Assembly (NCBI RefSeq): GCF_007995015.1
Contig: NZ_VORB01000001.1
Location: 372,001-436,000 of the forward strand
Length of the DNA stretch: 64,000 nucleotides
Source of the DNA: Luteibaculum oceani
Lineage (GTDB): Bacteria; Bacteroidota; Bacteroidia; Flavobacteriales_D; Luteibaculaceae
Direction of reading: 5' to 3'
In this document: one piece after another, positions 1 through 64,000 of the stretch
Position numbering within the stretch: the stretch's first letter is position 1
How the letters are laid out: each line of letters begins with the position of its first letter
Program-made: the position numbers and the translations under genes
The notes under the pieces: model-generated
Databases searched by the model: none
Told to the model about the DNA's origin: nothing
Seen by the model: only the letters and a program-made list of their open reading frames with translations

Positions 1-916
1 AGATGCAGAGTTATTGGAGCTGGGAATTGTTGAGCTACGCGAAAAATTTAACTCCCAAAGCCGAGAAATAGTCGTTCCCTTCGAAATTGACTTTAAAGAC
101 CCCAATCTCAGCTTCACCATTCCCCAGCGTGGAGATAAAAAGAAACTTTTAGAGTTGAGCCAAAAGAACGCAAAGTTCTACATGATGGATAAGCATAAGC
201 AGGAAAAAATCATCCACCCAGAAAAGCATGCGGAGCGCATTTTAAAGCAGTTAAAGGATGATTTAAGTCTTAAGGTGTTACCAAGGCATATAGAATGTTT
301 CGACAACTCTAACCTGCAGGGAACCAACCCCGTTGCGGCATGTGTGGTATTTAAAAATGCTAAGCCCGCTAAAAGAGACTACAGACATTTCAATATAAAA
401 TCGGTAGAAGGGCCTAACGATTTTGCCTCTATGGAGGAGGCGGTCTACAGGAGGTATACAAGACTGTTGTCTGAAGGCGAGGATTTACCTCAACTGGTAG
501 TAATTGACGGTGGAAAAGGCCAACTTTCCAGTGCAGTAACTGCGTTAGAACGGCTAGGGCTTCGAGGTAAAATTGCCATAATAGGAATTGCCAAAAGGCT
601 GGAGGAAATTTATTTCCCTGGGGATTCCATACCCGTGTACATAGATAAAAAATCAGAGAGTTTAAAGGTGATTCAGTTCCTACGTAATGAGGCCCATAGG
701 TTTGGAATTACCCACCACAGAAACCGCCGAAGTAAAGCTGCCTTACAAAACCAACTTACAGATATACCTGGGATAGGACTGGCAACTGCAAAAAAATTAT
801 ACAATCAATTTGGTTCGGTATCGGGAATTAAAAAGGCATCTCTCGAAGAGCTTGAAAAACAATTACCTAAAAACCGAGCGAAGGTGATCTACGATTGGTT
901 CAAAAACGAAAAATAA
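1..916 (+). CDS. uvrC: UvrABC excision nuclease subunit C, 3' part (gene begins before the window)
   Basis: UvrC makes the incisions in nucleotide excision repair together with UvrA and UvrB. The reading frame is open to the window edge (codons from base 2), so only about the last 304 codons are present. Visible is the C-terminal RNase H-like endonuclease domain, with family acidic motifs IECFDNSN and VVIDGGKGQ and the histidine motif NEAHRFGITHHR, followed by a C-terminal helix-hairpin-helix pair (DIPGIGLATAKKLYNQFGS). Known UvrC proteins are about 600 residues, so the N-terminal GIY-YIG and UvrB-binding parts lie upstream. The C-terminus looks intact and ends just before a hairpin terminator shared with the convergent peptidase gene. 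Confidence 0.95.
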   Translation, partial: DAELLELGIVELREKFNSQSREIVVPFEIDFKDPNLSFTIPQRGDKKKLLELSQKNAKFYMMDKHKQEKIIHPEKHAERILKQLKDDLSLKVLPRHIECFDNSNLQGTNPVAACVVFKNAKPAKRDYRHFNIKSVEGPNDFASMEEAVYRRYTRLLSEGEDLPQLVVIDGGKGQLSSAVTALERLGLRGKIAIIGIAKRLEEIYFPGDSIPVYIDKKSESLKVIQFLRNEAHRFGITHHRNRRSKAALQNQLTDIPGIGLATAKKLYNQFGSVSGIKKASLEELEKQLPKNRAKVIYDWFKNEK

Positions 917-932
917 TACGCTGGAAATAAAA

Positions 933-963
933 AAGGTCGCCTACCCAATAGGAAAGCGACCTT
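933..963. terminator. Bidirectional hairpin terminator between uvrC and the M2 peptidase gene
   Basis: The 8-bp stem AAGGTCGC (933-940) / GCGACCTT (956-963) lies between two convergent genes. An A-run on the left gives a T-run on the minus strand; the plus-strand T-run is weak. Confidence 0.75.
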
Positions 964-989
964 CTTAATTAGTTTAGGGAATACCTCTT

Positions 990-2786
990 CTATATGCTCT
1001 CAGGAAGCGTATAATTGCGCCCTTGATTTTCCTTTTTAAGCCATTCCATTAGAGGTGCGAAATAGTTGAGCATAGCCTTTGCGTTTATTTCCTCGCCCGT
1101 GCTTTCTTTTAACACCTTATTCCAGTCTTCAGTGGCTCCCTTTTCCAATATTCCATTTAAAAACTCACCCGTTTCCTTGCTTCCAAAATAATCCGTTGCC
1201 GTAGGATCCTGATTTAAAATTTTGGTGGAAATATGGTTGTGCATTTGGAATAGTAAAACATATGAAAGTGCGTAATCATAGTATTGCGCCGCATCATTGT
1301 TAATATGCGTTTTGGTCGCTGCATCACAATACTCCTCTCCCCTGGCGTTTGGAGGAACAATTCCCTGGTATTTTTTTACCAAATTCCACCATACCGAATT
1401 AAATTCATTTTTAGGCAAACCATCAGCATATAATTGTTTCTCGAAATTGGACATAGTTCCAGCCGAAAAGGGTATAAACACCACATAGTTTAACGCCTCC
1501 TTTAGCAAAATGGCAATTTTATCTGCCTCGGCATTTTTATCAATTAGGCCCCTGCCCTTAAGGTATGGAGCCTGCATACTGGCCAATCCAATTAAACTAC
1601 CAACGGCTTCGTGGTACGCACGATTTGCCCCTTCTCTTAACAATGGCGGTACCTTATCGTTACTGTAAGCCATAAAATAATATACATGGCCAAGCTCGTG
1701 ATGTACTGTTTCCCACCAGGATGCATTGGGTTCTACACTCATTAAACTGCGCACATCATTTTGTAAATCCATATGCCACGCCGATGCATGAGTGTTCTTT
1801 TTAACTACAGAATCGTCTGGGAATGGATAAAGGCTGCTTTTTTCGTAGAATGATTTAGGAAGAGAAGGAAACCCTAAGGACTTATAAAATTCTTCCCCCG
1901 TTTTAACAATCCATTCTGGGTTTTTATCCTTTAAAGCCGCGTCTAGGTCAAGTCCCTCTACCTCAACCATGGCACTCCAGTCTTGACCCCATCTATTGGG
2001 TAACCAGTGAGCTGGTAACATATCGGGAACCTCGTTTACTCCATACTTTTTAGCAAGCTCATATCTTGCATAGGTGTGAAGTTCACGATACAAAGGCCAC
2101 ACATCTTGGATGAGTTGATCCATTGTACTCATCATATCAGCAGTGCTCAAATTATAATCACTCACCTGATAAGAAAAATAATCTGGATAATCTAAATCGC
2201 GTACCGTGGCGTTGCGAAGTTTGCGTAGATTTTCCAATCCATCTTTTAGCTCCTTTCCTACCTCTTTAGAAGCCTCCCAGGCCGCGAGACGCTCTTCCAA
2301 GTTATTACTGGAACCTAAAAGGTTATCCAACTTGTTGGGGCTAACGCTATCGCCCATAAGCATAAATTGATACCCAAAAAGTTTTGAATTTTGCTCGGTT
2401 TCCGCTGCAATTCTTTTTTTAACAATATCGGGGACAGTCTGGGGGTTATTAGCTGCCCGATACAATATTCCCTCCAATTGCTTTATCTGAATAGGATCTA
2501 ATATTTCTTTGTGCTTTAGATAGTTTTTGGCTTTGGTAATAACCTCAACAGACCCGGTATACTTCGCCATTGCTTCAGAAGCCCTTCTGGCAATCACATC
2601 ATTGGTTGTATCGCCGGGAATAATTTCTGTATTGGCCTCCCATTCTGCATTAGAACTCTCCTCATAATATTTAAGGTATTGTTCTGTGTATGCGTCGATA
2701 AACTCTTGAGCTTCGGTTTTAATTATTTGAGGGTTATTGCATCCAAAAACTAGGATGGCAATAAATACTGATGCTAACTTTTTCAT
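990..2786 (-). CDS. M2 family peptidyl-dipeptidase (ACE-like) lipoprotein
   Basis: This is a zinc metallopeptidase of the angiotensin-converting-enzyme family, which removes dipeptides from peptide C-termini. The zinc site is H363-E-L-G-H367, and the third ligand is E393 in REGANRAYHEAVG, as in the family. The 598-residue length fits a single-domain bacterial ACE homologue. A lipoprotein signal ends in FGC at Cys16, so the enzyme should be membrane-anchored in the periplasm or at the cell surface. It is the last gene of a probable gpsA / small membrane protein / peptidase operon (18-nt gap). A role in scavenging peptides is inferred. Confidence 0.9.
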   Translation of the reverse strand: MKKLASVFIAILVFGCNNPQIIKTEAQEFIDAYTEQYLKYYEESSNAEWEANTEIIPGDTTNDVIARRASEAMAKYTGSVEVITKAKNYLKHKEILDPIQIKQLEGILYRAANNPQTVPDIVKKRIAAETEQNSKLFGYQFMLMGDSVSPNKLDNLLGSSNNLEERLAAWEASKEVGKELKDGLENLRKLRNATVRDLDYPDYFSYQVSDYNLSTADMMSTMDQLIQDVWPLYRELHTYARYELAKKYGVNEVPDMLPAHWLPNRWGQDWSAMVEVEGLDLDAALKDKNPEWIVKTGEEFYKSLGFPSLPKSFYEKSSLYPFPDDSVVKKNTHASAWHMDLQNDVRSLMSVEPNASWWETVHHELGHVYYFMAYSNDKVPPLLREGANRAYHEAVGSLIGLASMQAPYLKGRGLIDKNAEADKIAILLKEALNYVVFIPFSAGTMSNFEKQLYADGLPKNEFNSVWWNLVKKYQGIVPPNARGEEYCDAATKTHINNDAAQYYDYALSYVLLFQMHNHISTKILNQDPTATDYFGSKETGEFLNGILEKGATEDWNKVLKESTGEEINAKAMLNYFAPLMEWLKKENQGRNYTLPESI

Positions 2787-2804
2787 GTCAGTTTAATTAA
2801 ATGC

Positions 2805-3020
2805 CTACTTATTTTTTTTGTTTTCCAGCTCCTGTTCCAACTCCTTTATTCGCTGGTCTTTCCGACGGGAGTTTAAGATTATAAAAATTTCACCCACAGC
2901 TAGGGAAACCAAAATTACGCCCCACGAGTTTTCTCGGTGAGTTAAATTAATGTATGCCCCTGCCAAAACACCAATGGATGAAACAATTAAACCCGCATTA
3001 ATCCATTGTTTAGAAATCAT
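2805..3020 (-). CDS. Small two-helix membrane protein of unknown function
   Basis: I do not recognise this 71-residue protein. It shows two hydrophobic segments (about residues 8-27 and 33-50), then a charged tail (RRKDQRIKELEQELENKKNK) that should form a short coiled coil in the cytoplasm. It lies between gpsA (11-nt gap) and the M2 peptidase (18-nt gap) on the same strand, so it is probably co-transcribed. No function can be assigned. Confidence 0.7.
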   Translation of the reverse strand: MISKQWINAGLIVSSIGVLAGAYINLTHRENSWGVILVSLAVGEIFIILNSRRKDQRIKELEQELENKKNK

Positions 3021-3031
3021 GTTTTTTGAAT

Positions 3032-4030
3032 TTAGGTAAGCTTATCTGCCAAGATTCTCATCTCCACCACAGGAGATATTTTCTCGTAAATAATATTGTG
3101 TACGGCCTCTACAATGGGTAAATCCACCTGAAAGCGTTTGTTTATTTCCATCACACTTTTTACCGCATAGTACCCTTCTGCCACCATATTCATTTCCATC
3201 ATGGCACTTTTTACGGTATACCCTCTACCTATCATGGTTCCAAAGGTTCGGTTTCTAGAAAATTGCGAATAGGCCGTTACCAAAAGATCCCCTAAATAGG
3301 CACTAGACTTTACATCCCTATGCACTGGGGAAACGGCATCAACAAAGCGCTCTATTTCTTGGATAGCGTTTGAAATTAATACCGCTTGAAAGTTATCGCC
3401 ATACCTTAAGCCATGGCAAATTCCTGCAGCGATGGAGTAGACATTTTTTAGCACCGCCGAGAACTCCGTTCCAAAAAGGTCGTCTGAAATATTGGTCTTG
3501 ATATACCTACAATTCAATTTTTCGGCTAATTCCGATGCGTAAGTTTCCGTCTGACAAGCAACCGTAAGATAACTGAGCTTTTCTAGGGCTACTTCTTCGG
3601 CATGACATGGCCCCGATATGATTCCAATTTGCTCGTAAGGAGTTCCAAATTGCTTGTGAAAAAATCGAGCTGGAATAGAGTGATATTCAGGAATTATTCC
3701 CTTTACTGCTGAGAAAATGGTTTTTTGGGCCAGTTGTGGAACATCTACATTTTCGAAAAGCTTGTATAAGAAGGCTGACGGAGTTGCTATAATTAGCACA
3801 TCGTAATCCACTCCAAACTTGTTGAAGTCGGAAGAAATATCCAGCTTATCTACATCGAAGTTTACTGATGATAAATAATTGGGGTTGCGACCAAACTGCT
3901 TTATGTAGTCTACCGCTTCTTGGTTTCTCATCCACCAACCCACAGTATCTAGGTTGTTGCATAAGATCTTAACCAAGGCCGTAGCCCAACTACCCCCACC
4001 AATAACCGCTATTTTCTTTTCCTCCTCCAT
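3032..4030 (-). CDS. gpsA: Glycerol-3-phosphate dehydrogenase [NAD(P)+]
   Basis: GpsA reduces dihydroxyacetone phosphate to sn-glycerol 3-phosphate, the backbone of membrane phospholipids, in the cytoplasm. The 332-residue protein starts with the dinucleotide-binding motif IAVIGGGSWATAL. It carries the family motifs SAVKGI, ISGPCHAEEV and LKNVYSIAAGICHGL; the lysine of the last is the expected catalytic residue. The length is normal. It is the first gene of a three-gene minus-strand operon, and a -7 promoter box lies only 7 nt upstream of the ATG, which suggests a very short leader. Confidence 0.96.
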   Translation of the reverse strand: MEEEKKIAVIGGGSWATALVKILCNNLDTVGWWMRNQEAVDYIKQFGRNPNYLSSVNFDVDKLDISSDFNKFGVDYDVLIIATPSAFLYKLFENVDVPQLAQKTIFSAVKGIIPEYHSIPARFFHKQFGTPYEQIGIISGPCHAEEVALEKLSYLTVACQTETYASELAEKLNCRYIKTNISDDLFGTEFSAVLKNVYSIAAGICHGLRYGDNFQAVLISNAIQEIERFVDAVSPVHRDVKSSAYLGDLLVTAYSQFSRNRTFGTMIGRGYTVKSAMMEMNMVAEGYYAVKSVMEINKRFQVDLPIVEAVHNIIYEKISPVVEMRILADKLT

Positions 4031-4037
4031 TGTGCTG

Positions 4038-4045
4038 CTAATATA
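4038..4045 (-). promoter_or_regulatory. Probable -7 promoter box of gpsA
   Basis: TATATTAG on the minus strand, 7 nt before the gpsA ATG. It fits the TAnnTTNG pattern seen across the window; transcription would start almost at the start codon. Confidence 0.4.
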
Positions 4046-4111
4046 GTAGGCAATTCTATTTTTTTAAACACCTAAGGCTATCAATGCCCTTTTGATACAG
4101 GTATTTAAACT

Positions 4112-4132
4112 AAAAAAGCCCCTTTCGGGGCT
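4112..4132 (-). terminator. Rho-independent terminator of lysS
   Basis: On the minus strand, AGCCCC (4132-4127) pairs with GGGGCT (4122-4117) around a short loop and is followed by TTTTTT. It sits 6 nt past the lysS stop. Confidence 0.85.
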
Positions 4133-4137
4133 CCTGT

Positions 4138-5652
4138 TTATTTAGTTTCTGGTCTCATTTGCGGGAAGAATAACACTTCTTGTATGGAGCTGTTATTGGT
4201 AAGTAGCATTATAAAACGATCTATTCCAATTCCCATGCCCGAAGTTGGTGGCATTCCGTATTCTAATGCTCTAACAAAATCGTGATCGATAAACATGGCT
4301 TCCTCGTCACCTTTTTCAGAAAGCTCAAGCTGCTCTTTGAATCTTCCCAATTGATCAATTGGATCATTTAACTCGGAATATGCATTGGCGATTTCTTTAC
4401 CATTTACAATCAGCTCGAAACGTTCGGTAAGCTCAGGATTATCTCTATGGCGCTTACATAGCGGGCTCATTTCCACGGGATAATCCATAATAAATGTAGG
4501 TTGGATCAAGTGGTGCTCGCATTTCTCACCAAAAATTTCATCAATCAATTTTCCTTTACCCATGCTGCTATCCACCTCAACTCCAAGGTCTTTTGCAACT
4601 TGCATAAGCTCTTCCTCATTCTTACCTGTAATATCTACGCCTGCATATTTCTTTATGGCATCGGTCATAGTTAAACGTTGGAAAGGCTTGCCAAAATCAA
4701 TTTCATTATTTCCGATTTTTACAACCGTACTGTCTTTTACCGATGTAACCACATGTTGGATCATTTTCTCGGTAAAATCCATCATCCACAAGTAATCCTT
4801 GTAGGCAACATAAATTTCCATAACCGTAAACTCAGGGTTATGGGTTCTATCCATTCCTTCGTTTCTAAAGTCTTTTGCAAACTCGTAAACCCCATCAAAA
4901 CCACCTACTATAAGTCGTTTTAGATAAAGTTCATTTGCAATACGCAGGTACAACGGAATATCCAGTGCATTATGATGGGTCACAAAAGGTCTGGCAGCAG
5001 CACCACCTGGTATCGGCTGAAGAATTGGAGTTTCAACCTCCAGGTAACCTTTTTCGTTAAAAAAGTTTCGCATGGCGTTTATTGCCTTGGTACGAACCTT
5101 AAAGGTCTCTTTAACCTTTGGATTAACTACTAAATCAACGTATCGTCTTCTGTATCTTAATTCGGGATCGGTAAAGGCGTCGTGAACATTACCATCAGCA
5201 TCTGTTTTAGGCAGCGGTAATGGTTTTATAGATTTAGCTAAAACGGTTAATTCTGTAGCATGTACAGAGGTATGACCAGTTTTAGTTTTAAATACAAATC
5301 CTTTTATCCCAATGAAATCCCCAATATCAAGAAGCTTCTTAAATACCGTATTGTACAAGCTTTTATCTTCTTCAGGAGCTATATCATCTCTAGATATGTA
5401 AACCTGAATTCTTCCAGAAGCATCAAGAATTTCGGCAAAGCTGGCCTTCCCCATAATTCTGCGAGACATTAACCTACCGGCGATTACTACCTCCTTGTAC
5501 CCTTCAGGATTATCGTCAAACCCCCTTAAGATATCGGTTGCATAATGTGTGGTTGAAAATTCAGCAGCTGGAAAAGGATCTATCCCTAATTTTCTCAATT
5601 CTACTAAGGCTTCCCTTCTTATGCTTTCTTGCTCGCTGATTTGCTGGGCCAT
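4138..5652 (-). CDS. lysS: Lysine-tRNA ligase, class II
   Basis: LysS charges tRNA-Lys. After an N-terminal OB-fold anticodon-binding domain, the class II core shows motif 1 around [16 protein letters not shown], motif 2 [20 protein letters not shown] and motif 3 [14 protein letters not shown] start it at the internal ATG ([10 protein letters not shown]), giving 504 residues, the usual bacterial length. The frame is open 20 codons further up to 5712, but a good -7 box at 5668-5675 lies inside that extension, so the longer form would not be transcribed from it. A hairpin terminator follows the stop. Confidence 0.96.
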
Positions 5653-5667
5653 GCTTAAAATTTTTCG

Positions 5668-5675
5668 CAAAGATA
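5668..5675 (-). promoter_or_regulatory. -7 promoter box of lysS
   Basis: TATCTTTG on the minus strand, an exact match to the Bacteroidota TAnnTTTG box, 15 nt upstream of the chosen lysS ATG. It decides the start codon. Confidence 0.6.
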
Positions 5676-5750
5676 TATATTGACCGCTAGCAATAAAGTT
5701 AAGGGAGGTCAAACTGATTAAAATCCACCCTTATAAAGGCATTTATTCTT

Positions 5751-5758
5751 TACTTTGG
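5751..5758 (+). promoter_or_regulatory. Probable -7 promoter box of the phosphosugar isomerase gene
   Basis: TACTTTGG, 18 nt upstream of the ATG; a TAnnTTGG variant of the box. Confidence 0.4.
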
Positions 5759-5776
5759 TCCAAATTTTAGTACCCC

Positions 5777-6757
5777 ATGAAGGAATTAGTAGCAGATTTT
5801 TTTAATCACGTAGGAGAAGGGCTTAAAATAGCAGAAGGAATCAAATACACTGGGAGTAAGACCTTTAAAAACGTTGTGATTACCGGTTTAGGCGGATCTG
5901 GTATTGGGGGAAGAATTGTTTCTCAGTGGGTTGCGAATGAGTCGCAGGTACCCATTTATTCTAACAGCAACTACAGTCTTCCCAACTTTGTAGGGAAAGA
6001 TACTTTAGTTGTTGCGTGCTCTTATAGCGGTAATACTGAGGAAACATTGGAGTCTGTTGATGAAGCCATTGCAAGAGGAGCCACTTTGTTCTGTATTTCT
6101 TCGGGTGGAAAACTAATAGATTTAGCCAAGGCAAAAAACATAGATTTTATTCAAATACCTGGAGGCTTACCTCCCAGAGCAGCTATCGGTTATAGCCTAA
6201 CCCAGCTAACGGTTCTAATGAAACAAGTTGGGGTGGCACAATTCGCTCCGTTTAAAGAAATTTCATCTGCCTGCGAAATGTTGCAAGCGAACCTTGATGA
6301 AATTAAAGCAACTGCGAAGTCATGTGCTGAAAAAATCCACCACAAGCAGGTGGTTATTTATACCGAGGCCATGTACGAGGGCGTTGCAATTAGGCTGAGG
6401 CAACAGCTTAATGAGAATGCAAAAATTCTTTGCTGGCACCACGTTCTGCCAGAAATGAATCATAACGAGTTAGTTGGATGGGCTGGCGGCCATAAAGAAA
6501 TCGCTGTCTTAAATCTTCGCAACGAAGACGAGCATAAAAGGACCAAAGAAAGATTTAAGATTTCTGGAGAAATAATGGGCCGTCATACGGACAATATTAT
6601 CGATATAAACTCAAAAGGATCGAGCAGAGTGCAGCGCTCCTTGTACCACATTCACCTGGGAGATTGGATATCTGTTTACCTTGCAGAACTTAGAAAAGTT
6701 GATCCTATTGAAGTTAAAGTAATAGACTTTTTAAAAGGTACTCTGGCCAAGATATAA
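5777..6757 (+). CDS. Bifunctional phosphoglucose/phosphomannose isomerase
   Basis: A 326-residue SIS-domain protein of the family that interconverts glucose-6-P, mannose-6-P and fructose-6-P. The first SIS domain carries VVITGLGGSGIGGR (about residues 33-46) and VVACSYSGNTEETLESV. PPRAAIGYSL and the later HNELVGWAGG are typical of the bifunctional family. The protein ends directly on lipB: the TAA stop and the lipB ATG share one base (TAATG), so the two are translationally coupled. The specificity assignment rests on family resemblance. Confidence 0.88.
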   Translation: MKELVADFFNHVGEGLKIAEGIKYTGSKTFKNVVITGLGGSGIGGRIVSQWVANESQVPIYSNSNYSLPNFVGKDTLVVACSYSGNTEETLESVDEAIARGATLFCISSGGKLIDLAKAKNIDFIQIPGGLPPRAAIGYSLTQLTVLMKQVGVAQFAPFKEISSACEMLQANLDEIKATAKSCAEKIHHKQVVIYTEAMYEGVAIRLRQQLNENAKILCWHHVLPEMNHNELVGWAGGHKEIAVLNLRNEDEHKRTKERFKISGEIMGRHTDNIIDINSKGSSRVQRSLYHIHLGDWISVYLAELRKVDPIEVKVIDFLKGTLAKI

Positions 6758-7458
6758 TGCGCAACACTGTTTTTACCGATTTAGGAACAAAAGACTATAA
6801 GGAAACTTGGGATTATCAAACCGAGTTATTCGACGCCATTATTGCTGAAAAAGTTAAAAACAGAGACCTTTCAGAAGCCGAACAAATTCACCCCAATAAT
6901 CATCTCATTTTTGTAGAGCATCCCCATGTTTATACACTTGGAAAAAGTGGTAAAAAGGAGCATCTTTTGTTGGATGATCAGGGGTTAAAAGAAAAGGGAG
7001 CTACTTACTATCATATCAATAGAGGTGGTGATATTACCTACCACGGACCGGGTCAAATTGTGGGTTATCCCATTTTGGACTTGGATCAGTTTTTTACCGA
7101 TATCCATCGCTATTTACGAACCATTGAAGAGGCGGTAATCCTAACCCTTGCAGAATATGGAATAAAGGGTGGAAGAATAGACAAATACACTGGTGTTTGG
7201 ATTGATGAGGAAGACCCCGCTAAGGCAAGAAAAATATGTGCTATTGGCGTAAAATGTTCGCGCTGGGTAACCATGCATGGCTTTGCCTTTAATGTAAATT
7301 CTAACCTCGATTACTTTAAAAACATAGTTCCTTGTGGCATCGATGATAAAGATGTTAGCTCGATGGAAAGAGAACTTGGAAGAAAATTGGATATGGAAGA
7401 GGTAAAAGAAAAACTCAAGGGGCATTTAACCCAGCTTTTTGAAATTAATTTCATTTAA
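6757..7458 (+). CDS. lipB: Lipoyl(octanoyl) transferase
   Basis: LipB moves octanoate from acyl carrier protein to the lipoyl domains of 2-oxoacid dehydrogenases and the glycine cleavage H protein, the first step of lipoate synthesis. The 233-residue protein shows EHPHVYTLGKSG, INRGGDITYHGPGQIVGYP, the catalytic lysine region AIGVKCSRWVTMHGFAFNV, and the catalytic cysteine in NIVPCGIDD. Its ATG overlaps the upstream stop by one base. No lipA is visible here. Confidence 0.95.
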   Translation: MRNTVFTDLGTKDYKETWDYQTELFDAIIAEKVKNRDLSEAEQIHPNNHLIFVEHPHVYTLGKSGKKEHLLLDDQGLKEKGATYYHINRGGDITYHGPGQIVGYPILDLDQFFTDIHRYLRTIEEAVILTLAEYGIKGGRIDKYTGVWIDEEDPAKARKICAIGVKCSRWVTMHGFAFNVNSNLDYFKNIVPCGIDDKDVSSMERELGRKLDMEEVKEKLKGHLTQLFEINFI

Positions 7459-7517
7459 TAAGCAAGCTTTCTTTTAATAGCTTTACCCTAAAATTCGGTT
7501 TTGAATTCTATAGAAAT

Positions 7518-8171
7518 ATGAATTTCAATAGTGTAGATTTCAGTTTATTCCTATCCCTAATTGCAGGTTTGTTTTCGGTGGTTAACCCATTTGGAACTAT
7601 GCCAGTATTTATGGCTTTAACGGGTAGAGAAACACCCGCTTCGAGATCTCAAATTGCTTTAAAAGCCGCTATTTACTTCTGCTTAATCCTACTCGTATCC
7701 TTTTTTACTGGGGTTTATATTCTAAAGTTTTTTGGAATTACCGTTGATGCCCTTCGTATTGCAGGGGGAATTATCATATTTAATTCAGGAACCTCTCTAT
7801 TAAAAGGCGAATTCGAAAAAAACCGAAGTATAGATAGCAAACTAAAAAAAGAAGCTTTAGAAAAAGAAGATATAACCCTTACACCATTAGCAATTCCTAT
7901 GCTAGCTGGTCCGGGGTCTATTTCATATTTAATTGGTATAAATGAAGAGTACCACAGCGCTGCTCAATATGTTATCGTTGCGGGAGTTATTGTACTTACT
8001 GCAGCCCTAACCTATTTTATCCTACGTATATCACCAAAGATTATAGCATTTCTCGGGGAAGCTGGATTTAAATCTTTGTCCAGAATCATGGGGTTTATTG
8101 TTATGAGTATTGGCGTACAGTATGTTATTGGTGGTATTTCTTCTGTATATTTGGCTTTAATCAACGCTTAA
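7518..8171 (+). CDS. MarC family integral membrane protein
   Basis: A 217-residue inner-membrane protein with about six hydrophobic segments. The N-terminal SLIAGLFSVVNPFGTMPVF and central LTPLAIPMLAGPGSISYLIG are the two signature stretches of the MarC/UPF0056 family. The family's transport substrate is not established. It follows lipB by 59 nt and precedes the stress protein by 9 nt, so it may be co-transcribed with either. Confidence 0.88.
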   Translation: MNFNSVDFSLFLSLIAGLFSVVNPFGTMPVFMALTGRETPASRSQIALKAAIYFCLILLVSFFTGVYILKFFGITVDALRIAGGIIIFNSGTSLLKGEFEKNRSIDSKLKKEALEKEDITLTPLAIPMLAGPGSISYLIGINEEYHSAAQYVIVAGVIVLTAALTYFILRISPKIIAFLGEAGFKSLSRIMGFIVMSIGVQYVIGGISSVYLALINA

Positions 8172-8180
8172 CCTATAATA

Positions 8181-9014
8181 ATGTCTAGAAGAAAACTACT
8201 TGTCGCTACTGATTTTACCAAGGTTGCAGAATGTGCCATAAACCATGCCGCCTATACGGCTAAAGCAACTAATTCTGAGGTTTGGCTAATTCATATTATA
8301 TCAGACGAATCTGAGCGCTCAGAAGCAGAACGTAAGCTAGAAGACGAGATTAAGCTTGTTAAAGAAATTAGTAAGGATTTAGTAGTGGAAACGGTTGTAA
8401 GAGCCGGATCTATATTCGAGGACATAAAAGGCTTTGCTGAAGAAATTCATGCAAGTTTAATTTTCATGGGTACCCATGGAATGAAGGGGATGCAGTTTAT
8501 TACTGGATCTAACGCACTAAAGGTGGTTAAAGAATCTCAGGTACCGTTTATTGTTGTTCAAGAAAAACTAATGAAAGAAGGCGGGTACGACGATATTATA
8601 GTGCCTGTTACCCTAGATTCTGCTACCAAGCAGAAGTTCGCTTACGCCGCAGCTTTGGGCTCTTATTTTGGGGCTACCATACATTTAATAACAGCATACG
8701 AGCCAGATGAAGACTATGGCCACAGAGTAAAGCTTAACCTTAAATATGCTAGTAAATACTTTAGCGAAAGAGAGGTTAAACACACCATTACGCACGGTAA
8801 ACACTCTGGTGGAAAATTTGCCGACGAAATTGCAGAATTGGGTAGAGAAAAAAATGCGGATTTAATTACCATAATGAACCTTTCGGAACTGGGAATTTTT
8901 AATCGCCTGGGTTCTCAACTGGAACAAAGGGTAATTACAAATGCAGAGAAAATTCCCGTATTGGTTGTAAATCCTAAAGACAGTACAGTTTATAGTGGAG
9001 TTTTTGCAGGATAA
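8181..9014 (+). CDS. Universal stress protein, tandem UspA domains
   Basis: A 277-residue cytoplasmic protein with two UspA folds (about 1-135 and 145-270). The first shows the typical start KLLVATDFTKVAECAINHA and a nucleotide-loop-like MGTHGMKGMQFITGS. The second domain lacks a clear GxxG loop, so probably only one domain binds ATP. Its last 25 nt overlap the 3' end of the convergent cyclase-HD gene. Usp proteins typically respond to starvation or stress; nothing here shows the trigger. Confidence 0.87.
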   Translation: MSRRKLLVATDFTKVAECAINHAAYTAKATNSEVWLIHIISDESERSEAERKLEDEIKLVKEISKDLVVETVVRAGSIFEDIKGFAEEIHASLIFMGTHGMKGMQFITGSNALKVVKESQVPFIVVQEKLMKEGGYDDIIVPVTLDSATKQKFAYAAALGSYFGATIHLITAYEPDEDYGHRVKLNLKYASKYFSEREVKHTITHGKHSGGKFADEIAELGREKNADLITIMNLSELGIFNRLGSQLEQRVITNAEKIPVLVVNPKDSTVYSGVFAG

Positions 9015-10381
9015 TTGTTATTCTGTAATCGATCTCTAATTTCTCGCAGATGGCGCTCCTTACCAGGTAGCGCCTTTTTTTTGGCATACGGCGTGTGATA
9101 ATAGTGCTCATTAAAAAACCAAACCTGGATTTTATCCCACTGCTGATGGTCAGCAATATCTCCCCTTTCGTTTAGTTCCCGGTACAAGGTGTCGGAAATA
9201 TTGTGAAACTTGGGGTTTCCGAGATAAAACAAATCGGCATCGCAAATTATTTGCTCCAATTTATTCTTTGGTGTTTGCGGCACGCGAGTGGCGAGAATGA
9301 GCTTTTTAATAACTGCAATTTGCTCCTCGGTATAGCCGTATTTAGGAAGCATTTCAGAAGCCAATTTAGCTCCCAGCTCTTCATTGTCTTTATACTTCCA
9401 TATAAATCCTGCATCGTGGAAAATAGCAGCGGTTTTGATTAAAAAAACCTCTTCGCCTCTTACTCCCTCCTTTATAGCTATTTTCTCGGCGGCATTTGCT
9501 ACGTATTTAGTGTGGTGGATACCGTGGTAATACAAGTTCTCTGGTAGGTTCTTTTCCAAGAACTTCATAACATCTCGCTCCATCTCAAAAAAGCGAAACC
9601 TACCGTAGAATTTCATTTTTACATGCTCCCAAAATCGAGGATTTGGTTTACCACTTTTATACCTAAGCTCCTTTTTAATGGCCTTAACATAATACATGTT
9701 GACAGGACCCTTTCGCTTAGTTTCAATTAATCCCCTTTCCTCAACTTCGAAAAAAGGTGCTATGTGTTTATAAGTATGCTCTGTGATATTAATTTTTCCG
9801 GCTTCGCATGTTTCTTGCATGCGGAAAGCAACATTTACCGTATCTCCCCAAACATCGAATGCATGCCTAAATTTTCCAATAATTCCGGCAACTGCTTCCC
9901 CAGTATTTACACCAATTTTTAGCTCAATATAGTCCTCGTTATTACTTTTAAATCTTTCCTCTAACTCCAATATCCAGTTTTGAATCTCTAGTGCGGCAAG
10001 TATGGCCCTAACAGGATGATCCTTTCTTCGAGTGGGGCATCCAGCAACCCCCATGTAACTATCCCCAATGGTTTTTACTCGCTCTACGTTGTATCGCGAG
10101 GATATCTCATCGAATTTGGAGTAATACTTATTTAAAATCTCCACCAACTCCTGAGGTCGGTAGGTTTCTGAAATTTGGGTGAAGTTTTTTATGTCGGTAA
10201 AAACTACGGAAATCGAGCTATAGTGCTTGGCCTTAGGCCTCTGGCCGTTAAGTATTTCATCGGCCATTTCATCGGGAAGGAAGTCATAGATTAACTTAAT
10301 GGCTCTGTTTTTTCTGTCGCTATCGACATCCAAAACATCTACCAACCAATTTCTAATTTTGTTAATCATTTTGCTTGCCAC
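8990..10381 (-). CDS. Class III nucleotide cyclase fused to a C-terminal HD domain
   Basis: The protein has 463 residues. The N-terminal class III cyclase domain (about 50-235) has metal-binding Asp63 (VFTDIKNFT) and Asp107 (KTIGDSYMG), and transition-state residues Asn183 and Arg187 in DTVNVAFRM. The purine-selecting pair is Lys103 and Asp176, the ATP-type combination, so it should make cAMP rather than cGMP. The C-terminal half (about 280-440) has an HD phosphohydrolase pattern: His286/289/290, His322-Asp323 and Asp381/383. No membrane helix or other sensor domain is visible. The 3' end overlaps the stress-protein gene by 25 nt. An alternative ATG lies four codons downstream. Confidence 0.88.
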   Translation of the reverse strand: MASKMINKIRNWLVDVLDVDSDRKNRAIKLIYDFLPDEMADEILNGQRPKAKHYSSISVVFTDIKNFTQISETYRPQELVEILNKYYSKFDEISSRYNVERVKTIGDSYMGVAGCPTRRKDHPVRAILAALEIQNWILELEERFKSNNEDYIELKIGVNTGEAVAGIIGKFRHAFDVWGDTVNVAFRMQETCEAGKINITEHTYKHIAPFFEVEERGLIETKRKGPVNMYYVKAIKKELRYKSGKPNPRFWEHVKMKFYGRFRFFEMERDVMKFLEKNLPENLYYHGIHHTKYVANAAEKIAIKEGVRGEEVFLIKTAAIFHDAGFIWKYKDNEELGAKLASEMLPKYGYTEEQIAVIKKLILATRVPQTPKNKLEQIICDADLFYLGNPKFHNISDTLYRELNERGDIADHQQWDKIQVWFFNEHYYHTPYAKKKALPGKERHLREIRDRLQNNNYPAKTPL

Positions 10382-10420
10382 TTGCCCCTATTCTATTGAG
10401 ATAAACCCAACAATATAGTA

Positions 10421-10448
10421 AAAAGCCCGGTTCGCTATAAACCGGGCT
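10421..10448 (-). terminator. Rho-independent terminator of the ferritin gene
   Basis: On the minus strand, an 8-bp stem AGCCCGGT/ACCGGGCT (10448-10441 with 10431-10424) with a 9-nt loop is followed by a T-run. It lies between ferritin and the cyclase gene, so the two are separate units. Confidence 0.85.
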
Positions 10449-10472
10449 ACAATTTTAGGATTAAACTATAAG

Positions 10473-10985
10473 TTATGCTCCTGTATTCGCTTCGCTTTCT
10501 ACAGAAAGCCCACTAATATCTCTGTCGAACATATATAGACCGCTCTTGTCGCCGTCTAACAATCTCAATTTATCCAAAATGGTTCGTGCTAAAGCCTCTT
10601 CCTCTAGCTGCTCATTAACGTACCACTGCAAAAAGTTGTGGGTGGTGTAGTCGTTTTCTTGCAAACACAAATGAACAATTTTGTTAATCTCGTTAGTCAC
10701 TTTGGTTTCGTGCTCGAAAAGTTTTTTGAAAACTTCCTCTAACGAATTAAAGCTTGCTTCGGGTTTATCTAAGGCAGGAACAATAGCCTTTCCTCCACGC
10801 TCATTGATGAATTTTACCAGTTTTAACATATGCATACGCTCTTCATCGGAATGTGCGTATAAAAACTTGGAGGTTCCGTCATAACCATTAACTTCGGCCC
10901 AACATGCCATGGCTAAATACACCTGAGATGAAGATGCCTCAGTTCTAATTTGCTCATTCAACGCTTCTTCAATCTTTTTATTCAT
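10473..10985 (-). CDS. Non-haem ferritin
   Basis: A 170-residue iron-storage protein that oxidises Fe(II) and stores the mineral in a 24-subunit shell in the cytoplasm. The four-helix-bundle sequence carries ferroxidase residues in NEQIRTEASSSQVYLAMACW and AHSDEERMHM, and the later LQWYVNEQLEEEA. It is the FtnA type, with no haem-ligand methionine pattern of bacterioferritin visible. It has its own promoter box and terminator. Iron regulation is expected, but I see no clear Fur box. Confidence 0.93.
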   Translation of the reverse strand: MNKKIEEALNEQIRTEASSSQVYLAMACWAEVNGYDGTSKFLYAHSDEERMHMLKLVKFINERGGKAIVPALDKPEASFNSLEEVFKKLFEHETKVTNEINKIVHLCLQENDYTTHNFLQWYVNEQLEEEALARTILDKLRLLDGDKSGLYMFDRDISGLSVESEANTGA

Positions 10986-11015
10986 GGTATTTTACTTTTC
11001 TATTTTAACTTTTTA

Positions 11016-11023
11016 CTAAGGTA
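11016..11023 (-). promoter_or_regulatory. Probable -7 promoter box of ferritin
   Basis: TACCTTAG on the minus strand, 30 nt upstream of the ATG and followed by TAAAA. The same TACCTTAGTAAAA string precedes the YwqK-repeat gene. Confidence 0.45.
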
Positions 11024-11046
11024 ACATCTTTACAGACCGTTTGATT

Positions 11047-11054
11047 TATCTTGG
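11047..11054 (+). promoter_or_regulatory. Probable -7 promoter box of rnr
   Basis: TATCTTGG, 28 nt upstream of the rnr ATG, diverging from the ferritin box 23 nt away. Confidence 0.4.
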
Positions 11055-11082
11055 TCCTAATTTAAATCCAGTCTAACCATAC

Positions 11083-13224
11083 ATGGCAAAAAAAGAATCC
11101 CTATCCGACCAAAAAATTAACGAATTTCTCGAAAAGGGAATTAAACAGCTTTTTAAATATCACTCCCATCAGAGTTTTAATTACAAGCAGATAGCCTCAA
11201 GATTAGAAATTAGAGACAAACTTACCCGAGAACGCGTTATAAAAATTCTAAAAACCCTGGTGGAAAAGGAATTTCTTGTTGACAATGGAAGGGGAAGGTT
11301 TAAACTAAACCCAGAGAAAAGCAACTTTGTTGGAAAAATAGAAATTACCAAAAAGGGTAGTGGTTACTTTATTATGGAAGATGGTAAAGACCTCTTTATC
11401 TCTGCTAGAAATACCGGAACCGCATTCGATGGTGATATTGTTAAAGTAAAATCAGCCTCAAAAAGAGGAAGGAGTGAGTACTTTGTAACTGAAATCGTAG
11501 AAAGAAACCGCAAAATTTTTACTGGTATTGTACACCTCAACGATAAATTCGCCTTTGTTGAGCCAGATGACCCAAAAATAAATGCAGACTTCTTTGTTCC
11601 CGAGGGGGCAATGCCATCAAAAATCGAGGATGGACAAAAAGTTGTTTTGGAGTTTTTGGAGTGGAAAAATCCAGATAAAAACCCAGTCGGTAAAATAATC
11701 CAAGTACTGGGCTTTCCAGGGGATAATGAAGCTGAAATTCACGCGGTTATTGCGACCTATAATCTTCCGACTAAATTCCCCAAAAAAGTAGTAGAAGAGG
11801 CGAATCAGCTATATAAACAAGATCATAAAAAGGAATATAAAAATAGGAGGGATTACCGAGATGTAACCACCTTTACGATAGATCCTCATGATGCCAAAGA
11901 TTTTGATGACGCCTTATCGGTAAAATATTTGGAAAATGGATGCTACGAAATTGGTGTTCATATCGCAGATGTTACCCATTTCCTACAACCCGATACTGCC
12001 TTAGATAAAGAAGCCATCAAAAGGGCTACTTCGGTTTATTTGGTGGACCGAGTTATACCAATGCTTCCAGAAGTTTTATCTAACGATTTATGCTCGTTAA
12101 GGCCCGAGGAAGATCGATTTGCGTTCTCCGCAATCTTTACCCTAAACGATGAGGCCAAAGTGTTAGATAAGTGGTTTGGTAAAACTGTTATCCATTCTAA
12201 TAGACGTTTTGCTTACGAGGAGGCTCAAGAAATAATTGAAGGAAAATCTGGCGACCTTGACAAAGAAATCCTTCTACTAGACGGATTAGCCAAAAAATTA
12301 AGAGAAAAGCGCCTTAAAAATGGGGCTATCGAATTCGGCGGAGAGGAAGTGAAATTTGTGTTAGACAAAAATGCAAAGCCGAAAGAGGTTGTGGTAAAAT
12401 CTAGCAAAGATGCCAACAAGCTTATAGAAGAATTTATGCTTTTGGCCAATAGAAAGGTTGCCGAAGAAATTGGTAAAAAAGAAGGAAAAGCCAAGACTTT
12501 TGTATACCGTGTACACGATAAACCCGACGAGGATAAATTAGCCAGTTTAAAGAGCTTTTTAAGCTATTTTGGACTCAAGCTACAGCACGTTAAGGGAAAA
12601 GCCGCTGCATTCGCTTTAAATCGTCTTTTAAAGTCCGTAGAAGGCAAATCATACGAAGGCATTGTTAAAAATCTCGCCATTCGATCCATGGCAAAAGCTG
12701 AATACAGCACCGAAAATATTGGTCACTACGGATTAGCTTTTGAACATTACACCCACTTTACATCCCCCATCAGAAGATATCCCGATGTAATGGTTCATCG
12801 GTTATTACAACATTATTTAGCTGGGGGCAAAAGTGCTTATGAAAAAGAGTTTGCCCTGTTATGCCGCCACTGCAGCAACCAAGAAAAAAATGCAACCGAA
12901 GCCGAAAGGGCCTCCATTAAATACATGCAAGTTTTATTTATGGTTGAGCATGTAGGGGAGGAGTTCGACGGGGTAGTTACGGGAATTACCCCTTGGGGCT
13001 TTTTCGTTGAGCTTGAAAAAACTAAATGCGAAGGTCTGGTCAGTTTAGACAACATGGACGACGATCATTATCATTTCGATGACAGGAAACACAAACTAGT
13101 CGGAAAACGTTACGGCCGCGAAATCCACTTTGGAGATCGTGTTTTAGTTAAGGTTCTCAATGCCGATATAATTGAGAAAAAACTGGATTTTTCCCTAGTA
13201 GATGTCTACGAAAACTTTGATTAA
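11083..13224 (+). CDS. rnr: Ribonuclease R
   Basis: RNase R is a 3'-5' exoribonuclease that degrades structured RNA, including rRNA and mRNA decay fragments. The 713-residue protein has an N-terminal winged-helix region (about 15-80), cold-shock domains, the RNB catalytic domain starting near residue 265 with the metal-binding aspartates of DPHDAKDFDDAL, the motif FTSPIRRYPDVMVHRLL, and a C-terminal S1 domain (about 635-710, FDGVVTGITPWGFFVEL). Length and order are normal. It stops 4 nt before the convergent LytTR gene, with no hairpin between them. Confidence 0.96.
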   Translation: MAKKESLSDQKINEFLEKGIKQLFKYHSHQSFNYKQIASRLEIRDKLTRERVIKILKTLVEKEFLVDNGRGRFKLNPEKSNFVGKIEITKKGSGYFIMEDGKDLFISARNTGTAFDGDIVKVKSASKRGRSEYFVTEIVERNRKIFTGIVHLNDKFAFVEPDDPKINADFFVPEGAMPSKIEDGQKVVLEFLEWKNPDKNPVGKIIQVLGFPGDNEAEIHAVIATYNLPTKFPKKVVEEANQLYKQDHKKEYKNRRDYRDVTTFTIDPHDAKDFDDALSVKYLENGCYEIGVHIADVTHFLQPDTALDKEAIKRATSVYLVDRVIPMLPEVLSNDLCSLRPEEDRFAFSAIFTLNDEAKVLDKWFGKTVIHSNRRFAYEEAQEIIEGKSGDLDKEILLLDGLAKKLREKRLKNGAIEFGGEEVKFVLDKNAKPKEVVVKSSKDANKLIEEFMLLANRKVAEEIGKKEGKAKTFVYRVHDKPDEDKLASLKSFLSYFGLKLQHVKGKAAAFALNRLLKSVEGKSYEGIVKNLAIRSMAKAEYSTENIGHYGLAFEHYTHFTSPIRRYPDVMVHRLLQHYLAGGKSAYEKEFALLCRHCSNQEKNATEAERASIKYMQVLFMVEHVGEEFDGVVTGITPWGFFVELEKTKCEGLVSLDNMDDDHYHFDDRKHKLVGKRYGREIHFGDRVLVKVLNADIIEKKLDFSLVDVYENFD

Positions 13225-13228
13225 TCCC

Positions 13229-13984
13229 TTACAAAAACTGTAGTCTTGCTTGGAGATCCTCTCGGTAGGATCCACCAATAGGAACTACTTTGTCGCTATT
13301 TTGTATTCCAACCTCACTGTAATCTACATAGGCAATATGCTCCCTGTTGACGATAAAAGATCTATGTACCCTAATGAACTTGGATTTTGGAAGTTTTCGC
13401 TCTAAATCCTTCATAGTACTGTGAATGGTATACCTTTTCTCTGCAGTGTTAATTACCACATAATCCTTAAGCGCCTCAACAAAAATAATATCTGAATGGG
13501 CGACTTTTCTATGTTGCGATTTATGCTTAATGAAGAAAGAATCTCCTCCATTCATCATTGTGGAAAGATCAAGATATAACTGAGATTTTAGCTCTAAGTC
13601 GCTTAACTTAGATACTAAGGCTTCACTTACAGCAATTGCTGCTTCCAATTCAGATTGTTTACCCGGCTTGCACAGATAGCTTTCTGGTGAATTTTCTTTT
13701 ATCCAAAGCAATTTAGCAGAATCAATGGGCGGTGAACATAAGGCAATAACTGCAGGCCGTTTGCTTGGAAACAGTTCGATTAAAAGATCCGAAAGTGGTT
13801 GTTCTAACTCTATACGTGGATCAAAAAAAATCAAGTCTGGATTCTTAGACTTCAACAAATCGCTGAAATCTTCTCCTGAATGCACCATGGCACTTACCTG
13901 ATGTCCAAGCTTTTTTAGATTTAGCTCAAGGTCTTTAGCAGGTATAGGTTCTAAGTCTGCGATTAATACATTTAATCCTGACAT
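13229..13984 (-). CDS. LytTR-type response regulator
   Basis: A 251-residue regulator. The N-terminal receiver-like domain (about 1-120) keeps Asp10/Glu12, the phosphoacceptor Asp55 (IFFDPRIE) and Lys106 (YLCKPGK). Ser84 stands where Thr/Ser is expected, so phosphorylation is plausible though the sequence is divergent. The C-terminal LytTR DNA-binding domain (about 148-250) shows IIFVEALKDYVVI, STMKDLERKLP and FIRVHRSFIVN. No partner LytS-type kinase is adjacent, so its sensor must be elsewhere. Confidence 0.9.
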   Translation of the reverse strand: MSGLNVLIADLEPIPAKDLELNLKKLGHQVSAMVHSGEDFSDLLKSKNPDLIFFDPRIELEQPLSDLLIELFPSKRPAVIALCSPPIDSAKLLWIKENSPESYLCKPGKQSELEAAIAVSEALVSKLSDLELKSQLYLDLSTMMNGGDSFFIKHKSQHRKVAHSDIIFVEALKDYVVINTAEKRYTIHSTMKDLERKLPKSKFIRVHRSFIVNREHIAYVDYSEVGIQNSDKVVPIGGSYREDLQARLQFL

Positions 13985-14117
13985 AATTGATATTTGAGGG
14001 ATTTGTAAATGTAGTGATTAAAGAGGGCGTAACCCAATAATTATCACTATTAGATTTTAAGCGCGAAAGTGAATATTCCCTCACTAGCAATCAATTATTT
14101 TATACGAGTGCAGATTT
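13985..14117. other. Short intergenic gap between LytTR and YwqK-repeat genes
   Basis: 133 AT-rich bases hold the upstream region of the LytTR gene on the minus strand, with a near-match box TACATTTA just before its start. No small ORF or hairpin terminator was recognised. Confidence 0.4.
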
Positions 14118-15680
14118 TTATTCGACGTACTCGTCTATATTCTTAAATGGAACTCCGTTTACAGATTTCAGCTCATCCATTTCGTAACGCAGCTTGTAGC
14201 GTTCCATGCCATCTTCGAAATACCAGATAAATTCCCCATTTTTTATTCCAGCCTTGTATTGTTTTATCATAAAGGGTACGTCCTTTTTATGATAATAAAC
14301 ATGATAACCATCTGGGGCTCCGTCTCTAAATTTTCCTTTGAACATTAAACTCTCTGGCTCAATCTCGTAATGGTAGTATTCCCAAACTCCATCCTTGAGC
14401 CCATCGCGGTATTTTCCTTTTTCCACATGGTCTCCTCCAGAATAATACCAAGTTCCATCCTTTAAGCCCTCTACATATTTTCCTTCTGCTACAACGTAAT
14501 TATACTGGTCGTATTCAAGGTAATCTCCGTCTTCCTTTCCATTCACAAAATGCATTATACAACGGGTTTTACCGTCTTTAAAATACCAAATCCACTCGCC
14601 ATCGAGTTTATCGTTTTTCCAAAATCCTTCCTGTTCCAATTCACCGGTTTCGAAATAGTATTTCCAGGCACCGTTTTTTAATCCTACATTAAAATTTCCG
14701 GTTGATTTCAACTTCCCATTTTTCCAATAGAATTTCCAAAGGCCTATCTTCCTTCCCAGTTCGTCGGTATTGCCTTCCGCATATAAAGTGTCATTTATAA
14801 AAATCTGAGAAAGAATAACATTTCCATCCTCATCAAAAGTCTTGGTAAATCCTTGTTTTCTGGATCCCTGTTTCGTTTCTATACGCTTAATTTTTCCGCT
14901 TGGATAATAGTATTTGTCCTGCTCAATAACATCCAATGAGGTTTCATTATCCACTAGCTCACCGTTACTATAATCGTAGATGTTTAAAAGTTTACCATTC
15001 TCATCGTACTCCTTAAAAATACCCTCACGCTTACCATTTTGGTAGGATCCCTCCAACTTTTTAACCTCATTGGGATGAAATTCTATCCATAAACCAGTTT
15101 TTTCGCCCTCAGCGTTGAATCGATTTATGGCCTCTCGATTAATTACAGCGTCTTTCTCGTACCTTATTAACCAAATAGCCCTTCCATCCTCCTTTGCGTA
15201 TATACGTGCCTCTCCGTCCTTTAAATTGCCTTTATAAGGGGTTTTCTGCTTTAGTTTACCATCTGGAAAATAGTTAAGGCGTATTCCATGGATGCTGTCA
15301 TTCTTATACTCGGTTACCTGGGTTAGTGCACCAGAAGCATTAAAATCCCTTGTTTTACCGTTTTTTCGCCCGTCCTCGTAGGTAATTTCCTTTATTTTCT
15401 TTCCTTCCTCATCGTAAAATTTCCAAATTCCGCTAAGCTGAAAATCAACTCGATTGCCCTCGGACTTTATATTGCCATTTTCGTGGTATGTTTTCCAATA
15501 TCCGTTGGGTTTACCTTGCTCGGAAAATCCCTCGCTGGCCAAATTTCCGTTGTCGTAATAAATTTTGTTGTAGCCATCTGATTTAATTCCAGATTGAGCT
15601 TGCAAACAAGGATTATTAACACCTATTATAGAACCAATTAAAAAAAAGAAAAAAATTAAATCCTTTTTAGGTGTATTCAT
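14118..15680 (-). CDS. Exported YwqK/MORN-like repeat protein
   Basis: 520 residues from the chosen ATG: a signal peptide (MNTPKKDLIFFFFLIGSIIG, cleaved near LQAQSG), then about 18 repeats of 20-25 residues of the pattern YYxNGxLxxEGxxxxGKxxGxWKxY. These resemble the 'toxin-antitoxin YwqK family antitoxin' and MORN repeats, which form extended beta-hairpin stacks. No toxin gene is nearby, so the antitoxin name should not be taken literally; this is an exported repeat protein of unknown role. The frame is open up to 15812, but a promoter box at 15709-15716 lies inside that extension and the internal Met begins a proper signal peptide. Confidence 0.8.
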   Translation of the reverse strand: MNTPKKDLIFFFFLIGSIIGVNNPCLQAQSGIKSDGYNKIYYDNGNLASEGFSEQGKPNGYWKTYHENGNIKSEGNRVDFQLSGIWKFYDEEGKKIKEITYEDGRKNGKTRDFNASGALTQVTEYKNDSIHGIRLNYFPDGKLKQKTPYKGNLKDGEARIYAKEDGRAIWLIRYEKDAVINREAINRFNAEGEKTGLWIEFHPNEVKKLEGSYQNGKREGIFKEYDENGKLLNIYDYSNGELVDNETSLDVIEQDKYYYPSGKIKRIETKQGSRKQGFTKTFDEDGNVILSQIFINDTLYAEGNTDELGRKIGLWKFYWKNGKLKSTGNFNVGLKNGAWKYYFETGELEQEGFWKNDKLDGEWIWYFKDGKTRCIMHFVNGKEDGDYLEYDQYNYVVAEGKYVEGLKDGTWYYSGGDHVEKGKYRDGLKDGVWEYYHYEIEPESLMFKGKFRDGAPDGYHVYYHKKDVPFMIKQYKAGIKNGEFIWYFEDGMERYKLRYEMDELKSVNGVPFKNIDEYVE

Positions 15681-15708
15681 TATGCTGTTAAAACGGTTAA
15701 TAATTTTA

Positions 15709-15716
15709 CTAAGGTA
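15709..15716 (-). promoter_or_regulatory. Probable -7 promoter box of the YwqK-repeat gene
   Basis: TACCTTAG on the minus strand, 28 nt before the ATG at 15680. It supports the shorter start. Confidence 0.45.
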
Positions 15717-16071
15717 CGTTTGGATTTTTTTATTCAGAGCTTTTTTAAAAAGTTTTACACGGTTTATCCATAGCTTAACTCTTTTGTTTTCAGTATAATC
15801 TCCTTTTTTCAATAGTCTGTCGGTTTAATTCAATGTGGATTTTTAATGAGGCATAGTTGATCATCTTCCATTGGATAACCCTGCCTATAAATTGCTCATT
15901 TTTTGCCTTTGAATTTTCATTGCTTTTATGCAGTATTCAATAAAGCTGTTAATAGTGAAATGGTTTCCATTTGTTTTTGACCATGTATTAAGTGTCTATT
16001 AACAGGATATTAATTGAATTGTTAATTCTAACTTGCAGCATTAATTAAACGACCTAATTTTTTTAATAAGC
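15717..16071. other. 355-bp divergent intergenic region without a recognised gene
   Basis: AT-rich DNA between the YwqK-repeat gene and rpiB. A weak box, TAACTTGC (16029-16036), might serve rpiB. No tRNA, hairpin terminator or credible small ORF was seen; the minus-strand frame that enters from the YwqK gene is judged untranslated. Confidence 0.4.
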
Positions 16072-16494
16072 ATGTTAATTATAGGAAATGATCATGCAGG
16101 TACGGGACTTAAAAACCTACTTGTAGATTGGGCTAGAGAACAAAATGTGGAAGTTATCAACCATGGAACTGATGGTGTTGATAGCGTTGATTATCCCGAT
16201 TTCGCTAAAGCTGTTTGTAAGGATCTAAATACTAAGAATGGTCTTGGTGTTTTGATTTGTGGTTCTGGAAATGGAATTGCAATGACTGCAAATAAGTTTA
16301 AACACATTAGGGCTGCTATCTGCTGGAATACAGAATTAGCTTCGTTGGCGCGTCAGCACAATAATGCAAATGTATTGGTTCTTCCAGCAAGGTTTGTTTC
16401 AGAAGCGGAGGGATTGGAAATTTTAAAAGCCTTTTTAAGTGCAGAGTTTGAAGGTGGAAGACATGAAAGAAGGGTAAATAAAATCATAGAATGA
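16072..16494 (+). CDS. rpiB: Ribose 5-phosphate isomerase B
   Basis: RpiB interconverts ribulose 5-phosphate and ribose 5-phosphate in the pentose phosphate pathway. The 140-residue RpiB/LacAB fold shows IIGNDHAGTGLKN, DYPDFA, the cysteine-containing LICGSGNGIAMTANK and the HNNANVLVLPARF segment; these match active-site and phosphate-binding positions of the family. Its stop overlaps the ATG of the following peptidase by 4 nt (ATGA). Confidence 0.94.
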   Translation: MLIIGNDHAGTGLKNLLVDWAREQNVEVINHGTDGVDSVDYPDFAKAVCKDLNTKNGLGVLICGSGNGIAMTANKFKHIRAAICWNTELASLARQHNNANVLVLPARFVSEAEGLEILKAFLSAEFEGGRHERRVNKIIE

Positions 16495-18008
16495 AAAAGT
16501 TTTTAATCGTATTGTTAGCGGCTGCTCCTGGCTTTTTAGTCGGTCAGAAGAGTATTAAGGAATTCTATGCTAAAGATATCAATGCTTTAAGCTTAAAGGA
16601 GCATTTGGAAATTCTTGCATCGGATTCTCTAGAAGGTAGAGAAACAGGTATGGAGGGGCAACGAATGGCTGCCGATTATATCCAACGTTATTTCGAAGAG
16701 ATTTCGTTAAAACCGGGAAATGGTAACTCCTATTTTCAATATTTTGATATTGATTTATTAAAACCTGCTACGGTAACTTTAAACGTGGCAGATACCGTGT
16801 CTTTGAATTTCCCAGATGAAATTTTTTACCTAGGAAATGTGGCAGATCAGGAGATAGATTTCAAGGAATTGGTCTTTTGTGGCTACGGGATAGAAGATAG
16901 CTTGGTAAAAGATTATGATGGCCTGGATGTAGAAGGTAAAGTGGTACTGATTCTAAACGGAGAACCCAAAAATGAGCAAGGTAATTTTGTTCTTACCGGC
17001 AATGCTAGGAATAGTAAATGGGGTAGGTCACCTGTTAGTAAAATCCAACTTGCAAGAGAAAAAGGAGCTAAAGCTATTGTGGAATACAATGCTAATCTAG
17101 GTTCGGTTGCAGCATTGTACAAAAGATATCTGATGCGAACCAGGGTTAGTTTAAGTAAAGAAATCACAGAGGTTGAAGCCCCGTATATTATAGTTGGAGA
17201 TACCCTTGAAGGCCTGCTTAGCGGTAAGAGTATAGTGTCATTGAATAATGGCGATGTAATTGATCTTAGTGGAGGTATTTCTTTTGTAAATAATTCTACT
17301 AAGGGTCAAAGTAGTAATGTGCTAGGGGTTATTGAGGGTAGTGAGTATCCAGATCAGTTCCTTGTAATTACCGCTCATTATGATCACATCGGTAAAAACG
17401 ATAGTTTGGTTTTTAACGGTGCAGATGACGATGGATCAGGAACGGTTACCGTAATGGAATTAGCTGAGTCTTTTCAAAAGGCTGCTTATGATGGATATAA
17501 ACCAAAAAGATCTATCCTTTTTATGTTAGTAAGTGGGGAAGAGAAAGGATTACTCGGGTCTGAATACTTCACGGATAACCCTACAATGGACTTAGGAAAT
17601 GTAATTGCTAATCTTAACATCGATATGGTGGGAAGAGTAGATAAAGAACATGAGAATAATCCTGACTACGTTTATGTTATTGGGTCAGAGATGCTTAGTT
17701 CTGAGCTTAAGACAATTAGTGAAAAGCAAAATAAGAAGTTTGGAAAGCTTGAATTGAATTATCGATATGATGATCCAAATGACCCAAATAGGTTTTATTA
17801 CAGATCAGATCACTATAATTTTGCAAAGAATAATATTCCTGTAATTTTCTATTTCAACGGTACCCATGAGGATTACCACAAGGCCACAGATACCGTTGAA
17901 AAGATCAATTTTGATAAAATGGCTAAAATCGGCCGGTTAATTTTCCATACTGCATGGGAATTAGCGAATAGAGACGAATTGTTGCCATTAGATATGTTAA
18001 AAGATTAA
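16491..18008 (+). CDS. Exported M28 family zinc aminopeptidase
   Basis: 505 residues with a signal peptide (MKKFLIVLLAAAPGFLVGQ), a protease-associated-like insertion in the middle, and a C-terminal M28 peptidase domain. The co-catalytic zinc ligands appear in TAHYDHIG, NGADDDGSGT, SGEEKGLLGSEYF, NIDMVGRVD and GTHEDYHKATDT. It probably trims peptides outside the cytoplasm. It is coupled to rpiB by a 4-nt overlap, and its 3' end overlaps the convergent TlpA-like gene by 4 nt. No C-terminal sorting domain is visible. Confidence 0.9.
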   Translation: MKKFLIVLLAAAPGFLVGQKSIKEFYAKDINALSLKEHLEILASDSLEGRETGMEGQRMAADYIQRYFEEISLKPGNGNSYFQYFDIDLLKPATVTLNVADTVSLNFPDEIFYLGNVADQEIDFKELVFCGYGIEDSLVKDYDGLDVEGKVVLILNGEPKNEQGNFVLTGNARNSKWGRSPVSKIQLAREKGAKAIVEYNANLGSVAALYKRYLMRTRVSLSKEITEVEAPYIIVGDTLEGLLSGKSIVSLNNGDVIDLSGGISFVNNSTKGQSSNVLGVIEGSEYPDQFLVITAHYDHIGKNDSLVFNGADDDGSGTVTVMELAESFQKAAYDGYKPKRSILFMLVSGEEKGLLGSEYFTDNPTMDLGNVIANLNIDMVGRVDKEHENNPDYVYVIGSEMLSSELKTISEKQNKKFGKLELNYRYDDPNDPNRFYYRSDHYNFAKNNIPVIFYFNGTHEDYHKATDTVEKINFDKMAKIGRLIFHTAWELANRDELLPLDMLKD

Positions 18009-19186
18009 GATTCTTGGAGGATTTTATCCAGTAAAAGGGTAAAATCCTCTTTAAATTTCACATAATAACTTCCCGTTCCAGGTCCATAAAATCCCGTATG
18101 GACCTTTTTTATTTTATGGTTCTTATCCATAATAATGGTGGTAGGAAAGCTCTTTATTTCATCTATAAATAATAAGGTGTCTGATGCCAATTGTTTTGAA
18201 GCTTTTCCTCCAAATAAAATGGGGTAGGAGATACCAGAAGATTTTTTGAGCTTCTCAATCTGTTTCTTGTAGTAACTAAATTGATTTTTGCTCTCGAAGC
18301 TTATTCCTATAATTTTTAGTGGTTTGTTCTTGTATTGTTGTTGTATTTCAGAGAGGAATTGGGTTTCATCTAAGCAATTGGGACACCATGAGCCAAGAAT
18401 TTGGATGATTACCGCTGTATCCGTAGCACTGTTTCTGTTAAACTTATAGGTGGTTGAATCTAGGTTTAGGAAGGCGAATTCTACCTCGTTAGTAACCTTT
18501 GTAATGGAATCAGGATGTTGTAATATAGGTCGTTCTGATTTGTACCCGGTAAAGGGTTCTTTCCAGTGTGTACCAGAGTAAAACATACCTTTAATTGAAT
18601 CACCAATAAATTCGCCTGTGAAAAGAAAAGCGTGAGATCCATCAAGGGTGTTAAGTGTAAACTTGTTGTTAATGATTTTTCCTTGAAGAAATCTGTAATC
18701 TCCAGTTTCCGTAGCGAAAGATCCAGCTATGTTAGTATCCGAAATTGAAAAGAGACCAATTGCTGGGTATTCATCTGAAGTATTAGGAGAAAATTGTATT
18801 TGATATTTTACCGTATCCTGGTTATCAACTTCATTCTCATAGGTCCAATTTGGAATTAGTGAAACGGGTATACTGTAATCTTTCTTGTAATACTTTTTCC
18901 AAAATCCTTTGTAACCATTTTCATATGCAATCAATTCAAATCCGGAATCAAAAACTGAAAAATTAGCTATTAGGGAGTCTCCGTTTTGGTCAATAGGAAG
19001 CGATATTAACTCTAAACCATTGTAAATCAATAGTTTACCATTTGAAATTTCAGAATTTATAAGTAATGGTTTATTACCTAAATCCATTTTGAGCGTGTAC
19101 TTACCAGATGTACTTTTTAAATTTTCTGTGCTATTAGTAGTACATGAAGTTATGATAAGTAGCAGGACAAGTATTCTGTAAATCAT
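18005..19186 (-). CDS. TlpA-like thioredoxin-fold lipoprotein
   Basis: 393 residues. The lipobox places the acylated Cys at residue 15 (LIITSC). Residues about 30-220 form a beta-rich domain of unknown function, as in Bacteroidota redoxin proteins. The C-terminal thioredoxin-like domain (about 240-390) has the redox pair in W267-CPNC. It should act as a periplasmic thiol-disulfide reductase. Its ATG shares one base with the stop of the aldehyde dehydrogenase gene (TAATG), making it the last gene of the mnmG operon. Confidence 0.85.
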   Translation of the reverse strand: MIYRILVLLLIITSCTTNSTENLKSTSGKYTLKMDLGNKPLLINSEISNGKLLIYNGLELISLPIDQNGDSLIANFSVFDSGFELIAYENGYKGFWKKYYKKDYSIPVSLIPNWTYENEVDNQDTVKYQIQFSPNTSDEYPAIGLFSISDTNIAGSFATETGDYRFLQGKIINNKFTLNTLDGSHAFLFTGEFIGDSIKGMFYSGTHWKEPFTGYKSERPILQHPDSITKVTNEVEFAFLNLDSTTYKFNRNSATDTAVIIQILGSWCPNCLDETQFLSEIQQQYKNKPLKIIGISFESKNQFSYYKKQIEKLKKSSGISYPILFGGKASKQLASDTLLFIDEIKSFPTTIIMDKNHKIKKVHTGFYGPGTGSYYVKFKEDFTLLLDKILQES

Positions 19187-20709
19187 TATATATCAAATTT
19201 AATACCTTGGGCCAAGGGTAGTTCGTTGGAGTAATTAATGGTGTTAGTTTGTCTTCTCATGTATCCTTTCCAAGCATCGGATCCAGATTCTCTTCCACCG
19301 CCTGTTTCTTTTTCTCCACCAAATGCGCCTCCAATTTCAGCACCGGAGGTTCCTATGTTGATGTTTGCAATTCCGCAGTCACTTCCTTTATGAGATAGGA
19401 AATATTCGCTCTCCTGCAGATCTGTAGTGAATAGGGCAGAACTCAATCCTTGTGGAACATCATTTTGGATATGAATAGCTTCATCTAGGGTCTTATACTT
19501 TATTACGTACAAGATAGGTGCAAATACCTCTTGTTTAGTTAATGGATTGTCTTTTTCAACAGCATAAACTCCAGGATGTACATAGCAATGAGAAGAATTG
19601 CCGTCTATTGTTATACTTTTTCCTTCTACAATTACCTCGTGTTTAGTTTCTTTAATTTTTGCGATAGTGTCATTGAATTGTTGTACTGCTTGTTCGTCAA
19701 TTAGGGGTCCAATGTGATTGGATTCATCCAATGGACTGCCAATTTTTAAACCAGCGTATGCCTTTTTTAGTGCAGATATAAATTCATTGTAAATACCTTC
19801 ATGCACTAACAAGCGTCTTGTACTTGTGCATCGTTGTCCGCATGTTCCTACTGCACCGAATACAGTTGCCATTATGGCTGATTTTAAATTAGCCTTGCTG
19901 GAAACTATGAGAGCGTTATTTCCGCCTAGTTCTAAAATGGTTTTACCAAATCGTTTAGCAACATCTGCTCCAACAGCTCTACCCATTGCTGTGCTTCCTG
20001 TGGCAGAAATTAGGTTTACATTATTATTCGATGTCAACCATTGGCCAACTTCTTTATCACCTGTAATTACACAGGATATTCCTTGAGGTAAATTGTTTGC
20101 TTCTAATACTCGGGAGAATAATTCTTGGCAAGCTAATGCTGTTATAGGTGTCTTTTCTGATGGTTTCCAAATACACACGTTACCGCAGACCCAGGCCAGA
20201 GCTGTGTTCCAACTCCATACAGCTACCGGGAAATTAAATGCGGATATTATACCAACTATTCCAAGAGGATGCCATTGCTCGTACATGCGGTGTAAGGGTC
20301 TTTCGGAGTGCATGGTAAGACCATATAATTGTCTGCTTAATCCAACCGCGAAATCACAGATATCGATCATCTCCTGTACTTCCCCTTTCCCTTCTTGAAA
20401 TGATTTACCCATTTCGTATGAAACTAAGTAGCCTAAGTCATCTTTATATTCGCGGAGAAGATTACCGTATTGTCTTACTATCTCACCACGTTGTGGAGCA
20501 GTCATTTGTGACCATTGTTTTTGAGCAATGGATGCCTGTTCAATTACCGTATCAAATTGATCCTTGGTAGTGATGGAGACCTCAGCTATTTTTTTTCCGT
20601 CAACAGGTGAATATGAAGTTATTACTTGGTCAGAATTTAATGCTTCTTTACCTATCCAGGTGCCGGGGTTACTAGATTTGATTTTAAATGTAGAAAGTAT
20701 TTTATCCAT
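19186..20709 (-). CDS. ALDH7-type aldehyde dehydrogenase (probable alpha-aminoadipic semialdehyde dehydrogenase)
   Basis: 507 residues of the aldehyde dehydrogenase superfamily. The catalytic Cys294 (CGQRCTSTRR), general base Glu260 (ILELGGNN), Asn159 (SAFNFPVAVW) and the C-terminal FGGEKETGGGRESGSDAWK are characteristic of the ALDH7/antiquitin branch. Members oxidise alpha-aminoadipic semialdehyde in lysine breakdown; this substrate is inferred. Its start overlaps the upstream methyltransferase stop by 8 nt and its stop overlaps the TlpA-like start by 1 nt. No other lysine catabolic gene is adjacent. Confidence 0.88.
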   Translation of the reverse strand: MDKILSTFKIKSSNPGTWIGKEALNSDQVITSYSPVDGKKIAEVSITTKDQFDTVIEQASIAQKQWSQMTAPQRGEIVRQYGNLLREYKDDLGYLVSYEMGKSFQEGKGEVQEMIDICDFAVGLSRQLYGLTMHSERPLHRMYEQWHPLGIVGIISAFNFPVAVWSWNTALAWVCGNVCIWKPSEKTPITALACQELFSRVLEANNLPQGISCVITGDKEVGQWLTSNNNVNLISATGSTAMGRAVGADVAKRFGKTILELGGNNALIVSSKANLKSAIMATVFGAVGTCGQRCTSTRRLLVHEGIYNEFISALKKAYAGLKIGSPLDESNHIGPLIDEQAVQQFNDTIAKIKETKHEVIVEGKSITIDGNSSHCYVHPGVYAVEKDNPLTKQEVFAPILYVIKYKTLDEAIHIQNDVPQGLSSALFTTDLQESEYFLSHKGSDCGIANINIGTSGAEIGGAFGGEKETGGGRESGSDAWKGYMRRQTNTINYSNELPLAQGIKFDI

Positions 20710-21574
20710 TTTTTTTGGCGATATAAATTATTGAAGAATGATTGGTTTTACCCTTTACATTGGAAATTAGTCCTATCATAAAAGCTCTAACTAATTGCAA
20801 TGGTGTTGGTAAAGTGTTTTTATACTTTTCCGAAAGTAGGGAAACATAAAAGGAATCGAAAATCATTCCTTTGGTTTGTATTAATTCGAACTGATGCTTT
20901 TTAAGTAATTGTGACATCCCTTTTTTTGTGAAATGGTATAGATGCCTTGGCACATCTAGTGCCGCCCAATATTCCTTATAGTAGGATGCATCATAGCTAT
21001 TGATATTTGGTACTGCAATTATTAATATACCGTCGTCCTTTAGTTTCGAATGGAAATGGTTTAGTGTTGTGTTTAATTGATGGACGTGTTCTAGCACGTG
21101 CCAAAGGGTTATTACGTTGTATTCCTTGGGTGGTAAATTTTGCAGTTCAGAAGGGGAGAGGCAGTTAACGCCTTTAGCACTGGCGTGAGTCTTTGCTACA
21201 TCGGATGGTTCTATACCTGTAACTATATAATTATTTTCTTTACAGTATGCAAGGAATTCTCCTGTGCCTGCTCCATAGTCAAGAATATTTTTGCCAGACG
21301 TATGAGACTGAATCAAAGATAATTTAAGCTTCAGATTATACCTTCGGACCTTGTGGTATAGGCTATGTATTAAGCCTTTTTTCGTGTCGCTGTGAGAAAT
21401 GTAATCTTCACTTTCGTAATATGGCCCTATCTCTGTTTCGCCTGGGGGGTTGCCGGTAAACCAATTATTGCATGATGGACAATGTGCCACCGTAAATTCT
21501 TTTTTGCTAATAGAATGATCTACAACCTTTTTGGTTTCTGTTACATTCTGAAAATCACAAATTGTACATTTCAT
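20702..21574 (-). CDS. Class I SAM-dependent methyltransferase with N-terminal zinc ribbon
   Basis: 290 residues. The N-terminus has a zinc-ribbon pattern (Cys3, Cys6, Cys32, Cys35). A type 11/12 methyltransferase core follows with the SAM-binding ILDYGAGTGEF (about 96-106), GIEPS and the post-motif VITLWHVLEHV. Such proteins often modify sugars or small molecules; the substrate is unknown. The ATG (21574-21572) lies inside a parS-like palindrome that separates this gene from mnmG. Confidence 0.82.
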   Translation of the reverse strand: MKCTICDFQNVTETKKVVDHSISKKEFTVAHCPSCNNWFTGNPPGETEIGPYYESEDYISHSDTKKGLIHSLYHKVRRYNLKLKLSLIQSHTSGKNILDYGAGTGEFLAYCKENNYIVTGIEPSDVAKTHASAKGVNCLSPSELQNLPPKEYNVITLWHVLEHVHQLNTTLNHFHSKLKDDGILIIAVPNINSYDASYYKEYWAALDVPRHLYHFTKKGMSQLLKKHQFELIQTKGMIFDSFYVSLLSEKYKNTLPTPLQLVRAFMIGLISNVKGKTNHSSIIYIAKKNG

Positions 21575-21589
21575 GTTTCACGTGGAACT
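21574..21589. promoter_or_regulatory. parS: parS-like chromosome partition site 1
   Basis: TGTTTCACGTGGAACT matches the ParB-binding consensus TGTTNCACGTGNAACA at all fixed positions except the last base. It fills the 13-nt gap between mnmG and the methyltransferase and includes both the mnmG stop codon and the methyltransferase start codon. Confidence 0.75.
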
Positions 21590-23453
21590 ATCTGCCAAGA
21601 TGCACTAGTAGTACGTTGATGTCCGAAGGACTAACGCCACTTATTCTGCTTGCTTGGGCTATAGTTTCTGGTTTTATTTGGGTTAGTTTCTCGCGTGCCT
21701 CTGTGCTTAAATTACCTAGTTTCTTGTAGTCAGTGGACTTGGGTATATTGATGTATTCTAGCCGGTTTAACTTGTCGGCAATAATACGCTCTCTCTCTAA
21801 ATAACCTTTGTACTTGATTCTTATTTCTGTTGCTTCCTTTTGGATGGAATCAATTTCGTTTGCATTAATAAGGTTGTTTATTTCTTCACTTCCATTTATA
21901 ATATCGTCAATTGTTATTTCTGGTCGTGTTATTACCTTTTCGGCTTTTACTTTTTGGGTAAGTACAGCGGTGTTCTTTTTCTTAAGGATAGGATTTATGT
22001 CTTCTGGGTTTAAAGAAGTTTTTTCTAGGCTTTTTTCTAATGTGCTTATGTTATTGTATTTTTTTTCAAACAGTCGGAAGTGGGTTTCTTCTATTAAACC
22101 TAAATCATAACCAATTGGGGTAAGTCTTTCGTCCGCGTTATCTTGTCTTAACAATAGTCTGTATTCACTTCGTGAGGTGAACATTCTATAAGGCTCCTTA
22201 GTTCCCTTGGTTACTAGATCGTCTATTAAGACTCCGATATAGGCTTGGTTTCGTTTTAATATAAATGGGTCTTTATCTTGTAATTTAAGTGCGGCATTAA
22301 TGCCAGCCATTAATCCTTGGCATGCTGCTTCTTCGTATCCTGTAGTACCATTGATCTGTCCGGCAAAATATAGATTCGGTACGGCTTTTGTTTCAAGTGT
22401 GTTGTATAGTTGAGTAGGCTGGAAAAAATCGTATTCCACGGCATAGCCTGGTTTTAAGATTTTAGCATTCTCCATCCCGGGTATTTCCTTTAGTGCTTTG
22501 TATTGGATATGTTCTGGAAGGCTGGTGGAGAAGCCATTTAAATAGGTTTCCCAAGTTTTCAAACCTTCTGGCTCAACAAAGATTTGGTGTCTAGTTCGCT
22601 CTTTAAATCGGGTTATTTTGTCTTCTATTGATGGACAATATCTTGGTCCGCTTCCTTCTATTTCTCCTGAGAACATCGGGGAGTCAGCAAATCCTTCTTC
22701 TAATATTTCGTGAACCAATGGATTGGTGTACGTAATATAGCAGGGAACTTGTTTAAGTTTTTCTTGGTCTCGTCCTTTAAAGGAAAAGGTAAATTCTTCT
22801 GAGTCGCCATATTGGGCTTCTAGTACCGTGTAATCTATGCTTCTTCCATCTATTCTTGGTGGTGTTCCTGTCTTTAGTCTACCCGTTTCAAATCCGTGTG
22901 ACTGTAAAGATTCGCTTAAACCAACGGCTGCATCTTCGCCCATTCTTCCACCTTTCTCTTTGGATTTTCCTGTATGCATTACAGCATTTAGGAATGTTCC
23001 GCTGGTTAGAATGATACTTCTCGCTTCTATTTGATCCCTGTTTGTTTCGATAACAAAAGAGTTGGTGGTTTTATTTATTCCGGTAACCATGGCCTGATAA
23101 AAATCTAGTCCCTGGATTTTTTCTAACTCGTATCTCCATTCAGTGGCGAAAATAAACCTGTCGTTCTGTGAACGTGGGCTCCACATTGCTGGGCCCTTGC
23201 TGCGGTTTAGCATTCGGTATTGGATAGCGGATCTATCGGTGACAATACCACTGAGGCCGCCTAATGCGTCTATTTCACGAACTATTTGACCTTTTGCAAC
23301 ACCTCCCATTGCGGGGTTACATGACATTTGACCTATGGTGTTCATGTTCATGGTAACTAGCAGGGTGGAACACCCTAATCGGGCGGCGGCTGCTGCGGCT
23401 TCATTGCCGGCGTGTCCGGCCCCAACTACTACTATGTCGTATTTTCTTTTCAT
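21588..23453 (-). CDS. mnmG: tRNA uridine-5-carboxymethylaminomethyl modification enzyme
   Basis: MnmG (GidA) works with the GTPase MnmE to add the carboxymethylaminomethyl group to wobble uridine 34 of several tRNAs. The 621-residue protein shows the FAD-binding [38 protein letters not shown], the LKTGTPPRI and YCPSIEDKI stretches, and [18 protein letters not shown]. The C-terminal domain is complete. Its ATG overlaps the ybeY stop by 4 nt. It is flanked on both sides by parS-like sites, as happens near chromosome origins in other bacteria; no parAB or rsmG is adjacent here. Confidence 0.97.
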
Positions 23454-23875
23454 TTCTGTTTCACGTGGAACATTTGTAAGGCGGCGTCTTCTTGCCTTCG
23501 CATTTCTTCTTTTTCTTTTGTTGTCTTGTCTTTATATCCCATAAGGTGTAGTACGCCGTGGATAATGACTCTTTTTATTTCTGTCTGAAATGGTTGGTTG
23601 TATCTTTTTGCGTTTTCCTTTATGGTTTCTAATCCTATGTATAACTCACCATGAAGGGTTTGGTCAATAACACTGTCAAACGTAATTATGTCTGTAGGGT
23701 AGTGGTGGTTTAGGAACTGAATATTTATTTCTTCAATGGACTTATCGCTGCAGGAAATAATATTTAAATCCCCCACTTCAAACCCCGCCTTTTCAACTAC
23801 GTGGTTTACCCATTGCTGAATTCTTCGCTTATCACGAATTCTTATGCTGGTGTCGTTGTTGTAAAAGCTAATCAT
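23450..23875 (-). CDS. ybeY: Endoribonuclease YbeY
   Basis: YbeY is a small metal-dependent RNase involved in 16S rRNA maturation and ribosome quality control. The 141-residue protein carries the signature in the form [12 protein letters not shown]. The usual motif is HGxLHLxGYDH; here the third metal position appears to be Asp rather than His, a variant I recall from Bacteroidota. The last codons (FHVKQK) are written by a parS-like site. It overlaps mnmG downstream and the DUF4175 gene upstream by 4 nt each. Confidence 0.92.
23457..23472. promoter_or_regulatory. parS: parS-like chromosome partition site 2
   Basis: TGTTTCACGTGGAACA is a full match to TGTTNCACGTGNAACA. It lies within the last codons of ybeY, 4 nt upstream of the mnmG start and 1883 bp from the other site. 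Confidence 0.85.
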
Positions 23876-26800
23876 GGTGTTTTGTTTAGGTAGCTTCGGC
23901 TTTTTTCTAAATAGTATTCACGTAACTCTAATGGTAAGCTTTGTAATTGCTCAACATTTAATTTACGTTGCTCTAAATACTTCTGATATTCTGGATTTTC
24001 TTTTAAGTACTCCTCAGCTTTTTGCCCCTCACGTTTGTTGTCTAATTCCTGAGTGCGTTCTGCTTTTTCTTCTTCTAAAAGCTTGGTGATTATTTCTCGT
24101 TGTCTTAAAAGGGTCTCAGGATTAACTTGATTGTAATACAAGTCTTTTTCAACCTCTTCTAGCTCCTTTGCAAGTTCATTTAATTTATTTCCCGAACCTG
24201 ATCCGTCCTTATTTAATTCCTTTGCTAATTCTCTTAATTGCTTTCTTAGCTGAGCTTGTTTTGCCGCCATCTCGATAAGCTCTTTGCTGTTATTGCCGCC
24301 TTGGTTTTTGCCCTGACCCTCCTTTTCTCCCTTTTGCTCGCCTTGGCCCTTTTTCATCATTTGCTCCATTTGCTTTGCAAATTGCTCTTGGGCCTTCCTC
24401 ATTTTTTGTAAGGATGGCTTGCTGGAATTTCCCTGACTTGGTTTATTGCAGTTTGCCATTCCAGGATTGGCTTGTGCTTGTTGCTTTTCTAGCTGTTCTA
24501 ATACCTCACTTAGTAAAAGGGCCAAGTTGTTTATTGCGGTAAGTGAATATCTCTGGTGCATTCGAGCTCTTGAGGTAACACGCTCCCCAAGTTCTGAAAT
24601 GCTATTTGCCATTTCACGGTTAATGGTGTTTATCTCTTTTCTTACAACGGCTTCTATTTGAATTACTCGTTTAGCCAGGGCATTTAAACTGTCCTCAATA
24701 ATTTTAAAATTTTCTATACTGTTAGCTTGTTCTACTGTTAGCTTGCCATAAATAGGGTCGGAGGTCGAAAGAGAGGCAAAGCCAGAATAAATTTCTTCCT
24801 GGTCTTCACTTAAATCCACTAGGTTCTCTAGAATTTGTTTTAGATCTTCTATGTTCTCCTGCTGCTGCTGTGCTTCAGAAGATGCCATACTTGATTCTAT
24901 TTGCTGAGAAAGCTGTTCCATTTCTTCTTTTGCTTTCTGCTGCTTCTGGTTGGTGTTTTTTTTCTGTTTTGAGTTTTTGTTTTCTGGTGAAGAACCTTGT
25001 TCTTTTAAATCTTGTTCTATCTTGTTTAGATCTTCCCTAATTTCATTGGCCTTTTTCTCTTCCTTGGATAAGTCCATTTGCTTATTTAGATCCTTGGCTT
25101 CCTTGTTTAAATCATTAAGATCTTTCTTCAACTCGTCAAAGGTCTTATTGATTTCCTTTTGCTCATTTAACTCTTTATTTGCATTGTCCTCTTTGGCCAG
25201 ATTTTCCTGTTGCTTAGCTAGTTTATCCAATTCGGAGGCTAATTGTTTTAACTTAAGGTCGTGAGCAAATTTTTTCATAAGCTCCAAGCTCCTATCCAAT
25301 TCTTGCTTCTGGTTTTCGCTTAGTTGATTTAGCTCTTTGAGTTTTTCAAGCAGTTGATCTTGATCCATGTTTTGCATCAACTGTTGAATTTCATCCATGA
25401 CCTTTTCCATTTCGGGGTCCATGGAGTTTTCCATTAGTTCATTCAATTGTTTCTGTTGCTCCGTAATGTTTTCGTTCTCACCGTTGAGTTTTTCTTGCAA
25501 CTTTTCAGTTTGTTTGTTTTGCTGACTAAGTTGTTCTAGCTTTTTATTTAACTCCTGCTTTTTCTTAATTAATTGCTCTAACTGCTTTCTGTCGTTTAAG
25601 TCCGTTTGTTTTTTACTGAGCAGTTCTTTATTAAGCTTTTCGATTTCAGATGATATTTCCTGGTTCAGCTTAAGCAGTTCTTCAAGTTGGTTAGTGCTGT
25701 TTTCTAATCCTTTATTTCTATCTTCTAATAATTCCTTTTCAGTTTTAATTCTAAGCCCCTCAATCTCTGTTTTTGTTGCTTTAAATCCATTCGGAGCATC
25801 GTTGTCTCTTACCTCGAAATAATAGGTAATACTATCTCCAAGTGTTAACCCTAGATCCTCATCAGAAATTGATATGTAAAATGTTTGGTTGCTTAAATGT
25901 TTTTCGATTTGTATAGGTTTAATATTCCAGATATTTTGGTCTTTTTTCCTATAGAATAACTTCAGGTCCTTAAACCCATAATCATCTGCTATTTCCCCTA
26001 CTAAGAAATATTGATCTTGCGTAATACCATTGGCTCTTAGATCTGCCTCTATTTTTGGGTGGGCATCTTTAATAATTTGAATGGTGTAAAGATTCGAATC
26101 AATAACAGAAACATGCTCATTTTGCCTGGAAATCCCATAATTAATAGTTTGGTTAGCCAACCAGGTCAACTCGAATAGTTGATCATTAGCGATAATGGTT
26201 GGTTTAGGCACTCCTATTAAACTTAAGGAGTCTGTATGGTTGGTTTTAATTCTCCAATTTACTCTTGTTCCTTGTGGAACAATCGCATCTCCCGACCCAT
26301 CTATTATTTCCGATTTTTTACCCGTGTATGCTGGGTAAGTCAACTCCATAATGAATCCTGTTATGTTGGGTTGCGGAAGTACTTTAACCTCAACTTCTCC
26401 GAAGTTAAAACCATCTGCTTCTACGCTAAAACTAAAGTCCTTTCTAAGGTTAGAAAATGTTTTTTTGTATGACCATGCTCCCGAAGAGGGCACTACCTCT
26501 TTATACCCTACAAAGTTGATACTGATATCCGAGGGTTTTATACCACCTTCTATAACATTTATGGTAAATTCTAAATCTTCGCCCTCCAAAATATTAATGC
26601 TTTTATCAAAAGATAATTGGAAGGGTGCTGTAGGCTCAAATTCTTGATTGTACGAGATTAGTCGCTTAGCTGGATCTTTTACAAACTGTGGTTTAATAAG
26701 CCAAATACCTAGCATTATCGCAAGGGGGATTAAGGCATATTTCGCGTACTTTAAATTTTCGCTGAAATTTATGGAGGATAAAAAGGGTATAGGTTTAATT

Positions 26801-27216
26801 TCCTCGGCTTTTTGAGAAATCCCCGCTTGAATTAAGTGCCTAATCTCTATGCTTTCCTTCTGGCTTAATTCTTCAAGTTCCAGAACATTTACAAGCTTGT
26901 CGTTTACACTTGGGAAATGCTCTCCAATAATCTTTGCCGCTTCCTTGTGATTCAGTCCCTTTTTGATGTTTAATAGGTAGGCAAGTGGTATAATGAGGTA
27001 TTTAACCTGAATAAGAAGTAATATGGCCAGGAAGCTGAAAAAAAGTACCATTCTAGCTTTCGAGGAAAATGCGCCGAAATATTCCAACGTAAGAACCAAA
27101 AGAAAAAGGATAACGGAAAGGCCTATAGAATACACCAACCCCTTTATTAGTTTGTTGGTGTTGTGTTTTCTAATGTACCTGTTTAGGTCGTTTATTAAAG
27201 CCTTGTATGCATCCAT
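23872..27216 (-). CDS. DUF4175 family membrane-anchored coiled-coil protein
   Basis: 1114 residues. Hydrophobic segments near residues 26-45, 50-75 and 155-175 anchor it in the membrane. A beta-rich domain follows (about 195-490). From about 495 to the C-terminus it is almost entirely Glu/Lys/Gln/Leu-rich coiled coil with low-complexity Q and G/K/E stretches (about 920-985). This matches the DUF4175 family common in Bacteroidota; its function is unknown. It sits between the RlmI-like methyltransferase (3-nt gap) and ybeY (4-nt overlap), which suggests co-expression with translation and ribosome genes. Confidence 0.85.
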   Translation of the reverse strand: MDAYKALINDLNRYIRKHNTNKLIKGLVYSIGLSVILFLLVLTLEYFGAFSSKARMVLFFSFLAILLLIQVKYLIIPLAYLLNIKKGLNHKEAAKIIGEHFPSVNDKLVNVLELEELSQKESIEIRHLIQAGISQKAEEIKPIPFLSSINFSENLKYAKYALIPLAIMLGIWLIKPQFVKDPAKRLISYNQEFEPTAPFQLSFDKSINILEGEDLEFTINVIEGGIKPSDISINFVGYKEVVPSSGAWSYKKTFSNLRKDFSFSVEADGFNFGEVEVKVLPQPNITGFIMELTYPAYTGKKSEIIDGSGDAIVPQGTRVNWRIKTNHTDSLSLIGVPKPTIIANDQLFELTWLANQTINYGISRQNEHVSVIDSNLYTIQIIKDAHPKIEADLRANGITQDQYFLVGEIADDYGFKDLKLFYRKKDQNIWNIKPIQIEKHLSNQTFYISISDEDLGLTLGDSITYYFEVRDNDAPNGFKATKTEIEGLRIKTEKELLEDRNKGLENSTNQLEELLKLNQEISSEIEKLNKELLSKKQTDLNDRKQLEQLIKKKQELNKKLEQLSQQNKQTEKLQEKLNGENENITEQQKQLNELMENSMDPEMEKVMDEIQQLMQNMDQDQLLEKLKELNQLSENQKQELDRSLELMKKFAHDLKLKQLASELDKLAKQQENLAKEDNANKELNEQKEINKTFDELKKDLNDLNKEAKDLNKQMDLSKEEKKANEIREDLNKIEQDLKEQGSSPENKNSKQKKNTNQKQQKAKEEMEQLSQQIESSMASSEAQQQQENIEDLKQILENLVDLSEDQEEIYSGFASLSTSDPIYGKLTVEQANSIENFKIIEDSLNALAKRVIQIEAVVRKEINTINREMANSISELGERVTSRARMHQRYSLTAINNLALLLSEVLEQLEKQQAQANPGMANCNKPSQGNSSKPSLQKMRKAQEQFAKQMEQMMKKGQGEQKGEKEGQGKNQGGNNSKELIEMAAKQAQLRKQLRELAKELNKDGSGSGNKLNELAKELEEVEKDLYYNQVNPETLLRQREIITKLLEEEKAERTQELDNKREGQKAEEYLKENPEYQKYLEQRKLNVEQLQSLPLELREYYLEKSRSYLNKTP

Positions 27217-27219
27217 AGG

Positions 27220-28101
27220 TTATTGCGTAAAGCGGATTAAATCTCCCGTGGGTAACAGCGATTTAGATTGCGAAATTAAGCAGAGTTTCCCCACTTCAAC
27301 ATTGTTCTTACCCCGCAATTCAACAACTTGATTTTTAATATCCCCCACATTTACCCTTGGAGAGTAGGTGTTAAGAACGAAAAAATGCCTCTTGGGATTG
27401 AGTATTTTAACAGCATTTTCAATTAAATCCCCAATTTGATCTTCTATTTTCCACCTTTTTCCCTTGCCAGAAATTCCAAAAGCTGGAGGGTCCATTATAA
27501 CCCCTTCGTATTTTCGTCCTCGTTTGGCTTCTTTTTCAATAAACTTAAGAGCATCTTCAAAGCACCATCTTATTCCTGATAACCCATTGATACTTTGGTT
27601 TTCATTCGCCCAGTTTATTACAGATTTGGATGAATCTACATGGATAACATCCGACCCATTATATTTTGCTACCATGCTACTGGCCCCTGTGTAGGCAAAT
27701 AGATTTAAAACTTTTACTTGTTGGTTTTGGCTTTTGTTTTTCTTAATCCACTCCTCGACAAAATGCCAATTACTTCTTTGTTCTGGAAAAAGACCAAAAT
27801 GTTTATAGGGTCCGGTTTTAATATTGGCCACCAAGGAATTAAAAAATTGAACTTTTAGTGGAAGCCTTTTATCGTTTTTATAATTCCATTTTCCTTTACC
27901 GGATTTAGTCTCTACGAATTCTGCATCTGCTAATTGATCCCATTTTATACTGGATAAATGTGGGTTTCCATGAGCATTTATATCCGGTCGAATTATTGTT
28001 ATATCCCCCAATTGCTCCAGCCTCTTTCCCTTACCAAAGTCTATTAATTGGTAACCCTCCCAATTGTCTGAAATAAAATTACGAGGAGCTTTAGCAGGCA
28101 T
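27220..28101 (-). CDS. RlmI/RlmK-like SAM-dependent methyltransferase
   Basis: 293 residues. The Rossmann core starts near residue 128 with the SAM motif VLNLFAYTGASSMVAKY. The catalytic-loop motif is MDPPAFGISGKGKRWKIED, as in the RlmI/RlmL-C 23S rRNA cytosine/guanine methyltransferase group. There is no N-terminal PUA domain of full RlmI; the first 120 residues are a shorter family-specific part. It heads the seven-gene minus-strand operon running down to 18005. Ribosomal RNA is the likely substrate, by family. Confidence 0.8.
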   Translation of the reverse strand: MPAKAPRNFISDNWEGYQLIDFGKGKRLEQLGDITIIRPDINAHGNPHLSSIKWDQLADAEFVETKSGKGKWNYKNDKRLPLKVQFFNSLVANIKTGPYKHFGLFPEQRSNWHFVEEWIKKNKSQNQQVKVLNLFAYTGASSMVAKYNGSDVIHVDSSKSVINWANENQSINGLSGIRWCFEDALKFIEKEAKRGRKYEGVIMDPPAFGISGKGKRWKIEDQIGDLIENAVKILNPKRHFFVLNTYSPRVNVGDIKNQVVELRGKNNVEVGKLCLISQSKSLLPTGDLIRFTQ

Positions 28102-28127
28102 GGTCTTTTATAGCTTTTAATTAAGCG

Positions 28128-28135
28128 TATCTTCG
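28128..28135 (+). promoter_or_regulatory. -7 promoter box of gltX
   Basis: TATCTTCG, 16 nt upstream of the gltX ATG. The identical box precedes tRNA-Cys and the GNAT-nitrilase gene. Confidence 0.5.
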
Positions 28136-28151
28136 CAGAAATTTTCCACAG

Positions 28152-29675
28152 ATGGCAGACAAAGTTAGGGTAAGATTTGCACCAAGCCCAACCGGACCTT
28201 TACATATGGGTGGCGTAAGAACCGCATTGTATAATTATTTATTCGCCAAAAAGCATGGGGGTGATTTTATTCTACGCATAGAAGACACGGATCAAACCCG
28301 TTATGTGCCTGGTGCTGAAGACTATATAGTAGAAGCACTAAAATGGTCTGGAATTGCTCCAGACGAGGGGCAAGGGTTTGGAGGTAGCTTTGGACCTTAC
28401 CGCCAAAGTGAAAGAAAAGATCTTTATTACCAATACGCACAGCAACTTGTAGACTCTGGGAATGCTTACTATGCATTTGATACAGCTGAAGAGCTGGAGG
28501 AAATGCGTGAGCGCTTAAAAAAGGCAAAGGTTGCAGCACCTCAATACAACGCCGTTACAAGAGGATCTATGAAAAACTCAGTCTCACTATCGGCTGAGGA
28601 AGTTGAGAAGAGATTAGAAAATGGCGATCCTTATGTAATTCGCCTTAAAGTTCCGCGCAACGAAGAGATTCGATTTTTTGACGAAATAAGAGGCTGGGTA
28701 GTTGTGCATAGCTCTAACCTAGACGACAAGGTGCTTTTTAAAAGCGATGGAATGCCTACCTATCACTTGGCAAATATTGTAGACGACCACCTAATGAAAA
28801 TTACCCATGTAATTAGAGGGGAAGAGTGGTTGCCATCTGCTCCAACGCATATTTTGTTGTATAAGTTTTTGGAATGGGAAGCACCAAAAATGGCCCACCT
28901 TCCACTTATTTTAAAGCCCGATGGAAACGGTAAGCTTAGTAAAAGAGATGGAGATCGTTTAGGATTTCCGGTTTTCCCAATAGATTGGATAGACCCAATT
29001 AGTGGAGAAAAGTCTAGCGGATATAGAGAAAAGGGATATTACCCCGAAGCTTTTGTAAATATGCTTGCGTTTTTAGGTTGGAACCCTGGTACCGAACAAG
29101 AAATTTTCAGTTTGGCAGAACTGGTAGACGCATTCTCAATTGAAAGAGTAGGGAAGAGTGGTTCAAAATTTGACCCCGAGAAAACAAAGTGGTTTAATCA
29201 GCAATGGTTAAGAAAGCAGTCGGATGACAATTTAGTCACTGCTTTAAAGCCAATTCTAGAGAAAGAAAACTTGGATATTCCTTCCTATGAGTTTTTAAAA
29301 GGTTATGTGTCTTTAATGAAGGAGAGAGCACAGTTTCCAACTGATTTGCTTGAAGGAAAATACCTATTGACTGAGCCTCAAGAGTACGATGCGAAAACCA
29401 TTAAGAAAAAGTGGAAAGAAAACACTCCTGAATTAATGGGGAAATTAGCGGAAGTATTGCGCGGCGTGGAAGATTTTTCCGCTGAAAATATAGAAACTGC
29501 TTTTAAGAAGTTTCTTGAAGACCAAAACGTAGGAATGGGTGCTGTCTTACCGAACTTTAGAGTATTGGTTACCGGAATGGGAATGGGGCCATCTATGTTT
29601 CAAATTTCTGAGTTGCTTGGAAAAGATCCGGTTCTAAAAAGAATTGAGGAAGGAATTACAAAATTGAGCAACTAA
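28152..29675 (+). CDS. gltX: Glutamate-tRNA ligase
   Basis: A class I aminoacyl-tRNA synthetase of 507 residues that charges tRNA-Glu. The HIGH-type motif reads FAPSPTGPLHMGGVRTALYN (Met in place of the usual Ile/Leu) and the KMSKS motif is GKLSKRDGDRL. The C-terminal anticodon-binding region is present. Whether it also charges tRNA-Gln, as in organisms using GatCAB, cannot be told from this window. It stops directly before folB with no gap. Confidence 0.97.
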   Translation: MADKVRVRFAPSPTGPLHMGGVRTALYNYLFAKKHGGDFILRIEDTDQTRYVPGAEDYIVEALKWSGIAPDEGQGFGGSFGPYRQSERKDLYYQYAQQLVDSGNAYYAFDTAEELEEMRERLKKAKVAAPQYNAVTRGSMKNSVSLSAEEVEKRLENGDPYVIRLKVPRNEEIRFFDEIRGWVVVHSSNLDDKVLFKSDGMPTYHLANIVDDHLMKITHVIRGEEWLPSAPTHILLYKFLEWEAPKMAHLPLILKPDGNGKLSKRDGDRLGFPVFPIDWIDPISGEKSSGYREKGYYPEAFVNMLAFLGWNPGTEQEIFSLAELVDAFSIERVGKSGSKFDPEKTKWFNQQWLRKQSDDNLVTALKPILEKENLDIPSYEFLKGYVSLMKERAQFPTDLLEGKYLLTEPQEYDAKTIKKKWKENTPELMGKLAEVLRGVEDFSAENIETAFKKFLEDQNVGMGAVLPNFRVLVTGMGMGPSMFQISELLGKDPVLKRIEEGITKLSN

Positions 29676-30032
29676 ATGGTTGGCGAAATAAAGATCAATA
29701 ACCTAGAAGTATTTGGTTTTCATGGCTGTATGGAGGAGGAATCCATTATTGGTACTCGCTTTACAGTTAATGCTACCATAAGGTATAATTTAGCAAAGGC
29801 GGCATTATCAGACGACTTGCAGCATGCGGTGGATTATGGACAGGTCTCCGAAATTATAAAGCGAGAAGTTAAGCAACGTAATAATTTGGTTGAAACCGTA
29901 ATTGTTCGAATCGTAAACAAGTTAAAATCTGAAATTCAAGGAATTGAGTGGCTACGAGTTGAACTAACTAAGCATGCACCGCCAATAAATGCTAATGTTG
30001 AAAGTATTAGCTTAGTTTTAGAGAGCGATTAA
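29676..30032 (+). CDS. folB: Dihydroneopterin aldolase
   Basis: FolB converts dihydroneopterin to 6-hydroxymethyl-dihydropterin in folate synthesis. The 118-residue protein shows the family start IKINNLEVFGFHGCMEEE with the conserved pterin-binding Glu, a central DYGQVSEII, and LTKHAPPI carrying the catalytic Lys. Its ATG follows the gltX stop immediately, so the two are co-translated. Confidence 0.92.
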   Translation: MVGEIKINNLEVFGFHGCMEEESIIGTRFTVNATIRYNLAKAALSDDLQHAVDYGQVSEIIKREVKQRNNLVETVIVRIVNKLKSEIQGIEWLRVELTKHAPPINANVESISLVLESD

Positions 30033-30046
30033 TTATTATAATTCAT

Positions 30047-30054
30047 TATCTTCG
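30047..30054 (+). promoter_or_regulatory. -7 promoter box of tRNA-Cys
   Basis: TATCTTCG, 13 nt upstream of the tRNA 5' end. A promoter here supports separate transcription of the tRNA. Confidence 0.5.
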
Positions 30055-30067
30055 CACTCGAAACAAT

Positions 30068-30138
30068 GGTTTCGTGGCCGAGTGGCTAGGCAGAGGTCTG
30101 CAAAACCTTGTACGGCGGTTCGAATCCGCCCGAAACCT
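30068..30138 (+). tRNA. tRNA-Cys (GCA)
   Basis: A complete cloverleaf: acceptor GGTTTCG (30068-30074) pairs with CGAAACC (30131-30137). The anticodon GCA is at 30100-30102, the T-arm has GGTTCGAATCC, and the discriminator is U, as expected for tRNA-Cys. CCA is not encoded. Confidence 0.97.
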
Positions 30139-30143
30139 CAAGA

Positions 30144-30173
30144 AAAAACCCGCGATAATTCGCGGGTTTTTTT
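30144..30173 (+). terminator. Rho-independent terminator after tRNA-Cys
   Basis: Stem AAACCCGCG (30146-30154) / CGCGGGTTT (30161-30169) with a 6-nt loop and a long T-run. The A-run on the left could let it work for the opposite strand too. Confidence 0.92.
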
Positions 30174-30201
30174 GTTTTAGGTAATTGTTGAGGGTTTACC
30201 T

Positions 30202-30432
30202 TCAATTCGAGATTATATTGTCAATACTATTGGTTCTAATTGCGCATATAAGGCGAGTTAATCCACCCGAAAAAAACCAATGCAAACTCCTAAGAATGGA
30301 GGCAAATGTTATTAGACCCGTTATGAAGTAAAAAAGCTGGTGCGGATCATTCCAAAAATCAAAGTCTAATCCTACCATCTGGGTTACACCAACATTAAAT
30401 ATCAGAGCAAACAACATTAAAAAAGCCTTCAT
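30202..30432 (-). CDS. Small membrane protein of unknown function
   Basis: 76 residues starting MKAFLMLFALIFNVGVTQMV, with a first hydrophobic segment or signal-like stretch at 1-20 and a second around 37-60. I do not recognise a family. I chose the ATG at 30432 because a -7 box (30453-30460) overlaps the TTG start of the longer frame. It is single, followed by the tRNA-Cys terminator on the other side. Could be spurious, but the promoter box and hydrophobic pattern support it. Confidence 0.5.
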   Translation of the reverse strand: MKAFLMLFALIFNVGVTQMVGLDFDFWNDPHQLFYFITGLITFASILRSLHWFFSGGLTRLICAIRTNSIDNIISN

Positions 30433-30452
30433 ATGATTGGTTTTTGGTGAAA

Positions 30453-30460
30453 CCAATTTA
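30453..30460 (-). promoter_or_regulatory. Probable -7 promoter box of the small membrane protein gene
   Basis: TAAATTGG on the minus strand, 20 nt upstream of the ATG at 30432. Confidence 0.35.
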
Positions 30461-30502
30461 CATGGGCTTTCTATGAAATTTTAGGATAACCGATAAGAGG
30501 TA

Positions 30503-31987
30503 TTAATAGGAGGATAAAATATCTTCTTGGTATTCGATGAGATACAAATCGTGATATCTAATTTTTTTACCCGAACGGTAAATTGGAAAACGAATAAGTT
30601 TTTTCACTGGAACGTATCTATTTGGAAGTTTTTCTAATCTATCGTGAAAACCATTGCTTTGATGAAAGAACAAGTATTGATTTGAATTTTCAGGTGAATT
30701 AAACCTTTGGTTTAATCGAACAAATTCATGTGTGTTTTTTCTCGGTCCAACACAAATTAATGGTTGATTTTTTGGCCGCACATAGTGTTCTATATGCCCT
30801 GCTGGAAACCAATTTAAACTGAGGAGAGAGGTTTTAGAGAATTCTGGGTTTTCAGCAAGCCATAGCTGGTAGTTAGCGCCTAGTTGTCTCCAGCCAAATA
30901 GGTCTTGGGTTGGGTCGTTTTTACCTAGTTTATCTCCTTTTTTGGAGCCTAAATTCGATCCGTAATTGGTTATATACCATCCGCCAAGTAGTATGGCAGC
31001 ATTAAATATCAGTCCAGCGAATAAAAGTTTCCTTTTCTTTTCACGCATGTTAAGGGCCAACCAAACGGTAATTCCAATAAAGGCAGGACCAGTCCAGTGG
31101 GGAAGTGTTGTTTTGGATAGGGCGAGTACTGTACTGATGAGAAAAAGAGCTAATCCTGAATATAAAAGCCAGGCAGCTTTTGTTTTATTACCACGGTTAA
31201 ATAGCGTAAGAAACAAAACCAATATTATGATTGGGTTATAATAAAGAAGCTGACCCGCAAAAAAAGCACCCAGGCTATTGAGGTTTATTCCATTTTCTAA
31301 AAATCCCACTCGGTCTCCGTGAAAAGAAAAGCTAGCCCAGTCGTTCATTGAATTCCATAGAATGGTAGGGATTAAGCCTAAAGAAAAAAGGAAACAGTAT
31401 AATATAAACTGGGTGCTGATAATTCTCTTTCGGTTGTGAACGAGGTAGTACAACAACAGCCCAGCTGGTAGGCAAACCGCGTGGTATTTAGTAGCTAGGG
31501 CAAGGGCTCCGAGAACCCCTCCAAGAACAGTTGGTGTTGTGCTGCCAGTATTTTCGGCTTTTTCCCAAAATAAAAGAGAGAGTAACCAAAAGCTTAGTTG
31601 AAAGCTATCGGGTAATAAAAAAACGCCCGCAATTAGAAATAGGTACAGCGAAGCATTGAAAATCAACAAGCCATTTACTGCACTGCTTGTCCCATTTCTT
31701 CTCAGTAACCAACGATAAATGATTATTTGATTTAGAACAGAGAATATAATTGGTCCTAATCTAACCGTGAAATCAGTAATAATGGTTCCGCCTAAAGTAA
31801 ATATCCATCCTAACCATCCTAAAACTCCAGGGTGATCAAAGTAGGAAAGGGCTGGGTATTTTATGTAGAGAACGTAGTATACCTCATCGTTGCCAAGTTC
31901 TACTGTAAGCGCTAGGAAAATTGAAATCAAAAGACTTAGCAGGATAAGAAAATATGCTAGGCGATGTGATTTAATATTCTCCCACAT
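30503..31987 (-). CDS. Glycosyltransferase family 39/83-like polytopic membrane protein
   Basis: 494 residues with about ten hydrophobic segments. The periplasmic loop after the first helix carries the acidic pair in ELGNDEVYYVLYI followed by ALSYFDHPGVLGW, the pattern of ArnT/PMT-type transferases, which take sugars from polyprenyl-phosphate donors. Acceptor and sugar are unknown. It is the last gene of the four-gene minus-strand operon beginning at 34350, separated from the NUDIX gene by one base. Confidence 0.85.
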   Translation of the reverse strand: MWENIKSHRLAYFLILLSLLISIFLALTVELGNDEVYYVLYIKYPALSYFDHPGVLGWLGWIFTLGGTIITDFTVRLGPIIFSVLNQIIIYRWLLRRNGTSSAVNGLLIFNASLYLFLIAGVFLLPDSFQLSFWLLSLLFWEKAENTGSTTPTVLGGVLGALALATKYHAVCLPAGLLLYYLVHNRKRIISTQFILYCFLFSLGLIPTILWNSMNDWASFSFHGDRVGFLENGINLNSLGAFFAGQLLYYNPIIILVLFLTLFNRGNKTKAAWLLYSGLALFLISTVLALSKTTLPHWTGPAFIGITVWLALNMREKKRKLLFAGLIFNAAILLGGWYITNYGSNLGSKKGDKLGKNDPTQDLFGWRQLGANYQLWLAENPEFSKTSLLSLNWFPAGHIEHYVRPKNQPLICVGPRKNTHEFVRLNQRFNSPENSNQYLFFHQSNGFHDRLEKLPNRYVPVKKLIRFPIYRSGKKIRYHDLYLIEYQEDILSSY

Positions 31988-31988
31988 G

Positions 31989-32405
31989 TTAGCCTCTCTT
32001 TGCCGTTCGGAAATTTGGGGTTGGCTCCAAGTATTGAATTATTGCTGGAAGTAAAATGGCATCTGCCGGGGTCCAGCGTTTCAACTTTAAATCCTGCGCT
32101 TCTAGCCACTGAACCTCCTCGTGTTCCTTGAGTGTTAGGTTACCTGAAATTATTTTGCAGCATACAGGTTCTAGCACTATGTGGTTTATAGGATCAAATA
32201 CTCGGGTGGGATTAAACCTTCCAGAGGGAACCACAATCAGGTCGAGCTCTTCTTTAATTTCTCTGATAATCGCTTCAAAAGCGTTTTCTCCAGTTTCAAT
32301 TTTTCCACCAGGAAACTCCCAAAAGCCTCCCATAGATCTTTCTTTGGCTCTTTGAGCAGCAAGAATTTTATTTCCAGAGGTAATTATGGCACATGCAACA
32401 TCCAT
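31989..32405 (-). CDS. MutT-like NUDIX hydrolase
   Basis: 138 residues. The NUDIX box is GGKIETGENAFEAIIREIKE followed by ELDL; the last Gly of the canonical box is Asp here. The start DVACAIITSGNKILAAQR and WEFPGGK resemble MutT and CTP pyrophosphohydrolase types, which clean damaged or non-canonical nucleoside triphosphates. Substrate is not certain. Its ATG overlaps the VOC gene stop by one base (TAATG). Confidence 0.88.
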   Translation of the reverse strand: MDVACAIITSGNKILAAQRAKERSMGGFWEFPGGKIETGENAFEAIIREIKEELDLIVVPSGRFNPTRVFDPINHIVLEPVCCKIISGNLTLKEHEEVQWLEAQDLKLKRWTPADAILLPAIIQYLEPTPNFRTAKRG

Positions 32406-32824
32406 TAGGGGCGGTTTACGTTTTTGCCGTCGTCGTAGGTTTTCATTACCTCGTCTACCGGCTCCCAGAGTTCAATTTTGTTGTTTTCTGGGTCCAGGAT
32501 ATGCGCAAACTTACCATATTCAAAGCTTTCGGGCTCCTTACATGGGTGAATACCTTTTGTGGCAAGTTTTTCCAGGAGCACATCCAAGTTGTCCACCCTA
32601 AAATTAATCATAAAATTTTTGGGGCTGGGCTTTATATAGTCGTTGTTGCTGAAAGCCGAAAATTGAAGGTATCCGCGGTCCGAAGCTTTGTCGGATCTCT
32701 CAAAAAGAAAACCATAGCCATTATTTACTAGCCCTAAATTTTCCTCGTACCATTGGTATAAGGCTTTTGGATCTTCGGAAACAAAAAATACTCCTCCTAC
32801 GCCAATTACTCTTCCGTTGCTCAT
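32405..32824 (-). CDS. VOC (glyoxalase/bleomycin-resistance fold) family protein
   Basis: 139 residues with two beta-alpha-beta-beta-beta units: VIGVGGVFFVSEDPKALYQWYEENLG at the start and NFRVDNLDVLLEKLATKGI and FAHILDPENNKIELWEP in the second half, where the final Glu is the usual metal position. The reaction is unknown. It is coupled by one-base overlaps to both neighbours (GNAT-nitrilase upstream, NUDIX downstream), which suggests a shared small-molecule role. Confidence 0.85.
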   Translation of the reverse strand: MSNGRVIGVGGVFFVSEDPKALYQWYEENLGLVNNGYGFLFERSDKASDRGYLQFSAFSNNDYIKPSPKNFMINFRVDNLDVLLEKLATKGIHPCKEPESFEYGKFAHILDPENNKIELWEPVDEVMKTYDDGKNVNRP

Positions 32825-34350
32825 TACTTTTTAAGATTTACTCGTTCTAGGTTGTACAAATCCTTCCTTCTGTCTTTAAGGTTGGTTACCGCGCCATTTT
32901 CATGCAGCTCTTTCAAAAGACTGGTGTCGCAATCTGCAATTAATATCATTTCGGTATTAGGTGTGGCTTCAGTTTTTATTCCGTTGGTCGGAAAGGAAAA
33001 GTCGCACGGGGTAAATACCACAGATTGGGCATACTGTATATCCATGTTGTGAACCTTGGGTAAGTTCCCAACAGAACCAGCTAGGGCAACATATACCTCA
33101 TTTTCTATGGCTCTTGCTTGAGCACAATATCGTACGCGACCGTATCCATTTTGAGTATCCGTTAAGAAGGGCACAAATAATATATGCATTTCGTCGTCAG
33201 CCAATATTCTAGAAAGTTCCGGAAACTCTACATCGTAGCAAATGAGTACGCCAATTTTACCGCAATCGGTGTCAAAAGTTCGAAGCATATCTCCTCCTGC
33301 CATTCCCCAAACTTTTACCTCATCAGGCGTAGGGTGAATTTTTATGTATTCATCAATTTTACCACTTCTATGGTACAAGTATCCCACGTTGTAAAGTCTT
33401 TGATCTTCTTTTACAACAGGCATACTTCCTCCAACAATATTTATGTTGTACCCAATTGCTAATTCAGCAAATTTCTTGCTTATGGAGTCGGTAAACTCTG
33501 CGAGCTTTCTAATGGCATCTGATTCGGATAAGTGATTGAATTGTGCCATAAGAGGAGCATTAAAAAACTCCGGGAAGAGAACGAAATCACAGCGGTACCC
33601 CGAAACTGCATCAACAAAATATTCTACCTGATCCAGAAGTTCATCTACACTTGCATAGGGACGCATTTGCCACTGCACTAGGCCCAGCCGTACTATGGGT
33701 TTAGCTTTTTTAATGGGTTCCGGAGAAGGCTCTTCGTAGTATATATTATCCCATTGTAAAAGAACAGCATATTCCTTTGATTCCTTATCTCCAGGTAGGT
33801 AGTGCTTTAAGATTTTCTTAGCATGAAAATCATTGCTCAGCTGAAAGTTTAGGACAGGATCGTGAATTTCCTTATGTCTAACTTTTTCTATGTACTCTCT
33901 TGGGGTTAAATCCTTCTGATACTTGTGATAATTGGGAATTCTTCCTCCAAAGACTATTGCTTTTAAATTGAGCTCCTCGCAAAGTTCTTTTCTAGCATCG
34001 TATAAGCGTCTTCCGAGTCTAAGTCCCCTAAAATCTGGATGAACAAAAATGTCTATACCATATAGCACGTTTCCAAATGGATCGTGTGTGGTGAATTTAA
34101 AGTCACCAGTAATTTCCTTGTAGGTATGGCTCTCGCCAAAATTGTCGAGGTTTATTATTATGGAGAGGGCACATGCTGCAAATTTGCCGTCTACGGTTAC
34201 ACAAAATTGTCCGGCTGGAAATTGCTCTAATAAGGCATTGATGTGATGCTCCTTCCAATGACTATCCTCCCAATTGGGGTAGGATGAAATCATTGATTCC
34301 TTCAGCCCTAAATAATCTTCCGAGTTTAATTTTCGTAATTCTACCTGCAT
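32824..34350 (-). CDS. Bifunctional GNAT acetyltransferase / carbon-nitrogen hydrolase
   Basis: 508 residues. The N-terminal GNAT domain (about 1-200) has the acetyl-CoA loop region IFVHPDFRGLRLGRRLYDAR. The C-terminal nitrilase-superfamily domain (about 218-505) has the catalytic triad Glu261 (LFPEFFNAP), Lys337 (YIKIHPTPDE) and Cys371 (GVLICYDVEFPELS). The fusion is a known nitrilase-superfamily branch, but its substrate is not established to my knowledge. It is the first of four coupled genes and has a TATCTTCG promoter box 18 nt upstream. Confidence 0.92.
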   Translation of the reverse strand: MQVELRKLNSEDYLGLKESMISSYPNWEDSHWKEHHINALLEQFPAGQFCVTVDGKFAACALSIIINLDNFGESHTYKEITGDFKFTTHDPFGNVLYGIDIFVHPDFRGLRLGRRLYDARKELCEELNLKAIVFGGRIPNYHKYQKDLTPREYIEKVRHKEIHDPVLNFQLSNDFHAKKILKHYLPGDKESKEYAVLLQWDNIYYEEPSPEPIKKAKPIVRLGLVQWQMRPYASVDELLDQVEYFVDAVSGYRCDFVLFPEFFNAPLMAQFNHLSESDAIRKLAEFTDSISKKFAELAIGYNINIVGGSMPVVKEDQRLYNVGYLYHRSGKIDEYIKIHPTPDEVKVWGMAGGDMLRTFDTDCGKIGVLICYDVEFPELSRILADDEMHILFVPFLTDTQNGYGRVRYCAQARAIENEVYVALAGSVGNLPKVHNMDIQYAQSVVFTPCDFSFPTNGIKTEATPNTEMILIADCDTSLLKELHENGAVTNLKDRRKDLYNLERVNLKK

Positions 34351-34368
34351 ATCATCAAAGTTACATCC

Positions 34369-34376
34369 CGAAGATA
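34369..34376 (-). promoter_or_regulatory. -7 promoter box of the GNAT-nitrilase operon
   Basis: TATCTTCG on the minus strand, 18 nt before the ATG. A second match, TAACTTTG (34363-34356), is too close to the ATG to leave a leader. Confidence 0.5.
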
Positions 34377-34389
34377 TGAGGAAGAGTAA

Positions 34390-34812
34390 TTACTTTATCG
34401 TTTGGTGCTTCTTATTTAATTTTTTTAAAACCTGTTTAAGGTTTTCTTCTGATAAAGGCTTTACAATGTACCCCTTAATTAAATTGTTCGATGCAGCTTT
34501 TTCCCGGTCGTTGTGAAATATTGAGGAAGAGAGCATTTCAATGTGAAGCTTTTCCGTTATGGAAGAGGAAAAATTGGTTAGCTTTTGTAAAAATTCCCAG
34601 CCATCCATAAATGGCATATTTATGTCCAAAAAAACAACTAAGGGAGAAGAATCATCGAAGTCCAAATTGTGCAATGCTTCTAATGCATCTGGACCGCTTT
34701 CGAATACGCGAGTTGTACCCACAAGATTTGATTCCTCAATTATGATTTTGTGGATAAAGTTCGATTCATCGTCATCATCGATTATGAATACTTGAGGGAT
34801 TTTTTGGTACAT
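34390..34812 (-). CDS. Stand-alone response regulator receiver
   Basis: A 140-residue CheY-like protein with no output domain. The acidic cluster IIDDDDESN, phosphoacceptor Asp63 (VFLDINMPFMDGWEF), Ser near LSSS and Lys in GYIVKPLSE are all present, so it should be phosphorylatable. It is oriented away from the histidine kinase gene at 35272. It resembles the receiver at 42818 (both have a (S/N)NFI stretch after the acidic cluster). Probable phosphorelay partner of one of the nearby kinases. Confidence 0.9.
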   Translation of the reverse strand: MYQKIPQVFIIDDDDESNFIHKIIIEESNLVGTTRVFESGPDALEALHNLDFDDSSPLVVFLDINMPFMDGWEFLQKLTNFSSSITEKLHIEMLSSSIFHNDREKAASNNLIKGYIVKPLSEENLKQVLKKLNKKHQTIK

Positions 34813-35178
34813 AATTTATTAATGCGCTCTGGGGAGTTTTACTAAAAGATCCCCTACAAGGTTCAAATGTAAATAGTTTAAGCCTTCTCTTAATAGCCTA
34901 AATTGAAAAGTCTTTATACTTTGACTTAAATTTTAGTTTTAATCTCCTCCTAGTTCCATTTGGCTAGGTATTTTCAAGTTAGGAAACGATAATCATAAGA
35001 ATAAGTTACAATAAAGCAATCTTTCCGTTAGGACAAATTAAAAAAGTGAACGAATGGACTTAACTAAAATATTTTAATGGGTATTGAAGTATAGTTTTCG
35101 TGAATTTACCAAATTAATCTCCTATTCGTCGAAAAAGAAGGATATTAATGCTTAACCTTGGGATTGATGAAAATCAGG
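34813..35178. other. 366-bp AT-rich intergenic region
   Basis: Lies between the divergent receiver and kinase genes. I see no tRNA, hairpin terminator or credible ORF. The kinase promoter begins at its right edge. A poor box, TCTTTTAG, on the minus strand near 34850 might serve the receiver gene. Confidence 0.4.
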
Positions 35179-35208
35179 TTGATTTATTTGTGAGTCCTAT
35201 TAGCTTTG
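35179..35208 (+). promoter_or_regulatory. Promoter of the 35.2-38.6 kb kinase operon
   Basis: TTG (35179-35181), a 19-nt spacer, and TAGCTTTG (35201-35208): both elements of the Bacteroidota -33/-7 promoter. It would give a leader of about 57 nt. Confidence 0.6.
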
Positions 35209-35271
35209 ATGTATTGTCGGAATTGATTTTATTACTTTTCCGCACATCATTCAATTCTCAAAAGAAACAAG

Positions 35272-36639
35272 TTGGAAAATAGTAAGGTGTTCTGGAAAAA
35301 AAGTGGGTTAGATTGGTTTAAGAGTAGCCTGTTTTGGCTTATTCCAGTGCTTATTATTTCAGCATTAGTTGATATCAGCCTAATTCAAGATGATGGCTTT
35401 CGGTTTATGTTATTCAAGGTAGCTGCCGTTTTTGCCGTAATTGCAGGTTGGCTGCTGGTGAAATCTAACTACAAACTATTAGGGCTTAGCTCTCCGGTCT
35501 TATACTTATTTATTTCTGGAATATTGGCTTACCAAGCGTTTCAAGTCAATGTAAACGAGCAAAGCATGATTCTTGCTCAACTGGTCTTCCTCAGTGTTTT
35601 TTTATCTGTCTTTTGGGTTTGGGGAAAATTGATCAACCTAGCAGGGGTTGTTGCCGTGGGCTTTGCTTTGGTATTTTTTGCTGAAGGAAGTGCTGAGTTT
35701 ATTCAAATTCATTTTTATCAAAATGGAATCTGGTTTTGGGTGATTCCTGTGATTGCCGCCATTTTAGTTCCATTTGTTAATCGTGAGCGCCTATTAATTC
35801 TAGAAAATCAAATTAATCAGATAGATCAGCAGGCTAAAGAAATTGAGAACTTAGAAGAGGAATTAAAACGAATTAAAGAAGAAATTAAGGAAGCTGAACA
35901 CAAGGAAAATAGAGTACTACGTGTGGCTGTCCACGATATTAATAACCGTATTGCTTCGCTTCAAAACTTAAGCAAGTTGTTTGAAATAAAATTCAACAAA
36001 ATGCACGAGGAGTCCCTAATTACCTACAACAAAAAGCTAAATGAAATTGCTTCGGAGTTAAAGGTGTTTACGGACAACCTAATGTCACCAGTGAAATCGA
36101 AGGATTTACCTGAAATTAAATTAAATAGCGATTACATAGAGCTAAAACCTCTGCTGGAAAACTTAATAGAAGACCTAAGACTTAAGGCCAGTCATAAAAA
36201 CATTAGCTTAAATCTTATTCAAACAAATAAGGATCTTCATTTACATGTCGATAGGACTTATTTAAAAGTAATCCTCAGGAATCTAATTAATTACGCTATA
36301 AAGTTTTCTCAAAACAATAATCAAGTAATAATTAGTTCCTCGGTTAGGTTTGGAAAAATTTATGTGGAGATTATGGATAAGTCTAGGGGTATAGAAAAGG
36401 ACACCCTAAAGCGCATGTTTAATTTCTTACCCGATAAGATTGAAGATAAATTGGAGGATACTACGAAGGGGATTGGACTTTCTGTTGCTAAATTTTTAGC
36501 TGAAAAAATGGGAGGAAGGGTAGATTACGAATCTTCAATTGAGCTTGGACTACACTTTAGTCTGGTTTTTGACGCGGTAACGTTACCTCCAGGCATAGTG
36601 GATGGAGCCCCTGCTGCTGGTCAACGGATTAAAAACTGA
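35272..36639 (+). CDS. Membrane histidine kinase with degenerate ATP-binding site
   Basis: 455 residues, starting at TTG (no upstream ATG in frame). Five or six membrane helices (about 20-170), a coiled coil (172-215), then a HisKA-like segment with His221 (VAVHDINNRIASL) and an HATPase domain (about 285-435). The N-box reads NLINYAIKF: the metal-coordinating Asn is Tyr341. The G1 box is D369-KSRG in place of DxGxG. The G2 box KGIGLSVAK is good. ATP binding may be weak, so it could be a pseudokinase or work through another kinase. Its TGA overlaps the next ATG by one base. Confidence 0.83.
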   Translation: MENSKVFWKKSGLDWFKSSLFWLIPVLIISALVDISLIQDDGFRFMLFKVAAVFAVIAGWLLVKSNYKLLGLSSPVLYLFISGILAYQAFQVNVNEQSMILAQLVFLSVFLSVFWVWGKLINLAGVVAVGFALVFFAEGSAEFIQIHFYQNGIWFWVIPVIAAILVPFVNRERLLILENQINQIDQQAKEIENLEEELKRIKEEIKEAEHKENRVLRVAVHDINNRIASLQNLSKLFEIKFNKMHEESLITYNKKLNEIASELKVFTDNLMSPVKSKDLPEIKLNSDYIELKPLLENLIEDLRLKASHKNISLNLIQTNKDLHLHVDRTYLKVILRNLINYAIKFSQNNNQVIISSSVRFGKIYVEIMDKSRGIEKDTLKRMFNFLPDKIEDKLEDTTKGIGLSVAKFLAEKMGGRVDYESSIELGLHFSLVFDAVTLPPGIVDGAPAAGQRIKN

Positions 36640-38588
36640 TGAAAAAACTTCCCCTACACCTACTAATTCTCCTCCTCTTTTCAACTTGTTTTTTAAACCT
36701 TATTGGACAAAAAACAACGTCTTACAGTCAACAGGTTAATAAAAGACTTTACGGCTGGAGGTCATACTTTGCAATCCAAACGGATTTCAAAACGGATCAG
36801 ACCCTAACAGGTAATCTCGTAATAAACCTTGGGCTCTCCGGATTTGTAAATAAGAATCTAAGCAGCATTTCCCTCTTACAGTCAAGTAGGGTGGTTGGCA
36901 CCGTTGCTCTTGCTGAAATGGATAGTTTGGGAAACGTGGAGCTACCATTTAGTGAAAGCCAATTTCAAAACGACTGGATTTTAGAGATTAATCTGAGCAG
37001 AACAGGACAATATTGTATAGATAGAGAAATGCGTGGATTATGGATGGATTTAAAGTCTATTCAGATTAATTGCGGATTTCAATCGAACGAGTTTAGGGAT
37101 ACCACAGCATCGAAACTTATTACCGATGCCGATGCTATATTTATTGAGGACCATTCCATAAATAACTTAGGGGAGGCCGCTATTAAATTGGCTTTAGGAT
37201 CTTACCTAAAAAGCAGTCAGGTTAAACCTATATTGGGATTTTCAGGGGGCTACACCAATTTCAGCAAGTATTTATTGCTTTCAGAGTCCGCGAATATTCC
37301 TCTAACCCTTTTAAGGAAAATGAAGTCGGAAATTCCCCTATCTGGAGAAGGCGTTTTCGAAATTGTAAAATCACCAGAAGGGGCAGATGTTCTGATTGTT
37401 GCCGGTGTTGAAGATTTAGGACCCAATTTTGTTGCTAAGGCGTTTTTACTCGATACAGCTTCAACGGAATTAAATAAGCAAAAGGGTAAAATAGCACAGC
37501 TTCAGGAATTAATTAATCCCATTAGCACCAAAAACAGTGAAAATCTAGCCGAATTTTTCAGTTTAAACCCCCTCTATAATGGGTTTAATGAATTGTGGAT
37601 TGGAGGTCGAATTAATTCTAAGATGTGGTCGCTTAACTCCAACGAGTTTAGAGTCCAGATCTCTGGGAAGGTAAAAAAGCAGCCTGAGCTGGAATTGAAA
37701 TATCAAATTTTATTTCAGGGTGAGGCAATTGCCACAGGAATTGTTGAGGGAGATCGTTTTGAAATAGATAATGTAATTCGATTTAAGGAGGAAAAGGTTG
37801 GAGATTTTGATGTTAGGTTTTATGTTCCCAAAAAGCTAGACACCTGTCGTTACCTTCCAGAATTTTTAATTGAATTGGACACTGCCCATGCAAAAATAGA
37901 CTTGGTAAGCCCTTCCTTTAAAAAACATCGTACGCTTTCTCAATTTCAACTTTCCCAGATGGGGGTTAATGATATTTTTTTAGACCAAAACCTTGGAACA
38001 TCAGGCCTAAATATGGCTGCGGAAATCCTTAGGCAAGAAAATTCCTTTCATTTTACATCTGGGTGCTATTTTCCAAATATTAATATTTACGACCACACCT
38101 TCGGGGATGATAAATTATTGGAAAGTAACAACGATCTCTTGATTTCAGGGTTTCAGGATTCCATTTTTCAACAGTTTAATACGGATGGAGACCGGGATAC
38201 TTTAATTTTAAAGGACTCGATATTAAAAGTCGGAGGGGATAGTTTAATTCTTAGCTCGCTTCCTAATGCCATAGTTTTTACATCTGATGAAAGGGTTTTT
38301 GTTTGGGTTAATTATGAAATCATTCATCAATTAAATGCTAACAAATTGATTCGCGCTTTTTACGAAAACCCACAAAGAAAAGGGACAATAGGGATATTTA
38401 CTGCCCAGATGAAATGGGATTTTCCGATATCAGCAAAGGAAGAGATGCATATCATATCAAGTGGCTGGAAGAAACTATGGAGAAAGTATAAATTGGAACT
38501 TATTATATTAATAAGCTCAGGATTTGGGATTTTATTATGGATTCTTTATAAACGAATGAGAAGCGCTGTTCGTGAATTCCATTCATGA
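36639..38588 (+). CDS. Exported, C-terminally membrane-anchored protein of unknown function (BcsB-like layout)
   Basis: 649 residues with a signal peptide (cleaved near LNLIGQ) and a single C-terminal membrane helix (about 622-640), so the bulk is periplasmic. By eye it alternates beta-rich (about 45-150 and 310-420) and alpha/beta (about 155-275 and 440-590) regions. That order recalls BcsB, the periplasmic cellulose synthase partner, but I see no decisive motif and no glycosyltransferase next to it. It is translationally coupled to the upstream histidine kinase, so it may sense or act with it. Function unassigned. Confidence 0.6.
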   Translation: MKKLPLHLLILLLFSTCFLNLIGQKTTSYSQQVNKRLYGWRSYFAIQTDFKTDQTLTGNLVINLGLSGFVNKNLSSISLLQSSRVVGTVALAEMDSLGNVELPFSESQFQNDWILEINLSRTGQYCIDREMRGLWMDLKSIQINCGFQSNEFRDTTASKLITDADAIFIEDHSINNLGEAAIKLALGSYLKSSQVKPILGFSGGYTNFSKYLLLSESANIPLTLLRKMKSEIPLSGEGVFEIVKSPEGADVLIVAGVEDLGPNFVAKAFLLDTASTELNKQKGKIAQLQELINPISTKNSENLAEFFSLNPLYNGFNELWIGGRINSKMWSLNSNEFRVQISGKVKKQPELELKYQILFQGEAIATGIVEGDRFEIDNVIRFKEEKVGDFDVRFYVPKKLDTCRYLPEFLIELDTAHAKIDLVSPSFKKHRTLSQFQLSQMGVNDIFLDQNLGTSGLNMAAEILRQENSFHFTSGCYFPNINIYDHTFGDDKLLESNNDLLISGFQDSIFQQFNTDGDRDTLILKDSILKVGGDSLILSSLPNAIVFTSDERVFVWVNYEIIHQLNANKLIRAFYENPQRKGTIGIFTAQMKWDFPISAKEEMHIISSGWKKLWRKYKLELIILISSGFGILLWILYKRMRSAVREFHS

Positions 38589-38663
38589 AAATCCTAGGAT
38601 TATTCTGAGCCCCACAATTATTTACCTAATTTTACCAGTAAGACCAACAACATCAAAAATAAG

Positions 38664-41600
38664 ATGACTGCCAAAAAAGCAACTACCAAGAAGGAATCTA
38701 ATGACCGTGGTAAAAAGACCTCCCCAAAGGAAGATACAAAGCTAATGGGGAAGGAGGTTAAGGTTGTTGGTATTGGAACCTCTGCAGGCGGGCTGGAAGC
38801 GCTTAAAACTTTTTTTGATAATGTTCCCTCAAGCTGTGACTTGAGTTTTGTTATCATTCAGCATTTATCTCCTGACTACAAATCTCTTATGGCAGAATTG
38901 CTGGCTAAAAACACCCAATTGCCCATTTATGAGGTGGAAAATAATATGGAGATTTTGCCTGGGAGCGTTTATTTAATCCCAGCTAAGAAAAACATGCGTA
39001 TAAGTTCTGGTAGACTAACGCTTGAGGACAAATCGAAAACGGGGCACGATCTCAATTTACCGATAGATATTTTCTTCCGCTCCATGGCAGAAGAATTGGG
39101 AGAAAAAGCAATTTCTATTGTTCTTACCGGTACTGGATCTGATGGTACCCACGGTGTGCGAGCAATTAAGGAAGTAGGTGGAATGGTAATGGTACAGAGC
39201 CCTGAAACTTCCAAGTTTGACGGGATGCCCAGAAGTGCAATTTCAACTGGGCTTGTTGATTATGTTCTTCCCATATCCGAAATGCCATCGGAACTGATCA
39301 ATTACGTAGAAAATCACAAGGAAATTGGTCATCGGATAGATGAAAGTAATCTAGATACTCTGCAAGAAATACTTAGCCATCTAAAAAAAGTAACCAACCT
39401 CGATTTTTCAGAATATAAGAGACCAACTTTGGTTCGACGCATTTCTCGCCGTATGAGCGTAAACAAATGCAACGACTTAAAACAATATCTAGACTTCCTT
39501 CAAGCAACACCACAAGAGGCTCAAATTTTATACAAGGAGTTTTTAATAGGGGTTACTAAGTTTTTTAGGGATGCAGATGCGTTTGAGTCCTTATCCAAAC
39601 ACCTAGAAAAGCTTGTTTCGGAAAAAAACTTTAAGCAAACCCTAAAAATGTGGAGTGTTGCTTGTAGTACAGGGGAAGAAGCGTACTCATTGGCTATATT
39701 AACCAAAGAGGCCATGGACAAGGCCAACAAAAATTTAGAGGTTAAGATTTTCGCAACTGATATAGATAGAGATTCTATTGAAACAGCAAGTAAGGGCGTT
39801 TTTCCAGAGAGTTTTGTTCCCGATATAGGAACGGAAAGGCTAAAAAAATACTTTGTAAAGAAGGGAGATCAATACGTGGTTAGTCAGGAGATCAGAAAAA
39901 TGATCATCTTTTCTCACCACAACGTCCTTACCGATCCACCGTTTAATCGAATGGACTTGGTATCATGTCGTAACCTTCTTATTTATCTTCAACCGTCATT
40001 GCAGCAGCGATTACTGGCAACCTTCCACTACAGTTTAAACTTAAAGGGGATACTTTTTCTTGGACCAAGTGAAAGTATTGCGGAATACAAAAGTGTATTT
40101 AAGGAACTAGATCGTCGATGGAAAATCTTTGAAAACACAGAGATCTCGAGAACATTGAATTTAGATCACTCCACTCTACCTGATATCTCTTGGCAACGAG
40201 GTATTAAAAGTGCTACCACGAGTGTACCGAGTAGGAAGAGCATTATTGATAATCGCCTTTCGGAGGTTTTAAGTGACACCCTAGCGGATGAAATTGAGGC
40301 GGTTAGCGTGTATGTAGATGAGCATTTTGACATTCTACACGCGAATGGAAACTTAAACAAATACATTGCTCTTCCTGACAGAGGATTTACTGTTAACCTT
40401 CTTAAAATGGTTACGGATAATTTAAGCGTAGCCATAAGTACTGCGGTTAGAAGAGCGACTCAGGAAAAAGAGAAAATATTCTATAGAGGAGTAAGAATTG
40501 TAACGGATACTTCGGTTAAGATAGTGGATGTAATTGTTCGTCCATTTAAAATTGATAAGCTAGATACCAAAACTTACTTTCTGGTAGTTTTCCTTGAAAA
40601 CAAAGCTTCCGGTCAGTTTTCTAAAAATGTTAAGGATGTTACCGACCCCGATGAAATAAGTAGGGTTGAAGATTTACAAAGGGAGCTAAAGGAAACTAAA
40701 GAAAACCTTCAGGCTACTGTTGAAGAGGTAGAAACTAGTAACGAGGAACTGCAAGCAACAAACGAAGAATTGTTAGCAGCTAATGAAGAGCTTCAAAGTA
40801 CAAATGAGGAGCTTCAATCAGTAAATGAAGAGTTACATACCGTAAACTCAGAGCATCAATCTAAAATTCAGGAATTGGCAGCATTGAATGCCGATATGGA
40901 TAACCTATTAAAAAGTACGGATATAGGTACCATATTCTTGGATAAAGATTTGAAAATAAGATGGTTTACCCCAGCAATTAAAGAGCATTTCAACCTTTTG
41001 GTTGCAGATGTGGGCAGGCCCATCACCAACTTTAGCTCCAATGTTAGTGGGATAGATATTGTATCGGAGGTAGAGTATGTCCTTAAAACGGGTAAAACTG
41101 TTGAAAGGGAAACTAGGCTTAATAATGATAAGTGGTTTCTAACTCGAGTGCTTCCATATCAGGATGGAAATTACAGAACACAGGGTACCGTCATAACATT
41201 TGTGGAAATAACTCAAATGAAGTCGATGCAGGAGGACCTGAGGTATTCTGAAGGGTTATTTAGAACACTTTTTGAGTTTTCACCAAATGGTATTGTAACG
41301 ACCAACGCAAAAGGTAAAATTTTAAGGGCAAATCAAAATACGGCGCGAATGTGCGGTATTGAAATAGACGATCTGAAAAACAAGGAGATTACTGACTTAT
41401 TTGCCACATCTTCTAAGAAAAAGATTGAGACACTTTTTAAAGATGCGGCAGGAGGTAATCATCTGTCTATTAATGATAGGATAGAAATAAAATCCAATGG
41501 GAGTAAGGGAATCCCGGTTAGCGTAAACATCGAACATGCAGAGCATGAACAGCAAAATTTAATTCTATGGAGTATCGTTGATATTTCGGATCAAATCTCC

Positions 41601-42794
41601 GCTCAAAAAGAACTCAAGGAGCTAAACGAAAACCTAGAGGTTATGGTAGATGCCAGAACCAAGGAATTGCGTGACAAGGATATTTTATTGCAAAGTGTAT
41701 TAGAGGCTACAACGGCAGGCTACTGGACTTGGGAACCAAAAACGGGTTACCAAATTTATTCGGATACTTTTAGTGAGGTTATTAAGAGTCATGATAAAAA
41801 TGACCCAACTGAGGACCAGTGGAAGAAAATTCTTGGGGAGGAAAATTACTCCATCCTAGAATCAAAGCTTCAAGAACATGTAAAATCTAAAGGTAAAAAG
41901 CCATTAGAGGTTATATGTGAATTAACGACCGATGGGTCACCAATGTGGGTGTTCTTTAAAGGAAAAGCAATTGAGTGGAATGGTAAAGACGCTACTAAAA
42001 TAGTTGGTAGTCTGGTAAACATTACCGATTTAAAAAAGATTGAGTCCCAGTTAGCAAATAGTAATTCTAAACTCGAGGAAAGCCTGCAACGTTTAAGTCT
42101 TAAGAATCATGAGTTGGAGCAAATTGCATATGTTGCTACACACGATTTAAGAGCCCCAGTGGTAAATCTTGCCAACTTGGCAAAGATGCTGAAGATAGAA
42201 TCACTTGAGGATAGAAATAAGGAGGTTTGTGAGCGTATAGTTTCCTCTATTAATTCATTAGATAACACGCTTGAAGAGCTTCTCAATATTGCCGCTCTCA
42301 ATAAAGAAGGGGTACCAAAGAAGTTTAAACAAATTAATTTCGAAAAATCTATCGATTCTGTTTTAATGGAATTGGAGGAGACTTTTGCCTCAGATTTCAA
42401 AGTAGAAAAGGATTTGAAGGTTAAGACAATAAAGTACTTCCCTGCGCACATTCATAGTATTCTATCTAATTTATTGAGTAATGCCATTAAGTATAGATCG
42501 GAGCAAAGGCCATTGGAAATTAAAATAGCGACCTATTCAGAAAAGAATTATACGGTTTTAGAAATAACGGATAATGGAATCGGTATAGATCTTGAAAGAC
42601 AGGGGAAAAAGCTATTTGGAATGTTTAAGCAGTTACATCCAGGATACAAAGGCAAAGGGCTTGGGCTGTATATTGTAAAGAACCAAGTAGAAATAATGGG
42701 GGGGGAAATAGAGGTTAAAAGTAAACCAGAAGAAGGTAGTACCTTTAAAATAAGCCTACTTGATCAGGCGAAGGTTAATTCGTTAAACTCTTAA
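38664..42794 (+). CDS. CheB-CheR-PAS hybrid histidine kinase
   Basis: 1376 residues. CheB methylesterase domain (about 30-215) with catalytic Ser40 (GTSAGG), His67 (IIQHLSP) and Asp160 (GTGSDGTHG). CheR methyltransferase domain (about 230-490) with VTKFFRD, ACSTGEEAYSLAIL, ATDIDRDS and SCRNLLIYL. A region of about 500-660, then a coiled coil of repeated (S/T)NEELQ units (about 665-750), two or three PAS domains (about 755-1120), and a kinase core with His1160 (VATHDLRAP), N-box LLSNAIKY, DNGIGID and KGKGLGLYIVK. No transmembrane segment is visible, so it is probably cytoplasmic. All catalytic motifs look intact. The receiver 23 nt downstream is a likely partner. Confidence 0.92.
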   Translation: MTAKKATTKKESNDRGKKTSPKEDTKLMGKEVKVVGIGTSAGGLEALKTFFDNVPSSCDLSFVIIQHLSPDYKSLMAELLAKNTQLPIYEVENNMEILPGSVYLIPAKKNMRISSGRLTLEDKSKTGHDLNLPIDIFFRSMAEELGEKAISIVLTGTGSDGTHGVRAIKEVGGMVMVQSPETSKFDGMPRSAISTGLVDYVLPISEMPSELINYVENHKEIGHRIDESNLDTLQEILSHLKKVTNLDFSEYKRPTLVRRISRRMSVNKCNDLKQYLDFLQATPQEAQILYKEFLIGVTKFFRDADAFESLSKHLEKLVSEKNFKQTLKMWSVACSTGEEAYSLAILTKEAMDKANKNLEVKIFATDIDRDSIETASKGVFPESFVPDIGTERLKKYFVKKGDQYVVSQEIRKMIIFSHHNVLTDPPFNRMDLVSCRNLLIYLQPSLQQRLLATFHYSLNLKGILFLGPSESIAEYKSVFKELDRRWKIFENTEISRTLNLDHSTLPDISWQRGIKSATTSVPSRKSIIDNRLSEVLSDTLADEIEAVSVYVDEHFDILHANGNLNKYIALPDRGFTVNLLKMVTDNLSVAISTAVRRATQEKEKIFYRGVRIVTDTSVKIVDVIVRPFKIDKLDTKTYFLVVFLENKASGQFSKNVKDVTDPDEISRVEDLQRELKETKENLQATVEEVETSNEELQATNEELLAANEELQSTNEELQSVNEELHTVNSEHQSKIQELAALNADMDNLLKSTDIGTIFLDKDLKIRWFTPAIKEHFNLLVADVGRPITNFSSNVSGIDIVSEVEYVLKTGKTVERETRLNNDKWFLTRVLPYQDGNYRTQGTVITFVEITQMKSMQEDLRYSEGLFRTLFEFSPNGIVTTNAKGKILRANQNTARMCGIEIDDLKNKEITDLFATSSKKKIETLFKDAAGGNHLSINDRIEIKSNGSKGIPVSVNIEHAEHEQQNLILWSIVDISDQISAQKELKELNENLEVMVDARTKELRDKDILLQSVLEATTAGYWTWEPKTGYQIYSDTFSEVIKSHDKNDPTEDQWKKILGEENYSILESKLQEHVKSKGKKPLEVICELTTDGSPMWVFFKGKAIEWNGKDATKIVGSLVNITDLKKIESQLANSNSKLEESLQRLSLKNHELEQIAYVATHDLRAPVVNLANLAKMLKIESLEDRNKEVCERIVSSINSLDNTLEELLNIAALNKEGVPKKFKQINFEKSIDSVLMELEETFASDFKVEKDLKVKTIKYFPAHIHSILSNLLSNAIKYRSEQRPLEIKIATYSEKNYTVLEITDNGIGIDLERQGKKLFGMFKQLHPGYKGKGLGLYIVKNQVEIMGGEIEVKSKPEEGSTFKISLLDQAKVNSLNS

Positions 42795-42817
42795 ATTAAA
42801 CAAGCAAAAAGTATTAC

Positions 42818-43219
42818 ATGGGTCGGTTGAAATCTATAATGGTAGTTGATGATGATGAGGTAAACAACTTTATTTTAAAAGAGCTACTGTTGGAAGCAGA
42901 CGTCGCAGATGAGATAAATATTAAATCTTCTGTAGATGAAGCAATAGCTGGCCTTTCAGGTGCCAAAGGAAATAGTATTCCCCAGCTGATTTTGCTAGAT
43001 ATCAATATGCCTGTCAAAGATGGGTTTGATTTTTTGGAGGAGTATTACGAGAATGGCCTAGATACCAATGAAACCAGAATAATTTTGCTTACCAGTTCAC
43101 TTTTTGAACGCGATAAGGCTGCGGTAAGTAAGTATCCACGTGTGGTCGATTTTGTAATAAAACCCCTTGATATGGGGTACTTTAAAAGGCTGGTGAGCCA
43201 AATCGCTGTCTCATCCTAA
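42818..43219 (+). CDS. Stand-alone response regulator receiver
   Basis: 133 residues with only a receiver domain: acidic cluster VVDDDEVNN, phosphoacceptor Asp61 (LILLDINMPVKDGF), Thr/Ser in ILLTSSLF, and Lys in FVIKPLD. It lies 23 nt behind the CheB-CheR-kinase hybrid, so it probably receives its phosphate. The last 38 nt overlap the convergent membrane-protein gene. Confidence 0.92.
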   Translation: MGRLKSIMVVDDDEVNNFILKELLLEADVADEINIKSSVDEAIAGLSGAKGNSIPQLILLDINMPVKDGFDFLEEYYENGLDTNETRIILLTSSLFERDKAAVSKYPRVVDFVIKPLDMGYFKRLVSQIAVSS

Positions 43220-44054
43220 AACTTTTTAAAAAGATAGGTTGCTCCGTAAGCAATATTGCTATTGGCAGAAGGAAATGCGGACTTCGAATGAAGAACTCGT
43301 AAGACCATTGGCTGAGTGAATTCCATAAGTCAAAGGCATAAAAATGTGCGATTACCCTAGCAAAGGCGGTTACAAATCCCCAAAAGCACATGTAGATTAA
43401 CCCCCATTTTCGACTTGTTTTCCAAAACAACGCAAGCACACAAATAAAATCTAAGATCCCTGCAATTTTTAGGAATACCAATGCATTTTGTCGCCCAACT
43501 CCAAGAGATCCAACGGTAAGGCCAATAAACTTTTCCGGAATGGGTCTAATCCCCGAGGCGTACACACCGTGACAGACAAAGGTTATTCCAGCGATTACGC
43601 ATGCGGTTGTTAAAACGGCACTTGATTTAGGATTTAAGACGAGAACCCAGAATAATATCAGGGGCGTAAAGACTTGGCCCGCATATTCCAGCCACATTAT
43701 CCAATTATATGCCACTCCGAAATACTGGGTCCACGAAATGGGAATTAGCCACATTACACCTATTAAAAGAGGCAACAATGTTTTCGGCTTTTTCCCTAAA
43801 AAGGCGCTTGCACTAGCGACCAAGAAACAAAGCCCTATAATAAATTGAAGTAGGTTGAGGTAAGTTTCTGTCTTGGGATGCACTAAATATTGGCTCCAAG
43901 TAAGCTCGGTATACGACTCTACAAACCATCCGAAAAGCCTATAATTCCAAAAAAACTCTCTAATAGGAGTCGATAAGAACAAAAATTGCCAAGCTCTTCC
44001 AAAGAATTCCAATCCAACTGCAAGGCGCAAGATCCAGATAACCCAATTTTTCAT
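43182..44054 (-). CDS. Polytopic membrane protein of unknown function
   Basis: 290 residues starting MKNWVIWILRLAVGLEFFGR, with seven or eight hydrophobic segments. The start resembles DoxX-like proteins (short helix then GLEFFGRAWQ), but the family is not certain. The frame also has an ATG six codons upstream (44072). The 3' end overlaps the receiver gene by 38 nt. No partner gene is evident. Confidence 0.75.
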   Translation of the reverse strand: MKNWVIWILRLAVGLEFFGRAWQFLFLSTPIREFFWNYRLFGWFVESYTELTWSQYLVHPKTETYLNLLQFIIGLCFLVASASAFLGKKPKTLLPLLIGVMWLIPISWTQYFGVAYNWIMWLEYAGQVFTPLILFWVLVLNPKSSAVLTTACVIAGITFVCHGVYASGIRPIPEKFIGLTVGSLGVGRQNALVFLKIAGILDFICVLALFWKTSRKWGLIYMCFWGFVTAFARVIAHFYAFDLWNSLSQWSYEFFIRSPHFLLPIAILLTEQPIFLKSFRMRQRFGSPAF

Positions 44055-44172
44055 TTTGCAAAAATGGGGCACTTAAGATTACGGGTGTATTAACATGGGC
44101 TTACGTTTGTTATTGTTTTTTTAAATGAATTTTACCATTTCCGAAAGCCCTAGGTTGGCTTAAAACGACCAA

Positions 44173-44180
44173 TACATTTG
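44173..44180 (+). promoter_or_regulatory. -7 promoter box of the exported phosphatase gene
   Basis: TACATTTG, exact TAnnTTTG, 16 nt upstream of the ATG; a TTG lies 15 nt further up (44155-44157). Confidence 0.55.
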
Positions 44181-44196
44181 CGAAAAAATTATACTT

Positions 44197-45873
44197 ATGA
44201 GGTTTCTATTCCTTTTTATCGCAACCATTTCGTTTAGCTCCCTATTCGCACAACCAAAGTATTTTAGAACCATGTGGAGGGCAGACCCATCCACTTCTAT
44301 GGTTGTTGGTTGGAGTCAAACCCCGGGTAGTATAAATAATGGGATTTCGTTTGAACTGTATTACGCCACCACAGATTTTGGGACAGATCTAAGCCTATAC
44401 AAGGAAAAAGGCGCAAGGGCATTAGTTGATAGAAGTGTATCGGCTTTTAAGGGATTAGATCATTACTTTGTTCGCTTAGCAAACCTTAGTCCTAAAACCC
44501 CATATTACTTCGTTTTGGTATACCGGGATGCATTGGGCAGAGAACAAGTAAGTGATCGTTATTGGTTTAAAACGGCAAGTGATAACCCCAGTGACCCCAT
44601 AAGCATAATTGCTGGAGGAGACTCTAGGCTAAATGTCGATGGAGGTCCTGTTGCTCTTGCAGAATCAGTAACTATTCGCCAAGAAGCAAATAGGATAGTG
44701 GCAAAATTAAGACCGGATATGGTTGCTTTTGGTGGTGATTACACTTTCGCAAATACCGAACAGGAATGGGATGCCTGGTTTGCAGACTGGGAGCTAACCT
44801 ACACCGATGATAATAAGATAACACCTATTGTAGCTGCGATGGGTAACCACGAAGCGTCACCATTTGGATGCCCCGATTGTGGAAACTTCGTAGTCGAACG
44901 CCTATTCGATACACCTCACCCAGATGTGTATTATGCACTTTCTTTTAACGGAAACCTTTTACGCATGTATACACTTAACACAGAGATGACTATTTCTGGC
45001 GAACAAACCGACTGGTTGAATAATGATTTAGACTCGGTTGATGGATCGGTATATTGGAAAATTGCGCAATATCACAAACCAATACGTCCACATCATTCCA
45101 GCAAATCGGATAAAAATGACGCTTTCGATAACTGGGCGGAACCTTTTTACGAAAAACAGGTAAGGTTGGTGGTGGAGTGTGATGCTCACGTAGTAAAAAC
45201 AACTTGGCCTTTAATACCAACAAGAACGTCAAGCGGTACTACCGAGTGTGGTAAGGACGTTGATCATAATTACTTTATCGCGGAGAATGGCAGAGGAACG
45301 GTATATGTGGGCGAAGGAACTTGGGCCGCAATTAGAATGGCAGATGACGCAAAGACCTGGACCAGAGACATGGGTACCCTTAATCAAGTAAAATGGATTT
45401 GGGTAAACAAAAATGAAATTCAGGTAAGATCGGCACAAACATATTTCCCAGACAATCCCAATTATGCAAGCTCAGTAACCCCATTAACTGAAGAAAATAG
45501 ATTTATGGTACCGGACGGATTAAGTATTTGGGAACCTGAAAACGGGGCAGTTACCATTATAAAGAACAATGGATTAACACCTCTCCCAGAGCGATGTGCA
45601 ACAACTAACGTTGCCGAGGAATTAGAAAGAAATGAGGCCCTAATGGTTATGCCAAATCCTACTCGAAATAAGAACTTTAGAATTAAAGCGCCAGCAAATA
45701 GCAGGGTAAAGGCATTCGAAATTCTTGGATTAGACTCAAGGTTAGTATGGAAAAAAACTACTCAGTCTAATTTTGTGGATGTCAACTTATCGGAATATAA
45801 TTCCGGAGCTTATTTTGCAAAGGTGGTTTTCGAGGATGGCAAATCGGAAATAGTTCGTTTTATTTTGGACTAA
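44197..45873 (+). CDS. T9SS-exported metallophosphoesterase (purple acid phosphatase-like)
   Basis: 558 residues: a signal peptide (cleaved near SLFAQ), an N-terminal fibronectin III-like domain (about 25-130, as in purple acid phosphatases), a calcineurin-like metallophosphoesterase domain with AGGDSR (about 140), FGGDYTFANTE, MGNHE (about 215), QYHKP and ECDAHV, and a C-terminal T9SS type A sorting domain (about 485-558, starting VMPNPTRNKNF). It should be secreted or surface-bound and hydrolyse phosphoesters; specificity unknown. The 3' end overlaps the convergent M23 gene by 4 nt. Confidence 0.9.
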   Translation: MRFLFLFIATISFSSLFAQPKYFRTMWRADPSTSMVVGWSQTPGSINNGISFELYYATTDFGTDLSLYKEKGARALVDRSVSAFKGLDHYFVRLANLSPKTPYYFVLVYRDALGREQVSDRYWFKTASDNPSDPISIIAGGDSRLNVDGGPVALAESVTIRQEANRIVAKLRPDMVAFGGDYTFANTEQEWDAWFADWELTYTDDNKITPIVAAMGNHEASPFGCPDCGNFVVERLFDTPHPDVYYALSFNGNLLRMYTLNTEMTISGEQTDWLNNDLDSVDGSVYWKIAQYHKPIRPHHSSKSDKNDAFDNWAEPFYEKQVRLVVECDAHVVKTTWPLIPTRTSSGTTECGKDVDHNYFIAENGRGTVYVGEGTWAAIRMADDAKTWTRDMGTLNQVKWIWVNKNEIQVRSAQTYFPDNPNYASSVTPLTEENRFMVPDGLSIWEPENGAVTIIKNNGLTPLPERCATTNVAEELERNEALMVMPNPTRNKNFRIKAPANSRVKAFEILGLDSRLVWKKTTQSNFVDVNLSEYNSGAYFAKVVFEDGKSEIVRFILD

Positions 45874-46517
45874 GGCAACATAGGTAATAATAACATAGGA
45901 TGAGGACAGTTTTTTGCGAACTGTCCTTTTTCTTTTTCGTGGCAAACGCCAGGATAATCGCCTACTTTACCTTCCATGTCTATGATAATTTGGAAATGGA
46001 GGTGTGGGGGCCAAGACCCATTTTCCTCCCATGATCCTACTTGGGCAATGGCATCCCCGGGGTTAAATTCGTGTCCTTTATCGGTAATTTTAGGTGCGGC
46101 AAGATGTCCATATAGCGTATAGAATTTAAATCCGGAAATATGGTGTTCTAGTATTAGCGTATGTCCGTAATCCCCGGGGGCATCATTAAATTGATAGGAG
46201 TGGATTTTACCCTTAATGGGGGCATGGATATTACTGCCTGCGGAGCACCATAAATCCATTCCCAAATGAATGTTTCTTACTTCGGCACCATTTACAAAAT
46301 CCGGATTTCTACCATACCAGGATCTTTTTTCTAAGTAACCACCGTATCGTATGCTTTTCTTGGTTTGAGAATAAAACCAAGATTCAATTTCTACCCTATT
46401 TCCTAGATCTAAACCCAACTTGGCAACTGTTGGACCTGATAAATCGATAGGCTCAAAGTTTTCACCCTTTACAACAGGGGCAATTTGTAGTCCTTTTAAA
46501 ACGTCACTTATTTCCAC
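45870..46517 (-). CDS. M23 peptidase-fold protein without a signal peptide
   Basis: 215 residues with the LytM/M23 zinc motifs HLGMD and HLHF, and a central LYGHLAAP. M23 enzymes usually cut cell-wall peptide bridges outside the membrane, but I see no signal peptide or membrane helix. The C-terminal YPGVCHEKEKGQFAKNCPHP is unlike classical LytM and recalls the M23-like module found fused to class III aminotransferases. A cytoplasmic, non-cell-wall role is possible. It lies 5 nt behind oligopeptidase B on the same strand. Confidence 0.8.
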   Translation of the reverse strand: MEISDVLKGLQIAPVVKGENFEPIDLSGPTVAKLGLDLGNRVEIESWFYSQTKKSIRYGGYLEKRSWYGRNPDFVNGAEVRNIHLGMDLWCSAGSNIHAPIKGKIHSYQFNDAPGDYGHTLILEHHISGFKFYTLYGHLAAPKITDKGHEFNPGDAIAQVGSWEENGSWPPHLHFQIIIDMEGKVGDYPGVCHEKEKGQFAKNCPHPMLLLPMLP

Positions 46518-46522
46518 TCCAA

Positions 46523-48568
46523 TTATTCTTTAATGCCTTCTAAACCAAATAAGAAAGCATATTCTCTTGCTACTTCTTTCAACTGCTCAAATCTACCAGA
46601 TACCCCTCCATGCCCGGCTTCCATTTCAGTGTATAACAACAAGGGGTTATTATCGGTTTTGTAGTCTCTTAGTTTGGCAACCCATTTGGTTGGTTCCCAA
46701 TACTGCACTTGAGAATCGTGATAACCCGAGGTAACTAACAAAGGGGGATAGTTCGTTTTTTCTACATTGTCATAGGGGGAGTATGATAACATGTAATCGT
46801 AGTATTCCTTATCATTAGGATTGCCCCACTCTTCGTATTCTCCAGTGGTAAGTGGAATGGATTCATCTAACATGGTTGTTACCACATCCACAAAGGGGAC
46901 TTGAGCAACAATTCCCGCCCATAATTCGGGACGCATGTTCATAACTGTTCCCATGAGCATACCGCCGGCAGAGCCTCCCATTGCGTAGAGTGCATCTTTA
47001 TCTACCCAGCCGGTTTCTAAAAGGTGTTCTCCACAACTAATAAAGTCGTTAAACGTGTTTTTCTTTTTTAGCCATTTGGCGTTTTCGTACCAAGGTCTGC
47101 CAAGATCTTCTCCCCCTCTGATATGTGCAATTGCAAAGCAATATCCACGGTTAAGCAAACTTAATCTAATGGTAGAAAAATAGGGGTCTAAACTAACACC
47201 ATAAGACCCGTATCCATACAGTAGCAATGGTTTTCTTTTTTGGTCCTTAAATCCTTTTTTATAAACCAGGGAGATTGGAATTTCTACTCCATCTTTTCCC
47301 TTTGCCCAAATGCGTTCGCTTTGGTAGTCCTTAACATTAAATTCGCCCAGTACTTTTTGCTGCTTAAGGGTTTGTTGTTCTTTGGTTCTAAGGTTGTAAG
47401 AAAATATGCTGGTAGGAGTAGTTAATGAGGTGTAACCAAAACGCAACTCTTCGGTGTCGAACTCCACATTAACCTCTAAATCTACACTATATGTAGGGTC
47501 GTTAAAAGGAATGTAATATGCAGGTTCCCCATGGGTTGGAAGAACGCGTAGATAAACCAATCCGCCTTTTCTTTCTACTACAACAAAATAATCCTTAAAA
47601 ATCTCTACGGATTCGAGAAGGATATTGTCATTTGGGGCAATTATTGTTTCCCAGTTTTCAATTTCCGGATTGGCCGGGTCGCATTTGTAGAAACCGAAAT
47701 TTTGTCCCTCGTGGTTGGAAAGCATGTAAAAATTCCCCTCGTAATGGGTAAGAGAGTATTCGTGTTTTGGAGCTCTGGGTAAGAACAACCTAAGTTCTGC
47801 ATCTGGTTCGGTGGTAGGAAGGTAGTGGAACTCCGTACTGGTGCTGCTTGAACTACCAATAACAATATAGGTTTGACATTTAGTTTTATATATCCCACAA
47901 TCGAACTCGGGATTAACTTCCTCATAAACCAAAACATCTTGGTCTTGATTAGTGCCAAAAGTGTGTCGCCAAACCTGATTACAACGAAGAGTTTCTGGAT
48001 CTTTTTTAGTGTAAAAAACAGTTTTGTTATCTCCTGCCCATAATGCTCTACCCGTGGTTCCTTCTATTTGTTCACCCACAAATTCTCCGGAAAAAAGATC
48101 CTTAAATCTTAGGGTATAAAGTCGTCTTCCCACGGTATCTTCCCCGAAACAAAGCCATTGATTATTCGGGCTGATACTTTTGCTGGCAACTGCATAGTAG
48201 GAATGGCCTTCCGCCTGAATATTTTCATCCAAAAAGATTTCCTCCTTCGCTGTTAAGTCGCCTTTTCTTCTAGTACTTATTGCGTATTCCTTGCCTTTAG
48301 CGTATTTGGTTTGATACCAATATCCGTTTTTCTTGTAGGGTACTGATTGGTCGTCCTCTACAATACGGTTTTTCATTTCGTGAAAAAGATCCTCCATAAA
48401 CTTCTCGGAAGATTTTAAATAGGCTGCGGTGTAGTCATTTTCCCGTTTAAGGTAATCCAATACTTCTGGGTTATCTCTTTGGTTAAGCCAGTAGTAATTA
48501 TCTATCCTTCTGTGCTTGTGTTTTAGATGCACATAAGGGTATTTTTCGCAATCGGGAATTTGAGCCAT
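46523..48568 (-). CDS. ptrB: Oligopeptidase B (S9A prolyl oligopeptidase family)
   Basis: 681 residues: an N-terminal beta-propeller domain and a C-terminal alpha/beta hydrolase with the catalytic Ser in GGSAGGMLMG, the AHIRGGEDLGRPWYE segment, and Asp and His in SGYHDSQVQYWEP and EAGHGGVSGR. The family cleaves short peptides after basic residues. There is no signal peptide, so it is cytoplasmic. It heads a two-gene unit with the M23 protein and has a promoter box 17 nt upstream, diverging from the biotin-carrier gene. Confidence 0.93.
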   Translation of the reverse strand: MAQIPDCEKYPYVHLKHKHRRIDNYYWLNQRDNPEVLDYLKRENDYTAAYLKSSEKFMEDLFHEMKNRIVEDDQSVPYKKNGYWYQTKYAKGKEYAISTRRKGDLTAKEEIFLDENIQAEGHSYYAVASKSISPNNQWLCFGEDTVGRRLYTLRFKDLFSGEFVGEQIEGTTGRALWAGDNKTVFYTKKDPETLRCNQVWRHTFGTNQDQDVLVYEEVNPEFDCGIYKTKCQTYIVIGSSSSTSTEFHYLPTTEPDAELRLFLPRAPKHEYSLTHYEGNFYMLSNHEGQNFGFYKCDPANPEIENWETIIAPNDNILLESVEIFKDYFVVVERKGGLVYLRVLPTHGEPAYYIPFNDPTYSVDLEVNVEFDTEELRFGYTSLTTPTSIFSYNLRTKEQQTLKQQKVLGEFNVKDYQSERIWAKGKDGVEIPISLVYKKGFKDQKRKPLLLYGYGSYGVSLDPYFSTIRLSLLNRGYCFAIAHIRGGEDLGRPWYENAKWLKKKNTFNDFISCGEHLLETGWVDKDALYAMGGSAGGMLMGTVMNMRPELWAGIVAQVPFVDVVTTMLDESIPLTTGEYEEWGNPNDKEYYDYMLSYSPYDNVEKTNYPPLLVTSGYHDSQVQYWEPTKWVAKLRDYKTDNNPLLLYTEMEAGHGGVSGRFEQLKEVAREYAFLFGLEGIKE

Positions 48569-48585
48569 CTTTTTCAGTTTTCACG

Positions 48586-48593
48586 CGAAGCTA
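48586..48593 (-). promoter_or_regulatory. Probable -7 promoter box of ptrB
   Basis: TAGCTTCG on the minus strand, 17 nt before the ptrB ATG. Confidence 0.45.
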
Positions 48594-48636
48594 TGAATAA
48601 GCGTTAAAAGATTTTTAAAGTTTTATGGATGTTGAG

Positions 48637-48644
48637 TACCTTCG
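48637..48644 (+). promoter_or_regulatory. Probable -7 promoter box of the biotin-carrier gene
   Basis: TACCTTCG, 17 nt before the ATG at 48662. It lies downstream of the alternative start at 48629 and so rules that start out. Confidence 0.5.
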
Positions 48645-48661
48645 GCGCAAGAGAAAAAGCT

Positions 48662-49168
48662 ATGTACGAGATTGAGATTAATGATAAGAGCTACCAAGTG
48701 GCTCCCAAAAGCCAAAAATTAAACACGGGATTGATTAATGGAAACCCGTACGAGATAGATTTTATAAAGGTTAAAGAGGGCGAATATCATTTGTTGTACA
48801 ATAACAAATCGTACAATGTAGAGCTCATAAAATTCTTGGAAGACAAAAAGCACATGGAGCTTTTGGTTAATGGGAACAAATACACCGTTGCCGTTAAGGA
48901 TGAGTTTGATGCCTTACTTGAAAATCTTGGGCTAGACATGAGCCTTGGTGGTGCAGAGAAAGAATTAAAAGCACCCATGCCAGGATTGGTAGTAGATGTT
49001 TTAGTGGAAGTTGGACAAGAACTTAAGGATGGGGAGCCGGTTCTTATTTTGGAAGCAATGAAAATGGAAAACGTCCTTAAAGCTACGGGTGATGTTAAGG
49101 TAAAAAGCATTGAAGTAACAAAAGGACGTGCTGTAGAGAAAAACCAAGTACTTGTAAACTTTGAATAA
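48662..49168 (+). CDS. Biotin carboxyl carrier protein
   Basis: 168 residues from MYEIEINDKSYQV. The C-terminal biotinyl domain (about 95-168) carries the biotinylation motif EAMKMEN with the target Lys; the N-terminal part is a beta-rich swivel or linker region. It resembles the carrier of acyl-CoA (propionyl-CoA) or oxaloacetate-type carboxylases more than AccB. No carboxylase subunit is adjacent, so the partner is elsewhere. The frame continues up to 48629, but the promoter box inside that extension favours this start. Confidence 0.88.
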   Translation: MYEIEINDKSYQVAPKSQKLNTGLINGNPYEIDFIKVKEGEYHLLYNNKSYNVELIKFLEDKKHMELLVNGNKYTVAVKDEFDALLENLGLDMSLGGAEKELKAPMPGLVVDVLVEVGQELKDGEPVLILEAMKMENVLKATGDVKVKSIEVTKGRAVEKNQVLVNFE

Positions 49169-49178
49169 AAAAAAGACA

Positions 49179-49826
49179 ATGAAAAAATTAGTATATCTAA
49201 TCCCAGCGACTCTTGTAATCGCCTGTTCGGGACCAGCAGAACCTAAAACAGAGGAATCTAAAACAGAAGCAAAAGAAGTTGCACAAGCGTGTACATATTC
49301 ATACGATAACAGTGCAACTACTGTTATGTGGGAGGCATATAAGTTTACCGAAAGGGCTGCCGTAGGGGGTAAAATGGATAGCGTTGAGGTGAGTGGGTTT
49401 TCCCCTTCTGATACGGCTGCAAAAGTGCTAGAGGGAGCTTCTTTCACCATCTATACCGATGGAGTTAATTCCAATAACTCGGATAGAGATATGAAGATCA
49501 AAAAGCACTTTTTCGGTAAGTTAAAAATGCCGAGTAAAATAACTGGAAAGGTATTGAGTACTGGAGATCAAGACTACGGGAAAGCTACTGTGGAATTAAC
49601 CATTAATGAGCAAACCAAAAACCTAGAAATGGATTATAGTATTAGTCCGGAGGGTAGGTTTAAAATGGAAGGGAAATTGGACATTTCCCTTTTTAATGGG
49701 CTGGCTGCTGTTAATGCCTTAAACGAGGTATGCAAGGAATTACATACTGGAGAAGATGGTGTTTCGAAATTGTGGCCAGACTTTAAAATTTCGGTAGTAA
49801 GTGACCTAGAAAAAACCTGTCTATAG
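49179..49826 (+). CDS. YceI-like domain lipoprotein
   Basis: 215 residues starting MKKLVYLIPATLVIACSG, a lipoprotein signal with acylated Cys16. A Glu/Thr/Lys-rich linker follows, then a YceI-like lipocalin fold (about 40-215; YSYDNSATTVMWEAYKFTER, FGKLKMPSKITGKV, MEGKLDISLF). YceI proteins bind polyprenoid or amphiphilic lipids in the periplasm; ligand unknown here. The frame's earlier ATG at 49161 would overlap the biotin-carrier stop and spoil the signal peptide. A strong terminator follows. Confidence 0.87.
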   Translation: MKKLVYLIPATLVIACSGPAEPKTEESKTEAKEVAQACTYSYDNSATTVMWEAYKFTERAAVGGKMDSVEVSGFSPSDTAAKVLEGASFTIYTDGVNSNNSDRDMKIKKHFFGKLKMPSKITGKVLSTGDQDYGKATVELTINEQTKNLEMDYSISPEGRFKMEGKLDISLFNGLAAVNALNEVCKELHTGEDGVSKLWPDFKISVVSDLEKTCL

Positions 49827-49849
49827 GAGAGAATAAGATAGTACCAACA

Positions 49850-49877
49850 AAAAAGGCCGCATTTGCGGCCTTTTTTT
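49850..49877. terminator. Bidirectional hairpin terminator
   Basis: Stem AAAAAGGCCGC / GCGGCCTTTTT with a 4-nt loop and T-runs on both strands, between the YceI-like gene and the convergent PfkB kinase gene. Confidence 0.93.
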
Positions 49878-49894
49878 GTCTTATGTAATTTGGA

Positions 49895-50803
49895 TTAATG
49901 CCTAACTAGGGCAGTAAATTCAGCGATTCTGTTATCAATTTTCTCCTGACTTAAATTCAGTAGGTTTTCGGTTCCAAACTCCTCTACACAGAAAGAAGCC
50001 ATTGCTGATCCAGCTACAACTGCTTTCTTCATATTATCGAAGCTGATGTCGCCAGTTTTTGCAAGGTGACCAATAAATCCACCTGCGAAAGTATCACCCG
50101 CTCCAGTGGGATCTTTTACCATTTCTAAAGGCAGTGCAGGTGCAAAGAACATTCTGTTATCACCAAATAAAAGTGCACCGTGCTCACCCTTTTTAATGAT
50201 AAGCGTTTTTACACCCAGGTCCATTATTTTTCCGGCGGCACTTGGTAAGTTGTATTCGCCACTTAATTGTCTTGCTTCCTCGTCGTTAATGGTTAAAACA
50301 TCAACTTGAGAAATGGTCTTTTTTAATTGATCCAAGGCGATGTCCATCCAGAAATTCATAGTGTCCATAACAATTAGCTTTGGACGCTTTTTGAATTGTT
50401 TGATGACGCTTTCTTGTACACCAGGTTCAAGGTTACCCAACATTACAAAATCGCAATCTTGGTAAGATTCTGGAACTTCAGGTTTAAAGTTTTCCAGTAC
50501 GTTTAATTCTGTAACTAAGGTGTCTCTAGTGTTAAGATCGTGGTGGTATTTTCCTTTCCAAAAGAAAGATTTTTCACCTTTTTTTATTTGTAGACCTTCC
50601 TGTTGAATTCCTTTCGATTTCATTTTTTCTAGCATATCGAAATCGAAGTCTTCACCTATCACCGAAACCAGCTTCACTGGATTAACAAAATAACTCGCTG
50701 AAAGAGAGATGTATGTAGCGGCTCCTCCCACTATTTTATCTGTTTTTCCGAAAGGAGTTTCTAGGGCGTCGAAGGCAACGGTACCAAGGGCTAAAACACT
50801 CAT
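49895..50803 (-). CDS. PfkB family carbohydrate/nucleoside kinase
   Basis: 302 residues of the ribokinase superfamily: the N-terminal VGGAATYISLSASYF and the C-terminal signature KDPTGAGDTFAGGF with the catalytic Asp. Substrate could be a sugar, adenosine or a sugar phosphate; I cannot narrow it. There is no neighbouring sugar catabolic gene. A promoter box lies 24 nt upstream, back-to-back with the tRNA-Asn promoter. Confidence 0.88.
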   Translation of the reverse strand: MSVLALGTVAFDALETPFGKTDKIVGGAATYISLSASYFVNPVKLVSVIGEDFDFDMLEKMKSKGIQQEGLQIKKGEKSFFWKGKYHHDLNTRDTLVTELNVLENFKPEVPESYQDCDFVMLGNLEPGVQESVIKQFKKRPKLIVMDTMNFWMDIALDQLKKTISQVDVLTINDEEARQLSGEYNLPSAAGKIMDLGVKTLIIKKGEHGALLFGDNRMFFAPALPLEMVKDPTGAGDTFAGGFIGHLAKTGDISFDNMKKAVVAGSAMASFCVEEFGTENLLNLSQEKIDNRIAEFTALVRH

Positions 50804-50827
50804 GAAAATTTTTTTATTTATTTCTGG

Positions 50828-50835
50828 CGAAGGTA
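50828..50835 (-). promoter_or_regulatory. Probable -7 promoter box of the PfkB kinase gene
   Basis: TACCTTCG on the minus strand, 24 nt before the ATG. The TTG of the tRNA-Asn promoter starts at the next base. Confidence 0.45.
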
Positions 50836-50865
50836 TTGTTTATTTATGGGAAGTCCCTATATTTG
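50836..50865 (+). promoter_or_regulatory. Promoter of tRNA-Asn
   Basis: TTG (50836-50838), a 19-nt spacer, and TATATTTG (50858-50865). Same spacing as the kinase-operon promoter; gives a leader of about 58 nt before the mature tRNA. Confidence 0.6.
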
Positions 50866-50930
50866 CACCCACAAAATTCCTGCAGGGATTCTTTCACCTA
50901 AAATGAAAGCGGAAATGTAGGAAAGAAAAT

Positions 50931-51004
50931 TCCTCCTTAGCTCAGTTGGTTAGAGCATCTGACTGTTAATCAGAGGGTCCTTGGTTCGAGCCCAAGAGGA
51001 GGAG
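50931..51004 (+). tRNA. tRNA-Asn (GTT)
   Basis: Acceptor TCCTCCT (50931-50937) pairs with AGGAGGA (50997-51003), the anticodon GTT is at 50965-50967, the T-arm is CTTGG/CCAAG, and the discriminator is G. CCA is not encoded. Its 3' part is copied downstream at 51147 and 51575 (see repeats). Confidence 0.96.
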
Positions 51005-51007
51005 CAA
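50966..51007 (+). repeat. 42-bp direct repeat, copy 1 (tRNA-Asn 3' part)
   Basis: From the second anticodon base to just past the tRNA 3' end. Identical to 51575-51616, 609 bp downstream. Duplication of a tRNA 3' end is the footprint expected of an insertion at a tRNA gene. Confidence 0.9.
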
Positions 51008-51014
51008 GAAAGGT

Positions 51015-51048
51015 AAAAACCCGGAGCAAAACGCTTCGGGTTTTTTTT
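51015..51048 (+). terminator. Terminator hairpin 1, after tRNA-Asn
   Basis: Stem CCCGGAGC (51020-51027) / GCTTCGGG (51033-51040), then eight Ts. First of three related hairpins, each just after a tRNA 3' end copy. Confidence 0.9.
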
Positions 51049-51118
51049 GTGCCACAAATCGAAGTAAAACTTGCCTCTTGGGCGAGAAGTTTATGCCGAT
51101 GTATTTTTTCGAGGGAAG
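51049..51118 (+). repeat. 70-bp direct repeat, copy 1
   Basis: Differs from 51655-51724 at only three positions by my reading. It contains CCTCTTGGGC, the reverse complement of the tRNA 3'-end segment GCCCAAGAGG. Confidence 0.9.
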
Positions 51119-51156
51119 CATTACCGTAGAAAAAAACCATCGGTAAGCCCAAGAGG
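51074..51156. repeat. Long imperfect inverted repeat
   Basis: CCTCTTGGGC (51074-51083) pairs with GCCCAAGAGG (51147-51156). Inside it, the CCGATG-plus-T-run segment (from about 51095) pairs with the A-run-plus-CATCGG segment ending near 51143. Transcribed, it would form a long hairpin with a bulged left arm. Confidence 0.75.
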
Positions 51157-51205
51157 AGGAGCAACAAATTAAAACCCGAAGCAAAACGCTTCGGGTTTTT
51201 TTATG
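51147..51205 (+). repeat. Second copy of the tRNA-Asn 3'-end tail
   Basis: Begins GCCCAAGAGGAGGAGCAA, as at 50990 and 51599, with no tRNA body in front of it. The tail runs into terminator hairpin 2 and closely matches the tail at 51599-51657. Confidence 0.85.
51171..51202 (+). terminator. Terminator hairpin 2
   Basis: Perfect 12-bp stem AAAACCCGAAGC / GCTTCGGGTTTT with a 5-nt loop and T-run, about 70 bp upstream of the GIY-YIG gene. Confidence 0.88.
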
Positions 51206-51275
51206 GGTTAAATCGGATGGATCTTGAGGTGTTTTATTACCTTAAAATAAAGGATCTCTCGAAGCATTATTTACC

Positions 51276-51578
51276 ATGCACTATCTCTACATTATATACT
51301 CGCCTTGTAAAGACTTGTATTATGTTGGAGAAAGTAGTCACCCATGGAATAGGTTATCGCAACACAACGAGACCATTCGAACTAAGTACACTAATAGAGC
51401 CCATGATTGGGAGCTTAAAGCTGTATTTAAGATTACCAACAAATCTGAGGCTCGAAAGATTGAAAACTTCATAAAACGGCAAAAAAGTAGACCTTTAATT
51501 CTCCGTCTTTGTGATCCTGATTTTATTCCCGAGGGGCGATTAGCTCAGTTGGTTAGAGTCCCGCAGCTGCGGGATTAA
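51276..51578 (+). CDS. Small GIY-YIG nuclease family protein
   Basis: 100 residues. The GIY-YIG core is YLYIIYSP...LYYVGES, with conserved-looking Arg26 (WNRLSQH), His30 and Glu63 (KIENFIKRQKSR). It is the short stand-alone type, with no DNA-binding domain. The catalytic core ends near residue 80; the last 15 residues (GRLAQLVRVPQLRD) are translated from the tRNA-like sequence that begins at 51533. No good ribosome site is visible. It is flanked by duplicated tRNA and terminator segments, so it may be cargo or driver of that duplication. Function unproven. Confidence 0.8.
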   Translation: MHYLYIIYSPCKDLYYVGESSHPWNRLSQHNETIRTKYTNRAHDWELKAVFKITNKSEARKIENFIKRQKSRPLILRLCDPDFIPEGRLAQLVRVPQLRD

Positions 51579-51613
51579 TCAGAGGGTCCTTGGTTCGAGC
51601 CCAAGAGGAGGAG
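51533..51613 (+). pseudogene. Chimeric tRNA-like pseudogene
   Basis: It starts GGGGCGATTAGCTCAG, which looks like the 5' half of an Ile- or Ala-type tRNA, and ends with the exact 3' half of tRNA-Asn. The acceptor halves GGGGCGA and AGGAGGA cannot pair. The anticodon arm is replaced by a 16-bp palindrome, so no anticodon remains. It cannot be a working tRNA. Confidence 0.8.
51559..51574. repeat. Perfect 16-bp palindrome in place of the anticodon arm
   Basis: TCCCGCAGCTGCGGGA reads the same on both strands. It stands between tRNA segments that in the intact tRNA-Asn are separated by ten bases (50956-50965). Unusually GC-rich for this region. Confidence 0.9.
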
Positions 51614-51616
51614 CAA
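51575..51616 (+). repeat. 42-bp direct repeat, copy 2 (tRNA-Asn 3' part)
   Basis: Exact copy of 50966-51007, forming the 3' half of the chimeric tRNA-like sequence. Confidence 0.9.
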
Positions 51617-51622
51617 CAAATT

Positions 51623-51654
51623 AAAACCCGGAGCGATATGCCTCGGGTTTTTTT
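51623..51654 (+). terminator. Terminator hairpin 3
   Basis: Stem CCCGGAGC (51627-51634) / GCCTCGGG (51640-51647) with one mismatch and a T-run. Would end transcripts of the GIY-YIG gene. Confidence 0.8.
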
Positions 51655-51724
51655 GTGCCGTAAATCGAAGTAAAACTTGCCTCTTGGGCGAGAAGTTCAT
51701 GCCGATGTATTTTTTCGAGGGAAG
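51655..51724 (+). repeat. 70-bp direct repeat, copy 2
   Basis: 67 of 70 positions match 51049-51118. Here the right arm of the long hairpin is missing; a small GTCC/GGAC hairpin follows instead. Confidence 0.9.
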
Positions 51725-52014
51725 AATGTCCGTAAAAGGACAACTAGCACCTTGCCTGAATAAAGCAATTTGCTTTCCGCCAGTATTTTTAAGTAGGTCT
51801 CAGGTTTGTAAACGGGATTAATGGCAAAAAAAAGTCCTTCACATTAATGCTTAAGATGCGGGCACAACTACTATATAATGGGTACTCCTTGTTGAACACC
51901 GAGATAATTATGTTGGCGTCTAAAAGGGCTTGGTCATTTTTTTCGCTTGTAAAATTCGGCTTTCATTTGTGTACAATCTCGCTCATTACTAAGATATCTT
52001 CTCCAAGCTATGCC
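51725..52014. other. 290-bp gap before the sulfatase gene
   Basis: Contains a hairpin-rich stretch: AAAGCAA/TTGCTTT (51762-51776) inside a CCTGA/TCAGG pair (51755-51759 with about 51799-51803). The frame from 51847 is open into the sulfatase but lies upstream of its promoter box and is judged untranslated. Confidence 0.5.
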
Positions 52015-52022
52015 TATATTGG
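52015..52022 (+). promoter_or_regulatory. Probable -7 promoter box of the sulfatase-FGE pair
   Basis: TATATTGG, 16 nt before the ATG at 52039. It supports that start over the one at 51847. Confidence 0.45.
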
Positions 52023-52038
52023 ACCCAAAGCGTTTTTT

Positions 52039-53598
52039 ATGCATTTACCAGCCACTCTATTTCTTTCCTTGATCCTGTTCTCTTGCCAAAATATCGAGGT
52101 AAAGGAAACCCAGAAACCTAACATCATATTTATCTCCGTGGATGATCTTCGCCCCGACCTTGGAGCCTACGGAAATCCACACATAAAAACACCTAACATA
52201 GATGCTTTTGCCGAGGAGGCACTGCTTTTAGAAAATGCTTATTGCCAGGCCGCAGTTTGCGCGCCTTCTAGGGCTAGTCTTATGCAAGGTATCCGACCCG
52301 ATTCTACCAAAGTTTGGCACTTAGGTGATGAATTCAGAAAAATAAACCCCAATGCGGTGACCATGCCGCAATATTTTCATAATTACGGCTACTACACGGT
52401 TAACATTGGGAAGATTTTTCACAACTATATGCCCGATTCGGTATCCTGGGATGAGCCAGATTTAAAACCAGCACCATTTAACGGTCCAGATTCTCATTTG
52501 CGCGATGCTGAAACCTATTATCATACGGAGGACGCGCAAAAAATACAGCTTGAAAGAAGGAAAGAAATCCTTGCCCGATGGCCAGAGGGGAGAAAAGTGT
52601 ACGCCGATGGTTGGTATAGCGGTCCTGCCTATGAAGTTGTGGATTTACCGGATTCCATGTTGTACGATGGACTGCAAACCAAATTGGCGCTGCAAACTTT
52701 AAAGCGCCTTAAAGAAAAGGAACAACCCATATTTTTAGGATTGGGTTATTTCCGGCCTCATTTACCTTTTGTAGCCCCAAAAAAGTATTGGGACATGTAC
52801 CCTGCGGGTAGTTTACCGCCTGCGGTTAATCCCTTTCTTCCAAAAAATGCCCCGCCCATGGCGGCTAATGCGAGCTACGAGTTAAGAAACTATGCTGGGT
52901 TTAGAAATTTACCTCGTCCCGAGGGGGCTCCCCTTGCTGCTGATTCTGCCGATATTTTAAAACGAGGCTATTACGCCTGTGTTAGCTATGTGGATGCCTG
53001 TATTGGAGAGTTGGTTGCCGGATTAAAGGAATTGGGGATTTACGACAATAGTATTATCGTTATATGGGGTGATCACGGCTGGAAATTAGGAGAGCACAAC
53101 GGCTGGGGGAAACAAACCAATTTTAATATCGATACCAAAGTACCCCTGCTGATTAAATATCCTGGTCAGAAGCAAGGTTTGAAGTCACCAGCACTAGTGG
53201 AGTTAGTAGACATGTTTCCAACCCTTTGCGATTTGGCGGATGTACCCAAAGCTGGTTATTTTCAGGGAATCAGTATGCAACCGCTTTTCGAGAATCCCAA
53301 TCGGGAATGGAAATCAGCCGTTTTTTCTCAGTTTAGACGTAGACCTAGAATATCCTATGATGGTAAGGAGTACATGGGTTATGCTATGCAAACCGAGCGT
53401 TACCGTTACATAGAGTGGTACACTTGGGATAATGAAAACAAAATAAGAGGCGAGTTAAAGGCTAGGGAATTATACGATCATTTTCAGGATCCAGACGAAA
53501 ACATAAACCGGGCAGAGGAAGATGAGAATAAGGCCTTGGTAGAAAGTCTTTCTAAAAAGTTAGCACAAGGATGGCGAGCGGCGGTACCTACACCATAA
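52039..53598 (+). CDS. Lipoprotein sulfatase (iduronate-2-sulfatase-like)
   Basis: 519 residues from MHLPATLFLSLILFSC, a lipoprotein signal with acylated Cys16. The sulfatase core has metal-binding Asp35-Asp36 (FISVDDLRPD) and the modification motif C74-APSR, whose Cys is converted to formylglycine. VDMFPTLCDLADVP and GDHGWKLGEHNGWGK are also typical. It hydrolyses sulfate esters, probably on a sulfated glycan such as an algal polysaccharide (inferred). The FGE-like gene that could activate it begins inside its 3' end. Confidence 0.92.
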   Translation: MHLPATLFLSLILFSCQNIEVKETQKPNIIFISVDDLRPDLGAYGNPHIKTPNIDAFAEEALLLENAYCQAAVCAPSRASLMQGIRPDSTKVWHLGDEFRKINPNAVTMPQYFHNYGYYTVNIGKIFHNYMPDSVSWDEPDLKPAPFNGPDSHLRDAETYYHTEDAQKIQLERRKEILARWPEGRKVYADGWYSGPAYEVVDLPDSMLYDGLQTKLALQTLKRLKEKEQPIFLGLGYFRPHLPFVAPKKYWDMYPAGSLPPAVNPFLPKNAPPMAANASYELRNYAGFRNLPRPEGAPLAADSADILKRGYYACVSYVDACIGELVAGLKELGIYDNSIIVIWGDHGWKLGEHNGWGKQTNFNIDTKVPLLIKYPGQKQGLKSPALVELVDMFPTLCDLADVPKAGYFQGISMQPLFENPNREWKSAVFSQFRRRPRISYDGKEYMGYAMQTERYRYIEWYTWDNENKIRGELKARELYDHFQDPDENINRAEEDENKALVESLSKKLAQGWRAAVPTP

Positions 53599-54302
53599 AA
53601 TTGGCCTTAATGCTCCTGATTTTTTGCGGAATTGATGGGTGCGGAAAAAATGAAAATTATAAGATAAAATTTGCGGCTAACATAGCCGGAGATTCTAGAG
53701 AGGTTAGTGTTGCTGAGTTTAGATTATTTATAGAGGAAACAGGTTATAAAACTACAGCAGATAGCTTTGGTTGGTCGGGTTATTTTGATACCACCAAAGG
53801 AGCATGGGGAATTGCTAGGGGCGCAAATTGGCGGCGTATCGATGGGGTAAATATGAATCCCCAGAATTGGCCGGTAACCCAGGTGAGTTACTACGATGCC
53901 TGTGCATATTGTGCCTGGAAAAATGGTCGCTTACCAACCGCGTCTGAATGGGATGCTATGGCGAGCAAACTCAAGGGAACTGGAAATATTTGGCAGGGAA
54001 CCTTTCCCATAAAAAATAAAGAGGTGGATGGTTATTCGGCATTGGCTCCCGTTGGAAGTTTTTTATCTAACAAGGAGGGGTTTTATGATTTAGCTGGAAA
54101 TGTTTGGGAATGGACCAGCAGCATCGCACCTCAACCCCAAATAAAATTGGAAGAAGTTGATGGGGCCCATAGGATCATTAAAGGAGGGAGTTATTTGTGT
54201 ATAGAAAACGGGTGCGAAGGGTATAAACCAGAGGCCTTTCAGCATACAGCCGCCAATAGTGGCACCAACCACTTAGGGTTTCGCTGTGTTTACGATTTGT
54301 AG
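53571..54302 (+). CDS. Exported formylglycine-generating enzyme (SUMF1 family)
   Basis: 243 residues. The C-terminal FGE core shows EVSVAEFRLFIEETGY, FGWSGYF, PVTQVSYYDACAYCAW, RLPTASEWDAMA, GFYDLAGNVWEWTSS and GGSYLC. The active-site Cys pair C210/C215 has the CxxxxC spacing of true FGE, which oxidises sulfatase Cys to formylglycine. An N-terminal hydrophobic stretch ending in IDGC (Cys24) looks like a lipoprotein signal. The first strand of the family (PGGxFxMG) is missing. It overlaps the sulfatase by 28 nt; an internal ATG at 53610 is an alternative start. Confidence 0.88.
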   Translation: MASGGTYTIKLALMLLIFCGIDGCGKNENYKIKFAANIAGDSREVSVAEFRLFIEETGYKTTADSFGWSGYFDTTKGAWGIARGANWRRIDGVNMNPQNWPVTQVSYYDACAYCAWKNGRLPTASEWDAMASKLKGTGNIWQGTFPIKNKEVDGYSALAPVGSFLSNKEGFYDLAGNVWEWTSSIAPQPQIKLEEVDGAHRIIKGGSYLCIENGCEGYKPEAFQHTAANSGTNHLGFRCVYDL

Positions 54303-54318
54303 CTAGAATTAATGCCAA

Positions 54319-54351
54319 TAAAAAAGGCCAGCAATTGCCGGCCTTTTTTAA
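54319..54351. terminator. Bidirectional hairpin terminator
   Basis: Stem AAAAAGGCC / GGCCTTTTT with an inner GC/GC pair around AATT, between the FGE gene and the convergent M4 peptidase gene. Confidence 0.9.
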
Positions 54352-54367
54352 GAAATTAAGAAAATAG

Positions 54368-56887
54368 CTATTTCACAATTAGCTTTTTAGTGCTCGTAGC
54401 TCCTTGCGTACTAACCGTAACAAAGTAAACACCAGTTTCTAGGTTGTTTACATTTAAGTCACTGTCTATATCGTTGAACTGCTTTACCGTTTTCCCATTG
54501 ATAGAGGTAATTCTTACATCCATTTTTCCAGCACTTGCAGGAATACTTATGGTAATGCTACCCCCTGTTGGGTTAGGGTAAAGAAGGAAATCTAGATTTG
54601 GATTATTCTCCTTTATAGAAGTTCCTGTTCTAGATTGATAGTGCGCAGCAAAACCAGAAGCGGTACCGTTGTCGCTGCTTGTAAATTCAACGAACATACT
54701 TCTACCGGTTGAGTAAATTTCATCTGGAATTTCACTACCCGTTATTTCCGCAATAAGTGCAGAACTAGAACTGGCACCATCATAAACTCTAAGGAAGTCT
54801 ACTCCATCTTCTAGGTCTAAATATTTAATGATTAAAGCAGTATAATCACCAGAAGAGGGACGAATTAACCAGCTACAATTTGCGTTGTTTTCGTAGTTTA
54901 AAGTTCCGCTACCATCAGCAAAACTTCCCCAGGTTTTCGTAAGGATGGACTTTCCATTACAGAAATCTACTGCAGCTTCACAGTCTCCAACTCCCACAGC
55001 ACACCATGCGTCCTCAACAGTTTTGGCTTCTACAGATCCAACTCCATATAAATCCTCAGCGGCGAAAACAGAACCTTCTTTAGCGTCGTCGAAATTAGAG
55101 CTTGGCACCAAATAGTAGGCTAGGTTTCTGTATGCAATTTGTTCGGTTTTATCCAATCCAAAACCAGTGATGTTATAGGCGTAATCGTTAGCATTCATAC
55201 CAGAGTCTCCCTCCGTAATAAGGTAAAACCAGTAATTCTGTACACCAGAGTTGATGTGTACTCCTCCGTTATCAAAATTTAAATTTCCTGGATCCACCCA
55301 ATTTGGGTCGTTAAATCCATAAGTATCTGGGTGGTCCGCAGAATGGGGGTCGTTCATAGAACGTAGGTATGGTCTAGAAATGGAAATTTTCTCTCCAATG
55401 TTCCAGTCTCCATCCACAGTGTTTTTTAATTCTATTGCTGCCCCAAAAATGTCGGCAAAAGACTCATTTAATGCACCACTTTCTCCACGATAAATCAAAT
55501 CGGAGGTAAAGTCGATTACTCCATGTGTAAACTCGTGGGCAGCCACATCAATACTTGTTAAATAACTAAGGTTAGAGGAATCCCCTGTTCCAAAAGTCAT
55601 TTGTCGTCCATCCCAAAAGGCGTTGTTGTAAGAGTTAGAAAAATGAACTCTAGACTTTATCGTTGCACCTTCGTTGTCATAGGAAAGTCTATTGTGGACA
55701 TCCTTATAATAATCGTAGGTTTTGGTTGCTCCCCAGTGTACGTCAAGAGCAGGATCGTTTAAGGTTATGTTTCTGAAGCTTCCTTCGAAATTTTCTTGAG
55801 TAAAAGCGGTTACTCCAAGAGTTGCATCGGCAGTTATAAATCCACCAAAATCATCTTCTTCCGTTATGTCTTCTTCCCAAAGTTCGAAACCAATAATTCC
55901 TTTACCCATAGGGTGGTTAACTTCGGCCTCGTAGTTTCCGGTTGCCGAGTTAAGGCTTAAGTTTTCTCCGTAAACGATGTTAGAATCAGCGTCAAGTGCA
56001 ACAACATAGAAGCTTGCAAAATCGGTGGCGTCATCTTTCCACCAAGCTGGTTTAATGCTTACCGCTTTAATTGCAATAGTTTTTAAGAATGTAGCTTGTT
56101 CTACCCATTGGTTGTCATTATCGGTAAAGAATTTCGAAATACTATCGTTTAATCCACCGTTGTAGTTGTAGGTTTCTATGTTTCTAGCGCTATCTCTAAG
56201 AATGTAAACACCATCTTTAAGGTAACCTGTAATTTCTTGCTGACCGTGATAATAGGTGTTTGCCATTCCTTTTTCGTCCCCAGTATGGATTAGATTTTCC
56301 GAGGCTACAATGGAACCATTACTCGCGTCAGCGTATAAGCGATCTTGAACAAGCGGCTGGATATTGCTCACTTTATATGCATATGTCAACACCAATTCTT
56401 CGGTTCCGAATTCGTCTTGGTTTGCTACCCATTGCGTACTTTCAAATTGGATAGTTGCAGAGTTAGGGTAGTTGGAGCTGATATTTTGTAAAACCTGGTC
56501 GTAGGTATTTATGGATGCCGTACTAGCAAGACTTGCAGGGTATGCTTTACCATTAAAGCTTTTTATAAGTCCACCCTGGTAATGCAGAATGATTTGAGCT
56601 CCCCATACCGGTATACCATTTATGATTTGTTGATAGCGAAAATGGGTAAATCCAAGCTGGTCGGCGTCCTGCCTAATTAACTCGAAAGTGCTATTCCCTA
56701 ACTCGAATTCTTTGATGATTTTTTCTAAAACATCTTCGTTGCTTACATCCGAAGCTTGGGGGTACTTAAACCACACAGAATGGTCTTTGAACTTTAAATT
56801 TTGGGTAAAATTTTGAGCAAAAAGGCCACCAGAAAATAGGGCAAAACAAAAAGTTAACCCTGTACTTACTAGTAATCTTAGTTTCAT
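54368..56887 (-). CDS. Secreted M4 (thermolysin-type) metallopeptidase with CUB and T9SS domains
   Basis: 839 residues: signal peptide (cleaved near GLFAQ), an FTP-like propeptide (about 40-200), the M4 catalytic domain with zinc site H451-EFTH455 and Glu475 (GALNESFADIFG), a CUB domain (about 640-750; CNGKSILTKTWGSF, NCSWLIRPSSGDYT, FLRVYDGASSSS), and a C-terminal type A sorting domain (about 765-839; LLYPNPTGGSITI). It should be made as an inactive precursor, exported by the T9SS and used to digest external proteins. Confidence 0.94.
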   Translation of the reverse strand: MKLRLLVSTGLTFCFALFSGGLFAQNFTQNLKFKDHSVWFKYPQASDVSNEDVLEKIIKEFELGNSTFELIRQDADQLGFTHFRYQQIINGIPVWGAQIILHYQGGLIKSFNGKAYPASLASTASINTYDQVLQNISSNYPNSATIQFESTQWVANQDEFGTEELVLTYAYKVSNIQPLVQDRLYADASNGSIVASENLIHTGDEKGMANTYYHGQQEITGYLKDGVYILRDSARNIETYNYNGGLNDSISKFFTDNDNQWVEQATFLKTIAIKAVSIKPAWWKDDATDFASFYVVALDADSNIVYGENLSLNSATGNYEAEVNHPMGKGIIGFELWEEDITEEDDFGGFITADATLGVTAFTQENFEGSFRNITLNDPALDVHWGATKTYDYYKDVHNRLSYDNEGATIKSRVHFSNSYNNAFWDGRQMTFGTGDSSNLSYLTSIDVAAHEFTHGVIDFTSDLIYRGESGALNESFADIFGAAIELKNTVDGDWNIGEKISISRPYLRSMNDPHSADHPDTYGFNDPNWVDPGNLNFDNGGVHINSGVQNYWFYLITEGDSGMNANDYAYNITGFGLDKTEQIAYRNLAYYLVPSSNFDDAKEGSVFAAEDLYGVGSVEAKTVEDAWCAVGVGDCEAAVDFCNGKSILTKTWGSFADGSGTLNYENNANCSWLIRPSSGDYTALIIKYLDLEDGVDFLRVYDGASSSSALIAEITGSEIPDEIYSTGRSMFVEFTSSDNGTASGFAAHYQSRTGTSIKENNPNLDFLLYPNPTGGSITISIPASAGKMDVRITSINGKTVKQFNDIDSDLNVNNLETGVYFVTVSTQGATSTKKLIVK

Positions 56888-57013
56888 ATATAAAGGTTTT
56901 GATAGGGGCAGAAGGCAATTTTTCTAGCCCAAACAAGATTAGACAAAATTCAAAAATGCCCAAGGCATTGGCGACGCTTTCTTGCGGAGCAAACTTTCCG
57001 CTAAGAATCCATT

Positions 57014-57724
57014 TTAAACCAATTTTTTGAGGAGTTTCACGATGTTCTCTAAAACCACATAATCCTTTTGCCATTTTTTATCGGCAGGTACGTTTATCCA
57101 TGGGTAGGGTTTATTGCAGTTTTTAAGGATACCGTTGTAACTTTTCATAAAGTCATCCCATTTAGCTCGGGTTTCAAAATCGGAGTCTTGGTGCTTATAT
57201 CGTTTTAGTGGATTAAACTTTCTTTCATCCAGCTTTTCCCCTTGCAAGTTGTACGAAATATTAAGGAAGAATTTCAGGGTGTGGATATTACAACGTTCCA
57301 AATGTTCCTCGAATTCAATATTGCTTTTGTAGCGGTTTTCCACCTCCTTTTTATCTATCCAACCATAACTTTCTGGGACAAGAATATCCTCATAGTGAGA
57401 TCGATTAAATATTCCAATAACTCCACGTGGTGGTATTTTTTGATGGATACGCCATAAATAATCGTGGCTTGCCTCTTCTGCGGTTGGTTTTTTAAAAGAT
57501 GCCACCTGAGTAAATCGCGGACTAAGCCCGGAGAAACAACGGCTTACAATACCGTCTTTGCCACTGGCATCCAAACCTTGTAACACCACTAAAACACCAT
57601 GTTTTTTATCAATGTGCAGTTGATGTGCCAATTCGCAAAGCTCAAAATGTAGTTCTACAATTTTTTCTTTGCATTGGTCTTTATCCAAATCTGGATCAAA
57701 TGAGAGGTACTTCGAATCTAGCAT
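57014..57724 (-). CDS. Polyphosphate kinase 2 family protein
   Basis: 236 residues. Walker A VVLQGLDASGKDG (about 46-58), the lid-region FNRSHYEDILVPE and the central KFFLNISYNLQGEKLDER are characteristic of PPK2, which transfers phosphate between polyphosphate and nucleotides. The single-domain length and lid sequence suggest the class that phosphorylates AMP and/or ADP, but this is uncertain. It appears monocistronic. Confidence 0.9.
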   Translation of the reverse strand: MLDSKYLSFDPDLDKDQCKEKIVELHFELCELAHQLHIDKKHGVLVVLQGLDASGKDGIVSRCFSGLSPRFTQVASFKKPTAEEASHDYLWRIHQKIPPRGVIGIFNRSHYEDILVPESYGWIDKKEVENRYKSNIEFEEHLERCNIHTLKFFLNISYNLQGEKLDERKFNPLKRYKHQDSDFETRAKWDDFMKSYNGILKNCNKPYPWINVPADKKWQKDYVVLENIVKLLKKLV

Positions 57725-57776
57725 AGGGTGAAATTTAATGTACCCTTTCTAGCACAACAATAGAGCCTGATTAGAA

Positions 57777-59168
57777 TTAGTTCTCGCCGTAGGTTTTGGC
57801 AACAATCCATGATGAAACTAAATTCAGAAACTCGGTATCTAACGTAGTTTCTATCCTTTCGTATTCCATAATGGATCCTGTTTCCGCAGGTTGGAAAAGA
57901 TGATTGAGCCCATTTAATTTTTCTATTTGGTAATCACTATTTCCAGCGGCTTTTAAACCATCCTCTATAGAAGCTAAATTAACCTCGGCATTTACTTGAG
58001 TGTCTTTGTCTCCATTAACAGCTAATACGGGTATTTTTATTTGGGAAAGATCCAATCGTGGGTCGTATTTTACAAACTCCATAACCCAAGGGCTTGCCAA
58101 GGCCTGTGTTTGGATTTGTGCATATTTCTCCAATCCCATTCCTCGAGTGGCAGGCGGGAGTTTTTTGAAATTCTTTTTGTAGTACGAGTTGAGGTTGGCC
58201 CTGGCTTTAACGGGAGTTTTGCTTTTTAGCAACACATCCATTTGGCCTTTAATAAAATCCTCAAGGTCTTTTTTCTGTGCGGCATCCAGGCTGGTATTTT
58301 CTATTTGCGCTAATTGCTGTCCCATTAATATTTGCGCCCCTGGTATTGCCGGGCTCGCCATTAATACGGCAAAATTAACTTCGCTTTTCGATGCAAGTTT
58401 AATGGCAACCAACCCTCCTTCGCTATGGCCAATAATGCCAACTTGATTAGAGTCTACCTTTGGGTATTTCTTTATAAATGAAATTGCTGCTGAGGCGTCT
58501 TCGGTAAAAGTGCTTGTGGTAGCTTTTGAAAAATCACCCTTCGACTTCCCAACGCCTCTGTCATCGTAGCGTAGAACTATAATATTGCTTTTGGCAAGAT
58601 GATCCGCCAATACTGCAAAAGGTCTGTGGTTAAATACTTCAGAATCTCTGTTTTGAGCACCAGATCCAGATACTAAAATGACAGCGGGACAAGTTTCACA
58701 GTTATTGGGGATGCTTACGGTACCAGCCAGAGTGGTTTTATCCTTTTCATTGGTGAAAAACACTTCTTGTTCTTTGTAACCAATAGGTTGCAAGGGGTCT
58801 TGAGGTCTCGTTATTTTTTCTTCCTCCACCTGAGGTTTTAGGTTTAGAGGAAATTTTAAGCCAGACTGTTCAAACATCCCTTCAATGATTCCATTTTTGA
58901 ATTTTCCGGTATATCGAGCACCAATGTTTGCCAGTTTAAGTTGGATTTCACGCTCCTTTAACTCACACTCTCCAACCGGAATACCCTTTGCCCCTTGTGC
59001 TGGGCTGTCCATTTTTGCTGAACAACTATTACCTTCTTGTACAATGTGAAAAACCAAAGGAAGCTCCTGTCCCTGAACACTTAATTTTCCGCTCCAGGTT
59101 CCGCTATATTGGGCTTTAAGGCAAAAATTAGAACTAAATATTAATAGGAGTAAAGTTATAATGCGCAT
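57777..59168 (-). CDS. Exported alpha/beta hydrolase
   Basis: 463 residues with a signal peptide (cleaved near CLKAQ), a beta-rich N-terminal domain (about 20-115, YSGTWSGKLSVQGQELPLVF) and an alpha/beta hydrolase domain with nucleophile Ser in GIIGHSEGGLVAI, oxyanion region VSGSGAQNRDSE, and C-terminal Asp (NGDKDTQV) and His (LNGLNHLFQP). It probably acts as a periplasmic esterase or peptidase. Substrate unknown. Confidence 0.87.
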   Translation of the reverse strand: MRIITLLLLIFSSNFCLKAQYSGTWSGKLSVQGQELPLVFHIVQEGNSCSAKMDSPAQGAKGIPVGECELKEREIQLKLANIGARYTGKFKNGIIEGMFEQSGLKFPLNLKPQVEEEKITRPQDPLQPIGYKEQEVFFTNEKDKTTLAGTVSIPNNCETCPAVILVSGSGAQNRDSEVFNHRPFAVLADHLAKSNIIVLRYDDRGVGKSKGDFSKATTSTFTEDASAAISFIKKYPKVDSNQVGIIGHSEGGLVAIKLASKSEVNFAVLMASPAIPGAQILMGQQLAQIENTSLDAAQKKDLEDFIKGQMDVLLKSKTPVKARANLNSYYKKNFKKLPPATRGMGLEKYAQIQTQALASPWVMEFVKYDPRLDLSQIKIPVLAVNGDKDTQVNAEVNLASIEDGLKAAGNSDYQIEKLNGLNHLFQPAETGSIMEYERIETTLDTEFLNLVSSWIVAKTYGEN

Positions 59169-59263
59169 AGTGCAAAAGGATTTGGGAAGGGAAATGTAAA
59201 TAAAGATGAGCTAAATCTTCTCAGAAAGCGCTAATTACTACATCCAAATCTATTTGGATATCG

Positions 59264-59271
59264 TAGTTTTG
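59264..59271 (+). promoter_or_regulatory. -7 promoter box of the cadherin-like protein gene
   Basis: TAGTTTTG, exact TAnnTTTG, 8 nt before the ATG at 59280. Implies a very short or no leader; no clear -33 element. Confidence 0.45.
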
Positions 59272-59279
59272 CATTGAGA

Positions 59280-60698
59280 ATGAGAATCTTAGTCCCCATA
59301 CTGCTTTTCATTTTTCTCGCTTCATCGACATTTGCCGAAGATTTTAGGTATGGATTTGATAGTGAGAAGGCATCTGTACCTGTATCTCAGTTAATTGAAG
59401 AGATAGACGGGGTGAAATTTTTATTCGAGTTTACTAATAATGGGGATGGGGGAAATTTTTATATCAGTCCCAATCAAGGAGCAAATTACGATGCGGCTTT
59501 GGTGGCCACCTCCCTCTCCATTGGAAGTTTAGATCCTGAAAAAATAAGAATAGAAGCGGTAGAAAAGCATCCCTTTCAATTAAATAATCTCTTTATAAAG
59601 CCAGGTGGAGAGACGGTTGTTATAAAAGGGTTTCGAGATGAAAAAGAAGTTTTTGCCAAAACGATTAATAAATTTTCCACGGGCGAGCACCTAAATTCCT
59701 CAGGTAATTATATAGATCAATTAACCATTGAGTCTTACGATATGGTGGAGTTGGTTCTTGATGAATTTACCGGTGTTTTTCAGGCCTTGGAGCTCGAGGA
59801 CTTAAAAATGGCTACTACTTCATTGGTAACCGAGACGGTGCCAAAACTCACCAAGCAATCGTCTGCGAAAGTGGTTGAAGTGTATGAAGGTTTAGAGGCC
59901 GGAGCCAAGCTTATAGAACTGAAGGAAATTGCCTCGGATATCTCCTGGAGAGAGGGCAAAGTGCAGTTGGCACCATCTTCAAATAATTTTAGTTCTAATA
60001 TTCTGCTTCCGGTTTTTTACGATAATACAGATCTTACTATACGGGTGGTAGATCAGCAGTATTTCGATTGTGAAAAATATGCCCAGCAGGTTGAATTCGA
60101 TGTCCATTTTAAAAACGGGCTTCAGAGCAAAACCTTTTCCATTGCAGTAGAGCTTTTAGAGGTTAATGACCAGGCTCCAATTGTATTGGCAGATCAATCT
60201 TGTGAAGTAGAAATACCGCAATATTCAGAATCTCTACCCAATCAATTAACCATCTGTAATTTGCAAGCAGAAGATGGGGATAGTCCTATATCCACAACTG
60301 GGCGGTGGTCTATTATTTCGGGTAATGAATTTAATGGGTTTACGATAAGCAAAAAGGGCAACTTAATAGTTTCAAAAATACTTTTCGAAAGCACCTTTAA
60401 TTCAGAGTATAACCTTGAGATTCAGCTTTCTGACGGGCAATTTACAAGTGAACCTGTTTTGGTGAAAGTTAGGATAAGTAGGAAGGAGGAAAGCCAACCT
60501 GAAATGAAAATTACCAAATGGCCGAAAAAGGTAGTGGAGAAGGAAAAACCAAATGGGTTGGTGTCTGAAGAAACCACGGTTCAAGAAATTAGTGAGGCAG
60601 AGGTAAAGGATCCAGAATCCAAACCGAAGGAGTCTAAATCGGTGGAAGAAATTCTCGATGAGGAAACCCTCGAAATGTTATCGCGAATAAATTTTTAG
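59280..60698 (+). CDS. Exported protein of unknown function with a cadherin-like domain
   Basis: 472 residues starting MRILVPILLFIFLASSTFAE, a clear signal peptide. Most of the protein is beta-rich. Residues of about 285-410 read like a cadherin/Ig-like repeat (LLEVNDQAPIVLAD, FNSEYNLEIQLSDG). The C-terminal 60 residues are Glu/Lys/Pro-rich and probably disordered; no T9SS sorting domain is visible. I chose the ATG at 59280 over the TTG at 59274. Function unknown; possibly an envelope adhesion or scaffold protein. Confidence 0.75.
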   Translation: MRILVPILLFIFLASSTFAEDFRYGFDSEKASVPVSQLIEEIDGVKFLFEFTNNGDGGNFYISPNQGANYDAALVATSLSIGSLDPEKIRIEAVEKHPFQLNNLFIKPGGETVVIKGFRDEKEVFAKTINKFSTGEHLNSSGNYIDQLTIESYDMVELVLDEFTGVFQALELEDLKMATTSLVTETVPKLTKQSSAKVVEVYEGLEAGAKLIELKEIASDISWREGKVQLAPSSNNFSSNILLPVFYDNTDLTIRVVDQQYFDCEKYAQQVEFDVHFKNGLQSKTFSIAVELLEVNDQAPIVLADQSCEVEIPQYSESLPNQLTICNLQAEDGDSPISTTGRWSIISGNEFNGFTISKKGNLIVSKILFESTFNSEYNLEIQLSDGQFTSEPVLVKVRISRKEESQPEMKITKWPKKVVEKEKPNGLVSEETTVQEISEAEVKDPESKPKESKSVEEILDEETLEMLSRINF

Positions 60699-60726
60699 CA
60701 ACCATTAAGTTGCTAAACAATAGAAT

Positions 60727-60753
60727 AAAAAGGGGAGTCTTGCTCCCCTTTTT
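60727..60753. terminator. Bidirectional hairpin terminator
   Basis: Perfect 11-bp stem AAAAAGGGGAG / CTCCCCTTTTT with a 5-nt loop, between two convergent genes. Confidence 0.93.
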
Positions 60754-60761
60754 GTTTATTA

Positions 60762-61421
60762 CTAGTTGCTAGAGTTTCCTCCTGCATTAAAAAATACTTG
60801 AATTCCAAAAGTTACACTGGTAAGATCTATTCCAAAATCGAAGGTATTTCTAGAACTTTCTTCAGCTGGATCAGTTGATCTATCCGTAACCGTTCTAGAG
60901 GTGTATCCTAAGCTACCAACAGTAACATCGAGTGCAATACGATGAGTTTCGGTAGGGAAAAAGGTTAATCCAGGTGAAAGTGTCGTGAAAAACCCAGATA
61001 CTTTATCACCTTTTAAAGTTGCTGTTGGAGTTTCCGTTTCTGATTGAGACCCAAACGCTCCTACAGCAAGTTCTCCAAATAAATAAAGGTGATTTCCTAT
61101 AGAAGAGTACCTTCTGGCTCCTACGAAAAAGGAATTTCCCTTAGTTCTACTTTCTGTATTATCAGTTGGATCCTCAACTACAGTTGAAGTCATCGTAAAT
61201 CCACCTATTACAGCGAATTGATCCGACAACATGTATCCGGCACCAACTCCAAAGCGAGAGTTTTTGATGTTGTCTAACTCAGTTGTACTGGTGCCATCAT
61301 CAAACTCCCCGGAGGAATTCGAAATTCCTGCAGTTCCCGTTAAAAACAAATTACCTTGACTTAACTGGGCAAAAGCACTTGTGCTTGCTAGTAAAATTAC
61401 TGCTGTTAGTAGCTTTTTCAT
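60762..61421 (-). CDS. Outer membrane beta-barrel protein
   Basis: 219 residues with a signal peptide (MKKLLTAVILLASTSAFAQ), then alternating hydrophobic/polar strands such as FGVGAGYMLSDQFAVIGGF, and a final strand VTFGIQVFFNAGG. The size fits a small eight-stranded barrel. Function unknown. It has its own promoter box. Confidence 0.85.
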   Translation of the reverse strand: MKKLLTAVILLASTSAFAQLSQGNLFLTGTAGISNSSGEFDDGTSTTELDNIKNSRFGVGAGYMLSDQFAVIGGFTMTSTVVEDPTDNTESRTKGNSFFVGARRYSSIGNHLYLFGELAVGAFGSQSETETPTATLKGDKVSGFFTTLSPGLTFFPTETHRIALDVTVGSLGYTSRTVTDRSTDPAEESSRNTFDFGIDLTSVTFGIQVFFNAGGNSSN

Positions 61422-61445
61422 TGTAGGGTGATTTTTTGGTTCAGT

Positions 61446-61453
61446 CCAATTTA
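61446..61453 (-). promoter_or_regulatory. Probable -7 promoter box of the beta-barrel gene
   Basis: TAAATTGG on the minus strand, 24 nt before the ATG. Same octamer as at 30453-30460. Confidence 0.4.
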
Positions 61454-61499
61454 GGCTTATTATTGATTCATCGTAATGTTAAGCTTTTAAAAAATATTA

Positions 61500-62378
61500 A
61501 TGAAGCAAATAGCAATAGTTACTGAGGACAGGTACCAAGAAATAATTGAGGGCAATCCATACCACGAAAATATTTTAAAAGAAGAGCGGGCACTTCAGGT
61601 TGAATTCGAACAACAACACTGCTTGGTGAAGCGGGTTTCGTGGTCTAACCCCGAGGTTGATTGGACTCAATTTGACCTAGTTCTGATACGTAGCACATGG
61701 GATTACTTTTATAGGCATCAAGAATTCACTAATTGGTTGCAAAGTATTGATGGTGCTGCTCGTATCGTAAATCCAACTGAAACAATTTTGTGGAATATGG
61801 ATAAGCGATACCTATTCGATTTGCAACAACTGGGAATCTCCATTCCGCAGACTGTTTTATTGGAAAAAGGATCTAATCGGTTGCTTAAAAACCAAATAAA
61901 ATCTTTTCCCGGAGAATATTTTATCCTAAAGCCAACAATTGCAGGAGCAGCTAAGAACACCTTTAAATTATCCAAATTCCAGCCGCTAAGTGGAGAAATT
62001 GAAACCCTTTTGGCGGAAGAAGATTTCCTATTACAGGAGTTTTTAGATAGTGTGGAAAGCCACGGGGAATATTCGTTGGTATATATAAATGGAGACCTAA
62101 CCCATTGCATTTTAAAGAAGGCTAAAGCTGGGGATTTCCGAGTTCAGGATGATTTTGGAGGAAGCATACATTTGGTGGAGCCAAGCCCTGAGCTAAAGGA
62201 GTTTGGCGACAAGGTTATTAATCTTAATCCAAAATCCAGCCTCTATGCTCGTGTGGATGTTTGCATTGATAACCAGGGTAATTTCTGTTTAACAGAGTTA
62301 GAGTTAATTGAACCGGAACTTTGGTTTCGTTTAAATCAAAATGCGGCTAAAAAATTAGTTGCCAAGATATTGGCATAA
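61500..62378 (+). CDS. ATP-grasp family enzyme of unknown substrate
   Basis: 292 residues, cytoplasmic. The start (IAIVTEDRYQ, DLVLIRSTWDYFYRHQEF) and the ATP-grasp features (YFILKPTIAGAAKNTFKL with the nucleotide-binding Lys, LLQEFLDSV, YARVDVCIDNQGNFCLTELE) suggest carboxylate-amine ligation. It resembles the glutathione-synthetase-like and DcsG-type group (ELELIEPELWF near the end). No partner biosynthetic gene is adjacent, so the product cannot be named. Confidence 0.82.
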   Translation: MKQIAIVTEDRYQEIIEGNPYHENILKEERALQVEFEQQHCLVKRVSWSNPEVDWTQFDLVLIRSTWDYFYRHQEFTNWLQSIDGAARIVNPTETILWNMDKRYLFDLQQLGISIPQTVLLEKGSNRLLKNQIKSFPGEYFILKPTIAGAAKNTFKLSKFQPLSGEIETLLAEEDFLLQEFLDSVESHGEYSLVYINGDLTHCILKKAKAGDFRVQDDFGGSIHLVEPSPELKEFGDKVINLNPKSSLYARVDVCIDNQGNFCLTELELIEPELWFRLNQNAAKKLVAKILA

Positions 62379-62400
62379 TTATAGTGCGATTTATTAGTTA

Positions 62401-62408
62401 TAGATTTG
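62401..62408 (+). promoter_or_regulatory. -7 promoter box of the PorT-like gene
   Basis: TAGATTTG, exact TAnnTTTG, 19 nt before the ATG. Confidence 0.5.
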
Positions 62409-62427
62409 TATCCTAAATCCAATTACC

Positions 62428-63039
62428 ATGAAAAAGTTCATTCTTCTCCTTCTTTTGTCTTTTCCAATTGTCTGTTCGGCCCAGTGGAAGGTTGGTATTG
62501 GAGCAAGTGGTTTGGTAAATAGATATTTTTACGAAGACGAAAGCTATTTTGAATCTAAATACGATATTGGATATTCGGGTAATATCTATCTAGAGAGAAC
62601 CTTTACACCTGTTTTTGGTGTGTCAATAGAGCCTAGCTATCTTGTAAAAGGAGGTAAAGTAACATATCAAGGTGTAGATTTTAAAAGCAAAACAGGCTAT
62701 GCCTCTGTTCCTGTATTGGCTAACCTACATTTTTTAAGAATCTTTACTCTTGCTTTTGGACCAGAATTTAGCACTAAACTTACCCAGGAGTATAGCACCT
62801 CAGATCCTGCCGTTGCGGCAAAGGAATTTTACAATAATGAGTTTAAAGATTATGAGGTAAGTGCTTTGGCGGGATTGTATTTTAAGATTTTACCCAAAAT
62901 GGATTTCGGTTTGCGTTATTCTTTTGCAATTACCAACTCTGGTAAATTCCGACCAGAAGATTTTAGCTCCGAAAACATTAAAGAAAATGCAGCAAAGGGA
63001 AAATATGCTCAATTTATGTTGCGCATAATTTTTAACTAA
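62428..63039 (+). CDS. PorT-like outer membrane beta-barrel protein
   Basis: 203 residues: a signal peptide (MKKFILLLLLSFPIVCSAQ), then beta-strand-rich sequence (WKVGIGASGLVNRYFY, FGVSIEPSYLVKGGKVTYQG, LAFGPEFSTKL) typical of the outer-membrane beta-barrel/PorT group of Bacteroidota, ending in the aromatic-terminated strand FMLRIIFN. Function is not established; it could not be linked to motility or T9SS from context. It stops 2 nt before the convergent T9SS cargo gene. Confidence 0.85.
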   Translation: MKKFILLLLLSFPIVCSAQWKVGIGASGLVNRYFYEDESYFESKYDIGYSGNIYLERTFTPVFGVSIEPSYLVKGGKVTYQGVDFKSKTGYASVPVLANLHFLRIFTLAFGPEFSTKLTQEYSTSDPAVAAKEFYNNEFKDYEVSALAGLYFKILPKMDFGLRYSFAITNSGKFRPEDFSSENIKENAAKGKYAQFMLRIIFN

Positions 63040-63041
63040 AC

Positions 63042-64000
63042 CTACTCCCTTACCACTCGTATAATCCTATTCTCAAAAGGAGCTTCAACCTCAACGAAAT
63101 AAACTCCTCGCTTTAAGTCGTTGTTTTCGAATACGCGAAGTCGAAGAGGGTTTTCCCCCTTCACAAAAGTGGTTGATTCATATACTTTTCCGTACATGTC
63201 GAAAAGGGTGAAATTTATCTCACCTTCAAAGTTATTCAGCACCTCTAAGCGAGCTCCAGATCGGGTAAATGGATTGGGGAAAAACTGATAATCTCCAGTT
63301 CCCGAAAGGTTTAAAACTCGTATTGGGCTATAGGAACTTACTCCATATATGCTTTCCTGGCGTATTCTGTATTGATAAACTCCGGTGCCCATTAGAGTGT
63401 CAATAAACTGATAGGTTTGCTCCTGGTTAGGATTAGGCCCTGCTATTATGGAACCAATTGGTTTAAAACCACTGTTATTATGGTTCAATTGTATTTCAAA
63501 TAACTTGTTGTTTTTCTCAAATTGGGTTTTAAAATTTAGCAATGCTACATTTTCTGTTGGCTGAATTATTTCAAACTCCAAAAGGGGAAAAGCAAAGGGC
63601 CTGAAATTATTGGTAGCGCCCAAAAGCAAAATGAAATTCTCTTGTACTGCTGAATCGGCCTCGCTTACATAAAATTCTGTGCTTGGAATAAGTTGGCTAT
63701 TTGGAAGATCGTAATACTTACCTTCTTTGTATACAATAGGGGTTACTTCTTCGGCAGCAAGTGGATAACAGTTGCTATCTCTAGGAGCATAGACAATAGG
63801 AGCAATGATTTCATTAAAAGGATTGGAAATAAACCAATATCCGCAGCGACTTAAAAAGTCTATTTTAGAAGGAAGTTGTTCGTTGGGGAAATCATCCAAA
63901 AAGTCGTTTTGGAAATAACTTACTTCAACCCTAGACCCTGTATTTTGGTTGCGGATAATTCCCACAGGCGCATATTGTCCCTGAGCACCCAGGGGTAAAG
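63042..64000 (-). CDS. T9SS cargo protein, C-terminal part (gene begins beyond the window)
   Basis: About 319 codons are visible and the frame is open to the window edge (before MGIIRN it reads LPLGAQGQYAPV), so this is the 3' end of a longer gene. The visible part shows beta-rich segments with a fibronectin-like stretch (about 165-215 of the fragment), then a T9SS type A sorting domain starting FFPNPFTRSG and ending GVYFVEVEAPFENRIIRVVRE. The protein should be secreted or anchored at the surface. Function unknown. Confidence 0.82.
   Translation of the reverse strand, partial: LPLGAQGQYAPVGIIRNQNTGSRVEVSYFQNDFLDDFPNEQLPSKIDFLSRCGYWFISNPFNEIIAPIVYAPRDSNCYPLAAEEVTPIVYKEGKYYDLPNSQLIPSTEFYVSEADSAVQENFILLLGATNNFRPFAFPLLEFEIIQPTENVALLNFKTQFEKNNKLFEIQLNHNNSGFKPIGSIIAGPNPNQEQTYQFIDTLMGTGVYQYRIRQESIYGVSSYSPIRVLNLSGTGDYQFFPNPFTRSGARLEVLNNFEGEINFTLFDMYGKVYESTTFVKGENPLRLRVFENNDLKRGVYFVEVEAPFENRIIRVVRE

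Follow-up and report, generated by a model that had tools for sequence, protein, structure and literature searches.

Phylum-wide tRNA-associated GIY-YIG units in Bacteroidota, candidate minimal homing-like elements that leave the target tRNA intact

How did parts of a tRNA-Asn gene come to stand on both sides of a small nuclease gene, and what kind of unit do they form together? The locus lies in a window of 64,000 nucleotides from Luteibaculum oceani (GCF_007995015.1, contig NZ_VORB01000001.1, positions 372,001-436,000 of the forward strand); coordinates of this locus are window positions, and its stranded features are all on the plus strand. An intact tRNA-Asn (gtt) gene at 50931-51005, identified by ARAGORN and by Rfam RF00005 at 69 bits, is followed by its terminator-like hairpin (51015-51048) and, further downstream, by a 100-aa GIY-YIG nuclease ORF (51276-51578; Pfam PF01541, E 9e-15). 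Sequence comparison revealed that this ORF ends inside a chimeric pseudo-tRNA, which is composed of tRNA-Asn bases 7-25 with the D arm (51540-51558), a perfect 16-bp palindrome, TCCCGCAGCTGCGGGA, in place of bases 26-35 (51559-51574, unstranded), and bases 36-75 in a form identical to the intact gene (51575-51614). The D arm, the palindrome, and the sequence from base 36 on supply the last ~13 codons of the ORF (LAQLVRVPQLRD) together with the stop codon, and a third terminator copy follows at 51623-51653.

The preliminary description of this locus had reported a 42-bp identical repeat of the tRNA-Asn 3' half, a 70-bp repeat matching at 67 of 70 positions, a GIY-YIG gene between the repeats, and no integrase, and all of these observations hold. 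The first repeat (50966-51007 and 51575-51616) aligns over 46 nt at 98%, with the first mismatch at base 43, and the second (51049-51118 and 51655-51724) shows 67/70 by direct reading and aligns over 93 nt at 91%. We found no further integrase-sized ORF between the repeats; a Y1 (HUH) transposase is absent, and the GIY-YIG gene is the only one identified in the unit. When the region was compared with Rfam, no family was found for the hairpin or the chimera, and no intron or ribozyme was detected. Directly downstream of the unit (51847-54302) lie a sulfatase gene and a sulfatase-modifying-factor-like (FGE-sulfatase) gene, an ordinary pair.

The order of tRNA end, terminator, and 70-bp block does occur twice, but what had been taken for one 607-bp unit turned out to be two types of element side by side. 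The 70-bp block and the third tRNA tail together form a single bulged hairpin, CCTCTTGGGC-GAGAAGTTTA...TCGGTAA-GCCCAAGAGG (51074-51156; fold -35.5 kcal/mol), with a left arm CCTCTTGGGC, a bulge GAGAAGTTTA, an inner stem, and a right arm GCCCAAGAGG that is the 3' strand of the tRNA-Asn T stem. The third tail (51146-51162, a copy of tRNA-Asn bases 59-75) and the terminator-like hairpin behind it (the second terminator copy, 51171-51204) are present as described, but the tail belongs to this second, GIY-less element, and the block after the chimera (51680-51724) is a truncated second copy that retains the left arm, bulge, and inner stem and lacks the right arm and tail. The outer stem of such tail hairpins consists of the tRNA T-stem 3' strand and its inverted copy, followed by the 5' bulge GAGAAGTYTA and then the inner stem, and the outer arms vary with the tRNA (CCTCTTGGGC for Asn, GACACGAC for Met). 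In other genomes, tail hairpins are found ~40-75 bp behind tRNA-Asn, Met, Ala, Gln, Lys, Leu, and Thr without a GIY gene, sometimes in tandem with periods of 94-152 bp, and the consensus GGGC-GAGAAGTYTAT(G/A/C)CCG...CGG(T/G)AA-GCCC is present at 51074-51162 and 51680-51724 in the window and at L302, L286, L277, L317, L312, L330, and L093. We rejected the tail hairpin as a dispersed repeat, as the L. oceani genome has it only at the window locus. The 178-bp tail repeats of Escherichia coli tyrT are tandem units containing the tRNA 3' tail and in this resemble the tail-hairpin arrays, but their sequence is different, and we know of no GIY gene or conserved bulged hairpin in them.

The architecture of the GIY-bearing unit recurs in ~100 loci, and its arrangement in the window is therefore not due to chance. 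Behind an intact tRNA with its terminator comes, at a median tRNA-GIY distance of 50 bp, a small GIY-YIG ORF that reads into a pseudo-tRNA of the same isotype, in which one arm is a palindrome (mostly TCCCG...CGGGA); the pseudo-tRNA closes with the tRNA 3' end, often plus a terminator copy, and the whole unit of roughly 300-600 bp encodes the GIY-YIG nuclease alone. In the order sample, the protein was matched in 76 of 199 genomes, with many matches arranged in tandem at spacings of 290-500 bp or lying at contig ends, and 46 of the 57 informative loci had a same-strand tRNA nearby (38 within 300 bp upstream, 4 further upstream, and 4 downstream), the isotypes being Val, Asn, Phe, Asp, Ala, Leu, Met, Arg, Pro, and Ser. 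Named Bacteroidota genomes contributed 78 loci (Flavobacteriales, Chitinophagales, Cytophagales, Sphingobacteriales, and Bacteroidales), and 61 of the 69 informative ones had a same-strand tRNA within 300 bp upstream, which was tRNA-Asn in 60. No locus in either set had a tRNA on the opposite strand within 300 bp, and chance placement beside a tRNA is estimated at well below 1% per gene (~36 tRNA genes in 2.9 Mb). The preliminary description had named a family lying mostly away from tRNA genes as evidence against its proposal; what we find is a phylum-wide family of tRNA-associated GIY-YIG units, larger than first reported.

The L. oceani genome holds a second GIY-YIG gene after tRNA-Asp, and a 5' pseudo-tRNA bearing a palindrome lies upstream of this tRNA-Asp. 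It also has GIY-less scars at tRNA-Arg (5' side), at tRNA-Met (a palindrome in the T loop, behind the gene), and at tRNA-Val, where two pseudo-copies stand in tandem at the contig 13 end. Pseudo-tRNAs on the 5' side, made of leader, tRNA 5' half, and palindrome without a GIY gene of their own, were also seen upstream of intact tRNAs at L001 (1244-1336), L012 (1400-1490), L024 (reversed, 1201-1376, in tandem), and L032 (reversed, 1-90). Another small GIY-YIG gene of this genome (L003, C4:92527) has no tRNA near it and lies among repeats with the motif TGTCATTTCGAACG..., possibly a REP-like association. Two copies are on short contigs of MAGs labelled Thioalkalivibrio (L206) and Chlorobiota (L221), and the former may be mis-binned Bacteroidota DNA.

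Across these loci, the encoded protein is ~80-100 aa long and is a GIY-YIG domain almost alone. The invariant residues Y16, G18, R26, and E63 (alignment A1) place it in the GIY-YIG superfamily, and the ORF is under purifying selection, with a median dN/dS of 0.14 in a codon comparison of 59 non-independent pairs. Collections were scanned with the Asn-lineage alignment A2, profile A1 being too diverse. On a weakly resolved tree of 157 GIY domains and 79 columns, tRNA isotype changes 18 times, compared to a minimum of 10 and a shuffled mean of 41.8, and none of 200 shuffles gave a value as low. The site of interruption is likewise linked to lineage. In the Asn lineage, a 16-bp insert of the form TCCCG-N6-CGGGA replaces tRNA bases 26-35; of 57 Asn loci, 35 have exactly the junction 25|36 and most of the others one close to it, and many Asn loci carry an additional palindrome or insertion in the T arm. 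The whole anticodon arm is replaced in the Val lineage (TCCCGATgcatagcaATCGGGA), the Asp lineage carries TCCCCAA..TTGGGGA, the interruption lies in the T loop in the Phe, Leu, and Val/Met lineages and in the D arm in one Ala element, while the 3' halves of the pseudo-tRNAs match the local tRNA. The exact junction pattern was found at 11 places in 7 genomes of a 395-genome phylum sample, all with complementary outer pairs, compared to 0 for the reversed control.

Occupied and empty alleles were found at both tRNA-Val and tRNA-Asn loci. At an orthologous tRNA-Val locus within one genus, a first lineage with anticodon-arm palindromes is present at L101, L104, and L106 and a second with T-loop palindromes at L103 and L107, and the remaining sites hold a GIY remnant (1), another GIY (1), or no GIY (4, 1 of them with a palindromic tRNA-tail scar). 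The GIYs of L103 and L107 group with those of tRNA-Met (98% support), among which L138 also has its interruption in the T loop, at base 55. Comparison of the occupied L101 with the empty L102 revealed that the flank past the pseudo-tRNA continues the empty-site flank, and that the intact tRNA of L101 keeps the empty-site sequence, only the pseudo-tRNA being altered. Throughout the order, the kinase/tRNA-Asn neighbourhood is conserved, with a GIY beside tRNA-Asn in three genomes (G000, G036, and G003), only scars in four (G008, G017, G001, and G002), and most remaining genomes empty; the occupied flank of G036 continues that of the empty tRNA-Asn site of G016, from the same genus. With its gene outside any intron or intein and with both occupied and empty alleles, the unit shares these two features with free-standing homing elements. 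The earlier proposal, a minimal element that targets tRNA and has a nuclease as its sole cargo, was to be doubted if relatives had no empty site; such sites exist, and with neither of its two named counter-observations borne out, the proposal is supported.

With little more than even confidence, we lean toward reading the unit as a minimal homing-like, SegB-like selfish element that resides at tRNA genes and leaves the target tRNA intact. The small GIY-YIG protein would be an active nuclease that probably cuts the tRNA gene, or a hairpin that it extrudes, at an arm that depends on the lineage (the anticodon arm for Asn, Val, and Asp, the T loop for Phe, Leu, and Val/Met). With an occupied copy as template, recombinational repair would then insert the tRNA 3' part, terminator, GIY gene, tRNA 5' fragment, and palindrome, rebuilding an intact tRNA upstream and leaving the old 3' half behind the palindrome as a dead pseudo-tRNA, with the palindrome serving as either a scar or an uncuttable copy. 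Further out-of-register repair would give rise to tandem arrays, loss of the ORF would leave pseudo-tRNA scars, and the units would still be mobile at present.

Several observations weigh against this homing-like reading. Classical homing destroys its own target site, whereas here an intact, presumably cuttable tRNA stays beside the nuclease gene, and self-protection is a difficulty because the rebuilt tRNA has the same sequence as the empty site. The near-bare protein has no recognisable DNA-binding domain that would confer specificity, and the tree of the Asn lineage partly follows host taxonomy, so that much of its inheritance may have been vertical. Searches of phage, plasmid, and viral-contig collections found no relative of the window protein. 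The window protein has no match in PHROGs and is thus not placed in the SegB family of phage homing endonucleases, and one relative (L038) matches phrog_5123 weakly (E 9.5e-4). Finally, homing alone leaves the palindrome unexplained.

The palindrome would be central if the protein were instead a structure-specific (SLX1-like) enzyme whose substrate is the palindrome or an extruded tRNA hairpin, with palindromes swapped or inserted into tRNA arms and the homology of the tRNA halves only anchoring recombination, as a GIY-YIG analogue of REP/RAYT. By profile, the nearest solved relatives are the UPF0213 proteins and the structure-specific nuclease SLX1, and the palindromes occupy former tRNA hairpin positions. 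Among 112 palindromes, which were searched for with N6 unconstrained and are not all independent, the outer two N6 pairs are complementary in 108 and 101 and the free centre pair in 44, and the 32 different cores include some in both orientations (CACATG/CATGTG and CACCTG/CAGGTG). The terminator hairpin loop at L017 (G162 contig 104) is inverted between near-identical tandem units (GCCATCATTTCTGATGGC / GCCATCAGAAATGATGGC), suggesting hairpin flipping, and the existence of GIY-less pseudo-tRNAs also fits. On the other hand, template-switch correction of quasi-palindromes can maintain perfect palindromes without a dedicated enzyme, and TCCCG palindromes form no large dispersed family in the L. 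oceani genome (26 versus 12 in reversed controls), where a genome-wide REP family was not supported. As a whole, we consider this alternative rather unlikely. We raise as a tentative possibility that the units represent a new minimal class of mobile DNA in Bacteroidota that spreads by hairpin swapping, in which a structure-specific GIY-YIG protein would open a tRNA arm or cruciform and a self-complementary palindrome would replace the arm, yielding, at many isotypes, units that are autonomous when they carry GIY and non-autonomous when they are pseudo-tRNAs or tail hairpins.

Tandem arrays are common, and 22 of the 78 named-genome loci have at least two GIY matches. Such arrays could act as a tRNA dosage device useful to host or element, in which breaks amplify tRNA segments under tRNA-cleaving defences or toxins; SegB of phage T6 provides a precedent, and two intact tRNA-Asn copies stand upstream of the GIY at L200, L209, L213, L218, L222, and L223. 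However, most arrays multiply the dead pseudo-tRNA and GIY rather than the intact tRNA, making such a device improbable. We give still less credence to passive tandem duplication of tRNA and terminator with decay, the GIY gene being a hitchhiker: tRNA loci are duplication-prone and GIY-less tail repeats exist (L302, L286, and L277), but the linkage of lineage to isotype largely contradicts it, and it would not explain one protein lineage tied to tRNA-Asn at 60 of 69 loci across the phylum, the one-strand placement, the fixed 25|36 junction, or the purifying selection. Equally far-fetched is a function at the RNA level, with the pseudo-tRNA transcript as a decoy or regulator and the GIY protein as an RNase, for although the palindromes would form RNA hairpins too and the unit would lie inside the tRNA transcription unit, the pseudo-tRNA usually begins at base 7-15 without an acceptor 5' strand and therefore cannot fold or be processed as a tRNA, and our reading of the palindrome cores gave no G-U enrichment in the variable pairs.

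The homing-like reading that we prefer draws on SegB, a free-standing GIY-YIG homing endonuclease in the tRNA region of phages T4 and T6 (PMC2988022, PMC13096335). T6 SegB cuts within tRNA genes at the motif RAWTSGAAC, and its catalysis drives tandem amplification, for which the authors invoke recombination of the tRNA 5' region with the segB 3' region; they also note inefficient cutting of the donor allele and repair capacity (PMC13096335). By our reading, this motif is the complement of the tRNA T-loop sequence GTTCSAWTY and would fit the T-loop lineages. In both systems, a GIY-YIG gene lies beside tRNA genes, with microhomology between its 3' region and the tRNA 5' region, and the question of self-protection arises. 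Unlike SegB, the units described here are a few hundred bp long, reside in bacterial chromosomes, encode a near-bare domain of ~80-100 aa, mostly keep to one isotype per protein lineage, and in most cases contain a palindrome-interrupted pseudo-tRNA.

Group I introns and IStrons with homing endonucleases in tRNA genes are likewise selfish units that have to spare tRNA function, but here the tRNA 3' half is rebuilt instead, with no intron or ribozyme detected by Rfam in the region. Integrative elements with att sites at tRNA 3' ends also duplicate that end and leave the gene intact, whereas our unit has a single gene and no integrase, and its repeat includes a 5' tRNA fragment and palindrome. 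REP/RAYT systems share the pairing of a small nuclease gene with palindromes, as well as gene-less palindromic copies, but the nuclease here is GIY-YIG rather than a Y1 transposase, and the copies are found at tRNA loci. Our search of a literature collection with few subscription papers or preprints found no account of such a tRNA/GIY-YIG/palindrome unit.

If the homing-like reading is true, few known selfish elements would be as small as these units, which would persist on essential tRNA genes across much of the phylum by rebuilding their own target and would extend SegB-type tRNA/GIY-YIG biology from phages to bacterial chromosomes. Their small nucleases, whose preferences for tRNA arms apparently differ, would form a natural series, and such units may account for contig breaks at tRNA loci and for GIY-YIG annotations that end in LAQLVR. 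How targets are chosen, how the element protects itself, and what the palindrome does are all directly testable.
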